NCBI RefSeq assembly: GCF_000425645.1
Contig: NZ_KE384430.1
Location: 1,351,492-1,415,491 of the forward strand
Reading direction: 5' to 3'
Length of the DNA stretch: 64,000 nucleotides
DNA from: Gaetbulibacter saemankumensis DSM 17032
GTDB taxonomy: Bacteria > Bacteroidota > Bacteroidia > Flavobacteriales > Flavobacteriaceae
Within the stretch, counting starts at the first letter, position 1; the number at the start of each line of letters is the position of its first letter. Both the position numbers and the translations under genes were made by a program. Shown here piece after piece: positions 1-64,000 of this stretch. The notes beneath the pieces were generated by a model that had not been told where the DNA came from, searched no databases, and was given only the letters and a program-made list of their open reading frames with translations.

Positions 1-370
1 CAAATAAATAAACTTCAATGCCGTTTGCCGAGAATACATCGGCTACTACTTTGGCTAATGACTTACTATTGTGTCTGCAATCGTAAGCAATTACGGCTTT
101 AGGAGTTTCATTTGGAAACAATTTGTTCAAATAATCACTTAGTCCTTGTGTGCTTTTTCCAAGCGTATACTTATTAATGCGGTTGGTGCCAACCCCCATG
201 ATACCTCGCATACCACCCGTGCCGAATTCTAGATCTTTATAAAAACTCTCTTGGATGTCTTTTGGATTATTAGCTATACTATCCTTAATAATCTCTTGAG
301 TTTCATTATCGAAAGTAGGGGTTAACCAAGTGTTTATACGTTCTAAAATTTTTGGTTCGATATGTATCAT
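1..370 (-). CDS. phospho-sugar mutase (phosphoglucomutase/phosphomannomutase), N-terminal part
   Basis: Partial gene cut by the left window edge; only about 123 N-terminal residues are present. It should interconvert hexose 1- and 6-phosphates in the cytoplasm. The translation starts MIHIEPKILERINTWLTP and contains FGTGGMRGIMGVGTNRIN, the conserved N-terminal segment of the alpha-D-phosphohexomutase family. The phosphoserine loop lies beyond the edge, so the substrate cannot be judged. The start chosen is the ATG at 368-370, the only one that precedes the conserved block. The family and the lack of a signal peptide are clear. Phosphoglucomutase versus phosphomannomutase is open. Confidence 0.9.
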   Translation of the reverse strand, partial: MIHIEPKILERINTWLTPTFDNETQEIIKDSIANNPKDIQESFYKDLEFGTGGMRGIMGVGTNRINKYTLGKSTQGLSDYLNKLFPNETPKAVIAYDCRHNSKSLAKVVADVFSANGIEVYLF

Positions 371-442
371 GATATGTAATAAATGTAAATTTTTGTAAAA
401 TATTAATCTGTTGGTTTGATGAGAATTGAAGGGTTAAAGTTA

Positions 443-1393
443 TTAATTTAAATTCAATTCATCTTTAATCAAATAGCGTTTTTTGTCTTGTTTGGTTCGT
501 AATATAATTTCTCCTAGAAAGCCTGCAACAAAGAACTGGGTTCCGATAATCATAGTTGAAAGTGATAGGAAAAATTGGGGTCTTTCTGTAATAAGTCGAC
601 CTGTAGGATTAAGAAATAATTTATCAATCCCCAGATATATAGCAAAGGCGAAACCAATTATAAACATGAGTACACCTAAGGCACCAAATAAGTGCATGGG
701 TTGTTTTCCAAAACGAGAAATAAACCAAATGGTAATTAAATCTAGAAAACCATTTATAAAGCGGTTCATGCCAAATTTGGTAACGCCATATTTTCTGGCT
801 TGGTGCCGTACTACTTTTTCGCCAATATTGGTAAAACCGGCATTTTTAGCTAACACTGGTATATAACGGTGCATTTCACCATTAACATCAATATTTTTTA
901 CTACAACAATGTTATAAGCCTTCAATCCGCAATTAAAATCATTGAGTTTTACGCCTGAGGTTTTTCTAGCCGCCCAATTAAATAGCTTGGATGGTAAATT
1001 TTTAGCGATAACAGAATCGTAACGTTTTTTCTTCCAGCCAGAAACCAAATCAAAATTACCCTGTGCTATCATGGCATATAGTTCCGGAATTTCATCTGGG
1101 TTATCTTGTAAATCGGCATCCATGGTAATGACCACATCACCTTCTGCTTTATCAAAGCCGGCATGTAAGGCTTGCGACTTACCAAAATTCTTTAAAAAAC
1201 GAATGCCTTTTACAGCAGGATTTTTCGATGCTAAATCCTGTATGGTTTGCCAGGATTTATCGGTGCTGCCATCATCAATAAAGATGATTTCATATGAAAA
1301 ATGATTGGATTGCATGACTTTTGCAATCCAATCGTGTAATTCTGTTAAAGAGTCTTGTTCGTTAAGTAGTGGTATGACTACTGATATATTCAT
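443..1393 (-). CDS. glycosyltransferase family 2, membrane-anchored (DPM1/GtrB/ArnC type)
   Basis: A 316-residue enzyme likely to transfer a sugar from a nucleotide donor to a polyprenyl-phosphate carrier at the inner membrane. Residues 1-110 form the GT-A fold: VVIPLLNEQDSL near the start, IDDGSTDKS, then the DXD-type MDADLQDNP around residue 92. Two hydrophobic spans at the C-terminus (about residues 232-257 and 275-300) match the two-helix anchor of GtrB/DPM1 proteins. The acceptor sugar cannot be predicted. It lies downstream of, and in the same direction as, the DUF4199 gene with a 41-base gap, so the two may be co-transcribed. Confidence 0.9.
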   Translation of the reverse strand: MNISVVIPLLNEQDSLTELHDWIAKVMQSNHFSYEIIFIDDGSTDKSWQTIQDLASKNPAVKGIRFLKNFGKSQALHAGFDKAEGDVVITMDADLQDNPDEIPELYAMIAQGNFDLVSGWKKKRYDSVIAKNLPSKLFNWAARKTSGVKLNDFNCGLKAYNIVVVKNIDVNGEMHRYIPVLAKNAGFTNIGEKVVRHQARKYGVTKFGMNRFINGFLDLITIWFISRFGKQPMHLFGALGVLMFIIGFAFAIYLGIDKLFLNPTGRLITERPQFFLSLSTMIIGTQFFVAGFLGEIILRTKQDKKRYLIKDELNLN

Positions 1394-1434
1394 TTAGAGA
1401 CTTTCAAAATGTTAGAGCTTCAAAATTACAGAAT

Positions 1435-1965
1435 TTATTCGGTCTCCGGTTGATTTTTTTTCATGGCTGCCGCAACAATTAGTCCGATGATGCTAAAAAA
1501 TACGGTATATCCTGCAAGTCCTTTTAATATGCTTCCTAATGAATATTGATCTTGCGTTTCAATTTGTTCAACAGATTGGGCAATCGCTTCAGCAGGCGTG
1601 TTAAATCCTTTTAGCATGTCTACTGTTTTTTCAATGGTTTTTTGTTTTAAAACATCGGCTGCTTCTGTGTCAATGAAATTAAAAAGTAAATAGGAAACAA
1701 ACGTGCTTATCGTTAATCCAATAATTATGGTAATAAAATATGCTGTGAAAACTTCTTTAAACGTGGCAAAGCCATTTTGAAGTTGCTTTACTTTTGCTAC
1801 AGAAATAATTCCTAAAGTAATAATAGCAAATATTATAAATAAGCCAAACCACATATTGGTTAACCAATCTAGGTTAATGGCATAGGCTAAAACCGTTAAT
1901 AAAGCTAATAAGGCACCTAAATACAGGCCGAAATTAATTGCTGAGGATTTAGTTGATTTTTCCAT
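1435..1965 (-). CDS. DUF4199 family membrane protein
   Basis: A protein of 176 residues with four predicted membrane helices: two near the N-terminus, one around residue 75-95 and one at the C-terminus before a short KKNQPETE tail. This spacing, and a charged central loop, fit the DUF4199 family, which has no assigned function. The start is the ATG at 1963-1965 (MEKSTKSSAINFG). A longer reading to 2166 would overlap the divergent L31 gene and give a non-conserved leader. A CAAAATTA match at 2061-2068 may be its promoter on the minus strand. The gene neighbours a GT2 glycosyltransferase, an arrangement I recall as common in Flavobacteriaceae. Confidence 0.8.
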   Translation of the reverse strand: MEKSTKSSAINFGLYLGALLALLTVLAYAINLDWLTNMWFGLFIIFAIITLGIISVAKVKQLQNGFATFKEVFTAYFITIIIGLTISTFVSYLLFNFIDTEAADVLKQKTIEKTVDMLKGFNTPAEAIAQSVEQIETQDQYSLGSILKGLAGYTVFFSIIGLIVAAAMKKNQPETE

Positions 1966-2057
1966 GAAAATAAGTTTATTTTGTGAGTATAAAAGTAAGC
2001 CTTTCTCATTATTAATGTGTTCTATGAAATAGAATAATAAAAAAATATAGAAAAGCA

Positions 2058-2087
2058 TTGCAAAATTATAAAAATTACTTATTTTTG
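2058..2087 (+). promoter_or_regulatory. Bacteroidota-type promoter of the L31 gene
   Basis: TTG at 2058-2060 and TATTTTTG at 2080-2087 are 19 bases apart, a match to the phylum's housekeeping consensus (TTTG-N19-TAnnTTTG). The start codon follows at 2124, giving a leader of about 30 bases. Confidence 0.7.
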
Positions 2088-2123
2088 CACTTCCAAAATT
2101 GAAAAGAATTAAAGCTTTAAGCG

Positions 2124-2375
2124 ATGAAAAAAGGTATACATCCAGAGAATTATAGAATTGTAGCATTTAAAGATATGTCTAACGACGATGTGTTTTTAAC
2201 AAAATCTACTGCAAACACTAACGAAACTATTGAGGTTGAAGGTGTTGAGTATCCACTTGTCAAAATGGAGATTTCAAGAACATCGCACCCATACTACACT
2301 GGTAAATCTAAATTAGTAGATACTGCTGGTCGTATTGATAAATTCAAAAACAAATACGCTAAGTTTAAAAAATAA
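2124..2375 (+). CDS. rpmE2: 50S ribosomal protein L31, type B
   Basis: An 83-residue ribosomal protein of the large subunit, starting [19 protein letters not shown] and ending [11 protein letters not shown]. It contains the [20 protein letters not shown] block typical of L31. The protein has no cysteine at all, so it is the zinc-independent C-minus form (type B). In species with two forms this one replaces the zinc-binding L31 under zinc limitation; whether a second copy exists cannot be told here. It is monocistronic: its own promoter lies upstream and a hairpin terminator follows directly. Confidence 0.97.
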
Positions 2376-2394
2376 TCTTAGTTACCATATAATG

Positions 2395-2431
2395 AAAGCC
2401 TTCGGTATTTTTAATATTGAAGGCTTTTTTA
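2395..2431 (+). terminator. intrinsic terminator after L31
   Basis: A 9-bp stem, AAAGCCTTC at 2395-2403 pairing with GAAGGCTTT at 2419-2427, followed by a short T run. It lies 20 bases after the L31 stop codon. Confidence 0.85.
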
Positions 2432-2528
2432 TATTCTACATTTAACCTACTTTTGATATGCTGTGTAACCGAATTCAGGATTAGAGTAAGTTGCTCTATA
2501 TATTGAATTTAACCTATTTTTTTTGAGT

Positions 2529-3704
2529 ATGAATTACATCCTTTTTGATGGTCCGTCACGTAATAACTTACTACCCTTCACTTTTACAAGACCAGTAGCT
2601 GATATAAGAATTGGCATTTTAACGATTCGAGAAAAATGGGAAGCTTATTTGGATACCACTACCACTACAATAACAGAAGACTATTTGTCGGATAAATTTC
2701 CTATGGTTGAAATGGATGCTAATGTTATGATTAATGCATCGTATTTGCCAAATTTGGAATTGATAGAAATGGTTAAGGATCTTAAAGAGAATCAAGCTAT
2801 TTTTAAGGATGAAGATGTTATTGCATTTTATACAAAGGATACACAAGAGGATATTGATTTTGATACTTATGAAGCATTAGAGTATAATGATGAGGTAATT
2901 AAAATTGAATATACCTGGGATATATTTTCAAAAAATGCTGAAGCTATTCAGGAAGATTTTAATCTGTTAACCAAAGGTCGTACTTCTATTCCAATCCCTG
3001 GCAGTAATAATGTGATGGGAGCAGAACATATATTTATCGAAGAAGGGGCTGCGGTAGAATGTGCCATATTAAATGCTACGAAAGGACCTATTTATATAGG
3101 TAAGGATAGTTTGATAATGGAAGGCTCTATGGTGCGTGGTCCATTGGCTATTTGTGAAGGTGCTGTTGTTAAAATGGGAGCGAAAATTTATGGGCCGACT
3201 ACTATTGGTGTGCAATGTAAAGTTGGAGGAGAAGTTAATAATGCTGTATTATTTGCAAATTCCAGTAAAGGTCATGACGGCTATTTGGGGAATTCCGTTA
3301 TCGGGGAGTGGTGTAATTTAGGTGCTGATACCAATAATTCGAATCTTAAAAATAATTATGCCGAAGTTAGGCTCTGGAACTACGAAACAGAAAGTTTTGC
3401 TAGAACAGGTCTGCAGTTTTGTGGACTTATGATGGGTGATCATAGTAAGTGTGGTATTAGTACCATGTTTAATACGGGAACCGTTGTTGGGGTTAGCTCG
3501 AATATTTTTGGGAGTGGATTCCCAAGAAATTTTGTACCCAGCTTTTCCTGGGGTGGTCATTCAGGATTTACTACCTATGTAACAAAAAAAGCTTTTGAAG
3601 TGGCGGAATTGGTGTTGTCTAGACGTGAAGAAGCCTTAACCGATGTTGATAAAGCTATCTTAGAGCATGTCTTCGAGGAAACTAAAAAGTACCGCAGAGG
3701 TTAA
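2529..3704 (+). CDS. GlmU-family sugar nucleotidyltransferase / acyltransferase-like protein
   Basis: A 391-residue protein with an N-terminal NTP_transf_4-type domain (MNYILFDGPSRNNLLPFTFT, then PVADIRIGILTIREKW) and a C-terminal left-handed beta-helix region from about residue 155 (ECAILNATKGPIYIGKDS, MVRGPLAICEGAVVKMGAKI, GEVNNAVLFANSSKGHDGYL) like the acetyltransferase half of GlmU. It probably makes or acetylates a sugar nucleotide for cell-envelope glycans. The usual GxGTRM loop of GlmU is not visible at the N-terminus. The ATG at 2529 is preferred to a TTG two codons upstream because the family begins MNYILFD. TACTTTTG at 2448-2455 is a possible -7 promoter box. The exact reaction is not settled by sequence. 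Confidence 0.85.
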   Translation: MNYILFDGPSRNNLLPFTFTRPVADIRIGILTIREKWEAYLDTTTTTITEDYLSDKFPMVEMDANVMINASYLPNLELIEMVKDLKENQAIFKDEDVIAFYTKDTQEDIDFDTYEALEYNDEVIKIEYTWDIFSKNAEAIQEDFNLLTKGRTSIPIPGSNNVMGAEHIFIEEGAAVECAILNATKGPIYIGKDSLIMEGSMVRGPLAICEGAVVKMGAKIYGPTTIGVQCKVGGEVNNAVLFANSSKGHDGYLGNSVIGEWCNLGADTNNSNLKNNYAEVRLWNYETESFARTGLQFCGLMMGDHSKCGISTMFNTGTVVGVSSNIFGSGFPRNFVPSFSWGGHSGFTTYVTKKAFEVAELVLSRREEALTDVDKAILEHVFEETKKYRRG

Positions 3705-3989
3705 GATTTTATTTGAATAGTATTCTTTCCTTTTGAAGATGTTTTCCTAATGAAATGTTAATGACTTATTTTTTGATGGATTTTGCTTAAAAAGCTTGAA
3801 ACTATGTGAAATATTGTATTATTTAATATAATAATGGTGTTCTATTGCTTTATTTATGGGGGCTGGTATAAATAATTAAAAAATAATTAAAAAAAATAAT
3901 TTTTTTTCCACCCATTTAACATTTTTTTAAGTACTACCTGTAAATACCTCTCAAGGAGGTGTTGTAATTAACTAATTAAATTTTTCATT
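3705..3989. other. 285-base AT-rich intergenic region ahead of the T9SS protein
   Basis: No gene is visible on either strand. It holds AT tracts including A8-TAA-T8 at 3889-3907 and a small hairpin at 3946-3960. I do not see a clean TAnnTTTG promoter box, so the promoter of the gene at 3990 is not identified. Confidence 0.5.
3946..3962 (+). promoter_or_regulatory. hairpin containing a Shine-Dalgarno-like AAGGAGGTG
   Basis: ACCTC (3946-3950) can pair with GAGGT (3956-3960). The right arm lies inside AAGGAGGTG, a full complement to the 3' end of 16S rRNA as known from other bacteria, which is rare in Bacteroidota leaders. It lies 27 bases before the ATG at 3990, too far for normal initiation. 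Confidence 0.4.
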
Positions 3990-6104
3990 ATGAAACAAAA
4001 TTCCACTATGTATGGATGGGTAGCCACTTTGTTATGCATCCTATTTTTTCAATTATCCAATGCACAAACTGTAACTGTGTCGGATCCTACACCTGGTGCT
4101 CCAGCAGATTATACGTTTAACTATACTTTAGCAACTGATTTGCCTGGCATCGCTCCACCTACAGGGTTTAATTATTTATTTGACTTTGTTTTTGCAGATA
4201 CTGCTCCTGTTGGAGGTTATCCAACCGCATTGCCTCAAGAATTAGGGTTAACCAGTAGTAATTTTAAAGTATGGAGAAATGGGGTTTTGCTAACAAATGC
4301 TACAGATTATACTGTGAGTCTAAGTACTAATACCGATAGTGATTTCTCAAGAGTTAGAATACAGACCAATGTAGATCTTGTTGCTGGAGATGAGTTACAG
4401 GTTGAAATTAGTGGTGCCTATAGCAACCCTATAGGTCTTGGAGCGTATACATTTGATTTTAGAACCTATAGTCTTACCTTGGCGGGAGAAAATACTATAG
4501 ACAGCTTTCAAGCTACATTTGTAAATGCAACTAACACAGTTTATATGGCTGATACGACTGTAGATGCTTTAACGGATTATACGTTTTTGTATACCACGGT
4601 ATCTGACGTGGTTACGGCAAATGGAGATCGCTTGTTTTCTTTAAACAAAGATGATATTGCGCCTGCAGTGTATGCAGATTTTCAGACACCAGGGAACCCT
4701 TTAACGGCAACAAACGTAGTTGTTACGTTAAACGGAGCTGAATTAACTGCTGGAACTGATTATGATGCCAATGTTTCTGCATCACAGATTTATATTGATG
4801 CGTTAATCGATGTACCGGCAGGTTCTATATTGAAGGTGGAATTAAAGCAATTAATTACAAATCCATCAAATGTTGGGGAGTATAACGTTTCTTTTCAGAC
4901 AAGTACCTCTAGTGAAACGCCAATTGACGCTTTTCAAGATGCAGTATATGTTGGAAGTATTGTAGAGGTTTCAGATGCATCGACGGACGTAATGGCAGAT
5001 TACACATTTAAATATCAGATCACAACTGAAGTGTCTCCTGTTGCAAATATTCGTCTTTTTAATATTTATTTAGATGATATTGCACCAGCTAATTATCCAA
5101 ATTTTGATAAAACTAATTACGAGATTAATGTAAAAGTTAATGGTGTTCCTTTGGTGAATAATGAAGATTATACTACTGCGATTAGTAATAATTCTGATCA
5201 AATTGGAGTTAATACTAAAAAACAACTTCTGCCTGTAGGTACTAAATTTGAAGTTGAGATTAAACAGGCTATAGTTAATCCTGCAATTAGTGGAGATTAC
5301 ACATTTAATTTTGGAACGGCATATTTAAGTTTCAGTGATTTTAAATATTATGATATAGAAAGTTTTGCAGGTACTGTTATGATAGTAAAAGCCCCGACGG
5401 TAACTGTCGCAGACCCTACATTAGGAGCTTTAACAGATTATACATTCCATTATACTACAGAAACAGAATTACAGCTAAGTGCTGGGAAGAGGCTATTTGA
5501 ATTAAAGCGTGCTAATATAACACCAGCGGGTAAATATATTGCTTGGCCTAGTGATATTACAAGTGCTTTACCGATAGAAAACCTGGTCGTAAAATTAAAT
5601 GGGGTTGATTTGATTTCTGGTACAGATTATAATGGATATGTAAATTCTAATGAAATTTATGTTACTATGCTTTCCGAAGATTATCCTGCAGGTTCAGAAT
5701 TTGAAGTACAGGTAAAAGGTTTGATTACTAATCCTTCTGAGTCAGGTGAGTACAATTTTACATTTGTTACAAGTGAGTTTATATTGCCTCCTATTCCTCC
5801 TATTACAACTGTTTTTGACACTTTTCAAGCTAGTGTTACTATAGGGACTCTTTCATCTATTGATTTTGAGGAGGGTAAATTCAAGTTTTATCCAAACCCA
5901 GTAAAAGATGTATTACATGTACAGGCTCCAGTAGTTATAAAAAATGTAGTGGTATACAATGTGGTAGGTCAGGAAGTATATAATGTATCTCCAAATGCTA
6001 TGGAAAGCACTATAAACTTAGCTTCTCAGGCTAGGGGTGTATATTTAGTAAAATTGGTATCAGAAAATAATAATACTAAAACTATAAAAGTGATTAAGAA
6101 TTAA
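3990..6104 (+). CDS. T9SS-secreted protein with four tandem beta-rich repeats
   Basis: A 704-residue secreted protein with an N-terminal signal peptide (residues 1-25, ending LSNAQ). Four repeats of about 145-155 residues follow, at roughly 27-182, 183-325, 326-470 and 471-625. Each opens with a V-x-V/M-A/S-D...DYTFxY motif (VTVSDPTPGAPADYTF, MADTTVDALTDYTF, VSDASTDVMADYTF, VADPTLGALTDYTF) and ends near NPxxxGxYxxxF. The last 70 residues are a type A T9SS sorting domain (FKFYPNPVKDVLHV ... GVYLVKL). No catalytic motif is seen. It probably works at the cell surface as an adhesin or matrix protein, which is inference. The repeats match no domain I can name. Confidence 0.85.
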   Translation: MKQNSTMYGWVATLLCILFFQLSNAQTVTVSDPTPGAPADYTFNYTLATDLPGIAPPTGFNYLFDFVFADTAPVGGYPTALPQELGLTSSNFKVWRNGVLLTNATDYTVSLSTNTDSDFSRVRIQTNVDLVAGDELQVEISGAYSNPIGLGAYTFDFRTYSLTLAGENTIDSFQATFVNATNTVYMADTTVDALTDYTFLYTTVSDVVTANGDRLFSLNKDDIAPAVYADFQTPGNPLTATNVVVTLNGAELTAGTDYDANVSASQIYIDALIDVPAGSILKVELKQLITNPSNVGEYNVSFQTSTSSETPIDAFQDAVYVGSIVEVSDASTDVMADYTFKYQITTEVSPVANIRLFNIYLDDIAPANYPNFDKTNYEINVKVNGVPLVNNEDYTTAISNNSDQIGVNTKKQLLPVGTKFEVEIKQAIVNPAISGDYTFNFGTAYLSFSDFKYYDIESFAGTVMIVKAPTVTVADPTLGALTDYTFHYTTETELQLSAGKRLFELKRANITPAGKYIAWPSDITSALPIENLVVKLNGVDLISGTDYNGYVNSNEIYVTMLSEDYPAGSEFEVQVKGLITNPSESGEYNFTFVTSEFILPPIPPITTVFDTFQASVTIGTLSSIDFEEGKFKFYPNPVKDVLHVQAPVVIKNVVVYNVVGQEVYNVSPNAMESTINLASQARGVYLVKLVSENNNTKTIKVIKN

Positions 6105-6131
6105 TTTTTAGTCTTATACCACAATTACAAG

Positions 6132-6165
6132 AAAGAGTTTTCATTTTATGGGAACTCTTTTTTTG
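6132..6165. terminator. bidirectional terminator between convergent genes
   Basis: AAAGAGTT at 6132-6139 pairs with AACTCTTT at 6153-6160, followed by T's on the plus strand. It lies between the T9SS gene and the convergent substrate-binding protein. Confidence 0.75.
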
Positions 6166-6173
6166 TTTCTAAA

Positions 6174-7793
6174 TTATTGTTTTTTCACCCTTTTTAGGTC
6201 TAACAAATTAATGGGGTTAATACCTAAACCATTTATATGTTTTCTTGTAAATCGAACGACTTCGTCATAAAATAGTGGAACGATGGGCGTTTCAGATAAT
6301 ATTAAAGAGTCCATTTTAGTGTACAATAATTCACGCTTTTTAGGATGAGTTTCTTTAAATGCTTGCTCATACCATGCATCGAATAACTCATTTTTAAAAT
6401 GGGTGTAATTAGGGCCATTCGGCGCGAAATTTTTGCTGTAGTAAAGCGATAAATAGTTTTCGGCATCCGGGTAATCTGCTACCCAACTGGCTCTAAATAA
6501 ATTTAATTTACCATGAGCTTTAGCATCTTTTAAACTGGCTGGTGGAATAACATCAACATTTACTATTAATCCTGTTTTTTGCAATTCTCGCTGGATGTAT
6601 TCACAAAAACTTAAATAATTACTGGTAGTTGTTATGGTTATTTCGGGCGTGTTATTTCTACTGTCATTTTTAAATTGCGTAATCAAGGCTTTTGCTTTTT
6701 CCGGTTGATAGCTATATCCAATCGAGTTGTTATATCCGGGTAATCCTTTGGGTATGAACCCACCATTTGCCGGAATACCAATGCCGTTTCGTAGGTAAAT
6801 CATCATCTTTTTTCTGTCAAAGCCATAGTTTATAGCCTGACGGATAAGTTCCGATTGAATTTCAGGAATGTCAGAATCCAAATAAAATGCCAGATATTCC
6901 GTATTTAAATAAGGACCACGAATCATATTTACATGGGGCTGGTATTGTGATCTCAGTTGTCCATCAGCCGTGAGTATCTCATCTTTATAAGAAGCATCCA
7001 ATCCGGAAACAAAATCAATATTGCCCTGAGTGAACTGTAAAAATTCACTTTGCTTATCTGGTAAAAAAGTAATGGCTATGGCTTCAAGGTAGGGGAGTTG
7101 TTTGTTTTCAAAATCCCGTTCGAAATAAAGTTTGTTCTTTCTAAAAACAAGTTTTATGTTTTCTTCCCAGCGTTTAAATTTAAATGGTCCCGTACCAATA
7201 GGATTCGAACGAAAGTCGGTTTTGTAATGTTCTACAATTTCTTTCGGAACAACCGAGCAGTATTTCATGGTTAGTAATCCTAGAAATGCCGGGAAAGGTT
7301 GTTTTAAATGAATTTGAAAAATGCTGTCATTTATAGCTTTAAAAGATTTTACTTTATTTAATACCCAACTTCCAGGGGAGGCTACCGACTTATCTAATAA
7401 GCGATTTAAACTGTATTCAAAATCTTTAGCGATTACGGTGCGGGTAGAATCTTTACCAAATAATTCGTGCTTATGAAAAAACACATCGCTACGTAAATTG
7501 AAATTATAGGTAAGTCCGTCTTCTGAAATATTCCAGTTTTTTGCTATGCACGGTTGAACATGAAGTTGTTCGTCCATTTGAACCAGTCCATTAAACAACT
7601 GATTCGTGGCCCAGATATCTGCAATATCCTTTGAGAATACAGGGTCTAAGGAGCCAATATTTTTGTGTTCATTATATCGAAAAACAAGATGATCTTTTAC
7701 GTTTGATTTGTTTTTTGTGCAAGAAGTATAAAAACTAACAATGCAACATATTGATAAATAGAATATTAAATGTTTGGTAATTGGTTTTAACAT
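6174..7793 (-). CDS. ABC transporter substrate-binding lipoprotein, oligopeptide family (SBP_bac_5)
   Basis: A 539-residue family 5 solute-binding protein of the DppA/OppA type. Residues 1-25 form a lipoprotein signal with the lipobox FYTSC, so it should be membrane-anchored in the envelope. The body shows the family pattern: SLDPVFSKDIADIWATNQLF, the AKNWNISEDGLTYNFNLR block, PIGTGPFKFKRW, and a C-terminal LYTKMDSLILSETPIVPLFY. It likely binds oligopeptides. No permease or ATPase gene of an Opp/Dpp system lies next to it, so it is an orphan subunit here. It converges with the T9SS gene and diverges from mtaB. Confidence 0.88.
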   Translation of the reverse strand: MLKPITKHLIFYLSICCIVSFYTSCTKNKSNVKDHLVFRYNEHKNIGSLDPVFSKDIADIWATNQLFNGLVQMDEQLHVQPCIAKNWNISEDGLTYNFNLRSDVFFHKHELFGKDSTRTVIAKDFEYSLNRLLDKSVASPGSWVLNKVKSFKAINDSIFQIHLKQPFPAFLGLLTMKYCSVVPKEIVEHYKTDFRSNPIGTGPFKFKRWEENIKLVFRKNKLYFERDFENKQLPYLEAIAITFLPDKQSEFLQFTQGNIDFVSGLDASYKDEILTADGQLRSQYQPHVNMIRGPYLNTEYLAFYLDSDIPEIQSELIRQAINYGFDRKKMMIYLRNGIGIPANGGFIPKGLPGYNNSIGYSYQPEKAKALITQFKNDSRNNTPEITITTTSNYLSFCEYIQRELQKTGLIVNVDVIPPASLKDAKAHGKLNLFRASWVADYPDAENYLSLYYSKNFAPNGPNYTHFKNELFDAWYEQAFKETHPKKRELLYTKMDSLILSETPIVPLFYDEVVRFTRKHINGLGINPINLLDLKRVKKQ

Positions 7794-7808
7794 GTTGCTA
7801 ATAAGTTG

Positions 7809-7816
7809 TAAATTTG
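7809..7816 (+). promoter_or_regulatory. candidate -7 promoter box upstream of mtaB
   Basis: TAAATTTG followed by C matches TAnnTTTGc. It is 68 bases ahead of the mtaB ATG. A well-spaced -33 TTG is not seen, so the call is moderate. Confidence 0.5.
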
Positions 7817-7883
7817 CACTCTTTTAAACAAAAGAAGTAAATATAATCAGATTTACCTCTTTGCGGAAATGACAAAAGCATAA

Positions 7884-9209
7884 ATGAGAAAGAAAGTTGC
7901 ATTTTATACCCTGGGCTGTAAGCTTAATTTTTCTGAAACTTCTACAATTTCTAGAAGCTTTTTAACCGAAGGCTTCGATCGAGTAGAGTTTTCCGAAAAA
8001 GCCGATATATACGTAATAAACACCTGTTCGGTAACAGAAAATGCCGATAAACGTTTTAAAAGTATCGTAAAGCAGGCGCAAAGAGCTAATTCGGATGCCT
8101 TTGTAGCAGCAATAGGGTGTTATGCGCAGTTGAAACCTCAGGAATTGGCAGATGTGGATGGGGTAGATTTAGTATTGGGGGCTACCGAAAAGTTTAAAAT
8201 AACAGATTATTTAAACGATCTTTCTAAGAATGATTTTGGAGAAGTGCATTCCTGTGAAATTGAAGAGGCCGATTTTTATGTAGGGTCGTATTCTATTGGA
8301 GATAGAACGCGGGCCTTTTTAAAAGTACAGGATGGATGCGATTACAAATGTACCTACTGTACTATTCCGTTAGCTCGTGGTATATCACGAAGTGATACTA
8401 TGGATAGTGTGTTAAAAAATGCTCGGGAAATTTCGGCTCAAAACATTAAGGAAATTGTTTTAACGGGTGTTAATATTGGAGATTATGGTAAAGGGGAGTT
8501 TGGAAATAAAAAACACGAACACACCTTTTTAGATTTGGTAACCGAATTAGATAAAGTGGAAGGCATAGAGCGCCTTAGAATTTCATCTATTGAGCCTAAT
8601 TTGTTGAAGAATGAAACTATTGACCTGGTTTCTAAATCCAGAGCCTTCGTTCCGCATTTTCATATACCACTTCAAAGTGGAAGTAACGATATACTTAAAA
8701 AAATGAAGCGTCGCTATTTGCGTGAGTTGTATGTCGATCGCGTTGAAAAAATTCGTGAAGTCATGCCACACGCTTGCATTGGAGTGGATGTTATTGTTGG
8801 GTTTCCTGGGGAAACCGATGAACATTTTTTAGAAACCTATAATTTTTTAAATGAATTAGATATTTCCTATCTCCATGTGTTTACTTATTCTGAAAGGGAT
8901 AATACGGAAGCTGCTGAAATGGATGGTATTGTCCCTCAAAAAATACGAAGTAAGCGTAGTAAAATGCTACGTGGTTTATCGGTAAAAAAGCGCCGAGCCT
9001 TTTATGAGAGTCAAATAGGATCAAGTAGAACGGTATTGTTTGAAAGTGAGAATAAGGAAGGTTATATACATGGGTTTACAGAGAATTATGTAAAGGTAAA
9101 GGCACCATGGAATCCGGAATTAGTCAATACATTACATGTTGTAAAACTTACTGATATTGATGAAGATGGGTTGGTGCGATTCGATTTTGAGCCTGAATTA
9201 GTATCTTAA
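7884..9209 (+). CDS. mtaB: tRNA t6A37 methylthiotransferase MtaB
   Basis: A 441-residue radical-SAM enzyme that adds a methylthio group to t6A at position 37 of tRNAs. The N-terminal methylthiotransferase domain carries the three expected cysteines (LGCKLNFSE, NTCSVTENAD, AIGCYAQLKP). The radical-SAM cluster motif CDYKCTYCTIPLARG follows at about residue 152-166. A TRAM-like RNA-binding end is present (residues about 375-440, SRTVLFESENKEGYIHGFTE). GIERLRISSIEP and IPLQSGSNDILKKMKRRY are typical of the family, and the length is usual. I separate it from MiaB and RimO by the GCKLNxxES start and by overall pattern. It appears monocistronic. Confidence 0.93.
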   Translation: MRKKVAFYTLGCKLNFSETSTISRSFLTEGFDRVEFSEKADIYVINTCSVTENADKRFKSIVKQAQRANSDAFVAAIGCYAQLKPQELADVDGVDLVLGATEKFKITDYLNDLSKNDFGEVHSCEIEEADFYVGSYSIGDRTRAFLKVQDGCDYKCTYCTIPLARGISRSDTMDSVLKNAREISAQNIKEIVLTGVNIGDYGKGEFGNKKHEHTFLDLVTELDKVEGIERLRISSIEPNLLKNETIDLVSKSRAFVPHFHIPLQSGSNDILKKMKRRYLRELYVDRVEKIREVMPHACIGVDVIVGFPGETDEHFLETYNFLNELDISYLHVFTYSERDNTEAAEMDGIVPQKIRSKRSKMLRGLSVKKRRAFYESQIGSSRTVLFESENKEGYIHGFTENYVKVKAPWNPELVNTLHVVKLTDIDEDGLVRFDFEPELVS

Positions 9210-9314
9210 AATCTCATTTTTTAAAATTTCATCCGAATTTTATACATCTTAGCCGGTTTTTTACGGTGTTGACTTAGGTAACGATACATTTACAAAGTAT
9301 AATTCCCAAATTGT

Positions 9315-9818
9315 ATGAAACTCTTAACCTCAATATTAAAAATAAGTGTACTACTTATTTTTTTAACAAGCTGTTCATCAGATGAAGAAACTTTTTCTGT
9401 TGAGGGCTCATGGAAATTAACTTCCTGGTCTGTTGGTATTCCTGTTGATTATAATAATGATGGTGTTTCAAGTGTAAATATCTTAGAAGAGGTTCCTTGT
9501 GATACCCATGAGGTTTTAATATTCAATAATCAAGGTGTTGTTGAATCTGATAATACGTTTCATTCCGAAATTAAAATAGCTTTAACCGATGAAGTTTTAA
9601 ATTCTTTTAGCTATTCAGTAGAATGTGCGGAAGGCATTGTTGGGATGGCGGCAAATTACGCTGTGTCAGGAAACAATATAATGATTGATGAAACAATGGC
9701 TACTTTAGAGGGAAATCAATTAGTTCGTGTTTTTAAAGGAGCTGTTAAAATTTATAATGCGAATTATTCACGGGTATTGTTTGAAAAGGATTTACGATTA
9801 GAGTATACTAAAATGTGA
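9315..9818 (+). CDS. small lipocalin-like lipoprotein
   Basis: A 167-residue secreted lipoprotein: signal peptide with lipobox FLTSC at about residue 20, then an acidic SSDEETF linker. The body starts VEGSWKLTSWSVGIPVDYNN, which resembles the opening strand of lipocalin-like domains in Bacteroidota lipoproteins, and has two further cysteines (VPCDTHEV, VECAEG) that could pair. No active site is seen. The function is unknown; the lipocalin comparison is a structural guess. It follows mtaB by 105 bases in the same direction and is closed by a very strong terminator. Confidence 0.75.
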   Translation: MKLLTSILKISVLLIFLTSCSSDEETFSVEGSWKLTSWSVGIPVDYNNDGVSSVNILEEVPCDTHEVLIFNNQGVVESDNTFHSEIKIALTDEVLNSFSYSVECAEGIVGMAANYAVSGNNIMIDETMATLEGNQLVRVFKGAVKIYNANYSRVLFEKDLRLEYTKM

Positions 9819-9831
9819 TAGCCATGATATT

Positions 9832-9876
9832 AAAAAGCAAAACCCCGTAACCAAAGGTTACGGGGTTTTGCTTTTT
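9832..9876. terminator. strong bidirectional terminator, 21-bp perfect stem
   Basis: The arm at 9832-9852 (AAAAAGC then AAAACCCCGTAACC) is fully complementary to 9856-9876, leaving a three-base AAA loop. A- and T-runs flank both ends, so it can stop transcription from both convergent genes. Confidence 0.95.
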
Positions 9877-9886
9877 TTGTAAAGGT

Positions 9887-10183
9887 TTAAATTCTAACTC
9901 CTACGGGTAGCATTCGTTTATATTTTCTATTACTTCTAACAAACTTTGCAATGTCGGGGCTTGTTGGGACAACACTTAAGTTTCGCTCATGAATTTTTTC
10001 AAAAACTGCTGCTAAAAACTCCTTACTAAAATTTTCTTCTTTTATTTCATCAGGGATAACAAGTTTAGTTAAAAAGATTTTTCGCTCCTGCAGTGAATAT
10101 TCAATTTTTGCTAAGTGATTATCAATTTTTAGTTCAAATTGGCGTAAAAAATCGTTGTCTATTAGTTCTGCTGCATCAACCAT
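9887..10183 (-). CDS. short GNAT-like protein (YjdJ/Acetyltransf_CG type), divergent
   Basis: A 98-residue protein. FELKIDNHLAKIEYSLQE and KIFLTKLVIPDEI, followed by LSVVPTSPDIAKFVRSN, line up with small GNAT proteins of the Acetyltransf_CG (YjdJ) family, which have a pattern like HxAxxxY, FThTxVP, GxG and VVPxCPFVxxYI. The acetyl-CoA loop GxGxG/A, normally right after the VP(E) motif, is missing: here the sequence reads KEENFSKEFLAA. Catalysis is therefore doubtful. The homology is my recognition of the pattern. CAAAGATA at 10250-10257 is a good minus-strand -7 box. Confidence 0.7.
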   Translation of the reverse strand: MVDAAELIDNDFLRQFELKIDNHLAKIEYSLQERKIFLTKLVIPDEIKEENFSKEFLAAVFEKIHERNLSVVPTSPDIAKFVRSNRKYKRMLPVGVRI

Positions 10184-10249
10184 GTTTATCTTGTTTTATT
10201 TCTATAGAAACTTGAAAATAGTGAGGACTATTTGTATAAATTTGTTTTG

Positions 10250-10257
10250 CAAAGATA
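10250..10257 (-). promoter_or_regulatory. candidate -7 promoter box for the GNAT-like gene
   Basis: On the minus strand this reads TATCTTTG followed by C, matching TAnnTTTGc, 67 bases ahead of the start codon at 10183. No well-spaced -33 element is seen. Confidence 0.5.
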
Positions 10258-10354
10258 CAAAAAATAATCGTGAAAGAGGTTTTAAGGCTTTTATAAATCC
10301 TTAATAAATAAATGGTTATATTTCTGTGATAATGTTTTAGATTGAGTTTGACTA

Positions 10355-11023
10355 ATGAGAGAAGACCTGTTACATGTTTACTTAATGCCTGGAATGGCAG
10401 CCAATCCTAAGATTTTTGAATATATAAAATTACCTGAGGATAAGTTTGAAATTCATTATTTATCATGGATCATTCCAAAAAATGAAGAATCGCTAGAAGC
10501 GTATGCCCATCGTATGTGTGAATTTATTATACACGATAATATTGTATTACTAGGCGTGTCATTTGGAGGTGTTCTGGTTCAGGAAATGGCAAAAATAGTG
10601 CAGGTTAAGAAGCTTATTATTGTTTCAAGTGTAAAATCGAAAGATGAATTGCCAACGAAAATGCGAATAGCAAAGGTAACCAGGGCATATAAGTTGGTGC
10701 CAACACAGTTAGTAAGCAAATTAGATGTTATCGCCGACTATGCCTTTGGAGCTAATGTTAGAAAGCGGCTTGAACTTTATAAAATGTACCTTTCTGTCAA
10801 TGATAGCAGGTATTTAAGTTGGGCCATAGAACAGATGGTTTGCTGGAATCAGGATGTTCCCGATTCTGGGTTAATTCATATTCATGGTGATAAAGATGAA
10901 GTCTTCCCGATAAAGCATATTAAAGATTGTATGGTGTTAAAAGGAGGTACCCATATCATGATAATAAATAAATATAAGTGGTTTAATGAAAATTTGCCTC
11001 GTATTATTTCAGAAACCTCTTGA
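10355..11023 (+). CDS. alpha/beta hydrolase
   Basis: A 222-residue cytoplasmic alpha/beta hydrolase. The nucleophile elbow is GVSFGG with Ser69 as the likely nucleophile. The acid is probably in GDKDEVFP (about residue 179) and the base His in GGTHIMI near residue 203. HVYLMPGMAANPKIF at the N-terminus fits the first strand and oxyanion region. The substrate is unknown. No signal peptide is present. It is followed after 33 bases by a lytic transglycosylase gene in the same direction, so an operon is likely, though a functional link is not evident. Confidence 0.85.
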   Translation: MREDLLHVYLMPGMAANPKIFEYIKLPEDKFEIHYLSWIIPKNEESLEAYAHRMCEFIIHDNIVLLGVSFGGVLVQEMAKIVQVKKLIIVSSVKSKDELPTKMRIAKVTRAYKLVPTQLVSKLDVIADYAFGANVRKRLELYKMYLSVNDSRYLSWAIEQMVCWNQDVPDSGLIHIHGDKDEVFPIKHIKDCMVLKGGTHIMIINKYKWFNENLPRIISETS

Positions 11024-11056
11024 AATTAAGTAATTTTATCCTAAAACTTATTAGCG

Positions 11057-11983
11057 ATGAAGATTATAGAAAAAGCCTTGGCGTTTGTAGGGTTATTAAG
11101 TTTATGTGCAATATTTATTTATGCCCTCCAAGATGCACCAACCGATGAGAATTTCGAGAAGAAACTTATAAACGATTATAACGTTTATGCGCTTCAAATA
11201 CCTGATAATTTAAATTTTTCAGGAGAACCATTACCTTTAAATAATCCTGATATTTTAGAGCGTATGGATAGGGAGTTGTTAGTAAATACTTATTGGCAAT
11301 CTAACGGACTACTTATGTTTAAACGAGCGAAAAAATATTTTCCAATCATTGAGCCTATTTTGGCAAAGTATGGCGTACCAGACGATTTTAAATATTTAGC
11401 TGTTATTGAGAGTGGATTAACGAATGCGGTTTCTCCTGCAGGAGCGCGTGGCGTGTGGCAAATTATGCCAGCGACGGCTAGAGAGAATGGCTTAGAAGTT
11501 AATGATAATGTTGATGAACGTTATAATTTAGAAATGGCTACCGAAGTAGCTTGTAAGTATTTATTAAAGTCTAAGGAAGAATTAGGTACTTGGACTTTGG
11601 CTGCAGCGGCATATAATGCCGGAGTTTCAGGAGTGTCAAGACGATTGGCGGAACAAAACGTCACCGATTATTATGATTTATTATTAGGTGAAGAAACTGG
11701 ACGTTATGTATTTCGGATAGTGGCTTTAAAAGAGATACTATCACATCCTAGTAAGTATGGGTTTAACTTCAGAGAAAAAGATTTATATAGTAATGTGCCT
11801 ACCTATAAGGTAAAAGTAGATACCGCAGTTACCGATTTTACTAAGTTTGCTGAGAACTTTGGAATTAATTATAAGATATTAAAACTGCACAACCCCTGGT
11901 TAAGAGAGCCAAAACTTAATAATAAGTCAAGAAAGCAATATGAGATTGAAATACCAAAGGATGGTTATTACAATATTAATTAA
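11057..11983 (+). CDS. lytic murein transglycosylase (MltD-like SLT domain)
   Basis: A 308-residue peptidoglycan-cleaving enzyme. An N-terminal hydrophobic segment (residues 8-24) acts as signal or anchor. The SLT domain covers about residues 95-240, with YLAVIESGLTNAVSPAGARG holding the catalytic Glu118, then GVWQIMPATARENGL and the AAAYNAGVSGVSRRL motif. The C-terminal 60 residues (YKVKVDTAVTDFTKFAENFG ... YEIEIPKDGYY) look like a degenerate LysM-like carbohydrate-binding segment. It should cut glycan strands in the periplasm during wall growth. It is downstream of the hydrolase gene. Confidence 0.92.
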   Translation: MKIIEKALAFVGLLSLCAIFIYALQDAPTDENFEKKLINDYNVYALQIPDNLNFSGEPLPLNNPDILERMDRELLVNTYWQSNGLLMFKRAKKYFPIIEPILAKYGVPDDFKYLAVIESGLTNAVSPAGARGVWQIMPATARENGLEVNDNVDERYNLEMATEVACKYLLKSKEELGTWTLAAAAYNAGVSGVSRRLAEQNVTDYYDLLLGEETGRYVFRIVALKEILSHPSKYGFNFREKDLYSNVPTYKVKVDTAVTDFTKFAENFGINYKILKLHNPWLREPKLNNKSRKQYEIEIPKDGYYNIN

Positions 11984-12010
11984 ATCGTTTTGCTGAAAAA
12001 TATGATAAAA

Positions 12011-12041
12011 AAAAGAAGGAGTTATTTGCTCCTTCTTTTTT
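12011..12041. terminator. bidirectional terminator
   Basis: AAAAGAAGGAG at 12011-12021 pairs with CTCCTTCTTTT at 12029-12039. The stem includes the stop codon region of the convergent gene at 12022, so it probably serves both genes. Confidence 0.85.
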
Positions 12042-12600
12042 GTTGTCTTACAGAACCACCAGTGCCAAAATGTTGATTGGGCATCTGTGCTCGTTTCATA
12101 TTTTCTTTCATCATTTTGATTTGATCGGTAAGCATCCCTTGCTTGTCTAATTTTTGAGCTTCCGATAATAAACGTTGAGCTTCTTGTTTTCTCCTTTTAG
12201 AAAAGGCAATTCCAGATAAATTTAGTTTTGCCATGGCTAAATCATGGTCCATAGACAACCCTAAAGAAATGGCTTTTTTGAAATATTTTTCGGCATCATT
12301 CATATTCGACTGAGAAACCATTAAACCATGTAAGTAGTTGTAATATCCTTGTTGTTTTCTTACTAAGGCCGATTCAGGATTTTTAATTTTATCTAACCAT
12401 TTCTTAGCACCTTCAAAATCTTGTTTACGTAATCTTAAAAAGGCTAAAAGGATAAATTCATTTTTAAAGTATAAAAACACAAATATTAAAGAAAGTAGAA
12501 TAAACATGATACCATTACCAATATTTCCTTCTACAAATTGATAAATGGCATAGCCAAAAATACCAATGGCAATTATAAGTTTTATAATTTTATTATACAT
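12022..12600 (-). CDS. membrane-anchored TPR-like protein
   Basis: A 192-residue protein with two adjacent membrane helices at the N-terminus (about residues 6-20 and 30-47; the first part resembles DUF2892). A cytoplasmic helical-repeat region follows: LRKQDFEGAKKWLDKIKNPE, MNDAEKYFKKAISLGL and RRKQEAQRLLSEAQKL have the spacing of tetratricopeptide repeats. The C-terminus is basic (RQQKRRSK). It is likely a scaffold at the inner membrane; the partner is not evident. It stands alone between a convergent gene and the rpmH promoter region. Confidence 0.75.
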   Translation of the reverse strand: MYNKIIKLIIAIGIFGYAIYQFVEGNIGNGIMFILLSLIFVFLYFKNEFILLAFLRLRKQDFEGAKKWLDKIKNPESALVRKQQGYYNYLHGLMVSQSNMNDAEKYFKKAISLGLSMDHDLAMAKLNLSGIAFSKRRKQEAQRLLSEAQKLDKQGMLTDQIKMMKENMKRAQMPNQHFGTGGSVRQQKRRSK

Positions 12601-12795
12601 TATAGGTGTATTTGAATTGTTTGTGCGCTATTTTTTTATTTAGCTTGGTTTAAATTAGATTGCAAAGAAACTAAAATTTTGTCAAAATTAAGTTATACCT
12701 AATAAACAAAAAGTAGGCGTTTCCCCTATTAAATAAAGCCTCATTCTATTTTTTAAATCTCACGTAAAATAATTTTAAATATTTTTATCATATGA

Positions 12796-12826
12796 TTTGT
12801 CAAAGTAAAAACTCTTCGTATATTTG
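12796..12826 (+). promoter_or_regulatory. consensus promoter of rpmH
   Basis: TTTG at 12796-12799 and TATATTTG at 12819-12826 are separated by exactly 19 bases, a perfect match to the Bacteroidota primary sigma consensus. The leader to the ATG at 12899 is about 65 bases and contains TTTGG/CCAAA that could form a small hairpin around GGAGG. The region 12601-12795 upstream holds no gene that I can see. Confidence 0.88.
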
Positions 12827-12898
12827 CGCTCAGTTTTGGAGGAACCCAAAGAGTAAAATAAAGATAAAGTACAATTCAGTTTTTAAAGATATAAGACA

Positions 12899-13060
12899 AT
12901 GAGTAAAAGAACGTTTCAGCCATCAAAAAGAAAAAGAAGAAACAAGCATGGCTTTAGAGAGAGAATGGCTTCTGCTAATGGAAGAAAAGTACTTGCTCGT
13001 AGAAGAGCTAAGGGAAGAAAGAAATTGTCTGTATCAACTGAAGCAAGACATAAAAAATAA
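12899..13060 (+). CDS. rpmH: 50S ribosomal protein L34
   Basis: A 53-residue, very basic ribosomal protein: [20 protein letters not shown], then [20 protein letters not shown] and a short C-terminal STEARHKK. This is the full L34 pattern. It has its own consensus promoter and a terminator. In many bacteria rpmH is followed by rnpA and yidD near the origin; here it stands alone upstream of carB and yidD lies at 60.2 kb. Confidence 0.98.
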
Positions 13061-13082
13061 TGATTAATAATTGTTAATAAAT

Positions 13083-13114
13083 AAAGGTGTTACTTAGGTG
13101 TAACGCCTTTTTTT
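13083..13114 (+). terminator. intrinsic terminator after rpmH
   Basis: AAAGGTGTTAC at 13083-13093 pairs with GTAACGCCTTT at 13100-13110 (one mismatch), with a T run after it. Confidence 0.85.
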
Positions 13115-13170
13115 ATGGCTACTTACTTATTAATTTTGTAACTTATTAAAATTCAATACATAATTTAGAA

Positions 13171-16023
13171 ATGCCAAAAAATTCAAAACTTAAATCTATT
13201 TTAATAATTGGTTCAGGACCTATTGTTATTGGACAAGCGTGTGAATTTGATTATTCAGGTACTCAAGCGCTGCGTTCATTAAGAGAGGATGGTATTGAAA
13301 CCATATTAATTAATTCGAATCCAGCGACCATCATGACAGACCCTTCAATGGCTGATCATGTGTATTTACTTCCACTAACAACGAAGTCGATAGTTAAGAT
13401 TTTAAAAGAACACCCTCAAATTGATGCTGTATTGCCAACAATGGGAGGACAAACAGCATTAAATTTATGTATTGAAGCTGATGAAAAGGGTATCTGGAAA
13501 GATTTTGATGTTGAAATTATAGGGGTTGATATCGATGCTATTAATATCACTGAAGATAGAGAGCAGTTTCGTGAGTTGATGGAGAAAATTGGAGTTAAAA
13601 TGGCTCCTCAGGCAACAGCAACTTCATATTTAGAAGGAAAAACGATAGCTCAAGAATTTGGTTTTCCATTATGTATTCGTTCTTCCTTTACTTTAGGTGG
13701 GGCAGGAGCTGCGATTGTATATGAAGAGAAGGATTTTGATGAATTGTTAACTCGCGGATTAGAAATTTCTCCAATCCATGAAGTAATGATTGATAAAGCC
13801 ATGATGGGCTGGAAAGAGTACGAATTAGAGCTTTTACGAGATGCTAATGATAACGTAGTTATTATCTGTTCTATTGAAAATATGGATCCAATGGGAATCC
13901 ATACAGGAGATTCTATTACAGTAGCTCCGGCTATGACTTTAAGTGATAGAACTTTCCAGAAAATGCGTGATATGGCTATCCTTATGATGCGTAGTATTGG
14001 TGATTTTGCTGGAGGTTGTAACGTGCAATTTGCCGTGTCCCCAGATGATCAAGAGGACATTATCGCTATTGAAATTAACCCACGTGTATCGCGTTCTTCG
14101 GCTTTGGCAAGTAAAGCAACAGGTTATCCTATTGCAAAAATAGCTGCAAAATTAGCGATTGGTTATAACCTTGATGAGTTACAAAACCAGATTACAAAAT
14201 CTACTTCGGCGTTATTCGAGCCTACATTAGACTACGTAATTGTTAAAATACCTCGTTGGAACTTTGATAAGTTTGAAGGATCAGACAGAACTTTAGGGCT
14301 TCAAATGAAGTCTGTAGGTGAGGTTATGGGTATTGGTCGTTCATTCCAGGAAGCACTTCATAAAGCTACACAATCATTAGAAATTAAGCGTAATGGTTTA
14401 GGTGCCGATGGTAAAGAGAATAAAAACTATGATCAAATCTTAGAAAAACTTCAATATGCTTCGTGGGATCGTGTATTCACGATTTATGACGCTATTGCTA
14501 TGGGTATTCCTTTAAGTAGAATCCACGAAATCACTAAGATTGATATGTGGTTCTTAAAGCAATACGAAGAGTTATTCTTACTTCAGAAGGAGATATCTAC
14601 TTATACGATAGACAATTTAAATAAAGAGCTTTTGCTGGAGGCTAAGCAAAAAGGTTACGGCGACAGACAGATTGCTCACATGTTAGGATGTCTAGAAAGT
14701 CAGGTATACAATAAACGTGAAGAATTAGGTATTAACCGTGTTTACAAGCTAGTAGATACCTGTGCAGCCGAGTTTAAAGCGAAAACACCATATTATTACT
14801 CGACATTTGAAAGTGATATGGAAACAACAGATGGTAAGCGTTATGCCGATAATGAAAGTGTTGTTTCTGATAAGAAGAAAATTATTGTATTAGGTTCTGG
14901 TCCTAACCGAATTGGTCAAGGAATCGAGTTTGATTATTGTTGTGTGCATGGCGTACTGGCTGCTTCTGAAGCTGGTTATGAAACCATCATGATTAACTGT
15001 AACCCCGAAACGGTTTCGACCGATTTCGATACCGCCGATAAATTATATTTCGAGCCTGTATTCTGGGAACATATCTACGATATCATTAAGCATGAAAAAC
15101 CTGAAGGTGTTATTGTTCAGTTAGGTGGTCAAACCGCGTTAAAACTTGCTGAGAAATTAGACCGTTATGGTATAAAAATTATAGGAACAAGCTATAAAGC
15201 TTTAGATTTAGCAGAAGACAGAGGAAGTTTCTCGACTTTATTGAAAGAGAATAACATTCCTTATCCGGAGTTCGATACGGCGGAGTCTGCTGAAGAAGCT
15301 TTAAAAGTTGCCGATAAATTAGATTTCCCAATCCTTGTAAGACCGTCGTACGTATTAGGAGGACAAGGAATGAAGATTGTAATTAACAAACAAGAGCTTG
15401 AAAAGCACGTGGTTGATTTATTAAGAAGCATCCCTAATAATAAACTATTATTAGACCACTACTTAGATGGTGCGATTGAAGCAGAGGCAGATGCTATTTG
15501 TGATGGCGAAGATGTTTACATCATAGGTATTATGGAACACATCGAGCCTTGTGGAATTCACTCAGGTGATAGTAACGCTACATTACCGCCATTTAATCTT
15601 GGTGATTTAGTAATGCAGCAAATTAAAGACCACACTAAGAAAATTGCATTAGCATTAAATACCGTTGGTTTAATAAACATTCAGTTTGCTATAAAAGACG
15701 ATAAAGTATATATTATTGAAGCGAATCCAAGAGCATCCAGAACGGTACCGTTTATAGCGAAGGCTTATGGAGAGCCATATGTAAATTATGCAACGAAAGT
15801 GATGTTAGGAGATAAGAAAGTGAAAGATTTTAACTTTAATCCACAATTAGAAGGTTATGCAATTAAGCAGCCAGTCTTCTCTTTTAATAAATTCCCTAAC
15901 GTAAACAAGAAATTAGGACCTGAAATGAAAAGTACAGGAGAAAGTATCTTGTTTATTGATAGTCTTAAAGACGATGAATTTTACGATTTATACTCAAGAC
16001 GTACCATGTATTTGAGTAAATAA
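13171..16023 (+). CDS. carB: carbamoyl-phosphate synthase large subunit, without the allosteric domain
   Basis: A 950-residue enzyme that makes carbamoyl phosphate from bicarbonate, ATP and ammonia delivered by CarA, for pyrimidine and arginine synthesis. Two homologous ATP-grasp halves are visible: the first opens SILIIGSGPIVIGQACEFDY, the second IIVLGSGPNRIGQGIEFDYC near residue 570. IEINPRVSRSSALASKATGY and IIEANPRASRTVPFIAKA are the matching metal/ATP sites. The protein ends at YDLYSRRTMYLSK soon after GPEMKSTGES, so the roughly 130-residue MGS-like domain that binds UMP, IMP and ornithine in E. coli CarB (1073 residues) is absent. carA is not adjacent. TAATTTTG at 13131-13138 is a possible promoter box. 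Confidence 0.97.
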   Translation: MPKNSKLKSILIIGSGPIVIGQACEFDYSGTQALRSLREDGIETILINSNPATIMTDPSMADHVYLLPLTTKSIVKILKEHPQIDAVLPTMGGQTALNLCIEADEKGIWKDFDVEIIGVDIDAINITEDREQFRELMEKIGVKMAPQATATSYLEGKTIAQEFGFPLCIRSSFTLGGAGAAIVYEEKDFDELLTRGLEISPIHEVMIDKAMMGWKEYELELLRDANDNVVIICSIENMDPMGIHTGDSITVAPAMTLSDRTFQKMRDMAILMMRSIGDFAGGCNVQFAVSPDDQEDIIAIEINPRVSRSSALASKATGYPIAKIAAKLAIGYNLDELQNQITKSTSALFEPTLDYVIVKIPRWNFDKFEGSDRTLGLQMKSVGEVMGIGRSFQEALHKATQSLEIKRNGLGADGKENKNYDQILEKLQYASWDRVFTIYDAIAMGIPLSRIHEITKIDMWFLKQYEELFLLQKEISTYTIDNLNKELLLEAKQKGYGDRQIAHMLGCLESQVYNKREELGINRVYKLVDTCAAEFKAKTPYYYSTFESDMETTDGKRYADNESVVSDKKKIIVLGSGPNRIGQGIEFDYCCVHGVLAASEAGYETIMINCNPETVSTDFDTADKLYFEPVFWEHIYDIIKHEKPEGVIVQLGGQTALKLAEKLDRYGIKIIGTSYKALDLAEDRGSFSTLLKENNIPYPEFDTAESAEEALKVADKLDFPILVRPSYVLGGQGMKIVINKQELEKHVVDLLRSIPNNKLLLDHYLDGAIEAEADAICDGEDVYIIGIMEHIEPCGIHSGDSNATLPPFNLGDLVMQQIKDHTKKIALALNTVGLINIQFAIKDDKVYIIEANPRASRTVPFIAKAYGEPYVNYATKVMLGDKKVKDFNFNPQLEGYAIKQPVFSFNKFPNVNKKLGPEMKSTGESILFIDSLKDDEFYDLYSRRTMYLSK

Positions 16024-16031
16024 TAAATGAC

Positions 16032-16063
16032 TAAAAAAGCCGCTTTTAAAGCGGCTTTTTTTT
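16032..16063. terminator. bidirectional terminator after carB
   Basis: A long A-rich/GC palindrome: AAAAAGCCGCTTT and its complement AAAGCGGCTTTTT flank a very short loop, with T's after it. It separates carB from the convergent gene at 16062. Confidence 0.9.
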
Positions 16064-16433
16064 ATTGACTAAAAAGGGTCTGTCGATCTTTATCTTCTTC
16101 AACCCCTGTTATAAAGTATTTTGTATCGCCCATCCAGAAGAACGAACGGTATTTTTCAACATAACTGAGTTTAACAAATCTACCTTGTAAATCTTCAAGT
16201 GCCTCTATAATGTCTATATCATGTTTGTGAACCGAGAATACAAATCTGCTTTCTTCGGAAACTCCTTGACTTAATTCACCTTCCCAGGTTTTAAAAATAA
16301 CACCCTTCTTACTAAATTTAATTAGATCACCAGAGCGTACGCCTTCACTATACGGAACAAAGTAGATAAAACAGAAATAACCGATTAATATAACTATTAT
16401 TATAGCTAAAGCTTTAAAAAGGAATTTTTTCAT
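16062..16433 (-). CDS. small membrane-anchored protein of unknown function
   Basis: A 123-residue protein with one N-terminal membrane helix (residues 5-27, AIIIVILIGYFCFIYFV) and a soluble domain outside. The domain opens SEGVRSGDLIKFSKKGVIFK, continues TWEGELSQG and ends near MGDTKYFITGVEE. I recall close relatives in Flavobacteriaceae, some labelled 6-phosphogluconate dehydrogenase. The protein has no Rossmann fold or catalytic motif to support that name. No function can be assigned. It is near, and in the same direction as, the redox cluster that starts at 19692, but may be transcribed with it only by read-through (37-base gap to YceI). Confidence 0.7.
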   Translation of the reverse strand: MKKFLFKALAIIIVILIGYFCFIYFVPYSEGVRSGDLIKFSKKGVIFKTWEGELSQGVSEESRFVFSVHKHDIDIIEALEDLQGRFVKLSYVEKYRSFFWMGDTKYFITGVEEDKDRQTLFSQ

Positions 16434-16470
16434 GTTAATGATTTTATTCCTAAAGATAGCAAAACTAGAT

Positions 16471-17013
16471 TTATTTTTTCTTCAGATTAAAATCGAATTG
16501 TACATCAATGGTTTCGGCAATTTTTTTACTAACTATTTTCGGAATTTTTATATCAAATTCTGAAGCTTCTGTCTTGAAGTTCCCTGTCATGTTAATCATT
16601 TCACCATCTTTTTTTAAATCGACCGCTATGTTTTCAAACATTTTGGTCTTACCATGAAAGGTTAATTCCCCATTGATTTTAAAGGTCTTTTCATTATTTA
16701 ATTTATCTACCGAAAAATTGATTATTGTTCCTTTAAAAGAGGCCTTTGGAAATTTATCAGACTCGGCATAATTTTCATTAAAATGTTCTTCCATTAAGGC
16801 ATTTTTAAATCTAAAACCCTTAACTAATACCAAGGCAGCAAATTCTCCGTTTGCAGTATTCAAAATAGCGGTAGTTGAATTATTTTCGGCCTTAACCTCT
16901 TCGAAAGAGGGTACCGAAGCTTCAAAATTAACCTTGCCAGAACGGGTTAAATACTTTTCTTGGGAGTAGATATTAAGACTTAAAAAAGCAATAAAATATA
17001 GTAGGTGTTTCAT
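16471..17013 (-). CDS. YceI family periplasmic protein
   Basis: A 180-residue exported protein with a short signal peptide (MKHLLYFIAFLSLNIYSQ). The rest is a YceI-type lipocalin-like barrel: SGKVNFEASVPSFEEVKAEN, GFRFKNALMEEHFNENYAES, FPKASFKGTI and a GELTFHGKTK strand. Members bind isoprenoid-like lipids in the periplasm, and some are tied to respiration or stress. It is the last gene of a minus-strand run with two cytochrome c lipoproteins, a DUF5777 barrel and a cupredoxin. Its ligand is not predicted. Confidence 0.9.
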   Translation of the reverse strand: MKHLLYFIAFLSLNIYSQEKYLTRSGKVNFEASVPSFEEVKAENNSTTAILNTANGEFAALVLVKGFRFKNALMEEHFNENYAESDKFPKASFKGTIINFSVDKLNNEKTFKINGELTFHGKTKMFENIAVDLKKDGEMINMTGNFKTEASEFDIKIPKIVSKKIAETIDVQFDFNLKKK

Positions 17014-17061
17014 TTTATGAATTTTTTATTTAATTAGAAAATATGACTAGGATAGCCATGA

Positions 17062-17439
17062 TCAGTTTTCCAGTAGACCGTCGGTTTTCCATTGTTCAAA
17101 AGCTTGTTTCTGTGCTGTTGATAATTGACCTGAAGGAGGCATTTTGCCTGCCCCCGTTCTATTAATTCGATCTATAATTCCATCAATGTAATTTTTTGCT
17201 TGGCTGTAGGTCGTTAAAGACATGGGGGCATTTTGGGTAGGTGTACTACCGTGGCAAGAAATACAATTACTAGTTAAAATGCTTTTAATATCGGCATCAT
17301 AAGTAACTTTTTCATTAGGCTGTGGATCTGGATCAGGATTGGGGTTTGGAGTTCCAGAGTTATCATCGTCACTGCTGCTTGAACAGTTAAAAGCTAGTGC
17401 ACACACGGTAAATAGAAGGATAAACAGTTTCGTTTTCAT
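17062..17439 (-). CDS. mini cytochrome c lipoprotein (copy 2)
   Basis: A 125-residue lipoprotein with lipobox LAFNC, a Ser/Asp-rich linker and a PNPNPDPDPQPNE spacer. The haem motif is CISCH within NCISCHGSTPTQNAPM. GKMPPSGQLSTAQKQAFEQW holds the likely distal Met and the C-terminal helix of a class I mono-haem cytochrome. It should carry electrons at the periplasmic or outer-membrane surface. It is a diverged tandem copy of the gene at 17461 (both contain VTYDADIKSI). Covalent haem attachment needs the cytochrome c maturation system, which is not in this window. Confidence 0.87.
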   Translation of the reverse strand: MKTKLFILLFTVCALAFNCSSSSDDDNSGTPNPNPDPDPQPNEKVTYDADIKSILTSNCISCHGSTPTQNAPMSLTTYSQAKNYIDGIIDRINRTGAGKMPPSGQLSTAQKQAFEQWKTDGLLEN

Positions 17440-17460
17440 AGTGTTGTTGTTTTAAGTTAA

Positions 17461-17823
17461 TTAATTTTTTAATAGGCCATCTGTTTGCCATTTTTCGATG
17501 AGGTCAATAGTGTTTTGTGGTAATTTAGGGCCACCTTGTGGCATTATCCCTCCTGGACCATCACCATTAATTCTACCTATTAAGTTATTGTTTTCAACAG
17601 CAGATTTAACCTGGTTATATGTTGTTAAAGGTATACTAGCACCACTAGTTGCAGGATCGGAATGACAGCTTATACAATTGATATCGATGATGCTTTTAAT
17701 ATCAGCATCATAGGTTACAACCGCTGGTATTGGAGTTGGGTCTATTAAATCATCTTCGCTGTCGTTAGCACAGTTGAACAGTAAAATGGTAGTTATTACA
17801 ATAAATAAAAGTTTGAGTTTCAT
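17461..17823 (-). CDS. mini cytochrome c lipoprotein (copy 1)
   Basis: A 120-residue lipoprotein: lipobox LLFNC, acidic linker NDSEDDLIDPTP, then VTYDADIKSIIDINCISCHS with the CxxCH haem site. GGIMPQGGPKLPQNTIDLIE supplies the candidate axial Met and the last helix. It shares the opening VTYDADIKSI and the ending W-x-TDGLL with its neighbour at 17062, so the pair arose by tandem duplication. The 21-base gap and common direction argue for co-transcription. It lies directly after the DUF5777 barrel gene. Confidence 0.87.
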   Translation of the reverse strand: MKLKLLFIVITTILLFNCANDSEDDLIDPTPIPAVVTYDADIKSIIDINCISCHSDPATSGASIPLTTYNQVKSAVENNNLIGRINGDGPGGIMPQGGPKLPQNTIDLIEKWQTDGLLKN

Positions 17824-17834
17824 AGTATAGGGGT

Positions 17835-18683
17835 TTAAAATACACGACTTAAATTAAATCCGAAATAAATATCTCCATCGCTCCAATCTCCAGTACTTTG
17901 TCCGAGAAAAGAATTGGTATTCATGCCTTGTGCATTTGTGAAATGCATTTGAAAAACGTGGCCGCCGGTTTCAATATCAACCCCTATCGATAAGGGATTC
18001 CTGAAAGGAGAGGTGTCTGCTCGATTGAGATGCCAGCCATAGTCAATATTCAGAGACATACGCTTACTTAATTTATAACGACCTCCAAGTCCTAAGGCAA
18101 ACTGAGAGTTCTCTTGTTCGTTAATGGCTACGTAGTTATCATGGAAGAATGTAGGAGCTAGCTCTAAGGATAGCTTTGAATTAAATTTTCTTGATATTAG
18201 CAATTGTGCCGTATATCCTACACGGTGTTTAAATTCCAATAAAGGCAGATTGTCTTTTTCCAGAGCTGTGTTTATGAGCACGGAATTGTAACCAACTAAG
18301 GTTAAAGGGAACCCATTATTTTTTTGACTTATAAAACGGTATTTTGCTGATGCTTCATATATTTTTTGAAAGGAACTTCTTGAGATACCAATGTTAAATC
18401 CATCGGTAATACCAAAAATAAAATTCAATCGGGTTACAGCATCATCCAAACCAAAAAAGCTATCAAAACCATTCTTTAAGCTTCCAAAGCGGTGCGCTAC
18501 CACAAAGGTAAAATCTCCTTTTGCAACTAATTTAGTAGATTCGAAGTTAACAATTTTTAATCCTTTAAACGCAGCCTGAATTTCCTGCTGTTGCATAGAA
18601 TCGTTATCTATTTCAGCTAATAAATCTTCTTGAGCTTGTGCTAGCAAGGGAATACAAAAAAGAAAAATAAGTAGGTGTTTCAT
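17835..18683 (-). CDS. DUF5777 family outer-membrane beta-barrel protein
   Basis: A 282-residue protein with a signal peptide (MKHLLIFLFCIPLLAQAQ) and a body of alternating hydrophobic strands ending NIGWHLNR-like and YFGFNLSRVF, with a terminal Phe typical of outer-membrane barrels. AKGDFTFVVAHRFGSLKNGF is characteristic of DUF5777. It has no known substrate. It sits 11 bases upstream of the first cytochrome gene and downstream of the cupredoxin, which suggests that the barrel hosts or feeds this redox module. That role is inference. Confidence 0.85.
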   Translation of the reverse strand: MKHLLIFLFCIPLLAQAQEDLLAEIDNDSMQQQEIQAAFKGLKIVNFESTKLVAKGDFTFVVAHRFGSLKNGFDSFFGLDDAVTRLNFIFGITDGFNIGISRSSFQKIYEASAKYRFISQKNNGFPLTLVGYNSVLINTALEKDNLPLLEFKHRVGYTAQLLISRKFNSKLSLELAPTFFHDNYVAINEQENSQFALGLGGRYKLSKRMSLNIDYGWHLNRADTSPFRNPLSIGVDIETGGHVFQMHFTNAQGMNTNSFLGQSTGDWSDGDIYFGFNLSRVF

Positions 18684-18716
18684 ACATAAAGTAGTTTAGT
18701 AATTAAGTTTTAAAGT

Positions 18717-19286
18717 TTAATGCTTATAAAAGCGTTTGGTTATATCTGAATTGGACGTGCTTAGTTTCAATAAATACATCCCTGTGGTTAAATTAGAAAT
18801 ATTAATCTTATTACCCAAATACGGTTTATTAATAACCTCTTTGCCAAGAATATTGTAAATAGAAATCGCTTTTAAATTTACACCATTGGGTATGGTAAGT
18901 GTCAAAATATCTTCGGCAGGATTGGGAAATAAGGAGATGTTTTTTATTGCAAACTTTTCATTACTTAAGGCTTCTTCAACTGTGATGGTTCCTCCCATGT
19001 TAGAATGTACACCACAAACATAAGGATTAGTGCCTACCTGAGTGAATGTAAATATATAGGTGTTTCCATTTCCTGTAAGTATATCACTAGCAAATGCTTG
19101 TGTACTTCCGAATTTACTAATCACAGAATGTGGCAAATCGTCAGTCCAAGTCCATCTAACAGATTCTCCAACTTTAACAGTTCTATTCAGGTTAGAACCA
19201 ACTGATATGTCCCAATTAAGATCGTGGATGGTTTGTGATTGTGTTCCCCAAAAGGTTAATGCAAAAAGTAGTAGAAATGTTTTCAT
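18717..19286 (-). CDS. T9SS-sorted cupredoxin (plastocyanin/azurin-like)
   Basis: A 189-residue exported blue-copper protein. A signal peptide (MKTFLLLFALTFWGTQSQ) is followed by a cupredoxin domain with DLPHSVISKF for the first His ligand and YVCGVHSNMGG for Cys, His and Met of a type 1 copper site. From about residue 120 a T9SS type A sorting domain follows (ISLFPNPAEDILTLTI, GMYLLKL). It should be delivered across the outer membrane and kept at the cell surface as an electron carrier. The start is the ATG at 19284-19286, which gives a clean signal peptide; a start nine codons further up would overlap the previous gene. Confidence 0.92.
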   Translation of the reverse strand: MKTFLLLFALTFWGTQSQTIHDLNWDISVGSNLNRTVKVGESVRWTWTDDLPHSVISKFGSTQAFASDILTGNGNTYIFTFTQVGTNPYVCGVHSNMGGTITVEEALSNEKFAIKNISLFPNPAEDILTLTIPNGVNLKAISIYNILGKEVINKPYLGNKINISNLTTGMYLLKLSTSNSDITKRFYKH

Positions 19287-19302
19287 GCGGTAGTTGTTTA
19301 AA

Positions 19303-19692
19303 TTAATCTTCAATTACACTACACTGATCCAGTTTTACCTGTTCTAATAAATCGTCGTAACCAATACAACGTCCTTTAATTTTGACAATTGTATTTGTTT
19401 TTTGGGGAGGTTGAATGTCTTTTTTAAACTGACAAAAGACATTGTTATTTAATGTCATGTCCGACTGATTTAAGTCGGTTATAATACCCGAAACTTCAAT
19501 GGTTTTGTTAATATATTTAAGCTCTGATTGATCTGGGGAAAGTATAAATGCTTCACTAAACGCAGTAGCTTCAATCACAAAATCGGCAGATTCTGTTTCA
19601 ATATTTCTGTGATCCTGGTATACATAATTGTAACCAAAATAGAGTCCTAAAATGAATAAGGCAAGAATATATATATAATACCTTCTTTGCAT
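19303..19692 (-). CDS. membrane-anchored OB-fold protein (tRNA_anti-like)
   Basis: A 129-residue protein with one N-terminal helix (residues 5-24) and an outward domain. KYINKTIEVSGIITDLNQSD and NTIVKIKGRCIGYDDL match the OB-fold tRNA_anti-like family found in Bacteroidota. Two cysteines (VFCQFKK, GRCIGYDDL) and a third near the end (QCSVIED) are of unknown use. It is the first gene of the minus-strand run leading to the cupredoxin, DUF5777, cytochromes and YceI (17-base gap to the next gene). Its role in that group is not evident; binding of RNA is unlikely outside the membrane. Confidence 0.75.
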   Translation of the reverse strand: MQRRYYIYILALFILGLYFGYNYVYQDHRNIETESADFVIEATAFSEAFILSPDQSELKYINKTIEVSGIITDLNQSDMTLNNNVFCQFKKDIQPPQKTNTIVKIKGRCIGYDDLLEQVKLDQCSVIED

Positions 19693-19783
19693 TTTTCTAT
19701 TAAATATAGCGAAAAAAAAATAACATTCAAAAAAAATGGAATCTTACGTATCAACTGTCACTTTAAATTAAGATACATAATAG

Positions 19784-19834
19784 ATAAAGGCTTTTAAGAA
19801 TAATATTAATGTATACTAACTTAAAAGCCTTTAT
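19784..19834 (-). repeat. 15-bp inverted repeat, possible terminator
   Basis: ATAAAGGCTTTTAAG (19784-19798) is perfectly repeated in inverse at 19820-19834 with a 21-base spacer. It lies downstream of the DUF4382 gene on the minus strand. There is no clear T tract after either arm, so it could be a terminator without tail or an RNA processing signal. Confidence 0.55.
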
Positions 19835-19858
19835 AAGAGTTGTAAATTTATATAAATT

Positions 19859-20692
19859 TTATGGGGTAACTTTAGTTAAAACAATGGTTCCAGCTTCGGT
19901 TACTTCACCAACAGTTATATTTGTTTCTGCACTATACTCATTGTATCCTTCTCTTGTAATTTTTATTTTGTAGGTTCCTGCTGCCAGTCCTTGGAATAAA
20001 AAGTTACCGTTTACATCGGTTAGAGTATCTGTAACTTTAACCTCTTCGCTATTGTAAATTTCTACAATAACGTTTTCAAGTGCCGTTACAACTTCTTCAA
20101 TGTTTTCAACTACAATTCCGCTAACAGAACCAGAGTTTACTTCTGCATTAACTTTAATAACAGGTTTAAGGTTATACGAGCCTGTGCTACCAGATTCAAC
20201 GATAGATTCACTAACAATCCAGTCAAGAATGAAAGTATAGGTAAAACCGCCTTCCAATTCAGTATTTAGGTTTAGTTTTAATCCAGACTGCAGTGCGCTT
20301 GGAGTGTTTAAAGGAATCATGGTTTCATTTCCTTCTATTTTAAGGGTATTACCATCTCCTAAAACCAGTCTGATTTGTTTCATCATTCCAGATGGGATCA
20401 ATTGATCTGTTAATAAAAGACTATTACCTGCAATAAGTTCTGTTAAATCAACTTCAATAGGATAAGCTTCCGCAGCAGCGAAACTTTGCCAGCCATTTTC
20501 ATTGGAAGTGGTATTGTATTGAATATCTGTAATAACAACATTAACCTCCTCGTAATCGCCAGGAGCATCGACTAATTTTAATTGAACACGAGATGTGTTT
20601 TCTCCATCGTTGTCACTGCAACTTTGTAAAAATGTTAATGAAATGATTGAAATACCAATGAATAAGTAGGTCTTTAAATTTTTAAAATTCAT
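19859..20692 (-). CDS. DUF4382 lipoprotein with a carboxypeptidase-regulatory-like domain
   Basis: A 277-residue lipoprotein (lipobox FLQSC, residue 25, followed by SDNDGE). Residues 35-185 fit DUF4382: VQLKLVDAPGDYEEVNVVIT, then IEVDLTELIAGNSLLLTDQL and MMKQIRLVLGDGNTL. Residues about 190-277 form a CarboxypepD_reg-like beta-sandwich (SVSGIVVENIEEVVTALENV, NGNFLFQGLAAGTYKI). It should face outward from the cell envelope. No enzymatic residues are seen; binding or structural roles are possible. Alone in its transcription unit by spacing. Confidence 0.87.
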   Translation of the reverse strand: MNFKNLKTYLFIGISIISLTFLQSCSDNDGENTSRVQLKLVDAPGDYEEVNVVITDIQYNTTSNENGWQSFAAAEAYPIEVDLTELIAGNSLLLTDQLIPSGMMKQIRLVLGDGNTLKIEGNETMIPLNTPSALQSGLKLNLNTELEGGFTYTFILDWIVSESIVESGSTGSYNLKPVIKVNAEVNSGSVSGIVVENIEEVVTALENVIVEIYNSEEVKVTDTLTDVNGNFLFQGLAAGTYKIKITREGYNEYSAETNITVGEVTEAGTIVLTKVTP

Positions 20693-20833
20693 TTTTTTTA
20701 GATTTTGGGTTTATTTTAAATGCTATGCTAATATAACAAGTTACATCTTAAAATTCCTATCCCTAATTTTAAAAATATCAACAATACCTTAACTAAAAGA
20801 TTTGTGTTACGTGACCTTTTGGTTATTAATTAA

Positions 20834-21370
20834 CTACAGCTCAACCTTCACATTCTGTTCCTTCACAATATCGATGTAATCTTCTAACTTAAATTCTGAT
20901 GAATTATATTTTGTCGAGCGACGTTTAGCTTGTTGTTGGCGCTCAATACTTCTTGCAAACCGGCGGACACTATCGCGAGTTTTTAAAATAATTCCTGGTA
21001 CAGGTACATTTTTACCCTCGTCGTTTTTGGCCACCATAGTAAAATATGAGGAGTTGCAATGTTTGCGTTCGCCCGTTTGAATGTTTTCAGATTCTACCCG
21101 AACTCCAATTACCATTGAGGTTTTTCCAGTAAAATTAACAGATGCTTTTAATGTTAATAGTTCACCTACTTCTACCGGAATTAAAAAATCTACCTTATTC
21201 ACAGATGCTGTTACACAATAATTGTTTGAATGTTTCGAGGCGCAGGCAAATGCAATCTGATCCATTAAACTTAGTATATACCCTCCATGTATTTTACCAC
21301 TAAAATTTGAGTGTGATGGTAGCATAAGTTGGGTGATGGTTACTTGCGATTCTTCTATAGTTTTAAACAT
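20834..21370 (-). CDS. acyl-CoA thioesterase, hotdog fold
   Basis: A 178-residue cytoplasmic thioesterase of the YciA/BACH type. NFSGKIHGGYILSLMDQIAF holds the hotdog helix with the typical N/H-G-G pattern, and ASVNKVDFLIPVEVGELL is the second conserved block. The C-terminal 50 residues are charged (RRFARSIERQQQAKRRSTK). It would hydrolyse acyl-CoA to the free acid and CoA, adjusting fatty-acyl pools. The exact chain length preference cannot be read. It stands between the DUF4382 gene and rmuC with large gaps on both sides. The 233 bases from 21371 to 21603 show nothing recognisable. Confidence 0.9.
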   Translation of the reverse strand: MFKTIEESQVTITQLMLPSHSNFSGKIHGGYILSLMDQIAFACASKHSNNYCVTASVNKVDFLIPVEVGELLTLKASVNFTGKTSMVIGVRVESENIQTGERKHCNSSYFTMVAKNDEGKNVPVPGIILKTRDSVRRFARSIERQQQAKRRSTKYNSSEFKLEDYIDIVKEQNVKVEL

Positions 21371-21603
21371 TGGTAATAGTAATATTTAGTATGTTGTTGA
21401 TTTTAAATTCTGTTAGTTTATTCGAATATACTTATATATTTTTCAGTGGCATAAAGGCCATTTTGTTTTTAGGGAGTTTCTAAATTAACTGGCTTATAAA
21501 AAAGTAATTAATAATAAAGGCCAGCTGCCTTGAAAAAAATGTAATGGTTAAATAAACAGTACAGTTCTAATTTAGAAACAATTGTTGAAAGTGTTTTAAA
21601 GTA

Positions 21604-22983
21604 TTACTCTTCCTCGGCACGCTTTAAAAGCTTTTCATTTTGACTTTTAGTAGCTTTAGCTCCCAGTTTTTTTAGATTTTCAACACGTTTTACCAGATTA
21701 CCTTTACCGGTAAGTTTTACCATCGCACTTTCATACGACCTTTGAACGGTAGTGATTTGATTTCCAACTTTAATTAATTCCTCGGTAAGATTTACAAAAG
21801 AATCGTATAATCGTCCTGCTTGAGTGGCAATTTCAATAGCATTTTGTTGCTGTTTTTCATTTGTCCACATAGAGTCTACAGTTCTTAACGTAGCTAAAAG
21901 TGTGGAAGGCGTAACAATAACAATGTTTTTCTCGAAGGCTTTATTATAAATGCTGTTATCTTCATTTACAACCACGGCAAATGCAGGTTCAATAGGGATA
22001 AACATGAGCACGAAATCCGGCGAATCAATGTTATATAAATTCTGATAATTTTTCTCAGATAACTGATCGATATGTTTTTTAATAGAATTGATATGTGATT
22101 TTAAATACGTTGATTTTTCATCGTCGTCGGCGTTAACCATACGTTCGTAATCCACTAGAGAAACTTTCGAATCGATAATCATTTTTTTACTATCAGGCAG
22201 ATGTAAAACAACATCAGGCAGAACACGAGATCCATCGTCTCGGGTAAAACTTTGCTGAACAAAATACTCTCTGTCTTTAGCTAATCCCGACTTTTCTAAT
22301 ACGCGTTCCAATACCAATTCACCCCAGTTTCCTTGCATTTTACTATCGCCTTTAAGGGCTCTGGTTAGGTTGGTGGCTTCTTTGGTGATTTGCTGATTGA
22401 GTTCTTTTAAACCTTCTAATTGGGTTTTTAATGCCGAATGCATACTGATGCTTTCTTTTTGAGTAGTATCGACTTTTTCCTCGAAGGTTTTTATCTTTTC
22501 CTGTAACGGGTTTAAAATGTTTTTGATGTTTTCCTTATTCTGAAGCGTGAATTTTTCAGATTTCTCGTCTAATATTTTGTTAGCCAGATTTTCAAATTCT
22601 TTGGTGAATTTTTCCTGAAGCTTTTCGACTTCTGCTTTTTGCTCCTGATTTTTCTGTGTCAGATTTTCAAAATCGGCGTTTCTTCGCGCGAGTTCAGAAT
22701 TTAAAAACTCCTTTTCACGACGTATGTCTTCACGTTCCTTTTCAATTTTAGAAATGGTTTCTTTAAAGTTATCTGATTGCTGATTGAAATTTTCAGATTG
22801 TTTTCTTTGCTCCAATTCAGATAATTGTTTTAATTCCGTAATCTGTTGCTGTAAGTTGTTATTACGTTCTTCTAAGGTGCTTTTTTCGCCTTTAGATTTT
22901 AATTTGTTAATAAGCATCCCTACATAGGCGCCAATACCAGCCGAAAGGATAATGGCCAGAATAAGAATTAGGTTGTCGTTCAT
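21604..22983 (-). CDS. rmuC: DNA recombination protein RmuC
   Basis: A 459-residue protein with one N-terminal membrane helix (residues 4-22), a long coiled coil (about 25-200) rich in Glu, Lys and Gln, and the conserved RmuC core: GNWGELVLERVLEKSGLAKD, LPDVVLHLPDSKKMIIDSKV, FVLMFIPIEPAF and VTPSTLLATLRTVDSMW. The core is related to restriction-endonuclease-like nucleases (the DSK motif is seen). In E. coli RmuC limits DNA inversion at short inverted repeats. The membrane anchor is typical. It is monocistronic. Confidence 0.95.
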   Translation of the reverse strand: MNDNLILILAIILSAGIGAYVGMLINKLKSKGEKSTLEERNNNLQQQITELKQLSELEQRKQSENFNQQSDNFKETISKIEKEREDIRREKEFLNSELARRNADFENLTQKNQEQKAEVEKLQEKFTKEFENLANKILDEKSEKFTLQNKENIKNILNPLQEKIKTFEEKVDTTQKESISMHSALKTQLEGLKELNQQITKEATNLTRALKGDSKMQGNWGELVLERVLEKSGLAKDREYFVQQSFTRDDGSRVLPDVVLHLPDSKKMIIDSKVSLVDYERMVNADDDEKSTYLKSHINSIKKHIDQLSEKNYQNLYNIDSPDFVLMFIPIEPAFAVVVNEDNSIYNKAFEKNIVIVTPSTLLATLRTVDSMWTNEKQQQNAIEIATQAGRLYDSFVNLTEELIKVGNQITTVQRSYESAMVKLTGKGNLVKRVENLKKLGAKATKSQNEKLLKRAEEE

Positions 22984-23163
22984 GTTATTTATTCAATTTG
23001 GGTAAAAATAGTAAATTCTGGCTTTTAGAGTTTGGTATTCCGTAGTCTTTACATTTCTTTACTAAATGTTTATATCTTATGGGTTGTTTAGAAATGACTT
23101 TTGAAGCAATGATTTTGTAAGATAAATTATGTTTTTGAGATTTTAATTGAGACTTTATTGGAA

Positions 23164-25611
23164 ATGGGATTGTTAATATTTGTTTTAGATAGATTTCGTG
23201 GAATAATATGCCATAATCTTTTGTGGGTAATATTTGTGGTTTTGTTTATAAATATTGAGATGTTAGGGCAAAACTATTTAACAACAATAGATTATGTCTT
23301 CGCTAGTGAATACTCTATTGATTCCATTAATAATTTACAACAAGGTACTAGAGCTTTCTTTTTGGAAATAGTTAAGAATCAATCTCATTATACCGTTTTA
23401 AATTCAAAAGAAAAGAGCTCTTTAAAATCAGTTTTAGACACTCTTCAGAATTTTTTAAATGATAACAAGGACGAGGTTGTTGCTATTGTTTTAAGAGGTG
23501 ATTTAGATAAAACTCAATTAATGCATGATCTAAGTTTTGAGTATTCCAATGATGTTTTTTTTGTAACTGAAAATAAGGATGTTAATATTGAGAAACTAAA
23601 GGAAATTGATAAACGATTAATTGTAGTTTTTAATCAAGATCTAACTGAATCTTCAATTGGACGAATTCAAAAGAAAAGAAAATATTTGGATAGATTCACT
23701 GTAAATCCGTTAGATAAATTTGTAGTTTTTAAGAGCAATGCGACATCGGACAGCTTATTATTTAGAGAGGTTTTTGAGTTTTGGAAAACTACAGGGAAAT
23801 CTCCAAATTTCATTTTGGCCGATCATATAAAAACTGAAAGAATAAAACACGTAGCCGACTCTTTGAATAGAACAAGACGCTTTCGAGGGGTTATGAGGTA
23901 TGGAGGAGAGCTTCTAAATGAAATTTACTGGAATAATTTACCAAATGTTATTACTTCAGCCAAGTTTTCATTTCCATTAACAACAAATCAACAAGTCCTT
24001 GCGCCATATAAAAATGGATTTAGAATTACACCCGCAGAAATGATTCATCACACAGGGCAATCAGATGCTCCAAGAATGTTTCTGGCTTATAATGTATCCA
24101 TAGAAGATGAACTGAAATACGATTTTTCTTTTGATAATGATGTTGTAAATACGCAGGAAAAAGATTGGGATAGAGTTATTAAAAAGGATATTTCTTTTAT
24201 AGAAGATGATAATCGCGGTTCGGTTTTATATTTAAATAAAGAAGATTCATTTATAGATTATTTTAAAGCGAATAATTTAAATTTTGAAACACCAATAAGT
24301 ATTTCGGTTTGGCTTAAGCCTGAAAAGCATACTTCATATATGGGGATCTTAGGGTTTGGATTAGCATTTTCGGTAAAGCTGAAAAAAGGTAATCCGGATT
24401 TTACTATGGCTACCATAAAGGATCATGTTGTAGCTCATCCGCTTGAAGTGGGAGTGTGGCAACATTTAGTGATTGTTTATAATCCTAGAGCTTCAATAGT
24501 GTTTTATCTAAATGGAGATAAAATTGGTGATGTGGAGGCATTGGATATTAATCCATCAGAGAAATCTCTTGTGGTAGGGAATAATATTTGGGGTGAGCAG
24601 TTTTTTGGGGCTATAGATGACTTAAAAGTTTGGAATCGTGGTTTAGCTCCGAATGAAGTAAAGCTATTATTTACGGATAATTCATCCAATAGAAGTTTTA
24701 ATTTTATCGGAATTTCATTAGGAATTGGAGGGCTTGTTGTTTTGGGAATGCTAGTTTTGATTTACAGAAATAAATCAAGGACAAACAAAAGAATAAAGTT
24801 TTTAAAAACGAAATCAGCAGCGTATAAATTAAACCAAGAACAGAAACAGGTAAAGCAAAATAAGCTTTGTCTGTTTGGAAATTTTTACTTGGAATTAAAG
24901 AATACTGAGGCTCCTTCTTTTTCACCACTCCATAAACAAATAATGTCTTTTTTAATTCTTTCTATGCTTGAAGATAGTACAGGGGTGACAACAAATAAGT
25001 TAACCGAAACGTTTTGGCCGGGAGTATCCAAAGCGAAGGCAAAAGAAAACCGAAGTGGTAACATACGTAAATTACGAATGGTATTATCTAAAGTTGAGGG
25101 AATTGAAGTGGTTTTCAATGAAAATAAATGGAGTGTTGTATATGATGATTCTTTTCAGATAGATGTTTTTGAATATTTACGTTTAAGGTCTATTTTGGAA
25201 ATTGGGTTATCAAAAGATGATGTGTCTATAGGTGATTTGGAAATATTTCTTGAATTAATTAAAAAGGGGAATGTTTTACAAAGTATCCATAACGAATGGA
25301 TTGACTATTTTAAGGCTAAGTTATCAAATGAAATTGAAAGTTTATTAACGGAAATATATGCTAGACAAGCTAATAATTTACCTAAAGAATTGTGCATTAT
25401 AATAGGAAAAACGATTCTTTTATTTGATAGTTTGAATGAAAATGCCTTGCAAATTTTAGTACGTGAGTGGATTTCTTTAGGAAAACATGGACTCGCCCAA
25501 GACGCCTATTTAACTTTTTCTAAAAATTATGAATTACTTTACGGAGAACTATATATGGTGGAATATCAGGATTTTATAAAAGAAATTGCACTTGATAAAA
25601 AAATATTTTAG
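23164..25611 (+). CDS. transmembrane regulator: PI-PLC-like + LamG outside, SARP/BTAD-like DNA-binding inside
   Basis: An 815-residue protein with an unusual order of parts. Residues 18-34 are a hydrophobic signal/anchor. Residues about 39-290 resemble a PI-PLC X-type barrel (QGTRAFFLEIV, LQNFLNDNKDEVVAIVLRGD, IDKRLIVVFNQD, SPNFILADHI) but the first catalytic His of the THNSY motif is not present. Residues about 310-505 fit a LamG jellyroll (ISVWLKPEKHTSYMGILGFG, GAIDDLKVWNRGL). A membrane helix follows at 512-534 (IGGLVVLGMLVLIY). Residues 567-662 are a winged-helix with SARP features (LCLFGNFYLELKN, TFWPGVSKAKAKENRSGNI, LRMVLSKVEGIE) and 663-815 a BTAD-like helical domain. It looks like a one-protein sensor-regulator. 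The ATG at 23164 is preferred over a TTG two codons earlier. A GH109-type gene follows. Confidence 0.8.
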   Translation: MGLLIFVLDRFRGIICHNLLWVIFVVLFINIEMLGQNYLTTIDYVFASEYSIDSINNLQQGTRAFFLEIVKNQSHYTVLNSKEKSSLKSVLDTLQNFLNDNKDEVVAIVLRGDLDKTQLMHDLSFEYSNDVFFVTENKDVNIEKLKEIDKRLIVVFNQDLTESSIGRIQKKRKYLDRFTVNPLDKFVVFKSNATSDSLLFREVFEFWKTTGKSPNFILADHIKTERIKHVADSLNRTRRFRGVMRYGGELLNEIYWNNLPNVITSAKFSFPLTTNQQVLAPYKNGFRITPAEMIHHTGQSDAPRMFLAYNVSIEDELKYDFSFDNDVVNTQEKDWDRVIKKDISFIEDDNRGSVLYLNKEDSFIDYFKANNLNFETPISISVWLKPEKHTSYMGILGFGLAFSVKLKKGNPDFTMATIKDHVVAHPLEVGVWQHLVIVYNPRASIVFYLNGDKIGDVEALDINPSEKSLVVGNNIWGEQFFGAIDDLKVWNRGLAPNEVKLLFTDNSSNRSFNFIGISLGIGGLVVLGMLVLIYRNKSRTNKRIKFLKTKSAAYKLNQEQKQVKQNKLCLFGNFYLELKNTEAPSFSPLHKQIMSFLILSMLEDSTGVTTNKLTETFWPGVSKAKAKENRSGNIRKLRMVLSKVEGIEVVFNENKWSVVYDDSFQIDVFEYLRLRSILEIGLSKDDVSIGDLEIFLELIKKGNVLQSIHNEWIDYFKAKLSNEIESLLTEIYARQANNLPKELCIIIGKTILLFDSLNENALQILVREWISLGKHGLAQDAYLTFSKNYELLYGELYMVEYQDFIKEIALDKKIF

Positions 25612-25623
25612 TCAAAAAATAAA

Positions 25624-25659
25624 TTTGTTCACCCATTTGCTCACCTATTTGTGCGGTTA
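25624..25659 (+). promoter_or_regulatory. three 12-bp direct repeats, candidate operator
   Basis: TTTGTTCACCCA (25624-25635), TTTGCTCACCTA (25636-25647) and TTTGTGCGGTTA (25648-25659) stand head to tail. The first two agree at 10 of 12 positions; the third shares mainly the TTTG start. They lie between the SARP-like regulator gene and the GH109 gene, 40 to 75 bases ahead of its ATG. SARP regulators are known to bind direct repeats near a helical turn apart, so this may be the site of the upstream regulator; that is inference. Confidence 0.45.
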
Positions 25660-25698
25660 TGGTATGTATATTTAGGGCATAATTAAAAATAAAAGCAT

Positions 25699-27096
25699 AT
25701 GAGTACTAATAGAAGGGATTTTTTAAAAAAATCATCAATGGCTGGAGTAGGTTTAGCATTTTTACCTAACCTTTTAAATGCAGATAATAAAGAGACCTTT
25801 AATGCATTTAAAGAAAATTATATGGGAGGTTTTGCAGCTCCTAAATTAGATGTTGTACGGTGTGCTGTTATAGGAGTTGGAGCACGAGGTTCTGGTCATG
25901 CTAGACAATTAGCAACTATAGAAGGTACTGAAATGGTTGCAATTTGTGATTTATATGAAGATCTGGCGAAAAAATCAGCAGATAAGTGTAAAGCAATTGG
26001 AGCAGGACAACGCCATAAGGATGTGAAAACTTTTTTTGGAGGTGAAGATGAGTGGAAAAAGATGTTGGACACTGTTAAACCAGATATGGTTGTTATTGCT
26101 ACACCATGGAGTATGCATGCACCAATGGCGATTCAATCCATGGAGTCTGGAGCTCATGCCTTTGTAGAGGTGCCTATAGCAGTAACCATAAATGAAATGT
26201 GGGATATTGTGAAAACAGCCGAGAAAACACAAAAGCACTGTATGATGATGGAAAATGTGAATTATGGACGCGAAGAGTTGTTATACCTAAATATGTGTAG
26301 ACAAGGTGTTATAGGCGAATTGCTTCATGGTGAAGCAGCATATATTCATGAATTACGAGGACAGATGAATCAAGCCGATCGTGGTACAGGCTCTTGGAGG
26401 ACATATGAGTATGCCAGAAGAAATGGTAATTTATATCCAACACATGGGTTAGGACCTGTTGCGCAGTATATGAATTTAGCCAGAGGAGAAGATAACTTCG
26501 AGCGTATTAATTCATTTTCATCTCCTTCAAAGGGAAGGGATTTGTATGCTAAGAAGCATTTCGATAATAATCATAAATGGAATCAATTAGATTTCATAGG
26601 TGGAGATATCAATACCTCTATTATTAAAACAAGTTTAGGACGTACCATTATGGTACAATGGGATGAAACTAGTCCAAGACCATATTCAAGACATAACTTA
26701 ATTCAAGGAACTAATGGAACATTAGCAGGGTTCCCAACACGAATTGCTTTAGAGGGAGGTGTTGAAGGTGTAACCGATAATCATCATCAATGGGCTCAGG
26801 GTGATGGATTGGATGCTATTTATGAAAAATATGAGCATCCGTTATATAAACGTTTAGGTGAAGTTTCTCAGAAAATGGGAGGTCACGGAGGAATGGATTT
26901 CATGATGCTTTATCGTATTGTGGAATGTCTACTTAAAGGTCAGCCATTGGACCAAAATGTTTATGAAGGTTGTTTTTGGAGTGCTGTAGGTCCATTGAGC
27001 GAAGCTTCAGTGAAGTCACATGGAGACTCTCAGAGGTTCCCAGATTTTACTCGTGGCGAATGGAAAACAACTAAACCTTTAGATATTGTTGAGTAA
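25699..27096 (+). CDS. GH109-type alpha-N-acetylgalactosaminidase / Gfo-Idh-MocA family, Tat-exported
   Basis: A 465-residue protein with a twin-arginine signal (NRRDFLKKSSMAGVGLAFLP). Residues about 50-170 form the NAD-binding Rossmann fold (VRCAVIGVGARGSGHARQL), then the Gfo/Idh/MocA C-terminal domain. NGNLYPTHGLGPVAQYMNLA and HNLIQGTNGTLAGFP are close to the GH109 enzyme of Elizabethkingia, which hydrolyses alpha-N-acetylgalactosamine by an NAD-dependent oxidation-elimination route. A simple oxidoreductase is the alternative. It should be folded with its cofactor in the cytoplasm and moved to the periplasm. It follows the regulator gene by 87 bases. Confidence 0.87.
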   Translation: MSTNRRDFLKKSSMAGVGLAFLPNLLNADNKETFNAFKENYMGGFAAPKLDVVRCAVIGVGARGSGHARQLATIEGTEMVAICDLYEDLAKKSADKCKAIGAGQRHKDVKTFFGGEDEWKKMLDTVKPDMVVIATPWSMHAPMAIQSMESGAHAFVEVPIAVTINEMWDIVKTAEKTQKHCMMMENVNYGREELLYLNMCRQGVIGELLHGEAAYIHELRGQMNQADRGTGSWRTYEYARRNGNLYPTHGLGPVAQYMNLARGEDNFERINSFSSPSKGRDLYAKKHFDNNHKWNQLDFIGGDINTSIIKTSLGRTIMVQWDETSPRPYSRHNLIQGTNGTLAGFPTRIALEGGVEGVTDNHHQWAQGDGLDAIYEKYEHPLYKRLGEVSQKMGGHGGMDFMMLYRIVECLLKGQPLDQNVYEGCFWSAVGPLSEASVKSHGDSQRFPDFTRGEWKTTKPLDIVE

Positions 27097-27128
27097 TTAA
27101 ATTTCTAACATAAAAATTGATTCAATCT

Positions 27129-27181
27129 AATAATTCTGAAAGAGTTTAAAATAATGAATAACTTTTTCAGAATTATTTTTT
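27129..27181. terminator. bidirectional terminator
   Basis: The arm at 27129-27146 (AATAATTCTGAAAGAGTT) pairs over 18 bases, with one G-U, with 27160-27177. T's follow. The stem covers the stop codon of the convergent ABC ATPase gene. Confidence 0.88.
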
Positions 27182-27967
27182 TACTCTAAAACTACCAGTT
27201 TTTTCGTCGAAAGCAATTAAATCTTTAGGAAACAGATTTTCGAAATGCCCATTGGAAATTAAATTACAAGGCTCATCTGAAACGACCTGGCTCTCGGTCA
27301 TCACAATCATTTTATCACATAATTGAATTGCTAAGTCGATTTCATGTGAAGAGAACAGGATGGTTTTATTGGTTTCCTTAGCCAATTTTTGTAATAATTT
27401 TAAAATATAAGCTTTGTGATACATATCCAGATGTGTGGTAGGCTCATCCAGAATAATTAAGTCAGTATCTTGAGATAAGGCTCTTGCAATCATGACTTTT
27501 TGAAGTTGCCCATCGCTTAATTCAAAGCATTTTTTGTCTTTCAAAGATTCGATATTAATCAGTCGTATGGCCCTATAAACCATATCGATATCTGTTTTTG
27601 AAAAACTTCCTAGCCAATTGGTGTAGGGCTGTCTACCTAAAGCAATAAGCTCAAAAACCGTTAAATTTTTAGAGATAAGTTTTTCGGTTAACACCAAACT
27701 TAAAGTTTTTGCTAAATCGAGAGCATTCTGTTTTTCTAAAGGAATACTATTAATAAAAACTTGACCTTTTATAGGGTCTTGTACTTTGGTGAGAGTTCGA
27801 AGCAGTGTCGATTTACCTATACCATTAGCACCAACCAATCCTACTAATTCGCCTTGCCCTAGCTTAATATTAATATCAGAGGCAATAATAGTTTGTTCTT
27901 TTTTAGATGTATAACCAATACTTAAATTTTCGGTGTTTAAAACGATATGTTTGTTTGTAACTTCCAT
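27173..27967 (-). CDS. ABC transporter ATP-binding protein, FecE/BtuD family (corrinoid or siderophore uptake)
   Basis: A 264-residue ATPase with Walker A GANGIGKSTLLRTL, the signature LSDGQLQKVMIAR and Walker B LIILDEPTTHLD. It powers import by the permease encoded just upstream. The ATG at 27965-27967 overlaps the permease stop by one base (TAATG), so translation is coupled; a start 12 codons earlier inside the permease is less likely. Family membership is the siderophore/haem/B12 group. The B12 assignment rests on the adjacent cobalamin riboswitch-controlled receptor, not on the protein itself. It is the last gene of a three-gene operon. Confidence 0.93.
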   Translation of the reverse strand: MEVTNKHIVLNTENLSIGYTSKKEQTIIASDINIKLGQGELVGLVGANGIGKSTLLRTLTKVQDPIKGQVFINSIPLEKQNALDLAKTLSLVLTEKLISKNLTVFELIALGRQPYTNWLGSFSKTDIDMVYRAIRLINIESLKDKKCFELSDGQLQKVMIARALSQDTDLIILDEPTTHLDMYHKAYILKLLQKLAKETNKTILFSSHEIDLAIQLCDKMIVMTESQVVSDEPCNLISNGHFENLFPKDLIAFDEKTGSFRVKK

Positions 27968-28995
27968 TAGAACATCATTTTTCGTTTTCTTACTAATAAC
28001 CAAATAACAACAGGTGCGCCTATTAATGAGGTAATAGCATTTATAGGTAGGGTGTAATCACTAGATGGTAATTGGGCAATGCTATCACAAATGAGCATAA
28101 TTATAGCGCCAAGTAGAAATACAGCTGGTAATAAAATTTTGTGATTTGAAGTATGAAACAATTGTCTGGTAATATGTGGAATGGCTAATCCAATAAAAGC
28201 GATGGGGCCTACAAAGGCCGTAATTGTTCCAGCCAGTAAACTGGTAGATATTATAATAATTAAACGGCTTTTTTTAATGTTGAGACCTAAACTTTTAGCA
28301 TAGTTTTCACCAAGTAGCAAGGAATTTAGGCTCTTTATAGTGCCCAAACTTAGTATAATTCCGAAACTATATATTATAAATAAAATGAAGAGTTCCTGCC
28401 ATGATAAACTACCTAAACTTCCGAAGCCCCAAAACACAAATTGTTGTAATTCTTCGGCTGAACTAAAATAAGAAAGCACGCTAACTACGGCTGCAGAAAT
28501 GCTTCCAAACATAAGACCAATAATTAAGATAGCCATAGCATCTCGAACCTTTGTGGAAACAATAAGTACGGTTAGTAAAACTAAGAAACTACCCAAGGTA
28601 GCGGCGATAACCAAAGTCCATTTTGTCGTAAACATGACTAATAAAATACCACTAAAAAGTGAAGCGCCTAAGGTAACAATAGCCACACCTAAACTGGCTC
28701 CAGAAGTAATGCCTAGTACAAAGGGACCTGCCAATGGATTTCGAAATAAGGTTTGCATCATTAGTCCTGAAATGCCTAAACCTGAACCCACAATCATAGC
28801 AGTAAATGCTTTTGGTAAGCGATAATCTACGATAATATATTTCAAAGACGTGTTTTCCGTCGATCCAAACAAGGTGTTAAAAATATCACTTTTAGGAATA
28901 GAAACAGAGCCAAGGCTAATATTTACAAAAAAGCACAGGATAAGCAGGATGCCCAGAGCTATTAAAGTGACCGTATATTTATTTTGATATTGCAA
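27967..28995 (-). CDS. ABC transporter permease, FecCD/BtuC family
   Basis: A 342-residue permease with about ten membrane helices. DYRLPKAFTAMIVGSGLGIS, QTLFRNPLAGPFVLGITSGA and FVGPIAFIGLAIPHITRQLF are the family hallmarks, the last being near the ATPase-coupling loop. It forms the channel of a type II importer for corrinoids or siderophores. The start appears to be TTG at 28993-28995, placed directly after the stop codon of the binding protein; no ATG is available before the first helix. It overlaps the ATPase gene downstream. Confidence 0.93.
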   Translation of the reverse strand: MQYQNKYTVTLIALGILLILCFFVNISLGSVSIPKSDIFNTLFGSTENTSLKYIIVDYRLPKAFTAMIVGSGLGISGLMMQTLFRNPLAGPFVLGITSGASLGVAIVTLGASLFSGILLVMFTTKWTLVIAATLGSFLVLLTVLIVSTKVRDAMAILIIGLMFGSISAAVVSVLSYFSSAEELQQFVFWGFGSLGSLSWQELFILFIIYSFGIILSLGTIKSLNSLLLGENYAKSLGLNIKKSRLIIIISTSLLAGTITAFVGPIAFIGLAIPHITRQLFHTSNHKILLPAVFLLGAIIMLICDSIAQLPSSDYTLPINAITSLIGAPVVIWLLVRKRKMMF

Positions 28996-30135
28996 TTATT
29001 CTAATCGTTTAAAAAAGAAGTTCGTATAATTTGGTAATACTTCAGGGTGGGCAATGTTAATAATGTCTTTTAAAATGTAATCGGGTCTTAATGGACCTAA
29101 CTCATAAAAAAGCAATCCACCTTCAGATCCCATTTTATTCGTGTAAGTGTAAATGTTGTTGTTCTTGAAGGCAGTAAAATAACCATATCCTTTATGTTGA
29201 GAAAGCATGTGCCTTTTACTTTCGTAGGATCCGGCACCTATCCATAAATCTGCAGTTTGCCCTTTCTCTAACATATTTTCAAGATTTAATTGTAGACTTC
29301 CGGTCGAACTATCGTCTTTCCAAATATAATTGGTCCTGGCATCTTTAAAATATTGCGCTATAAAACTATTTCCTCCGGGTACATGCCAGACATCTTTAAA
29401 CATGGAACCCGATAATACCGTGGGGTGCTTTTTTGTTTTTAAAGCTAATTGTTTGGCGTTATTGTAGTTGGATTCTATCTCATTGAAAATGCTATCAGCT
29501 ATGTCATTTTTATCAAAAAAAGCGGCAATAAATTTAATCCATTCTGCACGACCAAGCGGATGCTGTTCTGTCCAGGAACCATCTAGTACAACCGGAATAT
29601 TGAATTTTTCAATTTGATTTAAAGACTTATTATTGCCATTAACTGTATAGCCAATAATTAGATCTGGTTTTAAATCAAGTAGAACTTCCATATTCATTTC
29701 CAGGTCGTTGTTTAAATCTCTGATGTCGCCTTGTTCAATTCTGGATCTTGTTTTTTCTGAAGAGATATATTTAGTACCAGGAAACCCTACCAGTTTGTTA
29801 TCCACACTAAGATATTCTAATGCAGGAATATTTGTGGTGGACATAACTACGAGGTTTTTTATAGGGTGCTTGATAATGACACTACCTTCTTGGTTTTCTT
29901 TGAAATATAGTTTGCTTGTAGGTTTAATATATCGAAATGTATCAGTGCTTTTCGGCCAGGGAGACGTGACAATGATTTCTTTATGATTCTCATAATAGTT
30001 AATAGAAAATCCAGTAGCATATTTAATGTTTTCCGACCTTAATATTTTCGATTCTAATGCACTATGTTCCTTTTTTGACTCTCTACAAGACATAAAAAAG
30101 AGTAGACTAATTGAAAATAAAACAATACGATGCAT
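28996..30135 (-). CDS. ABC transporter substrate-binding lipoprotein, BtuF/FecB-like
   Basis: A 379-residue lipoprotein (lipobox FFMSC, residue 17) with the class III solute-binding fold: VVMSTTNIPALEYL, then VDNKLVGFPGTKYIS, NMEVLLDLKPDLIIGYTVNG and GSWTEQHPLGRAEWIKF. It delivers a corrinoid or a siderophore to the permease. The first gene of the ABC operon; divergent from the Dph6-like gene at 30221 with an 85-base gap. No riboswitch is visible ahead of it, unlike the receptor gene at 31190. Vitamin B12 as cargo is inferred from this neighbourhood. Confidence 0.88.
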   Translation of the reverse strand: MHRIVLFSISLLFFMSCRESKKEHSALESKILRSENIKYATGFSINYYENHKEIIVTSPWPKSTDTFRYIKPTSKLYFKENQEGSVIIKHPIKNLVVMSTTNIPALEYLSVDNKLVGFPGTKYISSEKTRSRIEQGDIRDLNNDLEMNMEVLLDLKPDLIIGYTVNGNNKSLNQIEKFNIPVVLDGSWTEQHPLGRAEWIKFIAAFFDKNDIADSIFNEIESNYNNAKQLALKTKKHPTVLSGSMFKDVWHVPGGNSFIAQYFKDARTNYIWKDDSSTGSLQLNLENMLEKGQTADLWIGAGSYESKRHMLSQHKGYGYFTAFKNNNIYTYTNKMGSEGGLLFYELGPLRPDYILKDIINIAHPEVLPNYTNFFFKRLE

Positions 30136-30169
30136 GTGATGAAATTGAGGGACAAAGGTCTTTATTTTT

Positions 30170-30201
30170 TTTGTAATACCGAGGTCATAAGGTTACTTTT
30201 G
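30170..30201 (+). promoter_or_regulatory. promoter of the first Dph6-like gene
   Basis: TTTG at 30170-30173 and TACTTTTG at 30194-30201 are 20 bases apart, close to the phylum consensus. The ATG follows at 30221, so the leader is very short. Confidence 0.65.
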
Positions 30202-30220
30202 GTAGATAAATTAAGAATAA

Positions 30221-30871
30221 ATGAAGTTTTTGTGTTCTTGGAGTGGCGGTAAAGACAGTTGCTATGCATTTTATAAGGCCATGAAATTGGGCTATCGACC
30301 AACGGTTTTATTAAATGTTATGAATGAGTTTGGCGATCGCTCTCGTTCACACGGCATAACAAAAGAAGTCCTTGAAGCACAAGCAAAGGCATTGAATTTA
30401 CCCATTCATTTTTTTAGTAGTACTTGGGCAGATTACGAAAGTAAATATATAAAGCAACTACAAACATTGGTAACAAAATACCCAATAAGTCATACGGTTT
30501 TTGGTGATATTGATATTGAATCGCATCGAGCTTGGGAAGAAAAAGTGTCACAGGCAGCTAATCTCGAAGCCGTTTTACCATTATGGCAAGGCGATCGAAA
30601 GGCTTTGGTTTTAGAAATAATTGATGCACGAATCGAAGCCATCATTGTTTCTTGTAATCAGGCTTTGGGACCTGATTTTTTAGGACGATCAATTACTCGT
30701 GAATTAGTGGATGAATTAGAACATATGGGCATCGATGCCTGTGGTGAAAATGGCGAGTTTCATACGCTCGTGGTTAATGCACCTTTTTTTAAGGCGAAGG
30801 TATCGGTTGAAATGCAAGGCGTGGCCGAAATGAGTAATTACAATTTTGCCAACGTCGTTTTAAAAGCTTAA
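30221..30871 (+). CDS. Dph6-like ATP pyrophosphatase (ATP_bind_4), copy 1
   Basis: A 216-residue enzyme of the PP-loop family. SWSGGKDSCYAFYKAM at the N-terminus is the ATP-pyrophosphate motif and CGENGEFHTLVVNAPFF the family's second hallmark. The eukaryotic and archaeal relative Dph6 joins ammonia to diphthine. Bacteria lack diphthamide, so the substrate must be another carboxylate. It lies between the BtuF-like gene and the cobalamin riboswitch-BtuB unit, and a second copy follows the receptor at 33093. A role in amidation of corrinoid side chains is an inference from location. The start ATG follows a good promoter. Confidence 0.88.
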   Translation: MKFLCSWSGGKDSCYAFYKAMKLGYRPTVLLNVMNEFGDRSRSHGITKEVLEAQAKALNLPIHFFSSTWADYESKYIKQLQTLVTKYPISHTVFGDIDIESHRAWEEKVSQAANLEAVLPLWQGDRKALVLEIIDARIEAIIVSCNQALGPDFLGRSITRELVDELEHMGIDACGENGEFHTLVVNAPFFKAKVSVEMQGVAEMSNYNFANVVLKA

Positions 30872-30925
30872 TTCTTTTTTAAATAAATAACTTCTAAAAA
30901 ATGTTTTTAGAATAAAAATAGGTAG

Positions 30926-30933
30926 TACATTTG
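30926..30933 (+). promoter_or_regulatory. candidate -7 box of the riboswitch-BtuB transcript
   Basis: TACATTTG followed by C matches TAnnTTTGc, and the riboswitch begins about 10 bases later, where transcription would start. A -33 TTTG is not clear. Confidence 0.6.
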
Positions 30934-30942
30934 CAGCGAATT

Positions 30943-31108
30943 TAGGTTCTAATCGGTTTTAAATCGAAAGGATTAAAAGGGAATCTGGTGGAAATCCAGA
31001 GCTGTTCCCGCAACTGTAAGCTATAAAGCTTCATGTAACACTTCTAGTCACTGAAGAATATTCTTTGGGAAGACCAACATGAAGACGCAAGTCAGGAGAC
31101 CTGCCAAA
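30943..31108 (+). promoter_or_regulatory. cobalamin riboswitch
   Basis: The conserved core GCTGTTCCCGCAACTGTAA lies at 31001-31019, preceded by GGAATCTGGTG and AAATCCAG that form the P3-P4 arm, and followed by the B12 box GCAAGTCAGGAGACCTGCC at 31087-31105. This is a complete adenosylcobalamin-type aptamer by pattern. It should repress the TonB receptor gene when B12 is plentiful, most likely by hiding the ribosome binding region, since no T-run terminator is seen between 31108 and 31190. Ends are approximate. Confidence 0.95.
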
Positions 31109-31189
31109 TTCAAACAAATTAAGTTAAACTTTCGGGATAAAAGTTTGCGTATGATAAACCATACGATTCCGATTTATTATTCATTAGAA

Positions 31190-33037
31190 ATGAAAAAAAG
31201 AACAAGAGTATTAGGTATTCTATGCTTAGGAGTATCATTATTTGGATTTTCTCAAGAGAAAAGCGAAGTAAAACTGGAAGAGTTAGATGAAGTTGTAATA
31301 ACGGATTCCAGATTTGAATTAAAACGTGAAAATTCAGGGAAAACTGTTATTAACATCTCTCGCGAAGAGATAGAAAAAAACCAAGGACGAACGGTTGCCG
31401 ATTTAATTAATACAAAATCAGGTATTGAAATCAATGGTAGTAGAAGTAATGCCGGACAAAATCTGGGTACTTATGTTCGTGGAGGTAACAATCGTCAAGT
31501 ATTAGTTATTATTGATGGAGTACAGATGGCTGATCCGTCATTTATAAGTGGTGATTACGATTTACGATTATTAAATTTAAGTCAAATTGAATCTATCGAA
31601 ATTATAAAAGGTGCTTCAAGTACACTTTATGGAAGTGGTGCGGCAACGGCAGTTATCAGTATCAGAACAAAAAAGGCAAGTTCCGAAAAAATCAGTGGAA
31701 CCTTTGCTTCAAGTCTAGGAACAAATCAAACACAGGACGATCAAAAATATAATATTTCCGATTTTCATAATAATGTTGCTTTTGGTGGAACATTAGAAAA
31801 GTTTACTTACAGAGCCGGGTTTAGTCAACAGTTTACTAATGGGATGTCTGCGCTGGTTGGTACAGACGAAAAAGATCCGTTTTCAAAATACGGTTTAGAT
31901 GTTAATTTAGGGTATGCTTTTTCAAAGACGTTTACTTTAAATGTATTTGCTAATTCCATTAATATCGAATCTGGTTATGATGATAGTTTTGGGATGATCG
32001 ATACAGATGACGAATTTATTTCAAAACAAGATCGTATAGGGTTGTCATCAAAATTTAACTATAATCAAGGAAGCATTAATTTAAATGCGGCTTATACAGA
32101 ATTTGATAGGGAGTATATATCAAGTTTTCCTTCAGAATCAAAATCTAAAAGTTTAGTATTCGATATATATAATAAGTATGTTTTTAATGAAACATTTTAT
32201 ACGATTATAGGGGTGAATGCTATTGAAAATAGAGTTGATTTTGATGAGGTAGAGAGTTATACCAATATTGACCCATACATCAATGCGGTATATGTGTCGG
32301 ATTTCGGATTAAATATAAATGCCGGAGCTAGGTTAAACAATCATAGTGAATATGGTAACCATGTAATTTATAACGTAAACCCTTCGTATGTTATGAAATA
32401 CGATAATGGTTCATACAGTAAAATATTTGGTTCTTATGCAACATCTTTTATTACACCTTCGTTAACTCAGTTATTCGGGCGATGGGGACCAAATCCAGAT
32501 TTAAAACCTGAAGATGACCGAACCATAGAGGGTGGTATTGAGTTTAAAGCTTCAAAACAATTAAGAGTTTCAGGACTTTATTTTAATAGAGAAGAAGAGA
32601 ATTATATTGCATATAGCTGGCAATCTGGTTATTATAATGCTGAGGATGTCGTAAAAACGCATGGGGTAGAAGTAGAGTTGACGTCTAGACCTATTGAAGC
32701 TTTGAGTTTAACAGCGAATTATACGTTTACTGAAAATAAAAATGCCCCGGCGCTTAGAATACCTAAGCATAAGGCCAATGCTGTAATTGGTTATGATTTT
32801 TCAGATAAAATGTATGCATCCATTGCTTATCAATATACCGATAAAAGATTGGATACGGGCGAAGTGACTTTAGATGCTTTTAATGTATTTAATTTTTATT
32901 GGAGCCATACAGCCATAAAAAACAAGATGAAATTCTTCGTAGGTTTAGATAATATTTTAAATGAAGATTATCTGGAGTTAAACGGATTTAATACTAGAGG
33001 TAGAAACGCTAAATTAGGTTTTCAATTAACCTTATAG
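31190..33037 (+). CDS. btuB: TonB-dependent receptor, BtuB-like (cobalamin uptake)
   Basis: A 615-residue outer-membrane receptor. A signal peptide ends at FGFSQ (residue about 22), then a TonB box-like LDEVVITDSRFE, and the plug domain (GRTVADLINTKSGIEINGSR, LLNLSQIESIEIIKGASSTL YGSGAATAVI across residues 90-160). The barrel ends at NAKLGFQLTL. Cobalamin as cargo is supported by the riboswitch directly upstream. The start is the ATG at 31190; longer starts begin inside the riboswitch itself. Flanked by two Dph6-like genes and near the BtuFCD-like operon. Confidence 0.93.
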   Translation: MKKRTRVLGILCLGVSLFGFSQEKSEVKLEELDEVVITDSRFELKRENSGKTVINISREEIEKNQGRTVADLINTKSGIEINGSRSNAGQNLGTYVRGGNNRQVLVIIDGVQMADPSFISGDYDLRLLNLSQIESIEIIKGASSTLYGSGAATAVISIRTKKASSEKISGTFASSLGTNQTQDDQKYNISDFHNNVAFGGTLEKFTYRAGFSQQFTNGMSALVGTDEKDPFSKYGLDVNLGYAFSKTFTLNVFANSINIESGYDDSFGMIDTDDEFISKQDRIGLSSKFNYNQGSINLNAAYTEFDREYISSFPSESKSKSLVFDIYNKYVFNETFYTIIGVNAIENRVDFDEVESYTNIDPYINAVYVSDFGLNINAGARLNNHSEYGNHVIYNVNPSYVMKYDNGSYSKIFGSYATSFITPSLTQLFGRWGPNPDLKPEDDRTIEGGIEFKASKQLRVSGLYFNREEENYIAYSWQSGYYNAEDVVKTHGVEVELTSRPIEALSLTANYTFTENKNAPALRIPKHKANAVIGYDFSDKMYASIAYQYTDKRLDTGEVTLDAFNVFNFYWSHTAIKNKMKFFVGLDNILNEDYLELNGFNTRGRNAKLGFQLTL

Positions 33038-33062
33038 AAGAAGTCATTGTTAGATATTATAC

Positions 33063-33087
33063 AGCCACCTTAATTAGGTGGCTTTTA
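33063..33087. terminator. terminator after btuB
   Basis: AGCCACCT at 33063-33070 pairs with AGGTGGCT at 33076-33083, with T's after it. It separates btuB from the convergent Dph6-like gene. Confidence 0.8.
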
Positions 33088-33092
33088 TAATT

Positions 33093-33806
33093 TTAAGGAA
33101 TTAAATCGCAGTACCAGATACCATACTTTTCAGATTTACAAACTGAGTTATCTGTGTTTGGGTTGTCATATTCACGATATACTTTTTCACCAATGGTGTA
33201 AGGTATGGGATTTTTGAAAATTGGTCCGTCGAAACAGAAGGTATGGAATTCACCATTTTCACCACAAGGGTCGACACCTTTCGGTAGGTTGTCTATAAAA
33301 TGTTCATCGATTACAGTACCCACGAAATTTTCATCAAAATATTTTGAATTCGCGCATACCACTACCGTCTTAAATCCTAATTCCAGAAATTCAGAGATCA
33401 GTGCTTTTGTATCTTTTTTCCAAATAGGGAAAACAGCCTCTAAATTTTGTTTGGCAAGTTGTTTTACCCGGTAATCCTTTAAATCTTCTAAAAAGATGTC
33501 GCCAAAGGCACTGTGGGTAAATCCGTCATCTTTTAATCGGTTAACCGCTTCAAGCATTTTTTGTTCATAAATTTCCATGCTAGGCATTTCAGGTAATTCA
33601 ATTAAACTAGCTGGAATATCAATGGCATTAGTTTGGGCCAACAATAATTCTTTTCTAAGCCCATGCATAGAAACACGGTTGTAATGACTGTTTACGGTTG
33701 TGATTAATTCATCGACCGAATAATTTTCATCTTGTAATAAATGATAGAGTGCCAAGGCAGAATCTTTGCCTGTACTCCAGTTAAAGTAGGTTTTATTTTT
33801 CTTCAA
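33093..33806 (-). CDS. Dph6-like ATP pyrophosphatase (ATP_bind_4), copy 2
   Basis: A 237-residue PP-loop enzyme, a paralogue of the gene at 30221. NWSTGKDSALALYHLL carries the ATP motif, and PCGENGEFHTFCFDGPIFK the second family motif; the C-terminus is about 20 residues longer with two extra cysteines. The start appears to be TTG at 33804-33806, overlapping the end of the S41 peptidase gene by 14 bases, so the two genes may be translationally coupled. It converges with btuB. The substrate is unknown. The two copies resemble each other clearly but are far from identical. Confidence 0.87.
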   Translation of the reverse strand: MKKNKTYFNWSTGKDSALALYHLLQDENYSVDELITTVNSHYNRVSMHGLRKELLLAQTNAIDIPASLIELPEMPSMEIYEQKMLEAVNRLKDDGFTHSAFGDIFLEDLKDYRVKQLAKQNLEAVFPIWKKDTKALISEFLELGFKTVVVCANSKYFDENFVGTVIDEHFIDNLPKGVDPCGENGEFHTFCFDGPIFKNPIPYTIGEKVYREYDNPNTDNSVCKSEKYGIWYCDLIP

Positions 33807-35280
33807 AAAGATAAGTGTTTAAGAGATGTTTTGGAATTTTTTTATCTGAATACATGGTGTTTGGAAATAATTCAAAACTATTACTGTCTTTGAAACTATT
33901 TAATTGTGTTTTGGGTTTTGAACTTATAGCCTTTGCCGAAATTCCTTCAATATCAGCTAAAGCCGCAGCTAATAGTTTTTCATTTTTATCACCTATCACC
34001 CCAAGATTTAAATCGCTTTCAGATAATGCTATATCTGGTGTTAAACCATTAAAATAATCTGTGTTCCCAATCTTATTAGCTGATTTATATACTAATGGTT
34101 GCATGGCGTAAGCGTGGGTTGGATTTGCGCTTTGACGACCAAAATCTTCAGAATCATAAAGCGTTATGGATGCCTGATATTTACCAGCAGTATTTTCTCC
34201 TATATGTATAACTTCAATGTACGGGTCTAAACTGTTTATAACTAACTCACTGGCAGAGGCAGATGATTCTAAAGCAAGAATATATACTTTTTGAAGGTTC
34301 AGACTGTTTATTGGATTACCATCAATATTGTTTGTAAACCTAAGGTTCAGTGATTCTGGATCGTTCTCTTCAAAAGCTGCTTGAAACTCAGAATTCCACT
34401 GCTCCGTGCTAAAAATATCACCATTAAATTGCCCCGTTATCATACTGGAAAGCAATACTGCAGAGCTGACAAATCCGCCTGGGTTATAACGTAAATCAAG
34501 AACTAAATGCTGTACATTATTAGCTTTGAATGCGCCAAAAGCAGCATTTAACTCAGCATCGTAAACACTTGTGAAGCGATTATACATGAGATACCCCACA
34601 TTTCCTGCTGTTGTGGATATGATTTCCGTCTTATATACAGGGTTTTCACTATATTCTACTTTGTTTAAAGCAATAGTCTCATTGGTTGATTCAATGGTGT
34701 CGTCGGTGGTATCACCTGTTCCGTTGGTATTATAGTTGGCTAGGTGAATGGTGTAAGTATTTGTGCTTAATAAATTTAGATAATTATCGATGGTTAGTTC
34801 AGTGTCATCAATAGCGTAGAAAATATCACCACGTTTCACTCCTTTTGTTTCAGCATCGCTATTGTTTAATACCAATCGAACAATTCCTATAAGTTTGGTA
34901 TTGCTGTTTGGTTGACGAAACAGTCTGAATTCCATACCGTTGCTTAGCGATATGCCATTAAAAGATTGTTCTAAAGCAATATAGTCGTCAACAATCCAAC
35001 TAAATCTATCGACAGTTTGTCTTTCATAAATTAAACTTTCAAATAATTCTTCTGGAGCAGAAAAGCTGTTTAAATAGCTAGCATATTCATTGTTTGAAGA
35101 AAATCGGTCGTTTGCCAAATCAGGAACATCATCTTTGTATAGGTAGAAAATATTCATGCCTCGCCATACGAAATCGTTTATTTGACTTGCAGTAACTTCA
35201 TTATCATCATTATCTTCAAAGCAACTGGTAGTTAAAAAGGAAACTACGGTAAGAATCATTAGGGCTTTAATAAATCGCAT
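33793..35280 (-). CDS. S41 family peptidase, PDZ-containing lipoprotein (CtpA-like)
   Basis: A 495-residue exported protease. Lipobox LTTSC at residue 20 follows the MRFIKALMILTVV signal. A PDZ-like region with GDIFYAIDDTELTIDNYL follows, then the S41 core: LDLRYNPGGFV, ESSASASELVINSLD (catalytic Ser) and GENTAGKYQASI (catalytic Lys). It should cleave proteins in the envelope. The ATG at 35278-35280 gives a good lipoprotein signal; a longer reading adds 26 unlikely residues. It is followed by the second Dph6-like gene with 14 bases of overlap. Confidence 0.92.
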   Translation of the reverse strand: MRFIKALMILTVVSFLTTSCFEDNDDNEVTASQINDFVWRGMNIFYLYKDDVPDLANDRFSSNNEYASYLNSFSAPEELFESLIYERQTVDRFSWIVDDYIALEQSFNGISLSNGMEFRLFRQPNSNTKLIGIVRLVLNNSDAETKGVKRGDIFYAIDDTELTIDNYLNLLSTNTYTIHLANYNTNGTGDTTDDTIESTNETIALNKVEYSENPVYKTEIISTTAGNVGYLMYNRFTSVYDAELNAAFGAFKANNVQHLVLDLRYNPGGFVSSAVLLSSMITGQFNGDIFSTEQWNSEFQAAFEENDPESLNLRFTNNIDGNPINSLNLQKVYILALESSASASELVINSLDPYIEVIHIGENTAGKYQASITLYDSEDFGRQSANPTHAYAMQPLVYKSANKIGNTDYFNGLTPDIALSESDLNLGVIGDKNEKLLAAALADIEGISAKAISSKPKTQLNSFKDSNSFELFPNTMYSDKKIPKHLLNTYLFEEK

Positions 35281-35351
35281 AGCAAGTTTTGTGTCTGTTA
35301 GTGTTAAAACTTTAAATTTACTTACATTATTATGCAAATAAAAAATAATTT

Positions 35352-35376
35352 GTAACAATTTAGGCTATATGTCGTC
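35352..35376 (+). promoter_or_regulatory. candidate ECF-type promoter ahead of the sigma factor gene
   Basis: GTAAC at 35352-35356 and CGTC at 35373-35376 are 16 bases apart, which resembles the -35/-10 pair used by several ECF sigma factors (AAC and CGTC). The sigma gene starts at 35423. Autoregulation would fit this, but the consensus of this sigma is unknown. Confidence 0.35.
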
Positions 35377-35422
35377 GTAATTTCAGAAAGCGATAAAAAG
35401 TTATTTCAACCTAACCAAAATT

Positions 35423-35932
35423 ATGACTCAGGGAGAGTTTTTAAATATTGTTTTACCTTTTAAAGATAAGGTGTTTCGTTTAGCCAAACGATTACTGGTG
35501 TCAACAGAGGAAGCTGAAGATGCTACTCAAGAGGTTTTACTGAAGTTATGGAATAACAAAGAAAAGATGAAAGATTATAAAAATGTAGAAGCTTTCTCTA
35601 TGACGATGACAAAGAATTTTTGTTTCGACAAATTAAAGTCGAAACAAGCCCAGAATTTAAAATTAGTTCATAGTAATTATCAGGATAGCAATACAGCGTT
35701 GCAAAAGCAGGTAGAGTTGAATGATAGTGTACATTGGGTATCTAGAATAATAGAAGGTTTACCCGAACAGCAAAAGTTGATAATACAGCTAAGAGATATT
35801 GAAGAATACGAACTTGATGAAATTGCACAAATGTTGGAGATGAATAATACGGCTGTAAGAGTGGCACTTTCAAGAGCTAGAAAAACTATTAGAGAGAAAT
35901 TGACTAATACACATAATTATGGTATTAAATAA
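35423..35932 (+). CDS. RNA polymerase ECF sigma factor
   Basis: A 169-residue ECF sigma factor with region 2 (residues about 10-75, FKDKVFRLAKRLLVSTEEAE, DATQEVLLKLWNNKE) and region 4 (about 110-160, LPEQQKLIIQLRDIEEYELD, ALSRARKTIREKL). It directs polymerase to a small set of promoters. The anti-sigma gene at 35919 overlaps its end by 14 bases. Two DUF4252 genes follow, so the regulon includes at least its own operon by inference. Signal unknown. Confidence 0.93.
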   Translation: MTQGEFLNIVLPFKDKVFRLAKRLLVSTEEAEDATQEVLLKLWNNKEKMKDYKNVEAFSMTMTKNFCFDKLKSKQAQNLKLVHSNYQDSNTALQKQVELNDSVHWVSRIIEGLPEQQKLIIQLRDIEEYELDEIAQMLEMNNTAVRVALSRARKTIREKLTNTHNYGIK

Positions 35933-36395
35933 TATAGAAAATTTACTAGAGAAATACGAAAACGGCGAAACGACTTTGAAGGAAGAACAACAGTTAAAGC
36001 GCTATTTTTCTCAAGAGACTGTAGCTTCACATTTAGAGGTTTATAAGCCAATGTTTGCGTATTTTTTAGATAACCAGAAAGAACAGTTTACCAAAGACGT
36101 TCCATTAAAAACTAAGAAAGTATTTTACTATAAATGGATTTCGGTTGCTGCAGTAGGGGTTCTTATGGTAGGGATTTATTTTAAATCCTCTAATAATCAA
36201 TCTGATGATTTAGGAACTTTTGATGATCCAGAACTGGCATACCACCAGGTAACACAGTCGCTAGAGATGATATCTAATCAATTTAATAAAGGTACTTCTA
36301 CAGTAGGGTATTTAAACGAATTTGATAAAGGGGCTTCAACTTTAGAGTATTTAACAGAACTGGAGAAGTCAACTAAAATTATTTTTAAAAATTAA
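35919..36395 (+). CDS. anti-sigma factor-like membrane protein
   Basis: A 158-residue protein: an N-terminal helical region (LLEKYENGETTLKEEQQLKR YFS, residues 7-30), a single membrane helix at about 70-88 (WISVAAVGVLMVGIYF), and an acidic outer part with the near-repeat NKGTSTVGYLNEF / DKGASTLEYLTEL at about 125-150. It overlaps the sigma gene, as expected for a sigma/anti-sigma pair. The N-terminus is the likely sigma-binding side; no zinc HxxxCxxC motif is present. The outer domain is too short for a large sensor. Confidence 0.78.
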   Translation: MVLNNIENLLEKYENGETTLKEEQQLKRYFSQETVASHLEVYKPMFAYFLDNQKEQFTKDVPLKTKKVFYYKWISVAAVGVLMVGIYFKSSNNQSDDLGTFDDPELAYHQVTQSLEMISNQFNKGTSTVGYLNEFDKGASTLEYLTELEKSTKIIFKN

Positions 36396-36415
36396 TCAAT
36401 TAAAAATCGAACAAC

Positions 36416-37003
36416 ATGAAAACAATACAATTAAATAAAAACAGAATGAGGAATAGAATTTTAGTAGCGTTAGTCGCTATCATATTACTACCGCTAAGTG
36501 GTATGGCACAGGATATTTTCGATAAGTATAGCGATAATTCAGATGTGACATTTGTTTCTATAAAGCCTAAAATGTTCCAAATGATAGCTAAAATGGGTAT
36601 CGATGTCGAGGATGCAGAGGCTAAAGCTTATATGGATATGGTAAAGAGTATTACAAGTTTTAAAACTATTGTAACCGATAATAAAACTATTTCGGCTGAT
36701 ATCTCTGGTTGGGTGAAATCCCGTTCTAGTGCTTTGGAAGAACTTATGGAGGTAAAGGACGATGGTTCAGAGGTGAAGTTTTATGTTAAAGAAGGTAAAG
36801 ATGCCGATCATGTGAAGGAATTATTAATTTTTGTGAATGGCATTGATAATGTCGTGAAGGAAGGAGTTGAAATTAATGGGCAATCCAGAAAATTTGAAAC
36901 CGTTGTGGTGTCCCTGACTGGTGACATTGATTTGAATGAAATTTCAAAACTCACCAATAAAATGAATATTCCAGGAGGTCAGCATTTAGAAAAAAAGGAG
37001 TAA
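36416..37003 (+). CDS. DUF4252 protein, copy 1
   Basis: A 195-residue exported protein. A signal peptide ends at SGMAQ (about residue 31), and the mature part (DIFDKYSDNSDVTFVSIKPK, FKTIVTDNKTIS, VKELLIFVNGIDNVV) matches DUF4252, a Bacteroidota family of unknown function. An ATG 11 codons later (MRNRILVALVA) is an alternative start. It is third in the sigma/anti-sigma operon, 20 bases after the previous gene. No active-site motif. Its role in envelope stress response is inference. Confidence 0.85.
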   Translation: MKTIQLNKNRMRNRILVALVAIILLPLSGMAQDIFDKYSDNSDVTFVSIKPKMFQMIAKMGIDVEDAEAKAYMDMVKSITSFKTIVTDNKTISADISGWVKSRSSALEELMEVKDDGSEVKFYVKEGKDADHVKELLIFVNGIDNVVKEGVEINGQSRKFETVVVSLTGDIDLNEISKLTNKMNIPGGQHLEKKE

Positions 37004-37016
37004 ATAAAAATCAATC

Positions 37017-37559
37017 ATGAAACGAACAATCAATCAAATAGCAGGTCTGTTAATAGTGGTTTTATTATTAGTGTCCTGTGAAAAGAAGCCGAGTTTACAA
37101 ACGTATTTTGTAGACCACCAGGAGAGCCCGAATTATATTTCTCAGGATTTACCCATTTCCATGCTGAATATTGACCAGACTAATTTTACTGACGATCAGA
37201 AAATAGCTTATAATTCAGTAAGTCGATTAAATTTTTTAGGGTACAAACCAAGTGAAAGTAATTCAACTGAATTAGAAGATGAAATTCATAAAGTGAAAAC
37301 GATCTTAAGTCAGAGTAAATACAATGAATTAATCGAGTTTAATGACCGCGGGAGTAAAGTGACGGTGAAGTATATTGGTGATGATAATGAGGCGGATGAA
37401 TTTGTAGTGTTCGGTGCCTCTAAAGAATTAGGCTTCGGAATTGTACGTGTTTTAGGCGATGATATGACGCCTCAAAAAATGACAACCTTAGTAGGACTAC
37501 TGCAAAAAGCAAATATCGATGAAGCCCAGTTGCAGGATGTTATGAGCTTTTTTAAATAG
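37017..37559 (+). CDS. DUF4252 lipoprotein, copy 2
   Basis: A 180-residue lipoprotein with lipobox LLVSC at about residue 21. YFVDHQESPNYISQDLPISM and FVVFGASKELGFGIVRVLGD fit the DUF4252 fold. It follows its paralogue by 13 bases, so both are probably made together and located in the same compartment. Copy 1 would be soluble and copy 2 membrane-bound. No enzymatic motif. A strong terminator ends the operon. Confidence 0.85.
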   Translation: MKRTINQIAGLLIVVLLLVSCEKKPSLQTYFVDHQESPNYISQDLPISMLNIDQTNFTDDQKIAYNSVSRLNFLGYKPSESNSTELEDEIHKVKTILSQSKYNELIEFNDRGSKVTVKYIGDDNEADEFVVFGASKELGFGIVRVLGDDMTPQKMTTLVGLLQKANIDEAQLQDVMSFFK

Positions 37560-37581
37560 TTAGAACAAATGAAAAAGAAGT

Positions 37582-37612
37582 AAAAAGGTTTGCTAATAGC
37601 AAACCTTTTTTA
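37582..37612. terminator. bidirectional terminator after the ECF operon
   Basis: A 14-bp perfect stem: AAAAAGGTTTGCTA at 37582-37595 and TAGCAAACCTTTTT at 37597-37610, with a one-base loop centre and T's on the outside. Confidence 0.92.
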
Positions 37613-37804
37613 TTATTCAATAGTGTTTTCTTGATTCTTTCTGCGGTTTGTTCTAACGTAAAAGAAATTAACAATTATAGTTAGAAATAGTATGGCTAAA
37701 ACGGTTTTAATAAGAAAGTTATTAAGAAGGTCTAATACCCCTGTCACAAAAATGACCCCAGCTATTACACCACAAAGTATTAACGATTGTTTATCCGAAA
37801 GCAT
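37613..37804 (-). CDS. small two-helix membrane protein
   Basis: A 63-residue protein with two membrane helices (about residues 9-25 and 31-50) and a basic C-terminus (RTNRRKNQENTIE). It starts three bases after the purB stop codon, so it is probably translated from the purB transcript. No known function or family that I recognise. The length, helices and tight spacing make a real gene likely. Confidence 0.65.
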   Translation of the reverse strand: MLSDKQSLILCGVIAGVIFVTGVLDLLNNFLIKTVLAILFLTIIVNFFYVRTNRRKNQENTIE

Positions 37805-37807
37805 GAT

Positions 37808-39151
37808 TTAAATCCCTGTATAGTTACTAGGAGTAATACGTTTTAATTCTGTTTTTATTGTATCGCTAACCTCTAAAGTGTCAATAAAATTAGAAATTGA
37901 GTTCTGATTTATTTTTGTGTTTGTTCGGGTTAAACCTTTTAAAGCCTCGTAAGGATTCGGGTAGCCCTCTCTTCGTAAAATAGTTTGAATAGCTTCGGCA
38001 ACTACCGCCCAATTGTTTTCTAAATCTTCGGCAAATTTAGGCTCATTTAATAATAATTTGTCTAAACCTTTTAAGGTTGATTTAAATCCGATTATAGTAT
38101 GACCTAACGGAACTCCTACATTTCGTAATACGGTACTATCGGTTAAATCACGTTGTAATCTTGAAATTGGAAGTTTCGCCGATAAGTGCTCAAAAATAGC
38201 ATTTGCAATACCTAAGTTACCTTCACTGTTTTCGAAATCAATAGGGTTTACTTTATGAGGCATTGCAGAACTTCCTACTTCGCCCGCTTTAATTTTTTGC
38301 TTAAAGTAATCCATCGAAACGTAGGTCCAGATATCGCGATCTAAATCAATAATAATGGTATTAATTCGTTTTAAAGCATCAAATAAAGCAGCCATATGGT
38401 CGTAATGCTCAATTTGTGTTGTTGGGAACGAATGGTATAAACCTAGTTGCTGTTCAACAAACTTATCACCAAAAGCCTTCCAGTCATTTTCAGGGTATGC
38501 AACATGATGTGCGTTAAAGTTACCTGTAGCACCTCCAAATTTAGCGGCATGCGGTACGGTTTTTAATAAGTTTATTTGCTCTTCGAGTCTAACAATAAAT
38601 ACTTCTATTTCTTTACCAAGACGTGTAGGAGATGCTGGCTGACCATGTGTTCTGGCCAACATAGGGATTCCAGCCCAGTCTTTAGCCAAACTTTTTAATT
38701 TTTCAACAACCTGTGTGTATTCTGGAATATAAACATCATGAATAGCCTCTTTAATACTTAAAGGAATAGACGTGTTGTTAATATCTTGAGAGGTTAATCC
38801 GAAGTGAATAAACTCCTTGAATGCTGAAAGACCTAAATCATCAAATTTTTCTTTAATGAAATATTCAACAGCTTTAACATCATGGTTAGTTACCTTCTCA
38901 ATGTCTTTAATAGCTTGAGCATCTTCACTGGAAAAATTCTTGTAAATAGCTTTTAACGCATCAAAGATACTGTGGTCAACATTTTCAAGTTGTGGTAACG
39001 GCATTTCGCATAATGCGATAAAGTATTCAATTTCTACAAGAACGCGGTATTTTATTAAAGCTTCTTCCGAAAAATAATTCGCTAATTCACTTACTTTACT
39101 TCGGTATCTTCCGTCGATTGGAGAGATGGCGTTAAGAGGTGTTAATGACAT
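37808..39151 (-). CDS. purB: adenylosuccinate lyase
   Basis: A 447-residue enzyme that removes fumarate from SAICAR and adenylosuccinate in purine synthesis. ISPIDGRYRSKVSELANYFS at the N-terminus, THGQPASPTRLGKEI and the superfamily signature GSSAMPHKVNPIDFENSEGN are all present, so the general-base Ser loop is intact. Length is normal for the E. coli-like type. A small membrane protein gene follows directly. A HEAT-like gene lies 75 bases upstream in the same direction. Confidence 0.97.
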   Translation of the reverse strand: MSLTPLNAISPIDGRYRSKVSELANYFSEEALIKYRVLVEIEYFIALCEMPLPQLENVDHSIFDALKAIYKNFSSEDAQAIKDIEKVTNHDVKAVEYFIKEKFDDLGLSAFKEFIHFGLTSQDINNTSIPLSIKEAIHDVYIPEYTQVVEKLKSLAKDWAGIPMLARTHGQPASPTRLGKEIEVFIVRLEEQINLLKTVPHAAKFGGATGNFNAHHVAYPENDWKAFGDKFVEQQLGLYHSFPTTQIEHYDHMAALFDALKRINTIIIDLDRDIWTYVSMDYFKQKIKAGEVGSSAMPHKVNPIDFENSEGNLGIANAIFEHLSAKLPISRLQRDLTDSTVLRNVGVPLGHTIIGFKSTLKGLDKLLLNEPKFAEDLENNWAVVAEAIQTILRREGYPNPYEALKGLTRTNTKINQNSISNFIDTLEVSDTIKTELKRITPSNYTGI

Positions 39152-39226
39152 TTTTAATCAATTTTTTTGAAGTGCCAAAGATAGGTTTTTTAGATGTAAT
39201 GCCGAAAGTTCATTACAGAAGATTTT

Positions 39227-39811
39227 TTAATTTTTTGATTGATTTTGAGCTTTTTTTAATTTATTCAAAATATGTTTGGCTTTAGATTTAAACGCAGCAC
39301 TCTGCTTCGAAAAATTTTGTTCTATAATAAGTCTTAATTCCCGGTAAATCCAAGCTTCATCTTGCCCCAATAAGTATAGGGTTTCCATAGCATAAACTTT
39401 TGCGGCTACTTTTTTATCTTGTATCAACCAGTCAAAACAAGCTTCAATAATCTGTTCGCGATGCAATCTTGTTAATGCTGTTTCAAAGGCATTTGTTTTT
39501 TTGGTAGAATAGGCTTGTGCAATTAAATTAACTATTTTAGAAACTGGTCTTACCGAAGAGTCTAAATGGACAGTTTTTATATTGTTGGTAAATTCGTCAA
39601 GGAAAGGCAGTATTATTGAGAGGTCTTTTTTGCATGCGAATTCTAGAACCCATGCTGCACGACTGGAAGTTTGGTCGTTTGTCATAAAAAGTGTTTCTAT
39701 AAGTCTAGGTATGAGAATCTTATTATTTAGAACCAAATTAGCATATTTTTCCCGACTGATTATGGAAGCATTAATTCCTGTTAATTCTTTATAAAACTCC
39801 TCAAATTTCAT
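39227..39811 (-). CDS. HEAT-repeat-like helical protein
   Basis: A 194-residue all-helical protein. Repeating units such as IPRLIETLFMTNDQTSSRAA, WVLEFACKKDLSIILPFLDE and VAAKVYAMETLYLLGQDEAW have HEAT-like spacing; the C-terminus is basic. I recall homologues placed next to purB and sometimes labelled adenylosuccinate lyase, but the lyase signature is absent. A binding or scaffold role is likely. The ATG at 39809-39811 (MKFEEFYKEL) is preferred to one nine codons up. Confidence 0.75.
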   Translation of the reverse strand: MKFEEFYKELTGINASIISREKYANLVLNNKILIPRLIETLFMTNDQTSSRAAWVLEFACKKDLSIILPFLDEFTNNIKTVHLDSSVRPVSKIVNLIAQAYSTKKTNAFETALTRLHREQIIEACFDWLIQDKKVAAKVYAMETLYLLGQDEAWIYRELRLIIEQNFSKQSAAFKSKAKHILNKLKKAQNQSKN

Positions 39812-39850
39812 CTTGGATTTATTATTTTTAATATTCAAAAGTAATAACCA

Positions 39851-40324
39851 ATGAGCTTAAAGAAAAAAATTACTATATCGGTGTTGGCTGCCATTGTCAT
39901 TGCACAGTTTTTTAGACCTGAAAAAAACGAAGGTGATTTAACCTCAGTTGATGCGTTTTTGGCAGAAACTAATCCACCCGAAGACGTAAAATATATTTTA
40001 GAAGAAACTTGTTACGATTGTCATAGTAATGTTACCAGGTATCCCTGGTATAATAACATTACACCTATTAATTACTGGCTGGCGGGCCATGTAAAAGATG
40101 GTAAAAAACATTTTAATGTATCTAACTGGGAAGGGAGCTCTTTAAAACGTAAAGATCATAAGTTTGAAGAATTAATTGAAATGGTGGAAGAAAGGCATAT
40201 GCCGTTAAAGTCTTATACTTGGACGCATAGTGAGGCAAAACTGTCCGATGCTCAAGTTAATGCCATTATACGCTGGGCTAATAATGTGCGAATGAAGTAT
40301 AGCTTAATGCCTAAACCAGAGTAA
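39851..40324 (+). CDS. haem-binding domain protein (Haem_bd), membrane-anchored
   Basis: A 157-residue protein with an N-terminal helix (residues 6-20) and a periplasmic domain with the haem motif CYDCHS (about residue 55) followed by NVTRYPWYNNITPINYWLAG, typical of the Haem_bd family (PF14376). MPLKSYTWTH supplies a candidate axial Met or His. It is probably a one-haem c-type protein of the inner membrane surface. It diverges from the HEAT-like gene. Electron partner unknown; whether it joins the cytochrome group at 17 kb cannot be judged. Confidence 0.87.
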   Translation: MSLKKKITISVLAAIVIAQFFRPEKNEGDLTSVDAFLAETNPPEDVKYILEETCYDCHSNVTRYPWYNNITPINYWLAGHVKDGKKHFNVSNWEGSSLKRKDHKFEELIEMVEERHMPLKSYTWTHSEAKLSDAQVNAIIRWANNVRMKYSLMPKPE

Positions 40325-40353
40325 ATATTATCTTTGCAGTATAAGCTAAATTT

Positions 40354-41589
40354 GTGTCTGACAAAAAATTATTAATTATAGGTTTTGTATGGCCGGAACC
40401 TAAGAGTTCTGCGGCAGGTAGCCGAATGATGCAGCTTATTGATAGCTTTCAAAAAGCTAATTATAAAATAACTTTTGCAAGTTCCTGTGCTAAAACCGAA
40501 AATGCCGTTAACCTTAAGGATCTAGGTGTAAATCAAGTATCAATTACACTAAACGATTCTAGTTTTGATACTTTTATTTTAGAGCTAAAACCGAATGTTG
40601 TTTTATTCGATCGTTTTATGACCGAAGAGCAATTTGGTTGGCGTGTCGCCGAAAAATGCCCGAATGCCGTTCGCATACTCGATACAGAAGATTTACATAG
40701 CCTGAGAAAGGGAAGGTATCAGGCATTAAAAGCTAAGGAATCATTTAGTTCTGCTTATTTGTTTAATGATTTTGCTAAACGCGAAATCGCCAGTATATAT
40801 CGTAGTGACCTTAGTTTAATTATTTCAGAGGCTGAAATGATTATTTTGAGAGAGCAGTTTGGAGTTGATGAGATGTTGTTAATGTATCTGCCCTTTATGT
40901 TGGATTCAGTTTCCTATTCTATGATAAAATCACTTCCATATTTTAAGGAACGGTCTCATTTTATCACTATAGGTAATTTTATTCACGAACCTAATTATAA
41001 TGCGGTACTTTACTTGAAAGAAACGATTTGGCCGCTTATTAAGAAGCAGTTACCCAATGCAGAAATGCATGTTTATGGTTCATATGCTTCGCAGAAAGTC
41101 AATCAACTTAATAACAATAAAGAAGGTTTTCTGATTAAAGGGTTTGCTAACGATGTCAATACGGTGATGCAAAAGGCAAAAGTCTGTTTAGCACCGATTC
41201 GGTTTGGTGCAGGATTAAAAGGAAAACTGGTAGATGCTATGCAAAACGGAACACCATGTATTACAACCAATATAGGTGCTGAAGGCATGTATGGAACACA
41301 GGAACCTAATGGTTTTGTTGAAGATTCACCGGAAACATTTGCGAATAAAGCGGTTCAATTATATCAAGAAGAAAGGCTTTGGAAGCAAAAACAACAGATT
41401 GGATTTGATGTTATAAATACCCGCTTTTCAAAAGACATACATCAAGAACGCTTTATTAACCGGTTAGAAGAGGTTATCCCAAACCTAAATAAAATAAGAT
41501 TAAATAACTTCACAGGACAAATGCTGTTACATCACAGCATGCAAAGTACAAAATTCATGAGTAAATGGATTGAAGCAAAAAACAAATGA
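40354..41589 (+). CDS. glycosyltransferase, group 1/GT4-like
   Basis: A 411-residue cytoplasmic enzyme with the two-domain GT-B shape. The N-terminal half has LIIGFVWPEPKSSAAGSRMM (donor or acceptor loop) and the C-terminal half EMHVYGSYASQKV, VCLAPIRFGAGLKGKLVDAM and NGTPCITTNIGAEGM, the usual GT4 nucleotide-binding blocks. Donor and acceptor are unknown. The start is GTG at 40354; TATCTTTG at 40329-40336 is a promoter box about 18 bases ahead, so the leader is very short. It stands alone, not in a polysaccharide cluster. Confidence 0.88.
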   Translation: MSDKKLLIIGFVWPEPKSSAAGSRMMQLIDSFQKANYKITFASSCAKTENAVNLKDLGVNQVSITLNDSSFDTFILELKPNVVLFDRFMTEEQFGWRVAEKCPNAVRILDTEDLHSLRKGRYQALKAKESFSSAYLFNDFAKREIASIYRSDLSLIISEAEMIILREQFGVDEMLLMYLPFMLDSVSYSMIKSLPYFKERSHFITIGNFIHEPNYNAVLYLKETIWPLIKKQLPNAEMHVYGSYASQKVNQLNNNKEGFLIKGFANDVNTVMQKAKVCLAPIRFGAGLKGKLVDAMQNGTPCITTNIGAEGMYGTQEPNGFVEDSPETFANKAVQLYQEERLWKQKQQIGFDVINTRFSKDIHQERFINRLEEVIPNLNKIRLNNFTGQMLLHHSMQSTKFMSKWIEAKNK

Positions 41590-41654
41590 ATTCTTTAATT
41601 TCTAATAAGAATACAGTCGCTTTTTTCTAGCTTTGCAGCTTTAAAAATTAGACT

Positions 41655-43289
41655 ATGATTTCAGTTGATGCTTTAGCCGTAGAATTTGGCGGTAGCGCTT
41701 TATTTAGTGATGTGTCTTTCACTATTAATGAGAATGATAAAATAGCCCTTATGGGTAAGAATGGGGCGGGAAAATCTACCATGATGAAAATTATCGCGGG
41801 TGTTCAAAAAGCGACACGCGGGCATGTACGTTTTCCTAAAGATGTTGTTATAGCATATCTACCACAGCATTTATTAACTGAAGATAGCTGCACGGTGTTT
41901 GAAGAAGCATCGAAAGCATTTAGTCATATTTTTGAAATGCGAGACGAGATGGAGCGTCTTAATAAAGCTTTGGAAACCAGAACTGATTATGAATCGGATG
42001 AATATATGAAGATCATAGAAAAGGTTTCTGATTTAGGAGAAAAATATTATTCCTTAGAAGATATAAATTATGATGCTGAAGTTGAGAAGGCTTTACGTGG
42101 TTTAGGATTTAAGCGTGAAGATTTTACCCGATTAACCAGTGAATTTAGTGGTGGTTATAGAATGCGTATCGAATTGGCTAAAATTCTTTTACAAAAGCCA
42201 GATTTAATATTACTTGATGAGCCTACTAACCACATCGATATCGAATCGGTAATCTGGTTAGAGGATTTCTTAATTAATAAGGCTAAAGCCGTAATGGTGA
42301 TTTCGCATGATAAGGCGTTTATCGATAACATCACCAACCGAACCATCGAAGTGACTATGGGACGTATTTACGATTATAAAGCAAATTACTCACATTACCT
42401 GCAACTAAGAGAGGAGCGTCGTGCCCATCAAATAAAGGCATACGAAGAGCAGCAAAAGTTTATTGCCGATAATTTAGCTTTTATTGAACGCTTTAAAGGC
42501 ACCTATTCTAAAACCAATCAGGTAAACTCGCGAGAGCGAATGTTAGAGAAATTAGAAATTATTGAGATTGATGAGGTTGATAATTCAAGCTTAAAACTTA
42601 AGTTTCCGCCTGCCCAAAGATCCGGTGATTATCCGGTAACGGTTAAAGACTTAACCAAATCATATGGTAATCATACGGTGTTTAAAGATGCCAACATGGC
42701 TATTGCTAGGGGTGAAAAAGTTTCTTTTGTTGGTCGAAATGGAGAAGGAAAGTCTACCATGATCAAGGCTATAATGGGCGAAATAGATGTTGAAGGACAG
42801 TGTGGCTTAGGGCATAATGTGAAAGTGGGGTATTTTGCTCAGAATCAAGCGTCTTTATTAGATGAGGATCTAACTATTTTCCAGACTGTGGATGAGGTAG
42901 CCCAAGGCGATATTAGAACACAGATAAAAAATATCTTAGGACGTTTTATGTTTAAAGGAGATGATATAGATAAAAAGGTGGGTGTATTATCTGGAGGAGA
43001 AAAAACCAGATTAGCTATGGTTAAATTGTTATTAGAGCCCGTAAATCTTTTAATTCTCGATGAGCCAACAAACCATCTAGATTTAAAGTCGAAAGATGTT
43101 TTAAAAGAGGCCTTATTAGATTTTGACGGAACCTTAATTTTAGTGTCTCACGATCGCGATTTTTTACAAGGTTTGTCTCAAAAAGTGTTCGAATTTAAAG
43201 ATCAACGTGTGATTGAGCATTTTGAAACTATTGATGATTTCTTAAAACGTAATCGCATTGAAAACCTGAAACAAATTGATTTAAATTAA
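41655..43289 (+). CDS. ABC-F family ATPase (YbiT-like)
   Basis: A 544-residue protein with two ATPase domains and no membrane part, hence an ABC-F translation factor. First domain: GKNGAGKSTMMKII, FSGGYRMRIELAK, LILLDEPTNHID. Second domain: GRNGEGKSTMIKAI, LSGGEKTRLAMVK, LLILDEPTNHLD. The linker (about 240-310, REERRAHQIKAYEEQQKF) is the arm that reaches into the ribosomal E site in the family. Its exact role (stalled ribosome rescue or antibiotic response) is not clear from sequence. Promoter box TAGCTTTG at 41628-41635. Confidence 0.93.
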   Translation: MISVDALAVEFGGSALFSDVSFTINENDKIALMGKNGAGKSTMMKIIAGVQKATRGHVRFPKDVVIAYLPQHLLTEDSCTVFEEASKAFSHIFEMRDEMERLNKALETRTDYESDEYMKIIEKVSDLGEKYYSLEDINYDAEVEKALRGLGFKREDFTRLTSEFSGGYRMRIELAKILLQKPDLILLDEPTNHIDIESVIWLEDFLINKAKAVMVISHDKAFIDNITNRTIEVTMGRIYDYKANYSHYLQLREERRAHQIKAYEEQQKFIADNLAFIERFKGTYSKTNQVNSRERMLEKLEIIEIDEVDNSSLKLKFPPAQRSGDYPVTVKDLTKSYGNHTVFKDANMAIARGEKVSFVGRNGEGKSTMIKAIMGEIDVEGQCGLGHNVKVGYFAQNQASLLDEDLTIFQTVDEVAQGDIRTQIKNILGRFMFKGDDIDKKVGVLSGGEKTRLAMVKLLLEPVNLLILDEPTNHLDLKSKDVLKEALLDFDGTLILVSHDRDFLQGLSQKVFEFKDQRVIEHFETIDDFLKRNRIENLKQIDLN

Positions 43290-43331
43290 TCAATAAGATC
43301 CAGTTTCGCCCGTAAAGCACTCTTGTTAAGT

Positions 43332-43709
43332 TTATGTTTTAAAAAGATTAAAGCTTAGTACTTCATTTTTATAATCCATGGTGATTTTATTTCTTACCAC
43401 ATTTTTGGGTAAGGAGAATTCACATTTAAATAATGCTGATGGATAACAATAGGAATGTTTCGGGTAAATTTCCTTACTAGATTCCTCGGTGTTATCTTTT
43501 TTTGCTGTGGTAACAACTAGCTTATTTCCAGATATATAAAATCTAAAGTCGTCTTTAATATATCCCGGAATTTTTAATTCGTAATGATAGCGTGTATCAC
43601 TTTCCGTTATTTTAGCCTTGGTTAAATTTGCGTTTCTGGGAGTGGCTTTGTATCGTTCTTGTTTTGTTGATTGTTTGTAAGGATCTTTAGTGTTAATGTC
43701 GGTAATCAT
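43332..43709 (-). CDS. Hsp20/alpha-crystallin-like small heat shock protein
   Basis: A 125-residue cytoplasmic protein with a short N-terminal region and an alpha-crystallin-like domain: YHYELKIPGYIKDDFRFYIS, then GNKLVVTTAKKDN and FKCEFSLPKNVVRNKITMDY. The final I-x-I/V motif is not evident. It may act as a holdase for unfolded protein. It is smaller than typical members and its start (MITDINTKDPYKQSTKQE) is not membrane-related. The 247 bases upstream (43710-43956) show no gene. Confidence 0.85.
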   Translation of the reverse strand: MITDINTKDPYKQSTKQERYKATPRNANLTKAKITESDTRYHYELKIPGYIKDDFRFYISGNKLVVTTAKKDNTEESSKEIYPKHSYCYPSALFKCEFSLPKNVVRNKITMDYKNEVLSFNLFKT

Positions 43710-43956
43710 GGTGCAATTTTTTTATTGTTTATTTAATTTATTCGGTAAATACACTATAAAACATCGTCAAAAATATTAGTTATAAAAACTCTTTATTAAC
43801 GGAGTGGCAGTACTATGTGTATCATCTTAAATATACTAAATAATACATTAAAACACTAAGGTTTTTCAGGTTAACTTTCGGTAAATCAAATAATTATGAA
43901 TTCTATAATTTACGTGTTGTGAGCCATCGAAAATATTGAAATTGTAAGCAAATGAA

Positions 43957-44634
43957 TTATTTTATTAAATAATTGACAATCTGCTTCATGCCTTTGGTTG
44001 CATTTTCGGGAATAACGGTGATTCGATGGTTACTAGAAATAGCAGGATTAGGATCAATAAAGTAAGTATGAGTATCTTCCGGGATATAATGCATTAAACC
44101 GGCTGCGGGATACACTTGCATAGATGTGCCAATAATTATTAAAATATCTGCCGTTTCACAAATAGTCATAGCTGTAGTAATCATTGGTACGTCTTCACCA
44201 AACCATACAATATGAGGTCGTAATTGATATCCTTTTTTACAAGTGTCTCCAAGATGTAAATCGGTTTTCCATGTAATGATATCTTCTTCGTCAAAAGAAC
44301 TCCTTACTTTAAGTAATTCACCGTGTAAATGAATTACTTGACTGCTTCCGGCACGTTCGTGTAAATCGTCTACATTTTGGGTTATTATGGAAACCTTATA
44401 ATATTGTTCTAAGGCAGCTAAATCAAAATGCGCGCGATTGGGGTGTACTTCAAATAATTGTCTCCGACGTTGGTTATAAAAATCCAATACTAGTTCGGGG
44501 TTGGCTTCAAATCCTTGAGGGGTTGCTACTTCCATAACATCATGGCCTTCCCAAAGACCATTTTCATCTCTAAAAGTTTTAATGCCACTTTCGGCACTCA
44601 TTCCGGCTCCCGTAAGTACTACAATATGTTTCAT
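43957..44634 (-). CDS. cobB: Sir2-family NAD-dependent protein deacylase, zinc-site degenerate
   Basis: A 225-residue sirtuin. GAGMSAESGIKTFRDENGLW binds NAD, TQNVDDLHERAGS and HLHGE carry the catalytic His, and LIIIGTSMQVYPAAGL closes the cofactor site. DFYNQRRRQL contains the Y-x-x-R pair that, in SIRT5 and E. coli CobB, marks preference for succinyl- and malonyl-lysine. The four zinc cysteines of the usual small domain are missing: only one Cys (DTCKKG) remains in this stretch (about 120-150). A bulky-acyl deacylase is the most likely function. Confidence 0.9.
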   Translation of the reverse strand: MKHIVVLTGAGMSAESGIKTFRDENGLWEGHDVMEVATPQGFEANPELVLDFYNQRRRQLFEVHPNRAHFDLAALEQYYKVSIITQNVDDLHERAGSSQVIHLHGELLKVRSSFDEEDIITWKTDLHLGDTCKKGYQLRPHIVWFGEDVPMITTAMTICETADILIIIGTSMQVYPAAGLMHYIPEDTHTYFIDPNPAISSNHRITVIPENATKGMKQIVNYLIK

Positions 44635-44693
44635 TTTATAAAAATAAGGAATAATTGCTATTCGATTGGCTTAGGGAATTAGCTTTACTTTGT

Positions 44694-44701
44694 TAATTTT
44701 G
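44694..44701 (+). promoter_or_regulatory. -7 promoter box directly ahead of trmH
   Basis: TAATTTTG followed by C matches TAnnTTTGc and ends only four bases before the ATG at 44706. If used, the transcript would start at or very near the start codon, giving a leaderless mRNA. No -33 element at normal distance is seen. Confidence 0.5.
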
Positions 44702-44705
44702 CAGC

Positions 44706-45359
44706 ATGATTGATACTAAGCTGTTAGAGTATTTAGAAAGTTATTTAACACCTTCAAGACAAGCCAAATTTACTAGGGTTTTGGCACAAAGAACCAAGCA
44801 TTTTACAGTGGCTACAGAGGATGTTTATCAATTACATAACACAAGTGCGGTTATTCGAAGTTGTGATGTGTTTGGTATTCAGGAAGTGAATATTGTTGAA
44901 GAGCGCAATTCGAAACGCATCGATCGAGAAATCGCTATGGGTGCCCAGAAATGGGTTGATTTAAATCGTTATCATACCGTGAAGGAGTGTATTACCGATT
45001 TAAAACAGAAAGGTTATCAAATAGTGGCAACAACACCTCATACGAACGATTGTGAACTTCATGATTTTGATATCACAAAAAAAGCTTGTTTTTTCTTTGG
45101 ACGAGAAACTGAAGGTCTGTCACAGGAAGTTTTAGATGCTGCCGATAGTTATTTGAAAATTCCGATGGTTGGGTTTACTGAAAGTTTAAATATATCGGTA
45201 AGTGCCGCTATTATCCTTCAACATGTGACTACTAAATTAAGAAAAAGTAATATTGAATGGCGCCTCAGTGAAGAAGAATTAAAAGAAAAACGCCAAGATT
45301 GGGTAAAGAAAACTATTAAAAGCTATGATGATATTGTAGCTCGTTATAATCAAGAATAA
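44706..45359 (+). CDS. trmH: tRNA (guanosine-18-2'-O)-methyltransferase TrmH
   Basis: A 217-residue SPOUT methyltransferase. Motif 1 is HNTSAVIRSCDVFGIQ, motif 2 FFGRETEGLSQE and motif 3 IPMVGFTESLNISVSAAIIL, forming the knotted SAM site. It methylates the 2'-OH of G18 in the D-loop. The basic N-terminus (SRQAKFTRVLAQRTKHF) fits tRNA binding. Length matches TrmH rather than the larger RlmB type, of which another is at 55.8 kb. It stands alone. Confidence 0.93.
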   Translation: MIDTKLLEYLESYLTPSRQAKFTRVLAQRTKHFTVATEDVYQLHNTSAVIRSCDVFGIQEVNIVEERNSKRIDREIAMGAQKWVDLNRYHTVKECITDLKQKGYQIVATTPHTNDCELHDFDITKKACFFFGRETEGLSQEVLDAADSYLKIPMVGFTESLNISVSAAIILQHVTTKLRKSNIEWRLSEEELKEKRQDWVKKTIKSYDDIVARYNQE

Positions 45360-45360
45360 T

Positions 45361-45845
45361 TTAATCTTTGGTTTTAGATTCTGCGATGAATTCCTCACTC
45401 AGTTGTACAATAGAATCTAAAAATATTATTTGATTTTCTTCTAAAAGTAGTTCCTGACTTAGTTTTTTTGAATGACAATATTAAAGAAAAACGTAGCACT
45501 ATCCTGAGATATTTTTAATTCGTTAAATAGCAGGTTGTAGTTAACATAGTCGTGAGTTTCAAATAATCGATAATAGCTTGCAATTGGTATCGGATTATAA
45601 TTTGAGGCAGGGTTTGGGTTGTTGGTGTTCTTAGTTTTCTTTTTAAATAAACCTATCAATAATTGGGTTATTTTTATAAAATCTAGATTCATACTTAATG
45701 GTGGTTCGTATAAATAGGGTCTGTTTTTAATATTCTTTGCTAATTGGTTCTTTAATCTAATTTCATTTTTATAGGCATTTTTGGCTGTTACAATAGGAGT
45801 ATTAGCAAGATTTACAGGATTAAGATTATTTATTTTTATTTCTAC
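45361..45845 (-). pseudogene. frameshifted or recoded small gene of unknown function
   Basis: On the minus strand a frame runs open from 45845 to a stop at 45459, with an ATG at 45692 (MNLDFIKITQLLIGLFKKKT ... FFFNIVIQK). It ends at CAAAAAAAC-TAA (45470-45459). A shift of one base back there continues in another frame for 33 codons (KLSQELLLEENQIIFLDSIV, QLSEEFIAESKTKD) to TAA at 45361. The junction A-AAA-AAC is a classic -1 slippery heptamer. It could be a real frameshift mutation, sequence error or programmed recoding. No canonical start is found for the upstream 51 codons (45693-45845). I recognise no family. This fills most of the 537-base gap between trmH and the gene at 45897. Confidence 0.5.
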
Positions 45846-45865
45846 TTATTAGAAATATTTGAAAT

Positions 45866-45895
45866 AAAAAAGGGATCTACAAGCTCCCTTTTTTT
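45866..45895. terminator. terminator of the gene at 45897
   Basis: AAAAAAGGGA at 45866-45875 pairs with TCCCTTTTTT at 45885-45894 with a nine-base loop. It acts just after the minus-strand gene that ends at 45897. Confidence 0.8.
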
Positions 45896-45896
45896 A

Positions 45897-46673
45897 TTAA
45901 AATTTGTTTGGTCTATTTCTGTTTAAAACCTTGTATTCTTCGTAGCATTCACTAATAGCATCAAGTATTTGAAGGTCGTTTGCCGATTGAATAAACTCTT
46001 TCGAATAATTACACTGACTCACAATTTCATCTAAATCTACACGATCGACATTTAGTAATACCATGAGCATTTCACGGTCGAATCGTGAGGCTAATAAATT
46101 CCTGATTTCGTCGTCCTGCTTCATTTTTTTTAGCTTTCGTAGTTCGTTTGGTTTCTTGCCAAACATACGATGCAGAAAGTCTGCAGGATTAAAGATTGAT
46201 CCAATAATTTTATTTACCGCCCCTGGCGCATCGGCTTCATATCCTTTGCTTGGTAAACCAGAAATACTATAACGATAATTATTATTAATAACCGGAACTT
46301 GCTTGATATCTACTTCTAAATATCCTGTTAGTTTTAATTCGGTTAAAACCACCTCTTCCAAAGCTAAAGCTAATTCTGTTAATTCAATATCAGCCGATCC
46401 GAATTTTAACCAGTCGTTAGTGACACGTACTTTAATAGATTTAAAGCCTAAATACGAGAAATGCAGTGTATCGTTAACTTTGGCACGCATTTTAAACTCA
46501 CCCTTGTTGTTGGTGGCTGTTCCAATGACCTGATTAAGATTAACAATGTTTACACTTTCCAACGGTTTACCATCGGCCGAATTGATAACTACCCCTAATA
46601 CATGATCTGGTTCCTGAGCTATGGAAATAGCAGAGGTAAGCATAAAAATGAATAGTAGTAGGCGCGTCTTCAT
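45897..46673 (-). CDS. exported protein with carboxypeptidase-regulatory-like (CarbopepD_reg_2) domain
   Basis: A 258-residue protein with a signal peptide (MKTRLLLFIFMLTSAISIAQ). Residues about 25-105 form the DUF4480/CarboxypepD_reg-like sandwich (VLGVVINSADGKPLESVNIV, NNKGEFKMRAKVND, LHFSYLGFKSIKVRV) also found at the start of TonB receptors. The C-terminal part is helical with no barrel, ending YEEYKVLNRNRPNKF. It probably stays in the periplasm or on a membrane. Function unknown. The ATG at 46671-46673 is preferred to one seven codons earlier because it gives a normal signal peptide. Confidence 0.83.
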   Translation of the reverse strand: MKTRLLLFIFMLTSAISIAQEPDHVLGVVINSADGKPLESVNIVNLNQVIGTATNNKGEFKMRAKVNDTLHFSYLGFKSIKVRVTNDWLKFGSADIELTELALALEEVVLTELKLTGYLEVDIKQVPVINNNYRYSISGLPSKGYEADAPGAVNKIIGSIFNPADFLHRMFGKKPNELRKLKKMKQDDEIRNLLASRFDREMLMVLLNVDRVDLDEIVSQCNYSKEFIQSANDLQILDAISECYEEYKVLNRNRPNKF

Positions 46674-46775
46674 GTAATTAAATATTGTTATCAATTTATA
46701 AAAGTACTAAACTAATGAATATATCAAAGTTAGACTTCTTATTTTGACTCAATATTAACAAAATTGTTTAAAGGT

Positions 46776-48590
46776 CTAACGTCTAGAACGTCTTGGTCTT
46801 GATTGTGCAAAATTGCTATTTCCTGAATTTGATTCTGAACGTCTTGATGATTTTCTAGAATCACTACTTTTTGAATTAAAATCACTGTTTGAACGTCTTG
46901 GACGTGAATCACTTCCGCTTCTTCTGCCTTTAAATCCATTACGATCACCACGTTTTTGGTCATTTCTACGTCCGCCACCACGGTTTTCAGACACTTCAAC
47001 ATTAACAAAACGTCCGTCGTGTTTAAAATCGGTAAAATGTGCTAAAACCTTTTCTCTTAATTCGTTTTCTGTATTAAAGAAAGAGAAACTGTCTTTAGTT
47101 TCTACTTTAAACACATCGTCTCTTCCAAGATCTAATTGATCTTTTAAGAAGTCTTTTAGCTTCATCCAATCGAAACCGTCTTTATTACCAACATTAATAA
47201 AGTAGCGCGTAGAATCGTTTTTACCACCTTTGTAATCACGTTGGCTCTCTCTATCTCCCGTGCTTTCTGAAACATTTAAGTTTTTAGCTTTTTGATAGTA
47301 GTTGAAGAAACGCGTAAATTCTACCGAGAAGAATTTTTTAATTAATTCATCTTTCGTAGTATCTTCAAACATTTCGTTAATGTTAGTCAGGTACTTATCG
47401 ATTTCGTGGTTTATTTCGGTATTGTGAATTTTATTTGCTAAAGACATTAACTGTACTTCGCAAATCTCCATACCGTTAGGGATATCTTTTTTTACAAAGT
47501 CTTTCTTAATAATACGTTCTATACTCTTTATTTTTCGAACTTCACTTTTCGAAACAATTACCATAGAAACTCCAGTTTTACCAGCACGTCCAGTACGCCC
47601 AGAACGGTGTGTATAAGTTTCAATTTCATCTGGTAATTGATAATTTATTACGTGGGTTACATCGTCTACATCAATACCACGTGCCGCAACATCGGTAGCA
47701 ACTAACATCTGAATTTGATTTTTACGGAAGGCGTTCATAACCAGGTCACGCTGGTTCTGGCTTAAATCGCCGTGTAATGCGCCTGCGTTGTAACCGTCTT
47801 CTATAAGTTGCTCGGCAACTTTTTGTGTGTCACGTTTTGTTCTACAGAAAACAACTGAAAAAATATCAGGATTCGCATCGGCTAAACGTTTTAAGGCCTG
47901 GTAACGATCTCTGGCATTTACTAAATAGTATTCGTGAGATACATTACTCGTGCTCTCGTTTTTGTTTCCAACCGTAATTTCCTGTGGTTGATGCATGAAG
48001 TTTTTTGCGATGGAAGCCACCTCTTTTGGCATAGTTGCCGAAAATAACCAGGTGCTTTTATCTGTTGGGGTATGCGATAGGATATCGGTAATATCTTCTT
48101 TAAAGCCCATGTTTAACATTTCGTCGGCTTCATCTAATACCGCATATTCTATTTTAGAAATATCTACTAAACGACGGCTAATCATATCTTTCATACGACC
48201 TGGTGTAGCAACAATAATCTGTGCCCCACGTTTTACTTCTCTGGCCTGATCGGTAATACTAGATCCTCCATAGACAGCTACAACATTTAGTCCGTTACAG
48301 TATTTACCATACAATTTCATTTCGTTGGTAATTTGTAAACAAAGCTCACGAGTAGGTGATAGAATTAATCCTTGTGTTGTACGACTGTTTACATCAATTT
48401 TTTGAAGCATTGGAAAACCAAACGCAGCCGTTTTACCAGTACCTGTTTGTGCCAAAGCTACTAAGTCGCCTTCAGATTCTATTAAAAGTGGAATGGCTTT
48501 TTGTTGTACTTCACTAGGTTTTGTAAATCCTAAATCTGTAATAGCTTGTAATAGGTCGTTATTAAGACCTAAATCTTGGAATGTGTTCAT
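46776..48590 (-). CDS. DEAD-box RNA helicase (DeaD/CsdA-like)
   Basis: A 604-residue RNA helicase. All main motifs are seen: Q motif region FTKPSEVQQKAIPLL, AQTGTGKTAA (I), PTRELCLQ (Ia), DEAD (II, VLDEADEMLNMGF), SATMP (III) and HRSGRTGRAG (VI). After the core (about 1-370) comes a helical stretch, a DbpA-type RNA-binding domain (about 465-545, INVGNKDGFDWMKLKDFLKD) and a basic Arg/Ser/Gly-rich tail (RRSNSDFNSKSSDSRKSSRR). It should unwind structured RNA in ribosome assembly or cold adaptation. A long structured leader precedes it. Confidence 0.95.
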   Translation of the reverse strand: MNTFQDLGLNNDLLQAITDLGFTKPSEVQQKAIPLLIESEGDLVALAQTGTGKTAAFGFPMLQKIDVNSRTTQGLILSPTRELCLQITNEMKLYGKYCNGLNVVAVYGGSSITDQAREVKRGAQIIVATPGRMKDMISRRLVDISKIEYAVLDEADEMLNMGFKEDITDILSHTPTDKSTWLFSATMPKEVASIAKNFMHQPQEITVGNKNESTSNVSHEYYLVNARDRYQALKRLADANPDIFSVVFCRTKRDTQKVAEQLIEDGYNAGALHGDLSQNQRDLVMNAFRKNQIQMLVATDVAARGIDVDDVTHVINYQLPDEIETYTHRSGRTGRAGKTGVSMVIVSKSEVRKIKSIERIIKKDFVKKDIPNGMEICEVQLMSLANKIHNTEINHEIDKYLTNINEMFEDTTKDELIKKFFSVEFTRFFNYYQKAKNLNVSESTGDRESQRDYKGGKNDSTRYFINVGNKDGFDWMKLKDFLKDQLDLGRDDVFKVETKDSFSFFNTENELREKVLAHFTDFKHDGRFVNVEVSENRGGGRRNDQKRGDRNGFKGRRSGSDSRPRRSNSDFNSKSSDSRKSSRRSESNSGNSNFAQSRPRRSRR

Positions 48591-48594
48591 TCTT

Positions 48595-48725
48595 TTATAT
48601 AAGTATTCGATTATGTTATGTAGTGCTACATAAGAAGTGAATCGACATACTTAAACCTAAACTTCTAGTAACACATCCTCACTCTGAGGAATTTATCCCT
48701 ATCGGGATTTCAAGCGGCAAATATA
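48595..48725 (-). promoter_or_regulatory. helicase leader with three hairpins and a -7 box
   Basis: CAAATATA at 48718-48725 reads TATATTTG on the minus strand, a good -7 box, which gives a leader of about 120 bases. In it are three perfect small stems: 48695-48699 with 48704-48708 (ATCCC/GGGAT), 48677-48681 with 48685-48689 (CCTCA/TGAGG), and 48616-48623 with 48626-48633 (TTATGTAG/CTACATAA). Long, folded leaders are usual for cold-induced helicases, so RNA-level control is plausible. Confidence 0.55.
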
Positions 48726-48747
48726 GACTTTTATTTTTCAATAAAGC

Positions 48748-49644
48748 CTATTTTGTGATATCCTTATGAATGAGCTCTAAAACTTTGCTTAAAATAGGGT
48801 TTCTATTTTCCTTACTCCAAATTACCGAAAGCGTTGTGCGCTGGGGTATGGTATGGAGTTCAATGAATTTTATTTTGGGGTTTGTATGTGTTACTAGGGA
48901 TTTCGGAACTATAGATATTCCGAAGTTGTTTTCTACCAATTTATAGATTGAATCGGCATGAATGGTATTATGAGAGATATGGGGCGTGAAGCCACTGTCA
49001 TCAAAAATAGTCATAACTTTTTCGTAATATGAAGCGCTGTATTCTGGATCGAATAAGATAAAATGTTCCGCTTTACATTGCGCTACATTTTTAAAATTGG
49101 TGGTATCTAAAGGGTGATTTGCTGGTAAAACCAGGCAAAAAGGTTCTTTTAGTATCGGGTGTATTTTAAGTCCGCTAGGAATACGTTCTAATCTAACGAA
49201 ACCAATATCTATATCTTGGGATAATAAGCCTTCAATTTGTTTATTATTGTCCATTTCTTTAAGGCTGAATAGTACATTAGGGTGATCTTCCGTAAACTGA
49301 AGCAATAGTTTTGGAATAATGTCTTGCATAGCCGATCCTACATATCCGAAATTTAATTGTCCGTCTTTACCATCATCTAACAATTTAGCGTGATTTAAAA
49401 TGGCTTCCAGACTATTCATATTTTTGGTTAATTCAGTTTTAAGATAATTTCCGGCTGTGGTTAATTTTACCTCTCTATTGTGTCTGTCAAATAGTTTAAC
49501 ACCTAGGTAATGCTCCATTTCTTTTATCTGTCTACTTAGGCCTGGTTGTGAAATAAATAGTTTTTCGGCCGCTCGTCTAAAATGTAATTCTGTCGCAACT
49601 GCTAAAAAGTATCGAATATGTCGTAATTCTATTTGATAACTCAT
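48748..49644 (-). CDS. LysR family transcriptional regulator, probable hut regulator
   Basis: A 298-residue LysR-type regulator. The N-terminal winged helix covers residues 1-65 (LRHIRYFLAVATELHFRRAA, LFISQPGLSRQIKEMEHYLG), and the effector-binding domain starts near residue 90 (GQLNFGYVGSAMQDIIPKLL). It is divergent from hutH with a 97-base gap, the usual geometry for a LysR regulator and its target. Control of histidine degradation, with urocanate or histidine as signal, is inference. In many bacteria hut is controlled by HutC instead, so this would be a different solution. Confidence 0.88.
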   Translation of the reverse strand: MSYQIELRHIRYFLAVATELHFRRAAEKLFISQPGLSRQIKEMEHYLGVKLFDRHNREVKLTTAGNYLKTELTKNMNSLEAILNHAKLLDDGKDGQLNFGYVGSAMQDIIPKLLLQFTEDHPNVLFSLKEMDNNKQIEGLLSQDIDIGFVRLERIPSGLKIHPILKEPFCLVLPANHPLDTTNFKNVAQCKAEHFILFDPEYSASYYEKVMTIFDDSGFTPHISHNTIHADSIYKLVENNFGISIVPKSLVTHTNPKIKFIELHTIPQRTTLSVIWSKENRNPILSKVLELIHKDITK

Positions 49645-49682
49645 AGTTATTAATTAACAAAAATAATGGTCTTATTGTGTAT

Positions 49683-49702
49683 CAAATTTATTGATAATTT
49701 TG
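49683..49702. promoter_or_regulatory. divergent promoter boxes between the LysR gene and hutH
   Basis: TAATTTTG at 49695-49702 on the plus strand (with TTG 17 bases upstream at 49675-49677) could start hutH. CAAATTTA at 49683-49690 reads TAAATTTG on the minus strand and could start the LysR gene. The two boxes are four bases apart, so polymerase binding at one should exclude the other. Confidence 0.5.
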
Positions 49703-49741
49703 TAGTAAAGAAATTTAATATTCATTTTTTATATAAATAAT

Positions 49742-51232
49742 ATGTTTGCTTACGGTATAGACAGATTGACGGTAGAGGACGTGTTAGCCATTGCAGATGG
49801 CCGTACGAAGGCATCGTTAACAGAGTATGCGATTGCCAAAATAGATGAATGCAGAAGAAAAGTTGAGGTCATGGCTAATTCTAGCAAGGCCGTTTATGGT
49901 ATTAATACGGGATTTGGTCCATTGTGTGATGTGAAAATATCACCGGAAGAAACAAGTTTACTTCAAAAGAACTTATTAATAACGCATGCAGTTGGAGTAG
50001 GAAATCCGATTGCCAAGGAATTGTCGAAGATTATGATGATTTGTAAAGTGCATGCTTTAAGTCGTGGGTTTTCAGGGATTCGATTAGAGGTAGTAGAGCG
50101 TATTATTTATTTTATTGAAAACGATATGTTGCCAGTGGTACCAGAACAGGGGTCGGTAGGAGCATCTGGTGATTTAGCACCATTATCTCACTTGTTTTTG
50201 CCTCTTTTGGGTGAAGGCGAATTTTGGGTGGATGATACAATCGTTCCTGCTATGGATGTGTTGAAAGCACACAATCTTGAACCTATAGAATTAGCTGCTA
50301 AAGAAGGTTTGGCACTTATTAATGGTACACAATTTATATTAGCTCATGGGATTGTTGGGTTAAACAAAATGCGTTACTTATTAGATTTGGCTGATGTGGC
50401 TGGAGCTATGAGTTTAGAAGGTTATCAGGGAAGTGAATCACCGTTTAAAGAATTATTGCATAGTATTCGTCCGTTTAGTGGTAATCTGGAGGTAGCCGAA
50501 CGTATGCGCATGTTGTTTAAAGATTCGAATAATATTAAATCGCACGTTGATTGCGAACGAGTACAAGATCCTTATTCTATGCGATGTATTCCTCAGGTGC
50601 ATGGTGCTTCCCGCAATGCTTATTATCATTTAAATGAATTGACCGAAATTGAAATGAATTCGGTAACCGATAACCCGATTGTTTTAAGTGAAACCGAAGC
50701 CATTTCAGGCGGAAACTTTCACGGACAACCATTAGCTATGGCTTTAGATTATGGAGCTTTAGCAGCTTCAGAATTAGGAAATATTTCAGATAGAAGATGT
50801 TATTTATTACTGGAAGGGAAATTTGGATTGCCAAGATTATTAACAGCTAGTGGAGGGTTAAATTCTGGATTTATGATTCCACAGTATACCACAGCGGCCT
50901 TGGTTACAGAGAATAAATCCTTATGTTTTCCGCCATCAGCAGATAGCGTGCCTACTTCATTGGGGCAGGAAGATCATGTCTCTATGGGGAGTATTTCAGG
51001 GCGTAAATTCAATCAGATATTAGGGAATATAGAAAAGATATTGGCTATAGAAATAATGTACGCTGCTCAAGCCATGGAGTTCAGACGTCCTAATACCTTT
51101 TCAGAAATTATTGAGCAAAATTTTGCTTTAGTAAGAAGCAAGGTGAAAAAGCTCGAAGAAGACCGTATTTTAAAGGATGATATCAATACATTAATCACCA
51201 TGGTTAAAAATCAGGAATTCATAGTAAAATAA
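49742..51232 (+). CDS. hutH: histidine ammonia-lyase
   Basis: A 496-residue enzyme that deaminates L-histidine to urocanate. GSVGASGDLAPLSHLFLPLL contains Ala-Ser-Gly, which cyclises to the MIO cofactor. YGINTGFGPLCDVKI, GTQFILAHGIV, and NFHGQPLAMALDYGALAASE are the other conserved blocks. First gene of hutHUI, nine bases before hutU. Full normal length. Confidence 0.97.
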   Translation: MFAYGIDRLTVEDVLAIADGRTKASLTEYAIAKIDECRRKVEVMANSSKAVYGINTGFGPLCDVKISPEETSLLQKNLLITHAVGVGNPIAKELSKIMMICKVHALSRGFSGIRLEVVERIIYFIENDMLPVVPEQGSVGASGDLAPLSHLFLPLLGEGEFWVDDTIVPAMDVLKAHNLEPIELAAKEGLALINGTQFILAHGIVGLNKMRYLLDLADVAGAMSLEGYQGSESPFKELLHSIRPFSGNLEVAERMRMLFKDSNNIKSHVDCERVQDPYSMRCIPQVHGASRNAYYHLNELTEIEMNSVTDNPIVLSETEAISGGNFHGQPLAMALDYGALAASELGNISDRRCYLLLEGKFGLPRLLTASGGLNSGFMIPQYTTAALVTENKSLCFPPSADSVPTSLGQEDHVSMGSISGRKFNQILGNIEKILAIEIMYAAQAMEFRRPNTFSEIIEQNFALVRSKVKKLEEDRILKDDINTLITMVKNQEFIVK

Positions 51233-51241
51233 GAGAACGTT

Positions 51242-53239
51242 ATGACATTTCAAGAATTAATATTACAGGGCATTCCAACAGAACTTCCACCTAAATATAA
51301 TTATCCTGTAGATGCCAATAGAGCACCAAAGCGAAAAGATATTTTAACTAAGGAAGAAAAGCAGTTAGCCATTAGAAATGCGCTGCGTTATTTCCCTAAA
51401 GATTGGCACAATATCTTGGCTTCAGAATTTGCTCAAGAATTGCAGGATTATGGTAGAATTTATATGTATCGTTTTAAGCCTGATTATAAAATATATGCAC
51501 GAGGTATTGAAGAATATCCGGCGAAATGTTCACAGGCCGCGGCTATTATGCTAATGATTCAGAATAACCTCGATCCTGCTGTGGCTCAGCATCCAGAAGA
51601 ATTAATAACTTATGGCGGAAATGGAGCGGTGTTTCAAAATTGGGCTCAGTACTTGTTAACTATGCAGTATTTAGCAAATATGACCGAAGAACAAACGTTG
51701 CATATGTATTCAGGACACCCTATGGGATTATTTCCGTCGTCGAAGCATGCGCCGAGGGTTGTTGTAACTAATGGTATGATGATTCCTAATTACTCAAAAC
51801 CTGATGATTGGGAAAAATATAATGCCTTAGGAGTTACCCAGTACGGACAGATGACTGCGGGCTCATTTATGTATATTGGCCCTCAGGGGATTGTACATGG
51901 TACAACCATTACCGTTATGAATGCTTTTAGAAAAGTATTGCCTAAGGGAGAAACTTCGGCAGGGAAAATATTTTTAACAGCAGGATTAGGAGGAATGAGT
52001 GGTGCGCAACCTAAAGCGGGAAATATTGCGGGTTGTATAACTATTGTAGCTGAAGTGAATGAAAAGGCAGCAAGAAAACGTTATGAACAAGGTTGGGTAG
52101 ATGTACTTGTTGAAAATATAGATGCGTTAGTGGAGCGTGTTCGTAAAGCTCAAGAAACAAACGAAGTAGTATCCATTGCTTTTATTGGGAATGTGGTTGA
52201 AGTTTGGGAGCGATTTGATATTGAAGATATTTTTATTCATGTTGGTTCCGATCAGACCTCGTTGCATATCCCATGGACCGGAGGGTATTATCCTGTTGGG
52301 TTATCGTATGAAGAATCTAATCGTCTTATTCGGGAAGAGCCTCAGGTTTTTAAGCAGCACGTGCAGACTTCTTTAAGAAGACATGCCGAAGCGGTTAACA
52401 AGCATACAGAAAAAGGAACTTACTTCTTCGATTACGGAAATGCTTTTTTGTTAGAAGCTTCTCGAGCCGGAGCTGATGTTATGGCTGAGAATAATATCGA
52501 TTTTAAATACCCCTCGTATGTACAGGATATTTTAGGGCCTATGTGTTTCGACTATGGTTTTGGTCCATTCCGATGGGTGTGTACTTCAGGGAAATCCGAA
52601 GATTTAGATAAAACAGACGAAATTGCTATGGAAGTACTTCAAGGTATTATGGAAAATGCTCCTGAAGAAATACAATTACAAATGCAGGATAATATTACCT
52701 GGATCAAGGATGCGAAGAAGAATAAGATGGTAGTGGGGTCTCAGGCTCGTATTTTATACGCCGATGCTGAGGGGCGTGCAAAAATTGCTGAAGCTTTTAA
52801 TCGTGCGGTGGCACAAGGTGAAATCGGTCCGGTAGTGTTGGGTCGTGATCATCATGATGTGAGCGGCACAGATTCACCATATAGAGAAACCTCAAATATT
52901 TATGACGGCAGTAAATTTACAGCCGATATGGCCATTCATAATGTGATTGGTGATAGTTTTAGAGGTGCTACCTGGGTGTCTATCCATAACGGTGGCGGTG
53001 TAGGCTGGGGTGAAGTGATGAACGGCGGTTTCGGTATGTTGCTCGATGGCAGTGAAGCTGCTAATGAGCGACTAAAAAGTATGCTGTTTTTTGATGTAAA
53101 CAATGGTATTGCTAGAAGAAGTTGGGCGCGAAATGATGAAGCTTTATTTGCTATAAAGCGCGAAATGGAACGTACACCAAGTTTAAAAGTAACAATCCCT
53201 AATTTAGTGGATAGTGATTTATTAGAAAATTTATTTTAA
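51242..53239 (+). CDS. hutU: urocanate hydratase, long form
   Basis: A 665-residue enzyme that adds water to urocanate with NAD as an electrophile. YGGNGAVFQNWAQYLLTMQY, TAGLGGMSGAQPKAGNIAGC and VQDILGPMCFDYGFGPFRWV are conserved blocks. It is about 100 residues longer than the typical Pseudomonas enzyme (near 557) and in that resembles the animal UROC1 type (near 676). The stop codon overlaps the hutI start by one base (TAATG). Confidence 0.97.
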   Translation: MTFQELILQGIPTELPPKYNYPVDANRAPKRKDILTKEEKQLAIRNALRYFPKDWHNILASEFAQELQDYGRIYMYRFKPDYKIYARGIEEYPAKCSQAAAIMLMIQNNLDPAVAQHPEELITYGGNGAVFQNWAQYLLTMQYLANMTEEQTLHMYSGHPMGLFPSSKHAPRVVVTNGMMIPNYSKPDDWEKYNALGVTQYGQMTAGSFMYIGPQGIVHGTTITVMNAFRKVLPKGETSAGKIFLTAGLGGMSGAQPKAGNIAGCITIVAEVNEKAARKRYEQGWVDVLVENIDALVERVRKAQETNEVVSIAFIGNVVEVWERFDIEDIFIHVGSDQTSLHIPWTGGYYPVGLSYEESNRLIREEPQVFKQHVQTSLRRHAEAVNKHTEKGTYFFDYGNAFLLEASRAGADVMAENNIDFKYPSYVQDILGPMCFDYGFGPFRWVCTSGKSEDLDKTDEIAMEVLQGIMENAPEEIQLQMQDNITWIKDAKKNKMVVGSQARILYADAEGRAKIAEAFNRAVAQGEIGPVVLGRDHHDVSGTDSPYRETSNIYDGSKFTADMAIHNVIGDSFRGATWVSIHNGGGVGWGEVMNGGFGMLLDGSEAANERLKSMLFFDVNNGIARRSWARNDEALFAIKREMERTPSLKVTIPNLVDSDLLENLF

Positions 53240-54474
53240 TGCGTACATTATTTAAAAATATTAAAGAACTCTTGCAAGTTCGAAACGAAGCAGTATCCTT
53301 TCTTTCAGGTGACGAAATGAAAGAGCTGCCAACCATAAAAGATGCTTATTTGTTGGTTGAAGATGGACTGATAAGCGATTTTGGACCTATGGCTGATTGC
53401 CCGGAAGTTCAAACCGATGAGGTTATTGATGCCTCAGGTAAAATAGTACTGCCTACTTGGTGCGATTCACACACACACTTAGTATATGCCGGTAATCGAG
53501 AAGGGGAATTTGTTGATAAGATTAACGGATTAACCTACCAGGAAATAGCCAATAAAGGTGGAGGTATTTTAAACTCAGCTAAAAAGCTTCAGGAAACTTC
53601 AGAAGATGATTTGTACGAGCAAACAAAAACCAGATTAGATGAAATCATGGCCTTAGGTACTGGCGCCGTAGAGATTAAATCGGGTTATGGATTAACCTTG
53701 GAAGCCGAATTGAAAATGCTTAGTGTAATTAAACGTTTAAGGGCTAATCATAACTTACCAATTAAGGCTACATTTCTAGGAGCACATGCGGTACCTCATG
53801 AGTATAAAAATAATAAGGGAGCTTATGTGAATCATATTGTTAATGAGATGATCCCCTTAGTAGCTGAAGGTAATTTAGCCGATTATATTGATGTGTTTTG
53901 TGAAGAAGGTTATTTTACAGTTGAGGATACGGAGCGTATCTTAGAAGTTGGGAAGCAATATGGCTTGGTGCCAAAAATTCATGTGAATCAATTTACCTCT
54001 ATTGGTGGTGTACAGGCTGGAGTGAAATATAATGCCCTTTCGGTTGATCATTTAGAAGAAATGCGAGATGAAGATATAGAAGCTTTAAAAGGTACTCAAA
54101 CCATGCCGGTGGCTTTGCCCGGTTGTTCTTTCTTTTTAAGTATTCCTTATACGCCCGGCCGAAAAATGATTGATGCTGGGTTACCTTTAGCATTAGCTAC
54201 CGATTATAATCCGGGGTCATCACCGTCGGGTAATATGAATTTTGTGGTATCAGCAGCTTGTATCAAAATGAAATTAACCCCTGAAGAAGCAATCAACGCA
54301 GCCACTATAAATGGTGCCTATGCATTGGGATTACAGGATGAGGTTGGAAGTATTTCCAAAGGAAAAAGAGCCAATATCATTGTGACTAAAAATATTAATT
54401 CTTATGGTTTCATACCTTATTCTTTTGGAGCAAATCAGGTAGAAGCTGTTTATATAAACGGTATTAAAATTTAA
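53239..54474 (+). CDS. hutI: imidazolonepropionase
   Basis: A 411-residue amidohydrolase that opens imidazolonepropionate to formiminoglutamate. Metal ligands are in CDSHTHLVYAGNREGEFV, then GAHAVPHEYKNNKGAYV and KIHVNQFTSIGGVQAG, and LATDYNPGSSPSGNMN supplies the last Asp. The last gene of the operon in this window. The next step (HutG, or HutF plus HutG) is not encoded nearby. A terminator follows. Confidence 0.97.
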   Translation: MRTLFKNIKELLQVRNEAVSFLSGDEMKELPTIKDAYLLVEDGLISDFGPMADCPEVQTDEVIDASGKIVLPTWCDSHTHLVYAGNREGEFVDKINGLTYQEIANKGGGILNSAKKLQETSEDDLYEQTKTRLDEIMALGTGAVEIKSGYGLTLEAELKMLSVIKRLRANHNLPIKATFLGAHAVPHEYKNNKGAYVNHIVNEMIPLVAEGNLADYIDVFCEEGYFTVEDTERILEVGKQYGLVPKIHVNQFTSIGGVQAGVKYNALSVDHLEEMRDEDIEALKGTQTMPVALPGCSFFLSIPYTPGRKMIDAGLPLALATDYNPGSSPSGNMNFVVSAACIKMKLTPEEAINAATINGAYALGLQDEVGSISKGKRANIIVTKNINSYGFIPYSFGANQVEAVYINGIKI

Positions 54475-54497
54475 CTAAACACAACTAAACCAAGTAG

Positions 54498-54540
54498 AAG
54501 CGCGTTTTAATTGGTTATTCAATTAACGCGCTTTTTTTAT
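54498..54540. terminator. bidirectional terminator after hutI
   Basis: AAGCGCGTTTTAATTG (54499-54514) pairs, with a two-base bulge, with CAATTAACGCGCTT at 54520-54533, followed by T's. It separates hutI from the convergent M48 gene. Confidence 0.82.
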
Positions 54541-55773
54541 TTATGATTTTAAGTTTCTAATTCGTTGTATTAATGAGGGATGGGAGTAATGTATAAACAC
54601 ATAGGCAGGATGTGGTGTTAAATTACTCAGAGTATTTTTAGAAAGTTTTTTTAGAGAACTAATTAACGGTTCAGCATGATAGGTGGTTTTTGCGTAATCG
54701 TCGGCTTGATATTCAAATTTTCTTGAGAATAAATTCATTATAAGTCCTGTTATTTCAGAAATAGGAGAGTAAAGCAATCCGAAAGCTACCAATCCAATAT
54801 GAAAACTTGGTGTATTTACTCCTAAGGCTTTAGACAACAAAGGATTTCCAATAAATATTGATAAAATATAGAGGGTTAAACCTGTTAAAAAAATAGAAGC
54901 AAACAAATTAAAAATAATATGTTTCTTTTTGTAATGTCCAACCTCATGTGCCAATACAGCAACTATTTCTTCATCATCTAAATCTTTTATTAAAGTATCA
55001 TAAAGTGTGACACGTTTTTCACTGCCAAATCCGGAGAAATAGGCATTGGCTTTGGTGCTTCGTTTGGATCCATCGATAACAAAAATTTTATCGAGTTTAA
55101 AACCAACCGTTTTGGCATAGGCAGAAATTTTATCTCTTAAACTACCAGACTCCAAAGGAGTTTGTTTGTTAAATAATGGAACTATCAGTTTAGAATAGAA
55201 CATATTCATGAAAAGGGTAAACACGCCTATGAGTCCCCAGGCGTATAACCAGAAATAATTTCCTGTAACTTGGTAAAACCAGATGATTAAAGCTAAAATG
55301 CCTCCGCCTAAAACAATCATCATGAGCCAGCCTTTTAATTTATCTAAAAAGAAGGTTTTAATGGATGTTTTGTTAAAACCAAATTTTTCCTCAATAACAA
55401 AGGTGCTGTAATAGGAGAAGGGTAAGGTTAATAGGTCACTTCCTAACATAATTACACCAAAGAAAATAAGACCAATTATAATGATGTTGTTGCTGAAACT
55501 TCTAGCTAAGTTGTCTACAAACTCAAAGCCATCAAACCATAGGAATCCTAAGGTAAGGATTAGGGAAAATGTAGATGTTAGTATTCCGAATTTATAATTG
55601 GTTTTCTTGTAGCGTTGGGATTTTTTATATTCGTCATCATTGTAAACGTCCTTTACATCATTTGGTAAAGGGTCGTTAAAATGCTTAGCGTTTAAAGCAT
55701 CTAAAATTTTATCTACTGTGAAATTTATGATGATAATCGCAATGATAATATAGAAAAGCGTTGTAGAGGTCAT
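54541..55773 (-). CDS. M48 family metallopeptidase (Ste24/CAAX protease type)
   Basis: A 410-residue inner-membrane zinc protease. VAVLAHEVGHYKKKHIIFNL holds the HExxH site at about residue 276, with the third ligand (E) in FEYQADDYA. Seven or so hydrophobic spans are seen, with the long N-terminal part (SSYYSTFVIEEKFGFNKTSI) typical of Ste24. In bacteria it may degrade damaged membrane protein; CAAX processing is not expected. Four bases separate it from the methyltransferase gene upstream, so they form an operon. Confidence 0.92.
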   Translation of the reverse strand: MTSTTLFYIIIAIIIINFTVDKILDALNAKHFNDPLPNDVKDVYNDDEYKKSQRYKKTNYKFGILTSTFSLILTLGFLWFDGFEFVDNLARSFSNNIIIIGLIFFGVIMLGSDLLTLPFSYYSTFVIEEKFGFNKTSIKTFFLDKLKGWLMMIVLGGGILALIIWFYQVTGNYFWLYAWGLIGVFTLFMNMFYSKLIVPLFNKQTPLESGSLRDKISAYAKTVGFKLDKIFVIDGSKRSTKANAYFSGFGSEKRVTLYDTLIKDLDDEEIVAVLAHEVGHYKKKHIIFNLFASIFLTGLTLYILSIFIGNPLLSKALGVNTPSFHIGLVAFGLLYSPISEITGLIMNLFSRKFEYQADDYAKTTYHAEPLISSLKKLSKNTLSNLTPHPAYVFIHYSHPSLIQRIRNLKS

Positions 55774-55776
55774 ATG

Positions 55777-56571
55777 TTATTTAAAATTTCTTTGTCTTTT
55801 AGCTTCAAAAATTAAAATGCCGGCTGCCACTGATACATTCATTGAATCAATTTCACCCTGCATTGGGATGATGATATTTTGGGTTGAATTTTCTAGCCAT
55901 TCTATACTTAATCCTGTAGCTTCTGTTCCAACCACAATAGCGGTGGCTGTAGTGAAATCCAGGGTGTGATAGTCTACCGAGGCTTGCAAAGCTGCACAGT
56001 AGATGTTGATATGATTTGTTGTTAGAAATTCAATAATTTCGGAGGTCGTACCAGTAGCAACCTGATTTGTAAATATGCAACCAACGCTAGATCTTATTAT
56101 ATTTGGGTTATATAAATCGGTTTTCGGGTTTGCAATAATGACGGCATCGGCATTAGCAGCATCGGCTGTTCGGAGTAGGGCTCCAATATTACCTGGTTTT
56201 TCGGGAGCTTCCGCTACAAGAATTAATGGGTTTTTATTACTGAACTGGATATTAGAAAAGGTATGTGATTTCGCCTTTACTATAGCTAAAACACCTTCGG
56301 TTGTATCTCGGTAGGCCAGTTTTTGATAAACTTCCTTAGAAACTTCAATAATATTTGTTTCATCTTTTACTAAATCTAGAACTTGATTTAATGGTGCTAA
56401 TTCAGGAAAATATAAAATGGTATCAATATGGTAATGTCCTTTTACAGCTAATGAAATTTCACGAAACCCTTCAATTAAAAATAATCCTGATTTTTTGCGT
56501 TCACGCGATTTTTCTTTTAACTGAACGAGCTGTTTTATGTAACTGTTTTGTACGCTAGTTATTTGCTTCAT
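55777..56571 (-). CDS. TrmH/SpoU family RNA 2'-O-methyltransferase (RlmB-like)
   Basis: A 264-residue SPOUT enzyme. The N-terminal 90 residues form a substrate-binding domain (NSYIKQLVQLKEKSRERKKS, FLIEGFREISLAVKG). The SAM knot has NIGALLRTADAANADAVIIA, VVGTEATGLSIEWLE and IPMQGEIDSMNVSVAAGILI. The target RNA (23S G2251 as for RlmB, or another site) is not certain. It is between the DUF3810 protease and the M48 protease genes, in the same direction (24-base gap upstream). Confidence 0.92.
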   Translation of the reverse strand: MKQITSVQNSYIKQLVQLKEKSRERKKSGLFLIEGFREISLAVKGHYHIDTILYFPELAPLNQVLDLVKDETNIIEVSKEVYQKLAYRDTTEGVLAIVKAKSHTFSNIQFSNKNPLILVAEAPEKPGNIGALLRTADAANADAVIIANPKTDLYNPNIIRSSVGCIFTNQVATGTTSEIIEFLTTNHINIYCAALQASVDYHTLDFTTATAIVVGTEATGLSIEWLENSTQNIIIPMQGEIDSMNVSVAAGILIFEAKRQRNFK

Positions 56572-56595
56572 GATTTAATAACAAAATAAACCAAA

Positions 56596-57663
56596 TTATA
56601 TAGTTCGATGTTCATAATAATTGGTAAGCAAAGCTACAACATAACTATAACTTTCCAACCCTTTATCTTGTTTGTTCGCCTTTAGATATCCAGTATAAAA
56701 CATTTTAAAAAATGGTTCTGTTGGATTCTGATGTGCTTGCCAAAAGTCTCTGGTTTCCTTATAATTTTTTAAGATACCTTTGTTTACCGTTGCTACGATA
56801 TTTTCGTATAGGGTTTCATCACGGAAATAGATTTCGTTTAAGCAATAACGCAATCCAAAGCTATGACCTACATATTGAAAATAGATATCCGTGTTATGTA
56901 TAGCGGCCAGATATCCTATAAAATTAGCTTCGTTTTCGGCAGCGTAACCTAATTGATGGGCAATCTCATGACAGGTGGTTGAAGGGAATTTAAAAAAGGG
57001 AATCACCCCATTAACTTGCCCTTCATTAGTTAACGGGTTAAGGTATCCGCTAAACCCCATATAGGTTAAAGGGTAGCTAAATAGGGATTTTTTTATGCTT
57101 TTAGGGTGGTAATCTAAATTAGGAAAAATGGTTTTCAAATTTTTATAACCTTCAGGAGCCATTTTTAAAATGGTAGTTTTACTGTAAGGTAAATTAACTT
57201 TAACCGTATCATTTTTAGTAATTTTTAAATGAAGTTCGTTTGTTTTAGTAATTAACTTTTTTGTTACACTTACTAACTGCTCAGTGGTATAATCGTGATT
57301 TAAATTTAAATTTTTGTGCAGTGGTAAGCGGTAATAATTAAGTCCCCAGAATAAATGAAACGCAAAATAGATAATCGAAATGGCAGAGGCTACATCTATT
57401 AACCATTGTTTAGTGTCTTTACGCAGGCGTTTCCGGTTAATATAAAACCAACGAATTATATAAATTACGGCAAGGCTATAAAATATATCTCCAAAAGAAA
57501 AAGGTAACCAACCAAGCGTAAACCTGAATATTTTAGAAAGCATAGGATAAATACCTTTACTGTAATAATGTTCTATAAAATCGGGATAATGAGCTAGTAG
57601 TTTTACCAGTAAAATTTGAGGTATCAACAATAGAGCTATAATGGTCTTATTCTTTCGAGGCAT
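56596..57663 (-). CDS. DUF3810 family zinc metalloprotease-like membrane protein
   Basis: A 355-residue protein with about three helices at the N-terminus (residues 8-25, 45-70 and 90-110) and an outer catalytic domain. FPSTTCHEIAHQLGYAAENE holds an HExxH zinc site at about residue 231, with a Glu downstream (ENEANFIG). LYENIVATVNKGILKNYKET and MFYTGYLKANKQDKGLESYS are typical of DUF3810. It should cleave proteins in the periplasm. First gene of the three-gene run with the methyltransferase and M48 protease. Confidence 0.9.
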   Translation of the reverse strand: MPRKNKTIIALLLIPQILLVKLLAHYPDFIEHYYSKGIYPMLSKIFRFTLGWLPFSFGDIFYSLAVIYIIRWFYINRKRLRKDTKQWLIDVASAISIIYFAFHLFWGLNYYRLPLHKNLNLNHDYTTEQLVSVTKKLITKTNELHLKITKNDTVKVNLPYSKTTILKMAPEGYKNLKTIFPNLDYHPKSIKKSLFSYPLTYMGFSGYLNPLTNEGQVNGVIPFFKFPSTTCHEIAHQLGYAAENEANFIGYLAAIHNTDIYFQYVGHSFGLRYCLNEIYFRDETLYENIVATVNKGILKNYKETRDFWQAHQNPTEPFFKMFYTGYLKANKQDKGLESYSYVVALLTNYYEHRTI

Positions 57664-57844
57664 GATTCAAAAGTAGTTAAATTTTGAAACAGATAATAAT
57701 TCTACTGCGGTAGATTTTTATAGTGATTACAGTATAGCAGGATGAAATAATTCAATTTACATAAGTGTCACTTAAGAAGTAAATTCTTATATTAGTCTTC
57801 GTTAATTCAGCCTTTTTTCTGAAAATTTAGCAATAAAATATTTT

Positions 57845-58624
57845 ATGAAAATATATCAGGGACCATTTTTGAGTATAACTTATGAGAAGGAGAACAGCCT
57901 TTTAGTTCAAAATTGGTCTCGTACATTAAGTTGTGTTGAGCATTTTAAGTCTGAAATGCTCATGTTTGTTAAGTGTTTTGTTAAATATAAGCCAAAATAT
58001 GTATTATGGCTGCAGTATGAATTTTCTTTAATCATAGATAAAGAAACATATTTGTGGATAGAAGATAATGTTAATGTCATGGGGATAAAATATGGCATTG
58101 AAAAAGTAGCATTTGTTGTAGGTAAAGATGTATTTGCTCATGTAACCGTTATTGATTCGTTTGAAGAAGTAAAATCAGCTTTAGTAACCCGTCATTTTTT
58201 AACTGAGTTAGATGCTCGAGCATGGTTGTTTGAAACAACGCCTGTTGAGATTGATAACAAAAAACCTAAAATTGTTTTTTTGGGCTCTGATGAAAATGAT
58301 GATTTCATTTTTAAAATTGAAAATACCAGAAATCATGTGTCAGAAGCCTTAAAATTGTTTAAATCAAGTGTTGAGCAACAACAATTCACAAAACTAAACC
58401 TGGGAAGGTTTTCTGAACTTACTAAACGTGAGAAGCAGGTTTTAAAGTTAGTAGCTGAAGGTAAGTCCAATGATGATATAGGAAATGAGTTATTTATATC
58501 GGCCCATACAGCAAGAACACACTGGAGAAATATTAAGACTAAGCTTAATATAAAACAAGAAAAAGATATCGATTATTATAATAAGATATTGGAAATCGAC
58601 ACCCCGGAACTTTTTGATAAATAA
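57845..58624 (+). CDS. LuxR-type transcriptional regulator with STAS-like sensor part
   Basis: A 259-residue regulator. Residues 1-125 look like a SpoIIAA/STAS-type domain (YVLWLQYEFSLIIDKETYLW, YGIEKVAFVVGKDVFAHVTV, LTELDARAWLFET). Residues about 190-250 are a LuxR HTH: LTKREKQVLKLVAEGKSNDD, ISAHTARTHWRNIKTKLNI. No receiver Asp is present, so it is not a usual response regulator. The signal is unknown. It stands alone, 181 bases from the divergent DUF3810 gene and 96 bases before pepD. Confidence 0.83.
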   Translation: MKIYQGPFLSITYEKENSLLVQNWSRTLSCVEHFKSEMLMFVKCFVKYKPKYVLWLQYEFSLIIDKETYLWIEDNVNVMGIKYGIEKVAFVVGKDVFAHVTVIDSFEEVKSALVTRHFLTELDARAWLFETTPVEIDNKKPKIVFLGSDENDDFIFKIENTRNHVSEALKLFKSSVEQQQFTKLNLGRFSELTKREKQVLKLVAEGKSNDDIGNELFISAHTARTHWRNIKTKLNIKQEKDIDYYNKILEIDTPELFDK

Positions 58625-58692
58625 TATTCTAAAATAAAGTTAAATTCCCTACATAACCGACCATCGTTTAAAGAGGTTTCATTGTTTTCTGC

Positions 58693-58700
58693 TACCTTTG
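58693..58700 (+). promoter_or_regulatory. candidate -7 promoter box of pepD
   Basis: TACCTTTG matches TAnnTTTG and is 20 bases before the ATG of the dipeptidase gene. No clear -33 element. Confidence 0.5.
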
Positions 58701-58720
58701 TGTAACTAAAAAAGTTCATA

Positions 58721-60184
58721 ATGAATTCAGAAATAAGACAATTAGAACCACAACAACTTTGGAATAAATTTGCCGATTTAAATGCCGTACCACGCCCGTC
58801 AAAAAAAGAAGAGCGTGTAATAGCTTTTATGAAAGAATTTGGCGAAAATTTAGGACTGGAAACCCTTGTTGATACGGTTGGAAATGTAATTATAAAAAAA
58901 CCGGCTACTGCTGGTATGGAAAATAGAACAACCGTTGTTATGCAGTCGCATTTAGATATGGTGCACCAAAAAAATAAAGATACCGTTTTTGATTTTGATA
59001 ATCAAGGCATTGAAATGTACGTTGAAGGAGATTGGGTTCGCGCTAAAGGTACAACGCTTGGAGCTGATAATGGATTAGGTGTTGCTACAATTATGGCTAT
59101 TTTAGAAAGTACCGATATTCCACATCCGGCTATTGAAGCTCTGTTTACTATTGATGAAGAAACTGGTATGACTGGTGCTATGGGCTTAGAAGGCGGTTTG
59201 CTTGAAGGAGGAATTCTGTTAAATTTAGATACCGAAGAAGATAATGAAATTGGAGTTGGCTGTGCAGGAGGTGTCGATGTTACTGCAACCAGAACTTATA
59301 CAGAAGAGGAAACACCAGAATTTAAAATAGGTTTTTCTGTTGAGATTAAGGGTTTACAAGGCGGGCATTCAGGCATGCAAATTCATGAAGGCTTAGGTAA
59401 TGCCAATAAAATTATGAACAGATTGCTGTTTGATGGTTTTGAGAATTTTGGTTTAAGAATTTCTGAAATTGACGGTGGGAGCTTGCGTAATGCGATTCCA
59501 AGAGAAAGTAAAGCAATTGTCGCAATTGATGCGATTCATGAGGAAGCCTTTATTTTAGAAATAAATCTTTTGGCAAATAGTATTAAGACAGAGTTGAAAA
59601 CTATGGAGCCAGATTTAGAAGTCATCATTTCAAAATGTGAAACTCCTGAAAAAATTATGGATTTAGGAGTTCAGGAAGGTTTTACCAGAGCACTGTATTC
59701 TGCTCAAAATGGTGTCTATAGAATGAGTGCCGATATTCCAAATTTAGTTGAAACTTCAAATAATATAGCAAGAGTTCAGTTAAAAGATGGGAAGATTCAC
59801 GTGGGGTGTTTAACGAGGTCTTCCGTTGAAAGTTCAAAGTGGGATTTAGCGAATATGCTACGTGCTACTTTCGAATTAACCGGTTGTGAAGTTGAGTTTT
59901 CGGGAGAATATCCGGGGTGGACTCCAAATATGGATTCTGCAATATTGAAAGTGCTTTCAAATATATATAAAGAGATGAATGGTGAACCCGCTCATGTAGC
60001 GGCCTGTCATGCAGGTTTAGAATGTGGTATTCTAGGGCAAAATTATCCAGAGATGGATATGATTAGTTTTGGCCCGAATATTAAAGGAGCCCACTCCCCA
60101 GATGAGCGTGCACAAATTTCATCGGCTCAGAAATATTGGAAATTTGTTTTAGAAATTTTGAAACAAATACCAATGAAAAACTAA
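58721..60184 (+). CDS. pepD: aminoacyl-histidine dipeptidase (M20 family)
   Basis: A 487-residue cytosolic zinc dipeptidase. VVMQSHLDMVHQKN (His and Asp ligands), GTTLGADNGLGVATIMAILE, ALFTIDEETGMTGAMGLEGG (general base Glu) and HAGLECGILGQNYPEMDMIS are the M20C hallmarks. It splits dipeptides, preferring Xaa-His in E. coli. The lid domain (about 200-380) is present, length normal. Its location 4 kb from hutHUI is noted; supply of free histidine is possible but not shown. Monocistronic. Confidence 0.95.
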   Translation: MNSEIRQLEPQQLWNKFADLNAVPRPSKKEERVIAFMKEFGENLGLETLVDTVGNVIIKKPATAGMENRTTVVMQSHLDMVHQKNKDTVFDFDNQGIEMYVEGDWVRAKGTTLGADNGLGVATIMAILESTDIPHPAIEALFTIDEETGMTGAMGLEGGLLEGGILLNLDTEEDNEIGVGCAGGVDVTATRTYTEEETPEFKIGFSVEIKGLQGGHSGMQIHEGLGNANKIMNRLLFDGFENFGLRISEIDGGSLRNAIPRESKAIVAIDAIHEEAFILEINLLANSIKTELKTMEPDLEVIISKCETPEKIMDLGVQEGFTRALYSAQNGVYRMSADIPNLVETSNNIARVQLKDGKIHVGCLTRSSVESSKWDLANMLRATFELTGCEVEFSGEYPGWTPNMDSAILKVLSNIYKEMNGEPAHVAACHAGLECGILGQNYPEMDMISFGPNIKGAHSPDERAQISSAQKYWKFVLEILKQIPMKN

Positions 60185-60188
60185 AACT

Positions 60189-60226
60189 AAAAAAGGCTGT
60201 TTAATAATTTAAACAGCCTTTTTTAA
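60189..60226. terminator. bidirectional terminator after pepD
   Basis: AAAAAAGGCTGTTTA (from 60189) pairs with TAAACAGCCTTTTTT (to about 60224), with a short AT loop. It stands between convergent pepD and yidD. Confidence 0.92.
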
Positions 60227-60238
60227 TATATTAATTTT

Positions 60239-60460
60239 TTAAGGAACCGGATCGTATCCAGAGCCTCCCCATGGGTGGCAACTAAAAATACGTTTTAAAG
60301 CTAACCAGCCGCCTTTTACAAGCCCATGTTTTTTAAGGGCATCTTTCGTGTAATGCGAGCAAGTTGGTGTATACCTGCAGGTTGCCGGCGTAAGCGGTGA
60401 AATCAATACTTGATACACTTTTATTAAAAATAAAAACGGTGCAATAAGTATTTTTTTCAT
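60239..60460 (-). CDS. yidD: membrane protein insertion efficiency factor YidD
   Basis: A 73-residue peripheral membrane protein. [34 protein letters not shown] and [13 protein letters not shown] are its conserved cysteine-containing blocks, complete to the C-terminus. It aids insertion of membrane proteins by YidC. It is not with rpmH or rnpA, its usual neighbours, but 36 bases downstream of cysS in the same direction. Confidence 0.96.
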
Positions 60461-60496
60461 GCTGTTAGGTCTTCGAGAGTATTAGTCCCTTAGTTT

Positions 60497-61978
60497 TTAG
60501 TTAACAGAAAAGGTTGTTCCTTCTTTACCATCTTTTAGCTGGATACCAACTTCAGCTAATTCATCTCTGATTTTATCTGATAACGCAAAATCTTTATTTG
60601 CTCTGGCTTCCTGTCGTAATTTGATTAATAAATCGACAGCTCCAGATAATTTATCAGTACCCGATTCTTTTTTGGTTACATTTTCTAATCCTAAAATATC
60701 GAATGTAAAGGTGTTAATAGTTTCAGCTAATACTTTTAAATCTTCGGATGTTACGCTAGCTTGCCCTTCTTTTACCTGATTAATGTATTTAGCAGCATCA
60801 AATAAATGCGCGATTAAAATGGGTGAGTTAAAATCATCATTCATGGCATCGTAACAAGCTTTTTTCCAAGCTTGTATATCGATGGTTGATTTGTCTGATG
60901 CTTTTAAGGTCTCTAATAAATTAATGGCATCCATCAATCGGAAAAACCCTTTTTCGCTAGCTAATAAGCCTTCATCAGTTAAATCTAGAACACTTCTGTA
61001 TGACGATTGAGCGATGAAGAAACGAATCACGCTTGGTGCATAGGCTTTGCTAAAAAACTTATTATTACCCGATAGTAATTCGTCCGGGTTCACTGTGTTG
61101 CCCGTTGTTTTAGACATGCGTTGTCCATTAAGCTCTAGCATATTAGCATGCATCCAGTAGTTTACTGGGGATTTGCCAATAGCAGCTTCATTTTGTGCTA
61201 TTTCACATTCGTGATGCGGGAACTTTAAGTCCATACCACCACCGTGAATATCGAATTGCTCCCCCAGATACTTCGTACTCATAGCAGTACATTCTAAATG
61301 CCACCCTGGGAAGCCGTCACTCCATGGTGAAGGCCAACGCATAATATGCTGAGGTTCTGCTTTTTTCCAAAGCGCAAAATCTTGTGGGTTTTTCTTGTCA
61401 CTTTGGCCGTCTAAAGCACGCGTATTATGAATAAGATCGTCCAGTTTACGTTTGCTTAATTTTCCATACTCATGACTTTTATTAAACTTATGAACATCGA
61501 AATAAACCGATCCGTTTACTTCATAGGCAAAACCATTATCGATAATAGTTTTAATGAGTTCAATTTGCTCAATAATATGTCCCGTTGCTGTTGGTTCAAT
61601 ACTAGGAGGGAGGAAATTAAACGTATTCAATATATTATGAAAGTCGACAGTGTAGCGCTGTACTACTTCCATAGGTTCAATTTGTTCTAAACGTGCTTTT
61701 TTAGTGATTTTGTCTTCACCTGTATCAGCATCATTTTCTAAATGCCCCGCATCAGTTATATTTCTTACATAGCGAACTTTATAGCCTAAATGTTTCAGAT
61801 ATCGAAATATCATATCAAAAGACATAAACGTTCGAACATTTCCTAGGTGAACATTGCTATAAACGGTAGGTCCGCAAACATACATGCCAATATGACCTTC
61901 GTTAATAGGTTTAAAAATTTCTTTTTTCCCCGTAAGCGAGTTATGTATTTTAATTTGCTGTTGCTGATAAAGTTGCAT
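60497..61978 (-). CDS. cysS: cysteinyl-tRNA synthetase
   Basis: A 493-residue class I synthetase. [20 protein letters not shown] contains the HIGH-like motif (HLGN) and the first zinc Cys, [20 protein letters not shown] and [12 protein letters not shown] the other zinc ligands, and [12 protein letters not shown] is the KMSKS loop. It charges tRNA-Cys with cysteine. Length is normal. The C-terminal helical anticodon domain (about 330-490) is present. It precedes yidD and follows folE, all on the minus strand. Confidence 0.97.
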
Positions 61979-62008
61979 GTTATAATATTCTGTTATTCGC
62001 GTTTAAAA

Positions 62009-62686
62009 TTAGAATTTAGTGTCTAATTTAATGTAGTCTAAGAATTCTCGGCGAGTAGCATCGTCTTTAAATTTACCGCCAAACTCTGAGGTTACTGTGC
62101 TGCTTTCAATATCTCTAATACCTCTTGAGTTAACACATAAATGTTTGGCATCTACAACGCAAGCTACATCTTGAGTATTTAATACTTTTTGTAATTCTTT
62201 TACTATTTGAATAGTTAAACGCTCCTGTACTTGAGGGCGTTTCGCGAAATAATCAACAATACGATTCATTTTAGATAATCCTACAACTGTTCCGTTAGAT
62301 ATATAAGCAATATGCGCTTTTCCAACGATTGGTAATAAGTGGTGCTCACAGGTAGAATAAACCGTAATGTTTTTTTCTACGAGCATTTCACCATACTTGT
62401 ATTTATTTTCAAAAGTTGAAGCACTAGGTTTTTTCTTTGGATCTAAACCTCCAAAAATTTCTTTAACAAACATTTTTGCTACACGGTTTGGTGTTCCGCT
62501 AAGACTGTCATCTGTTAAGTCTAAGCCTAATGTTTCCATGATATGGCGTACATCATCTTTAATGATTTCTATTTTTTCATCATTAGAAAGCTTAAAAGCA
62601 TCACCTCGTAAAGGTGTATTAGATGATGTTCCAATGTGATCGTCTCCTAAAGATTCGAATTCTTCGATTTTATTCTCAATTTTCAT
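62009..62686 (-). CDS. folE: GTP cyclohydrolase I
   Basis: A 225-residue enzyme that converts GTP to dihydroneopterin triphosphate, the start of folate (and pterin) synthesis. STCEHHLLPIVGKAHIAY holds the first zinc Cys and His, and CVVDAKHLCVNSRGI the last zinc Cys. GLSKMNRIVDYFAKRPQVQE is the other conserved block. Zinc site complete. The first 40 residues (DDHIGTSSNTPL...) are a normal family extension. CAAAGATA at 62715-62722 is its likely -7 box. The 30-base gap suggests co-transcription with cysS. Confidence 0.97.
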   Translation of the reverse strand: MKIENKIEEFESLGDDHIGTSSNTPLRGDAFKLSNDEKIEIIKDDVRHIMETLGLDLTDDSLSGTPNRVAKMFVKEIFGGLDPKKKPSASTFENKYKYGEMLVEKNITVYSTCEHHLLPIVGKAHIAYISNGTVVGLSKMNRIVDYFAKRPQVQERLTIQIVKELQKVLNTQDVACVVDAKHLCVNSRGIRDIESSTVTSEFGGKFKDDATRREFLDYIKLDTKF

Positions 62687-62714
62687 AAACTGTAATACGT
62701 CATGTTTAAGTTTG

Positions 62715-62722
62715 CAAAGATA
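62715..62722 (-). promoter_or_regulatory. -7 promoter box of folE
   Basis: Reads TATCTTTG then C on the minus strand, matching TAnnTTTGc, about 30 bases ahead of the ATG at 62686. No -33 element at the usual distance. Confidence 0.55.
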
Positions 62723-62810
62723 AGCAAAACAGTTTTCTTATGTTTCCTATTAACAAACAAATAATTACTAGGCTTTGTCTGTGTTTTTGGGGTAAAATTA
62801 CATGAGATTA

Positions 62811-62842
62811 AAAAAAGCTTGAATTTTTGGTTCAAGCTTTGT
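62811..62842 (-). terminator. terminator of the OmpP1/FadL-like gene
   Basis: AAAGCTTGAA (62814-62823) pairs with TTCAAGCTTT (62831-62840); on the minus strand seven T's follow, so it ends the gene at 62862. The remaining bases to folE hold nothing else that I see. Confidence 0.8.
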
Positions 62843-62861
62843 TTTCGTGAGGTTTTTTAGC

Positions 62862-64000
62862 TTAAATATTAAAGCATAATGATAGTGATACCCTGTTGTT
62901 TTTGTGATCTGTCGAAGCGCTTGGAGGGGTGTCATAATATAAATTATATAGGTTGTTTATTTCAGAACGTTCAAAGTAATCATATGTCACGTCTAATTTA
63001 ACGTTTCCAAAATTATAACCTAAACCAAAGGAGTAACCATTTAAATCGCCAAGTGTTATGTTGTCATTATAAGGACTTTCCTCAAACCGATAACCACCTC
63101 GTAAACTGAGTCGTTCTATTTTATATTCACCACCAACACGATACGAGTTAGTTGCAGCTAAAAAGTTATTAACATCATCATTCAATTCTGTAAAATCGTA
63201 TCCCGGTTTAAATTTGGTGTTGCTGTAATCTTTTCTTGAATAATCAAAACTAATTAATCCATGCGTTCCAAAAACATAAGCTAAACTTCCTTTAAGTTTA
63301 GAAGGTGTTTTTAAGCGGTATCTTGGATATATATTAGTGATTTCAGGGTAAATTTCTATAAATCCTGCATCACCATCAGTTGCTAGGTATTGGCTTGTTC
63401 TTTCTTCAATGGTGTACCAGGTAGGAGAGTCGTAGGTTACCCCTAGTCTTAACCCAGGTCCTAATTTAAAAATACCCCCTAACTGAAAAGAAAACCCATT
63501 TCCATAAGCGGTAAGGTTATTTTCAAACTCCACATCGTTTACTAAAGAGCCAGGATTATCATTGTATTCAAATAATAAAGTGGTGCGATTATAATCAATA
63601 AAATGCGTGTTTAAGTTTAATCCCAAGTACACACTTTCTTCATATTGAGCGGCCATGTTAAAGGTGATTTTACCGTTGTATCCTCTAGTGATGTACGAGT
63701 AGTCATGGTCGAAGCTTCCTGGGTTTATATTTGAAAAATAAGTGGTGTTTCCGTCGTTGTTAATGTCGTCTGGTTCTAAAATAAAAGATTCAAATCCTAA
63801 AAATCCCTGCTGATGCCCGTACCCATAAATACGACCAATTTCACGATATGCTTCGCTTAGTGTTTCTTCAGGCAAGGCTGAAATTTCATCTAAACGTTTT
63901 CCATCGGCATAATCATAGAAATAACTGGCAATCGAGTTACTGTAGCTTGGGTCGTTTAAGTTATTTAGGCCAATAGCTCGCCAGTAATTATCGTGACTAT
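62862..64000 (-). CDS. OmpP1/FadL/TodX-family outer membrane transport protein, C-terminal part
   Basis: The gene runs off the right edge; about 379 C-terminal residues are present and the signal peptide is outside the window. The visible start reads SHDNYWRAIGLNNLNDPSYS, then YADGKRLDEISALPEETLSE. Strand-rich segments (FGTHGLISFDYSRKDYSN, YGFGLGYNFGNVKLDVTYDY-like) and the terminal SLSLCFNI fit a barrel of the FadL family that moves hydrophobic compounds. Frame is open with no break to the window end. The cargo cannot be told. Confidence 0.85.
   Translation of the reverse strand, partial: SHDNYWRAIGLNNLNDPSYSNSIASYFYDYADGKRLDEISALPEETLSEAYREIGRIYGYGHQQGFLGFESFILEPDDINNDGNTTYFSNINPGSFDHDYSYITRGYNGKITFNMAAQYEESVYLGLNLNTHFIDYNRTTLLFEYNDNPGSLVNDVEFENNLTAYGNGFSFQLGGIFKLGPGLRLGVTYDSPTWYTIEERTSQYLATDGDAGFIEIYPEITNIYPRYRLKTPSKLKGSLAYVFGTHGLISFDYSRKDYSNTKFKPGYDFTELNDDVNNFLAATNSYRVGGEYKIERLSLRGGYRFEESPYNDNITLGDLNGYSFGLGYNFGNVKLDVTYDYFERSEINNLYNLYYDTPPSASTDHKNNRVSLSLCFNI

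Follow-up and report, generated by a model that had tools for sequence, protein, structure and literature searches.

A predicted transmembrane one-component regulator with SARP-type output domains and a PI-PLC-like barrel, encoded next to a GH109-type gene in Gaetbulibacter saemankumensis

Bacterial regulators with a SARP-type output unit are known from the cytoplasm, and the present locus raises the question of whether such a unit may also form the inside half of a membrane sensor and, if so, which gene it would control. The analyzed stretch of 64,000 nucleotides (the window) harbours a single frame at 23164-25611 (+) which is open throughout and encodes 815 amino acids (the regulator); an in-frame TTG is located 6 bp upstream, and the opposite strand contains stops throughout and no open frame. 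From the N- to the C-terminus, the polypeptide comprises a signal peptide, a TIM barrel of the PI-PLC fold, a LamG domain, one membrane helix, an OmpR-type winged helix and a BTAD domain, assigned as follows:

23164..23271 (+), directly preceding 23272: signal peptide, residues 1-36 (hydrophobic at 13-31; AQ/GQ-N junction kept in relatives)
23272..23913 (+): PI-PLC-fold TIM barrel with lost catalytic histidines, residues 37-250 (fold, Foldseek and profile matches; Pfam in relatives)
23914..24174 (+): conserved beta segment before LamG, residues 251-337 (alignment)
24175..24681 (+): LamG/ConA-like jelly roll, residues 338-506 (PF13385; fold match to AbnA domain 4)
24706..24771 (+): single membrane helix, residues 515-536 (AlphaFold helix; hydropathy and charge in the family)
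24859..25146 (+): OmpR/SARP-type winged helix, residues 566-661 (AfsR match; Trans_reg_C in 4 of 39 relatives; strand-helix order)
25153..25578 (+): all-helical BTAD-like domain, residues 664-805 (BTAD in 12 of 39 relatives; helices of the model)

Domain architecture, topology and relatives

The order of domains in one polypeptide had been read from the sequence before, and is confirmed by profiles, folds and the topology signature. In an AlphaFold model built with 15 sequences (mean pLDDT 79.9), strands and helices alternate at residues 46-246; a beta-rich stretch then leads to the jelly roll, and a helix at 515-536 is succeeded by the winged helix (566-660) and by further helices up to the C-terminus. 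The juxtamembrane stretch 535-562 has very low pLDDT. Residues 251-337 were matched to no known domain; according to the alignment, they contain a PxKxGY motif common to the LamG branch.

The hydropathy peak at residues 515-533 coincides with the modelled helix and agrees with the original prediction of a membrane helix at about 512-534; many lysine and arginine residues are located on its C-terminal side. Nearly all family members share (i) a hydrophobic N-terminal stretch, (ii) a single, strongly hydrophobic segment separating the sensor from the winged helix, and (iii) generally several K/R after this segment. Of the signal or anchor formerly assigned to the N-terminus, the signal stands, whereas the anchor does not: since the A/G-Q-N junction is conserved in relatives, a cleaved signal peptide is most likely, with cleavage probably occurring between GQ and N. 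The signal peptide, the one helix and the K/R-rich stretch predict the C-terminus to reside in the cytoplasm, this charge pattern arguing against a topology with the C-terminus outside.

Screening of the regulator alone against Pfam retrieved LamG as the sole domain (PF13385, Laminin_G_3, residues 366-500, E=1.4e-17) and did not detect the barrel. The jelly roll also matched AbnA domain 4 in a fold search of the model (Z 21.6-22.0), which places the previously named LamG domain in the LamG/ConA-like superfamily. Many further rows of the fold search were receptor-binding domains of clostridial toxins, which share the ConA-like fold and do not point to a toxin function. The NCBIfam model TafC covers the LamG part alone, scoring 42.7 bits where the cut-off is 410, and was not taken as an identity; PADLOC gave no match.

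Evidence for the barrel, also part of the original prediction, comes from relatives, profiles and structure. Pfam searches of relatives matched PI-PLC-X (up to 2e-4) and an MTC6-type TIM barrel (1.6e-5), and a barrel profile compiled without any structure had Listeria PI-PLC (2plc, E=0.012) as best PDB match. As fold searches with the whole model were filled by the jelly roll alone, the barrel was folded (pLDDT 85.6, pTM 0.84) and searched separately, upon which 14 of 14 Foldseek matches under E 1e-3 were PI-PLC or PLC; the top Z against PI-PLC was 12.7 (186 aligned, rmsd 3.2). No catalytic histidine is present after strand 1 (VFASE in the regulator), and the second position is N in the profile alignment to 2plc. 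Thus, the first catalytic His is lacking as formerly noted, but the loss is not restricted to it; both positions are substituted in nearly all relatives. Since PI-PLC enzymes require two catalytic histidines and both are absent here, the protein is not filed as a PI-PLC enzyme, and the barrel is most likely a binding domain. It shares the TIM-barrel fold with the bacterial PI-PLCs (Listeria, Bacillus, Streptomyces), but, lacking their catalytic histidines, would serve as part of a sensor. A stepwise loss of the barrel is apparent in L040, L041, L042, L043, L049 and L074, the stretch before the common WxxxGK region decreasing from about 200 to about 140, 100, 40 and 2 residues; the LamG domain, the membrane helix and the SARP part are kept.

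For the C-terminal half, a profile of 15 C-termini had a single PDB match, AfsR, with E=0.56. A profile of 39 C-termini matched AfsR (8hvr, E=0.013) over positions 26-221, i.e., almost full length, in addition to generic TPR matches to the BTAD part. Pfam recognizes BTAD in 12 of these 39 family members (best 3.8e-4) and Trans_reg_C in four (best 3.2e-3), the regulator itself remaining below the cut-off for both; the Pfam BTAD model run over its own genome did not detect it either, the family profile being needed. The SARP layout, an OmpR-type winged helix directly followed by BTAD, is hence evident from the family profile, with the single protein under the Pfam cut-offs. Together with the order of strands and helices, these matches support the winged helix and BTAD-like domain originally proposed, and the C-terminal fold is related to OmpR/SARP just as the N-terminal half has profile matches to PI-PLC and LamG. 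Residues W74, T88, R92 and R94 of AfsR (chain numbers less a 20-residue tag, which was inferred from two AfsR constructs) align with W618, G632, K636 and R638 of the regulator. Across 40 sequences, W618 is invariant and R638 nearly so; of the six listed conserved SARP DNA contacts, W and R are kept in register and the others vary.

Five Flavobacteriaceae sequences including the regulator align over the full length, the other four being 49-59 % identical to it. Based on six sequences, a locus search across GTDB genomes retrieved full-length or nearly full-length relatives with the same domain order in 14 other genomes (loci L062-L075), as had been looked for: Snuella, Aestuariibaculum (two species), Aestuariivivens, Cellulophaga, Sediminicola, Splendidivirga, Labilibaculum, Sunxiuqinia and Puteibacter, as well as three other Bacteroidota MAGs and one Neomarinimicrobiota MAG. 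Among the genomes sampled, the output domain is encoded by 5 of 395 at the level of the class and by 23 of 299 within the family. The full-length architecture is sparse and patchy, since none of 30 genomes drawn as relatives contains a full-length copy. A second branch of the membrane SARP family (L055, L056, L059, L060, L061, L134, L136, L137) combines a LamG-like N-terminus with a Kelch propeller replacing the LamG core, and is encoded near SusC/D, sulfatase and beta-helix genes.

The downstream gene and its putative operator

Three features downstream of the regulator gene, all absent from the original prediction, suggest a target:

25627..25656 (+): direct repeats GTTCACCCATTT / GCTCACCTATTT / GTGCGG recurring every 12 bp, putative binding site (counterparts in 28 of 28 oxidoreductase-linked loci)
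25667..25675 (+): TATATTTAG, promoter element of the GH109 gene resembling the -7 element of Bacteroidota (position of TAnnTTT)
25699..27096 (+): gene proposed as the target, encoding a GH109-type Gfo/Idh/MocA oxidoreductase (glycosidase) exported via Tat (Pfam)

The product of the latter gene matches PF21252 (E=6e-56) and PF01408 (E=6.7e-17) and begins with a twin-arginine start (NRRDFLKK). A Gfo/Idh/MocA oxidoreductase gene is the next one on the same strand in 15 of 15 members (L062-L075 and the window), the 14 relatives spanning several Bacteroidota families and the Neomarinimicrobiota MAG, and the barrel-poor LamG paralogues of other clades (L038-L051) likewise have such a partner in 13 of 14 cases, L046 being the exception. 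Genes upstream of the regulator are not conserved beyond near relatives. Oxidoreductases were assigned by Pfam on sampled loci, the checked partners being of the GFO_IDH_MocA_C2 or C3 type; since the loci also hold genes for 3-keto-disaccharide hydrolases and GMC oxidoreductases, the clades of the family seem to regulate genes for exported proteins of sugar oxidation or glycoside cleavage. When the tree of the regulators was compared with that of the oxidoreductases, the Mantel r was 0.74, a value which can result from common descent alone and does not count as independent evidence. Known GH109 members are alpha-N-acetylgalactosaminidases, and therefore a GalNAc-bearing glycan or glycolipid may be put forward as a first guess for the ligand; the GH109 partner as such makes a glycan or glycolipid ligand more likely.

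Compared with the Snuella pair, the regulator is about 57 % and the oxidoreductase about 87 % identical, i.e., the regulator evolves far faster. L046 (6675-8978), the sole LamG paralogue of its clade without an adjoining Gfo/Idh/MocA gene, has also lost the repeats; a gene resembling 3-keto-hydrolases follows about 1.3 kb further on. Further downstream in the window, a cobalamin riboswitch (30937-31122, +; Rfam RF00174, 110.7 bits) precedes a gene (31079-33037) resembling, as judged by eye, a TonB-dependent receptor, and the genes at 27173-30135 similarly resemble a BtuFCD-type ABC importer; riboswitch, receptor and importer probably represent a vitamin B12 uptake block.

The gap between the regulator and GH109 genes (25612-25698) contains the repeats, which begin 15 bp after the regulator's own stop codon, and then TATATTTAG. 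Equivalent tandem repeats are present in all 28 oxidoreductase-linked loci, with the half-site consensus RTT-C/A-C/A-CC (RTTNCCC) occurring twice at 12 bp, plus a weaker third copy ending about 9 bp before the -7-like element. The motif TAnnTTT, which we take to be this element from the general Bacteroidota consensus, is located 21-22 bp past the second half-site in 15 of the 28 loci. In a de novo test for repeats (8-base window with at least 3 G/C, threshold 7/8, 200 shuffle runs), 25 of 28 intergenic regions reached at least 7/8 at a lag of 12 bp. In the shuffles, 0.67 regions did so on average and never more than 3, and at neighbouring lags the number was 0-3. The lag-12 repeat was found in none of 11 family loci without an oxidoreductase partner, and no 12-bp repeat of the RTTNCCC kind was found behind the tested loci of the Kelch branch. 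An action on DNA, as had been proposed, is thus supported by a conserved direct-repeat site before the next gene.

Allowing up to 3 mismatches, the site occurs once in the 3.09-Mb own genome, so that a broad regulon there was rejected, and in four relatives the best match is likewise located behind the regulator. Searching 299 Flavobacteriaceae genomes with the pattern of other clades yielded 15 matches, nine of them directly behind a family gene. Judged from these site counts, the regulator is probably local with one target operon.

T88 and R92 in the recognition helix of AfsR make contacts to bases. The residue equivalent to T88 (632) is G in exactly those seven loci with the half-site GTTCACC (base 5 = A), and A or T in loci with C as base 5. 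At the equivalent of R92 (636), loci with C as base 4 have K/R and those with A have E/N, one half-site of L068 being the exception; L075 was left out of this comparison. The half-site bases thus appear to change together with the residues equivalent to T88 and R92, although the changes fall on few branches and serve as supporting evidence only. The repeat of AfsR itself overlaps TTCAGC, which has a TTCA core in common with GTTCACC.

Proposed mode of action and alternatives

Taken together, the regulator is probably a transmembrane one-component activator of the adjacent GH109 gene, sensing its ligand via barrel and LamG. Outside the inner membrane, ligand sensing would fall to the non-catalytic PI-PLC-like barrel and the LamG domain; the ligand is most likely a glycan, glycoside or glycolipid that the exported enzyme of the GH109 type processes. 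Ligand binding may rearrange the chains across the single membrane helix such that two (perhaps three) SARP domains align side by side on the 12-bp repeats upstream of the GH109 promoter and help or recruit RNA polymerase there. As 15 bp separate the regulator's stop codon from the start of the site, the latter may be within reach of a factor which is tethered to the membrane and synthesised close by. We infer in this scheme the binding to the repeats, activation, ligand class, dimerisation and action without proteolytic release. Points against it are the 12-bp spacing, the Pfam scores below cut-off, the C-terminal position of the output unit, the variable contact residues, the few covariation events and L046.

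Some of these steps could be read differently. A ligand-triggered cut at or near the membrane helix, upon which the freed SARP half diffuses to the GH109 promoter, would suit the very low pLDDT at 535-562 as a protease site, and two half-sites demand two close SARP domains, which a soluble fragment may provide more easily. However, no protease gene was noted among the neighbours in the loci of the family, and transmembrane one-component regulators acting from the membrane are common according to a survey (PMC10269533), rendering regulated proteolysis rather unlikely. Site position and linkage would also suit a regulator which represses the GH109 gene and is released by its ligand. The repeats are, however, situated where SARPs activate, just upstream of the -10/-7 region, and the SARPs studied are activators; repression is therefore still less probable.

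Binding of the repeats by this protein being predicted, they might instead belong to another regulator of the oxidoreductase genes, with the protein merely encoded nearby, e.g., as a binding protein. This is very improbable, considering that most pattern matches (9 of 15) lie directly behind a family gene, that the repeats are missing behind members without an oxidoreductase partner, and that the half-site bases follow residues of the recognition helix. Hardly any weight is given to a barrel which is still an enzyme with altered chemistry, the protein both sensing and cleaving its ligand: the barrel is kept in the clade across several bacterial families, but both catalytic histidine positions are substituted in nearly all relatives, and paralogues sharing the LamG-membrane-SARP core have a shortened barrel or none. 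Extending the preferred reading of a membrane-bound activator, one may tentatively speculate on a new class of transmembrane SARPs which act from the membrane, with SARP domains placed side by side on 12-bp repeats, to turn on local genes for exported sugar oxidoreductases (GH109, 3-keto-glycoside type), a dead PI-PLC barrel in the present clade reading the head group of a glycolipid or phosphoglycan. In that case, a lipid-cleaving enzyme fold would have become part of a gene switch.

Relation to known regulators

The two-domain output unit of winged helix and BTAD is shared with the SARP family (AfsR, ActII-ORF4, RedD), AfsR being the sole natural transcription factor matched over nearly full length. 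SARP promoters have direct repeats at a spacing of 11 or 22 bp, the 3' repeat being located 8 bp from -10; the GH109 gene has tandem repeats in front of its -7-like element, but at 12 bp and with a weak third copy ending about 9 bp before that element. AfsR W74 and R94 are kept. In contrast, (i) the unit is N-terminal in known SARPs, but C-terminal in the regulator and tethered to the membrane under an extracytoplasmic sensor, (ii) the period is 12 bp instead of the 11 or 22 bp of Streptomyces, and (iii) SARPs are known from antibiotic genes of actinomycetes, whereas the regulator occurs outside actinomycetes and next to a glycosidase gene.

The regulator combines a DNA-binding domain and a membrane helix in one chain without a kinase, as is typical of transmembrane transcription regulators. 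Thus, it resembles the ToxR/CadC type with its outside sensor, membrane helix and inside DNA-binding domain; the winged helix of ToxR/CadC is, however, located at the N-terminus and that of the regulator at the C-terminus. The main text of the survey on transmembrane regulators (PMC10269533) mentions neither a BTAD nor a SARP unit, and a literature search covering mostly papers available without subscription found none on a membrane SARP, a LamG-SARP or a 12-bp operator. Hence, the combination of a one-component membrane regulator with SARP-type output does not seem to have been described before. The SARP output unit, known from cytoplasmic antibiotic regulators, would here form the inside half of a membrane sensor for which an operator and a single target are predicted and whose recognition code can be tested. 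Moreover, with a site starting so close behind the regulator's own stop codon, the question of how a membrane-tethered factor reaches its site becomes testable.

Among Bacteroidota, such a protein would add a glycan-linked type of regulator beside SusR, hybrid two-component and sigma/anti-sigma systems, and it links a set of loci for exported Gfo/Idh/MocA and 3-keto-glycoside enzymes, as yet unstudied, to a regulator that could help to find their substrates. Hybrid two-component systems likewise unite periplasmic glycan sensing and control of local sugar genes in a single polypeptide, but contain histidine kinase, receiver and AraC domains, none of which was detected in the regulator by Pfam. 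SusR of Bacteroides is a membrane regulator with a periplasmic sensor and a C-terminal DNA-binding domain without noted similarity to known ones (PMC3878776). A role in controlling sugar use, putative for the regulator, and predicted direct-repeat sites are further traits common to SusR, SusR-like proteins and the regulator, but the SusR sites are reported to be 67 or 77 bp apart (PMC3878776) as opposed to 12 bp here. The SusR-like BT2160 (SusR4) belongs to a cluster (BT2156-BT2160) with the 3-ketotrehalose hydrolase BT2157; judged by site spacing, it is probably not a relative, and the BT2160 cluster is a functional parallel with different site spacing.

Follow-up and report, generated by a model that had tools for sequence, protein, structure and literature searches.

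Here, we analysed a stretch of 64,000 nucleotides from Gaetbulibacter saemankumensis DSM 17032 (hereafter, the window), in which two genes for ATP pyrophosphatases of the PF01902 (DUF71) family, denoted P1 and P2, flank a gene for a BtuB-like receptor (Table 1). The first-pass annotation had described the two paralogues with their PP-loop and CGENGEFHT motifs, and had placed them around a riboswitch-controlled BtuB beside BtuFCD-type genes; both open reading frames and the motifs were found as described, and the RF00174 and profile matches agree with the arrangement. P1 and P2 are the only PF01902 genes in the genome (3.09 Mb, 99.95% complete).

Table 1. Genes and sequence elements at the P1–P2 locus (positions within the window).
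Feature	Position	Strand	Remarks
BtuD-like ABC ATPase	27173..28003	-	profile match
BtuC-like permease (FecCD family)	27967..28995	-	top NCBIfam match is BtuC
BtuF-like periplasmic binding lipoprotein (PF01497)	28996..30135	-	divergent from P1
Promoter-like element TTG-N20-TACTTTTG upstream of P1	30171..30201	+	candidate; Bacteroidota-type consensus
P1, PF01902 ATP pyrophosphatase (DUF71)	30221..30871	+	216 aa; SGGKDS and CGENGEFHT
Cobalamin riboswitch RF00174	30937..31122	+	110.7 bits (gathering score 31.5); leader of btuB only
BtuB-like TonB-dependent B12 receptor	31190..33037	+	start chosen 3' of riboswitch; listed ORF from 31079
P2, PF01902 ATP pyrophosphatase (DUF71)	33093..33806	-	237 aa; STGKDS and CGENGEFHT
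S41 peptidase (NF058627)	33793..35358	-	same strand as P2, overlaps P2

The riboswitch is the sole Rfam match in the window. The open reading frame 31145–33037 matches TonB-B12/BtuB models with an E value of 9e-57, at a score under the model cut-off, and the btuB start is probably the ATG in Table 1, because the listed start falls within the riboswitch. Given that the riboswitch begins 66 bp after the end of P1 and that P2 lies on the opposite strand, control of either gene by this element was rejected on positions and strands, and the switch serves BtuB only. The candidate element upstream of P1 presumably represents the Bacteroidota-type promoter consensus and is taken to be P1's own. The P2 gene and the S41 peptidase gene upstream of it share 14 bp, and the peptidase is a conserved neighbour across loci of the family Flavobacteriaceae, with or without DUF71.

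Both proteins match PF01902, P1 with 149.5 bits (E 1.3e-43) and P2 with 110.5 bits (E 1.1e-31), against a cut-off of 23.2, and they match this profile alone, with no match to CbiZ (PF01955). The PP-loop signature S-x-G-K-D-S is present in both, its S, G, K and D being kept in at least 90% of each of the P1 and P2 groups. Neither protein reaches the threshold of the Dph6 equivalog TIGR03679 (NCBIfam; 197.3 bits), the two scoring 99.5 and 87 bits. To our knowledge, diphthamide is absent from bacteria. Within the family, de Crecy-Lagard et al. 2012 (PMC3541065) delineated a “DUF71-B12” subgroup by the presence of ENGEF/YH in place of EGGE-x-E and by clustering with B12 genes, and placed a glutamate at the Dph6 reaction site. 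In P1 and P2, the ENGEFH form lies within CGENGEFHT, which aligns with GEGGEFET of PF0828 and replaces the reaction-site Glu188 of EGGE-x-E with His; clustering with B12 genes is evident both from BtuF, BtuC, BtuD and BtuB in the window and across genomes. The B12 link of these proteins is not new, having been predicted in 2012 (PMC3541065), and the first-pass proposal that the substrate is a corrinoid rather than diphthamide/EF-2 is well supported.

P1 and P2 share 72 of 214 aligned residues (34%) and fall into separate clades, with support of 100/99 for P1 in a tree of Bacteroidota sequences only; fixed pocket differences between the two groups map near H44/H48, to residues 41–43 of P1 (45–47 of P2), and to residues 98–106 of P1 (105–113 of P2). 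Recent tandem duplication is ruled out by this identity and the separate clades; judging from the sequences, P1 and P2 are anciently separated DUF71-B12 subfamilies.

Association with B12 genes in other genomes, the lack of which the first-pass annotation had named as refuting its corrinoid proposal, proved to be strong. B12 genes lie within 7.5 kb of P1-type genes in 29/30 loci, at least 3 of cobU/T/S/C among them in 26/30, and are found near 55 of the 111 P2-type genes, about half of the P2-like genes being located away from B12 genes, for example, beside aroQ/lpd/xerD. Gene orders vary: btuDCF, P1, cobC-S-T-U and btuB follow one another in Tamlana-like genomes, P1 is inserted as cobU-P1-cobT-S-C in three loci (L154–L156), and both types share a single run, btuF-C-D-B-P1-cobU-P2-cobT-S-C, in Roseivirga pacifica (L117) and another, P2-btuF-cobU-P1-cobT-S-C-btuC-D, in a Kordia MAG (L118). 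A DUF71 gene lies 3' of a cobalamin riboswitch, on the same strand and with no opposing gene between, at 14 loci in other Bacteroidota; the riboswitches cited are all Rfam matches, and the B12-box pattern used recovered 16 of 17 known riboswitches.

The B12 gene content was compared across a family sample of 149 genomes, 131 of them with BtuC. CobS, CbiB and CbiZ (PF01955) are all absent from the present genome, which encodes an adenosyltransferase and three proteins with B12-binding domains, and CbiZ is absent from all 149. Among the 28 family-sample genomes with P2 in the B12 locus or its syntenic slot, 26 lack CbiB and 21 lack both CobS and CbiB, and with them CbiZ; CbiB is also missing from 6 of the 8 P1 genomes in this sample. 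Because P2-type genes are frequent even where CobS is lacking, a general substitute for CbiB is an unlikely role. In the family sample, P1 is associated with cobU-cobT-cobS-cobC (Fisher p 5e-7), and CobS is present in 28 of 30 P1 genomes, two being without it. BtuC occurs in 63/65 DUF71 genomes versus 68/84 genomes without DUF71 (p 0.004, family sample); conversely, 68 of the 131 BtuC genomes have no DUF71, so DUF71 is not needed for B12 uptake. The role of a substitute adenosyltransferase was rejected, as a PduO-type enzyme (PF01923) is already present in 143/149 genomes, this one included.

We propose, with a probability of roughly 40%, that P1 and P2 are DUF71-B12 PP-loop enzymes that use ATP on an intact cobamide just imported. 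BtuB and BtuFCD would import the corrinoid, and P1 and P2 would act on the new arrival in the cytosol. The substrate would be a cobamide that is already complete, or one of its groups, rather than a precursor for rebuilding, because most genomes with P2 in the B12 locus or slot, as well as two P1 genomes, cannot attach a nucleotide loop. A carboxylate of the substrate would be activated with ATP in an AMP-forming step, as in the PP-loop superfamily, before coupling with ammonia or an amine. The two enzymes would differ in target, that is, in the group or the corrinoid modified. Repair of de-amidated side chains would be the simplest such reaction.

ATP-dependent amidation of corrinoid carboxylates, as put forward in the first-pass annotation, is one putative option, whereas its further suggestion, the completion of salvaged corrinoids, is unlikely here for incomplete ones such as cobyric acid, because without CobS the molecule cannot be finished. 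Given the lack of CobS, CbiB and CbiZ, cleavage and rebuilding would lead nowhere in this genome, a test that the published CbiZ-like proposal fails; the amidation proposal survives it, since an organism of this kind would still gain from side-chain repair of a cobamide that is intact. A previously undescribed two-enzyme cobamide repair, in which P1 and P2 re-amidate different carboxylates with ATP, is an improbable elaboration; if true, it would make hydrolysis-damaged environmental B12 usable without nucleotide-loop rebuilding. Several observations count against the favoured reading, namely, the His in place of the proposed catalytic Glu, which also speaks against simple Dph6 chemistry, the usual setting of P1 in nucleotide-loop assembly, the location of about half of the P2-like genes away from B12 genes, the BtuC genomes without DUF71, and the single inherited slot of P2 within the family. 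With Glu being His, the ligase chemistry of P1 and P2 may differ from that of Dph6.

It has been guessed that DUF71-B12 is a CbiZ-like pseudo-B12 amidohydrolase (PMC3541065), that is, a replacement for bacterial CbiZ that cleaves pseudo-B12 or another unusable cobamide for rebuilding with a better lower ligand. This possibility, unlikely but deserving some credence, is consistent with the anticorrelation with CbiZ and the clustering with cbiB reported for bacterial DUF71-B12 (PMC3541065), with the complete lack of CbiZ in the family sample, and with the tie of P1 to cobUTSC and its place within the operon in L117, L118 and L154–L156. However, the cobyric acid product requires CbiB and CobS, which are missing in most P2-locus genomes, and could not be reused in the present one, and ATP is of no obvious gain to a hydrolase. 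Cleave-and-rebuild is therefore unlikely as a general role, and the gene contents suggest that an ATP-dependent reaction on an intact imported cobamide fits better. Alternatively, unusable corrinoids might be modified or discarded upon import, for instance by tagging or opening wrong cobamides, which would spare B12 enzymes and involve no rebuilding. Such quality control agrees with the genomes without CobS and with the place beside uptake genes, but the strong tie between P1 and cobUTSC points to a constructive pathway, and we consider quality control rather improbable.

That tie raises a further alternative, slightly less probable than CbiZ replacement, under which P1 acts in nucleotide-loop assembly, either as a CbiB alternative joining cobyric acid and the aminopropanol unit or in a lower-ligand step before CobT, the copy here being a relic of cobUTSC loss. 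The prevalence of CobS among P1 genomes and the lack of CbiB in 5 of the 7 family-sample genomes that have both P1 and CobS fit this scheme, and P1 here could indeed be a leftover of a recent loss of cobUTSC. Yet, five family-sample genomes with CobS and without CbiB have no P1, one genome (G303) contains a riboswitch-btuB-P1 run without CobS, and the intact P1 of the window is under ordinary constraint. Its dN ratio to BtuF is 0.69 versus 0.67 +/- 0.15, which shows no relaxation; a decaying relic is therefore not supported, but this argument is weak because synonymous sites are saturated. Least probable among the alternatives, P2 would be unrelated to B12, its place beside btuB reflecting inherited synteny of the S41-sigma-DUF4252-purB block. 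Indeed, in about 35 family loci P2 either overlaps S41 or lies closely behind it, the block also exists without P2 (L095–L100), and P2-like proteins beside aroQ/lpd/xerD or elsewhere off B12 loci retain 52 of the 65 positions conserved in P2; within the family, the B12 adjacencies of P2 are not independent but represent one inherited slot beside S41. Against a wholly B12-unrelated P2 stand riboswitch-led B12 runs of several orders holding P2-type genes in other families, the joint runs with P1 in L117 and L118, and the enrichment of BtuC in DUF71 genomes.

A 2016 review (PMC5041015) still lists the function of DUF71-B12 as unknown, and in the open-access literature searched for the years after 2012, we found no experimental assignment of its reaction. 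The survey adds the P1/P2 subfamily split, the riboswitch-led DUF71 loci and the carriers without CobS, CbiB and CbiZ. Since many DUF71-B12 carriers cannot rebuild a cobamide, a reaction on complete cobamides should be sought, and P1 and P2 are better examined separately, as candidates for different activities. Settling the question might uncover a new step in the use of scavenged B12 by marine and host-associated Bacteroidota, and a known reaction would correct the “diphthine--ammonia ligase” labels given to such proteins on homology alone.

Among known systems, the cobamide remodelling enzymes CbiZ and CbiR resemble P1 and P2 in that their genes adjoin those for corrinoid uptake and the nucleotide loop (PMC7733943), but they belong to unrelated families, CbiR being an AP endonuclease 2 type protein. 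The DUF71-B12 subgroup as published (PMC3541065; PF0295-type) is alike in PF01902 membership, in ENGEF/YH for EGGE-x-E, in being bacterial and in lying beside BtuFCD and B12 salvage genes; here, however, two subtypes flank one btuB in a genome without CbiB, CobS and CbiZ, so that the remodelling role proposed for the subgroup cannot be completed. Dph6 (archaeal PF0828, PDB 3RJZ/3RK0/3RK1; PH1257, PDB 2D13; yeast YLR143W) belongs to the same fold family by sequence, with E values of 9e-22 to 2e-14. Unlike Dph6, P1 and P2 have His at the position of Glu188, score far under the equivalog cut-off and reside in a bacterial host without diphthamide, but they share with it the PP-loop, the conserved His and the GE-G-EF core.

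Both ATP pyrophosphatase genes of the Gaetbulibacter saemankumensis locus, P1 and P2, belong to PF01902 (DUF71) and are the only members of this family in the genome (3.09 Mb, 99.95% complete). Between them lies a gene for a BtuB-like TonB receptor downstream of a cobalamin riboswitch, and BtuF, BtuC and BtuD are encoded on the side of P1 away from btuB. Profile matches, motifs and the riboswitch score bear out the first-pass annotation, which had described two PP-loop paralogues with a CGENGEFHT motif around a riboswitch-led btuB, near BtuFCD. The riboswitch serves btuB alone: the P1 gene stops 66 bp short of it, and P2 runs on the other strand, sharing 14 bp with the gene of the S41 peptidase.

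Features of the locus around btuB, in window coordinates
Feature	Position	Strand	Evidence or remark
P1 promoter-like element, putative	30171-30201		TTG-N20-TACTTTTG, resembling a Bacteroidota-type consensus
P1, PF01902 protein	30221-30871	+	149.5 bits (cut-off 23.2); SGGKDS, CGENGEFHT
Cobalamin riboswitch	30937-31122		110.7 bits (gathering 31.5); before btuB, between P1 and P2
P2, PF01902 protein	33093-33806	-	110.5 bits (cut-off 23.2); STGKDS, CGENGEFHT
S41 peptidase	33793-35358	-

The PF01902 family was divided by de Crecy-Lagard et al. in 2012 into Dph6, the diphthine-ammonia ligase, and a DUF71-B12 subgroup, which has ENGEF/YH where Dph6 has EGGE-x-E188; of 102 DUF71-B12 genes, 75 adjoin genes of B12 transporters and 18 adjoin cbiB (PMC3541065). 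The subgroup was then proposed to cleave adenosylpseudocobalamin as bacterial CbiZ does or to serve another salvage route for this compound (PMC3541065), and a 2016 review lists it as ‘function unknown, B12 salvage’ (PMC5041015). Given that the association was already published, and that we found no later experimental assignment of the reaction in the open-access literature, the B12 link of P1 and P2 is a rediscovery; only the chemistry guessed in the first-pass annotation, ATP-dependent amidation of corrinoid carboxylates, differs.

P1 and P2 represent two subfamilies. They share 34% identity (72/214 aligned residues), and a tree built from 76 Bacteroidota sequences places its eight P1 proteins in one clade (support 100/99), separate from all P2-like proteins. 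At 16 aligned positions, different residues are kept (in at least 90% of P1 and at least 85% of B12-linked P2), including those preceding a conserved His (SRSH in P1, VSMH in P2) and the stretch P1 98-106/P2 105-113, which aligns near the Dph6 substrate-interface residues of the 2012 paper (PMC3541065). P2-like proteins from places other than B12 loci retain 52 of the 65 conserved P2 positions and so may have the activity of P2. Loci L171-L175 hold another DUF71 type, divergent and short (about 190-280 aa); its identity to P1 and P2 is 26-30%, and we recognised no B12 gene in its neighbourhoods.

We surveyed about 140 neighbourhoods of 9-19 kb from sampled Bacteroidota genomes, labelling genes with profiles made from the family's own clusters (Pfam confirmed cobU, cobT, cobS, cobC and P2 in Roseivirga). 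With nearness set here at 7.5 kb, 29 of the 30 distinct loci of P1-type genes have B12 genes nearby, and 26 have three or more of cobU/T/S/C. P2-type genes are near B12 genes in 55 of 111. The P1 loci without the cobUTSC grouping are the window, L119, L153 and L152, the last with cobU only and transposase-like genes downstream. In Chitinophaga skermanii (L119, 7052-9651), the P1 orthologue immediately follows lepA and has no B12 genes around it; CobS is present elsewhere in the genome. At the P1 locus L030, cobS (10852-11442) is cut short by a disrupted frame; the genome (G072) has an intact second CobS and CbiB elsewhere.

Gene order varies widely: P1 is convergent with cobC-S-T-U in Tamlana-like genomes, L154-L156 read cobU-P1-cobT-S-C, Roseivirga pacifica (L117) has btuF-C-D-B-P1-cobU-P2-cobT-S-C on one strand, and a Kordia MAG (L118) has P2-btuF-cobU-P1-cobT-S-C-btuC-D. 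Because the association persists through so many rearrangements, hitchhiking is unlikely. Within Flavobacteriaceae, however, P2 comes immediately after S41: across about 35 loci, with a single exception, the gap is -26 to +48 bp. The S41-sigma-DUF4252-purB block is conserved with btuB or btuFCD even in genomes without DUF71 (L095-L100). These B12 adjacencies of P2 are one inherited arrangement, and independent support comes from the other gene orders (L117, L118 etc.). In nearly every family genome with P2 in the block, the S41 and P2 genes share a strand and either overlap or almost abut, suggesting joint translation. P2 remnants persist beside S41 at G014:C1:3594074-3594235 (L091) and G124:C31:21175-21351 (L089), in two genomes whose block no longer contains the B12 genes.

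Fourteen loci, a count rather than a rate since most were drawn from DUF71 carriers, have a DUF71 gene behind a cobalamin riboswitch confirmed by Rfam, the two sharing a strand and no gene of opposite orientation separating them (L033, L117, L153, L158, L161, L163, L164, L166, L184, L185, L186, L189, L190, L191). The riboswitch-led btuB runs of L184, L185, L189 and L190, from other Bacteroidota, also contain a DUF6580 membrane protein and, just ahead of or near DUF71, a SIR2-type sirtuin; L184 and L189 include a BtuF-like protein apparently without signal peptide.

Among 149 family genomes, mostly 99% complete (counts uncorrected for phylogeny), BtuC is found in 131, PduO-type adenosyltransferase in 143, DUF71 in 65, CobS in 17, CbiB in 7 and CbiZ in none. 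G. saemankumensis encodes BtuC, the adenosyltransferase and three proteins with B12-binding domains; CobS, CbiB and CbiZ were looked for in its genome and not found. Judged by gene content, it can take up and adenosylate complete cobamides but cannot attach the nucleotide loop. CobS and CbiB are likewise both missing from 21 of the 28 sampled genomes, listed by hand, whose P2 lies in a B12 locus (one of the 28, G051, kept the syntenic slot after btuB moved). A CbiZ-like enzyme serving only to cut cobamides for rebuilding would be useless in G. saemankumensis and most P2 carriers; since these cannot rebuild, action on the complete imported cobamide is the simpler reading. P1 is tied to cobUTSC, which suggests that it is also, or mainly, of use to genomes assembling the nucleotide loop: CobS occurs in 7 of 8 P1 genomes versus 10 of 141 others (Fisher p 5e-7, uncorrected for kinship). 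In G303, however, the order is riboswitch-btuB-P1 and CobS is absent, and the window has an intact P1 whose dN is normal, at 0.69 of that of BtuF (versus 0.67 +/- 0.15). Rival readings are CbiZ-like cleavage, quality control of imported corrinoids, a part in nucleotide-loop assembly, and a function unrelated to B12.

Everything beyond the neighbourhood and gene-content data we infer. DUF71-B12 proteins would act on a complete imported cobamide or on a group attached to it. PP-loop ATP pyrophosphatases activate their substrates with ATP, releasing PPi, and by analogy within the superfamily, the most natural chemistry would be to activate an acyl group with ATP and then form an amide. To re-amidate hydrolysed side chains, no additional genes would be required. 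Nevertheless, the reaction of P1 and P2 may differ from that of Dph6, because His stands in both where Dph6 has the Glu of EGGE-x-E188.
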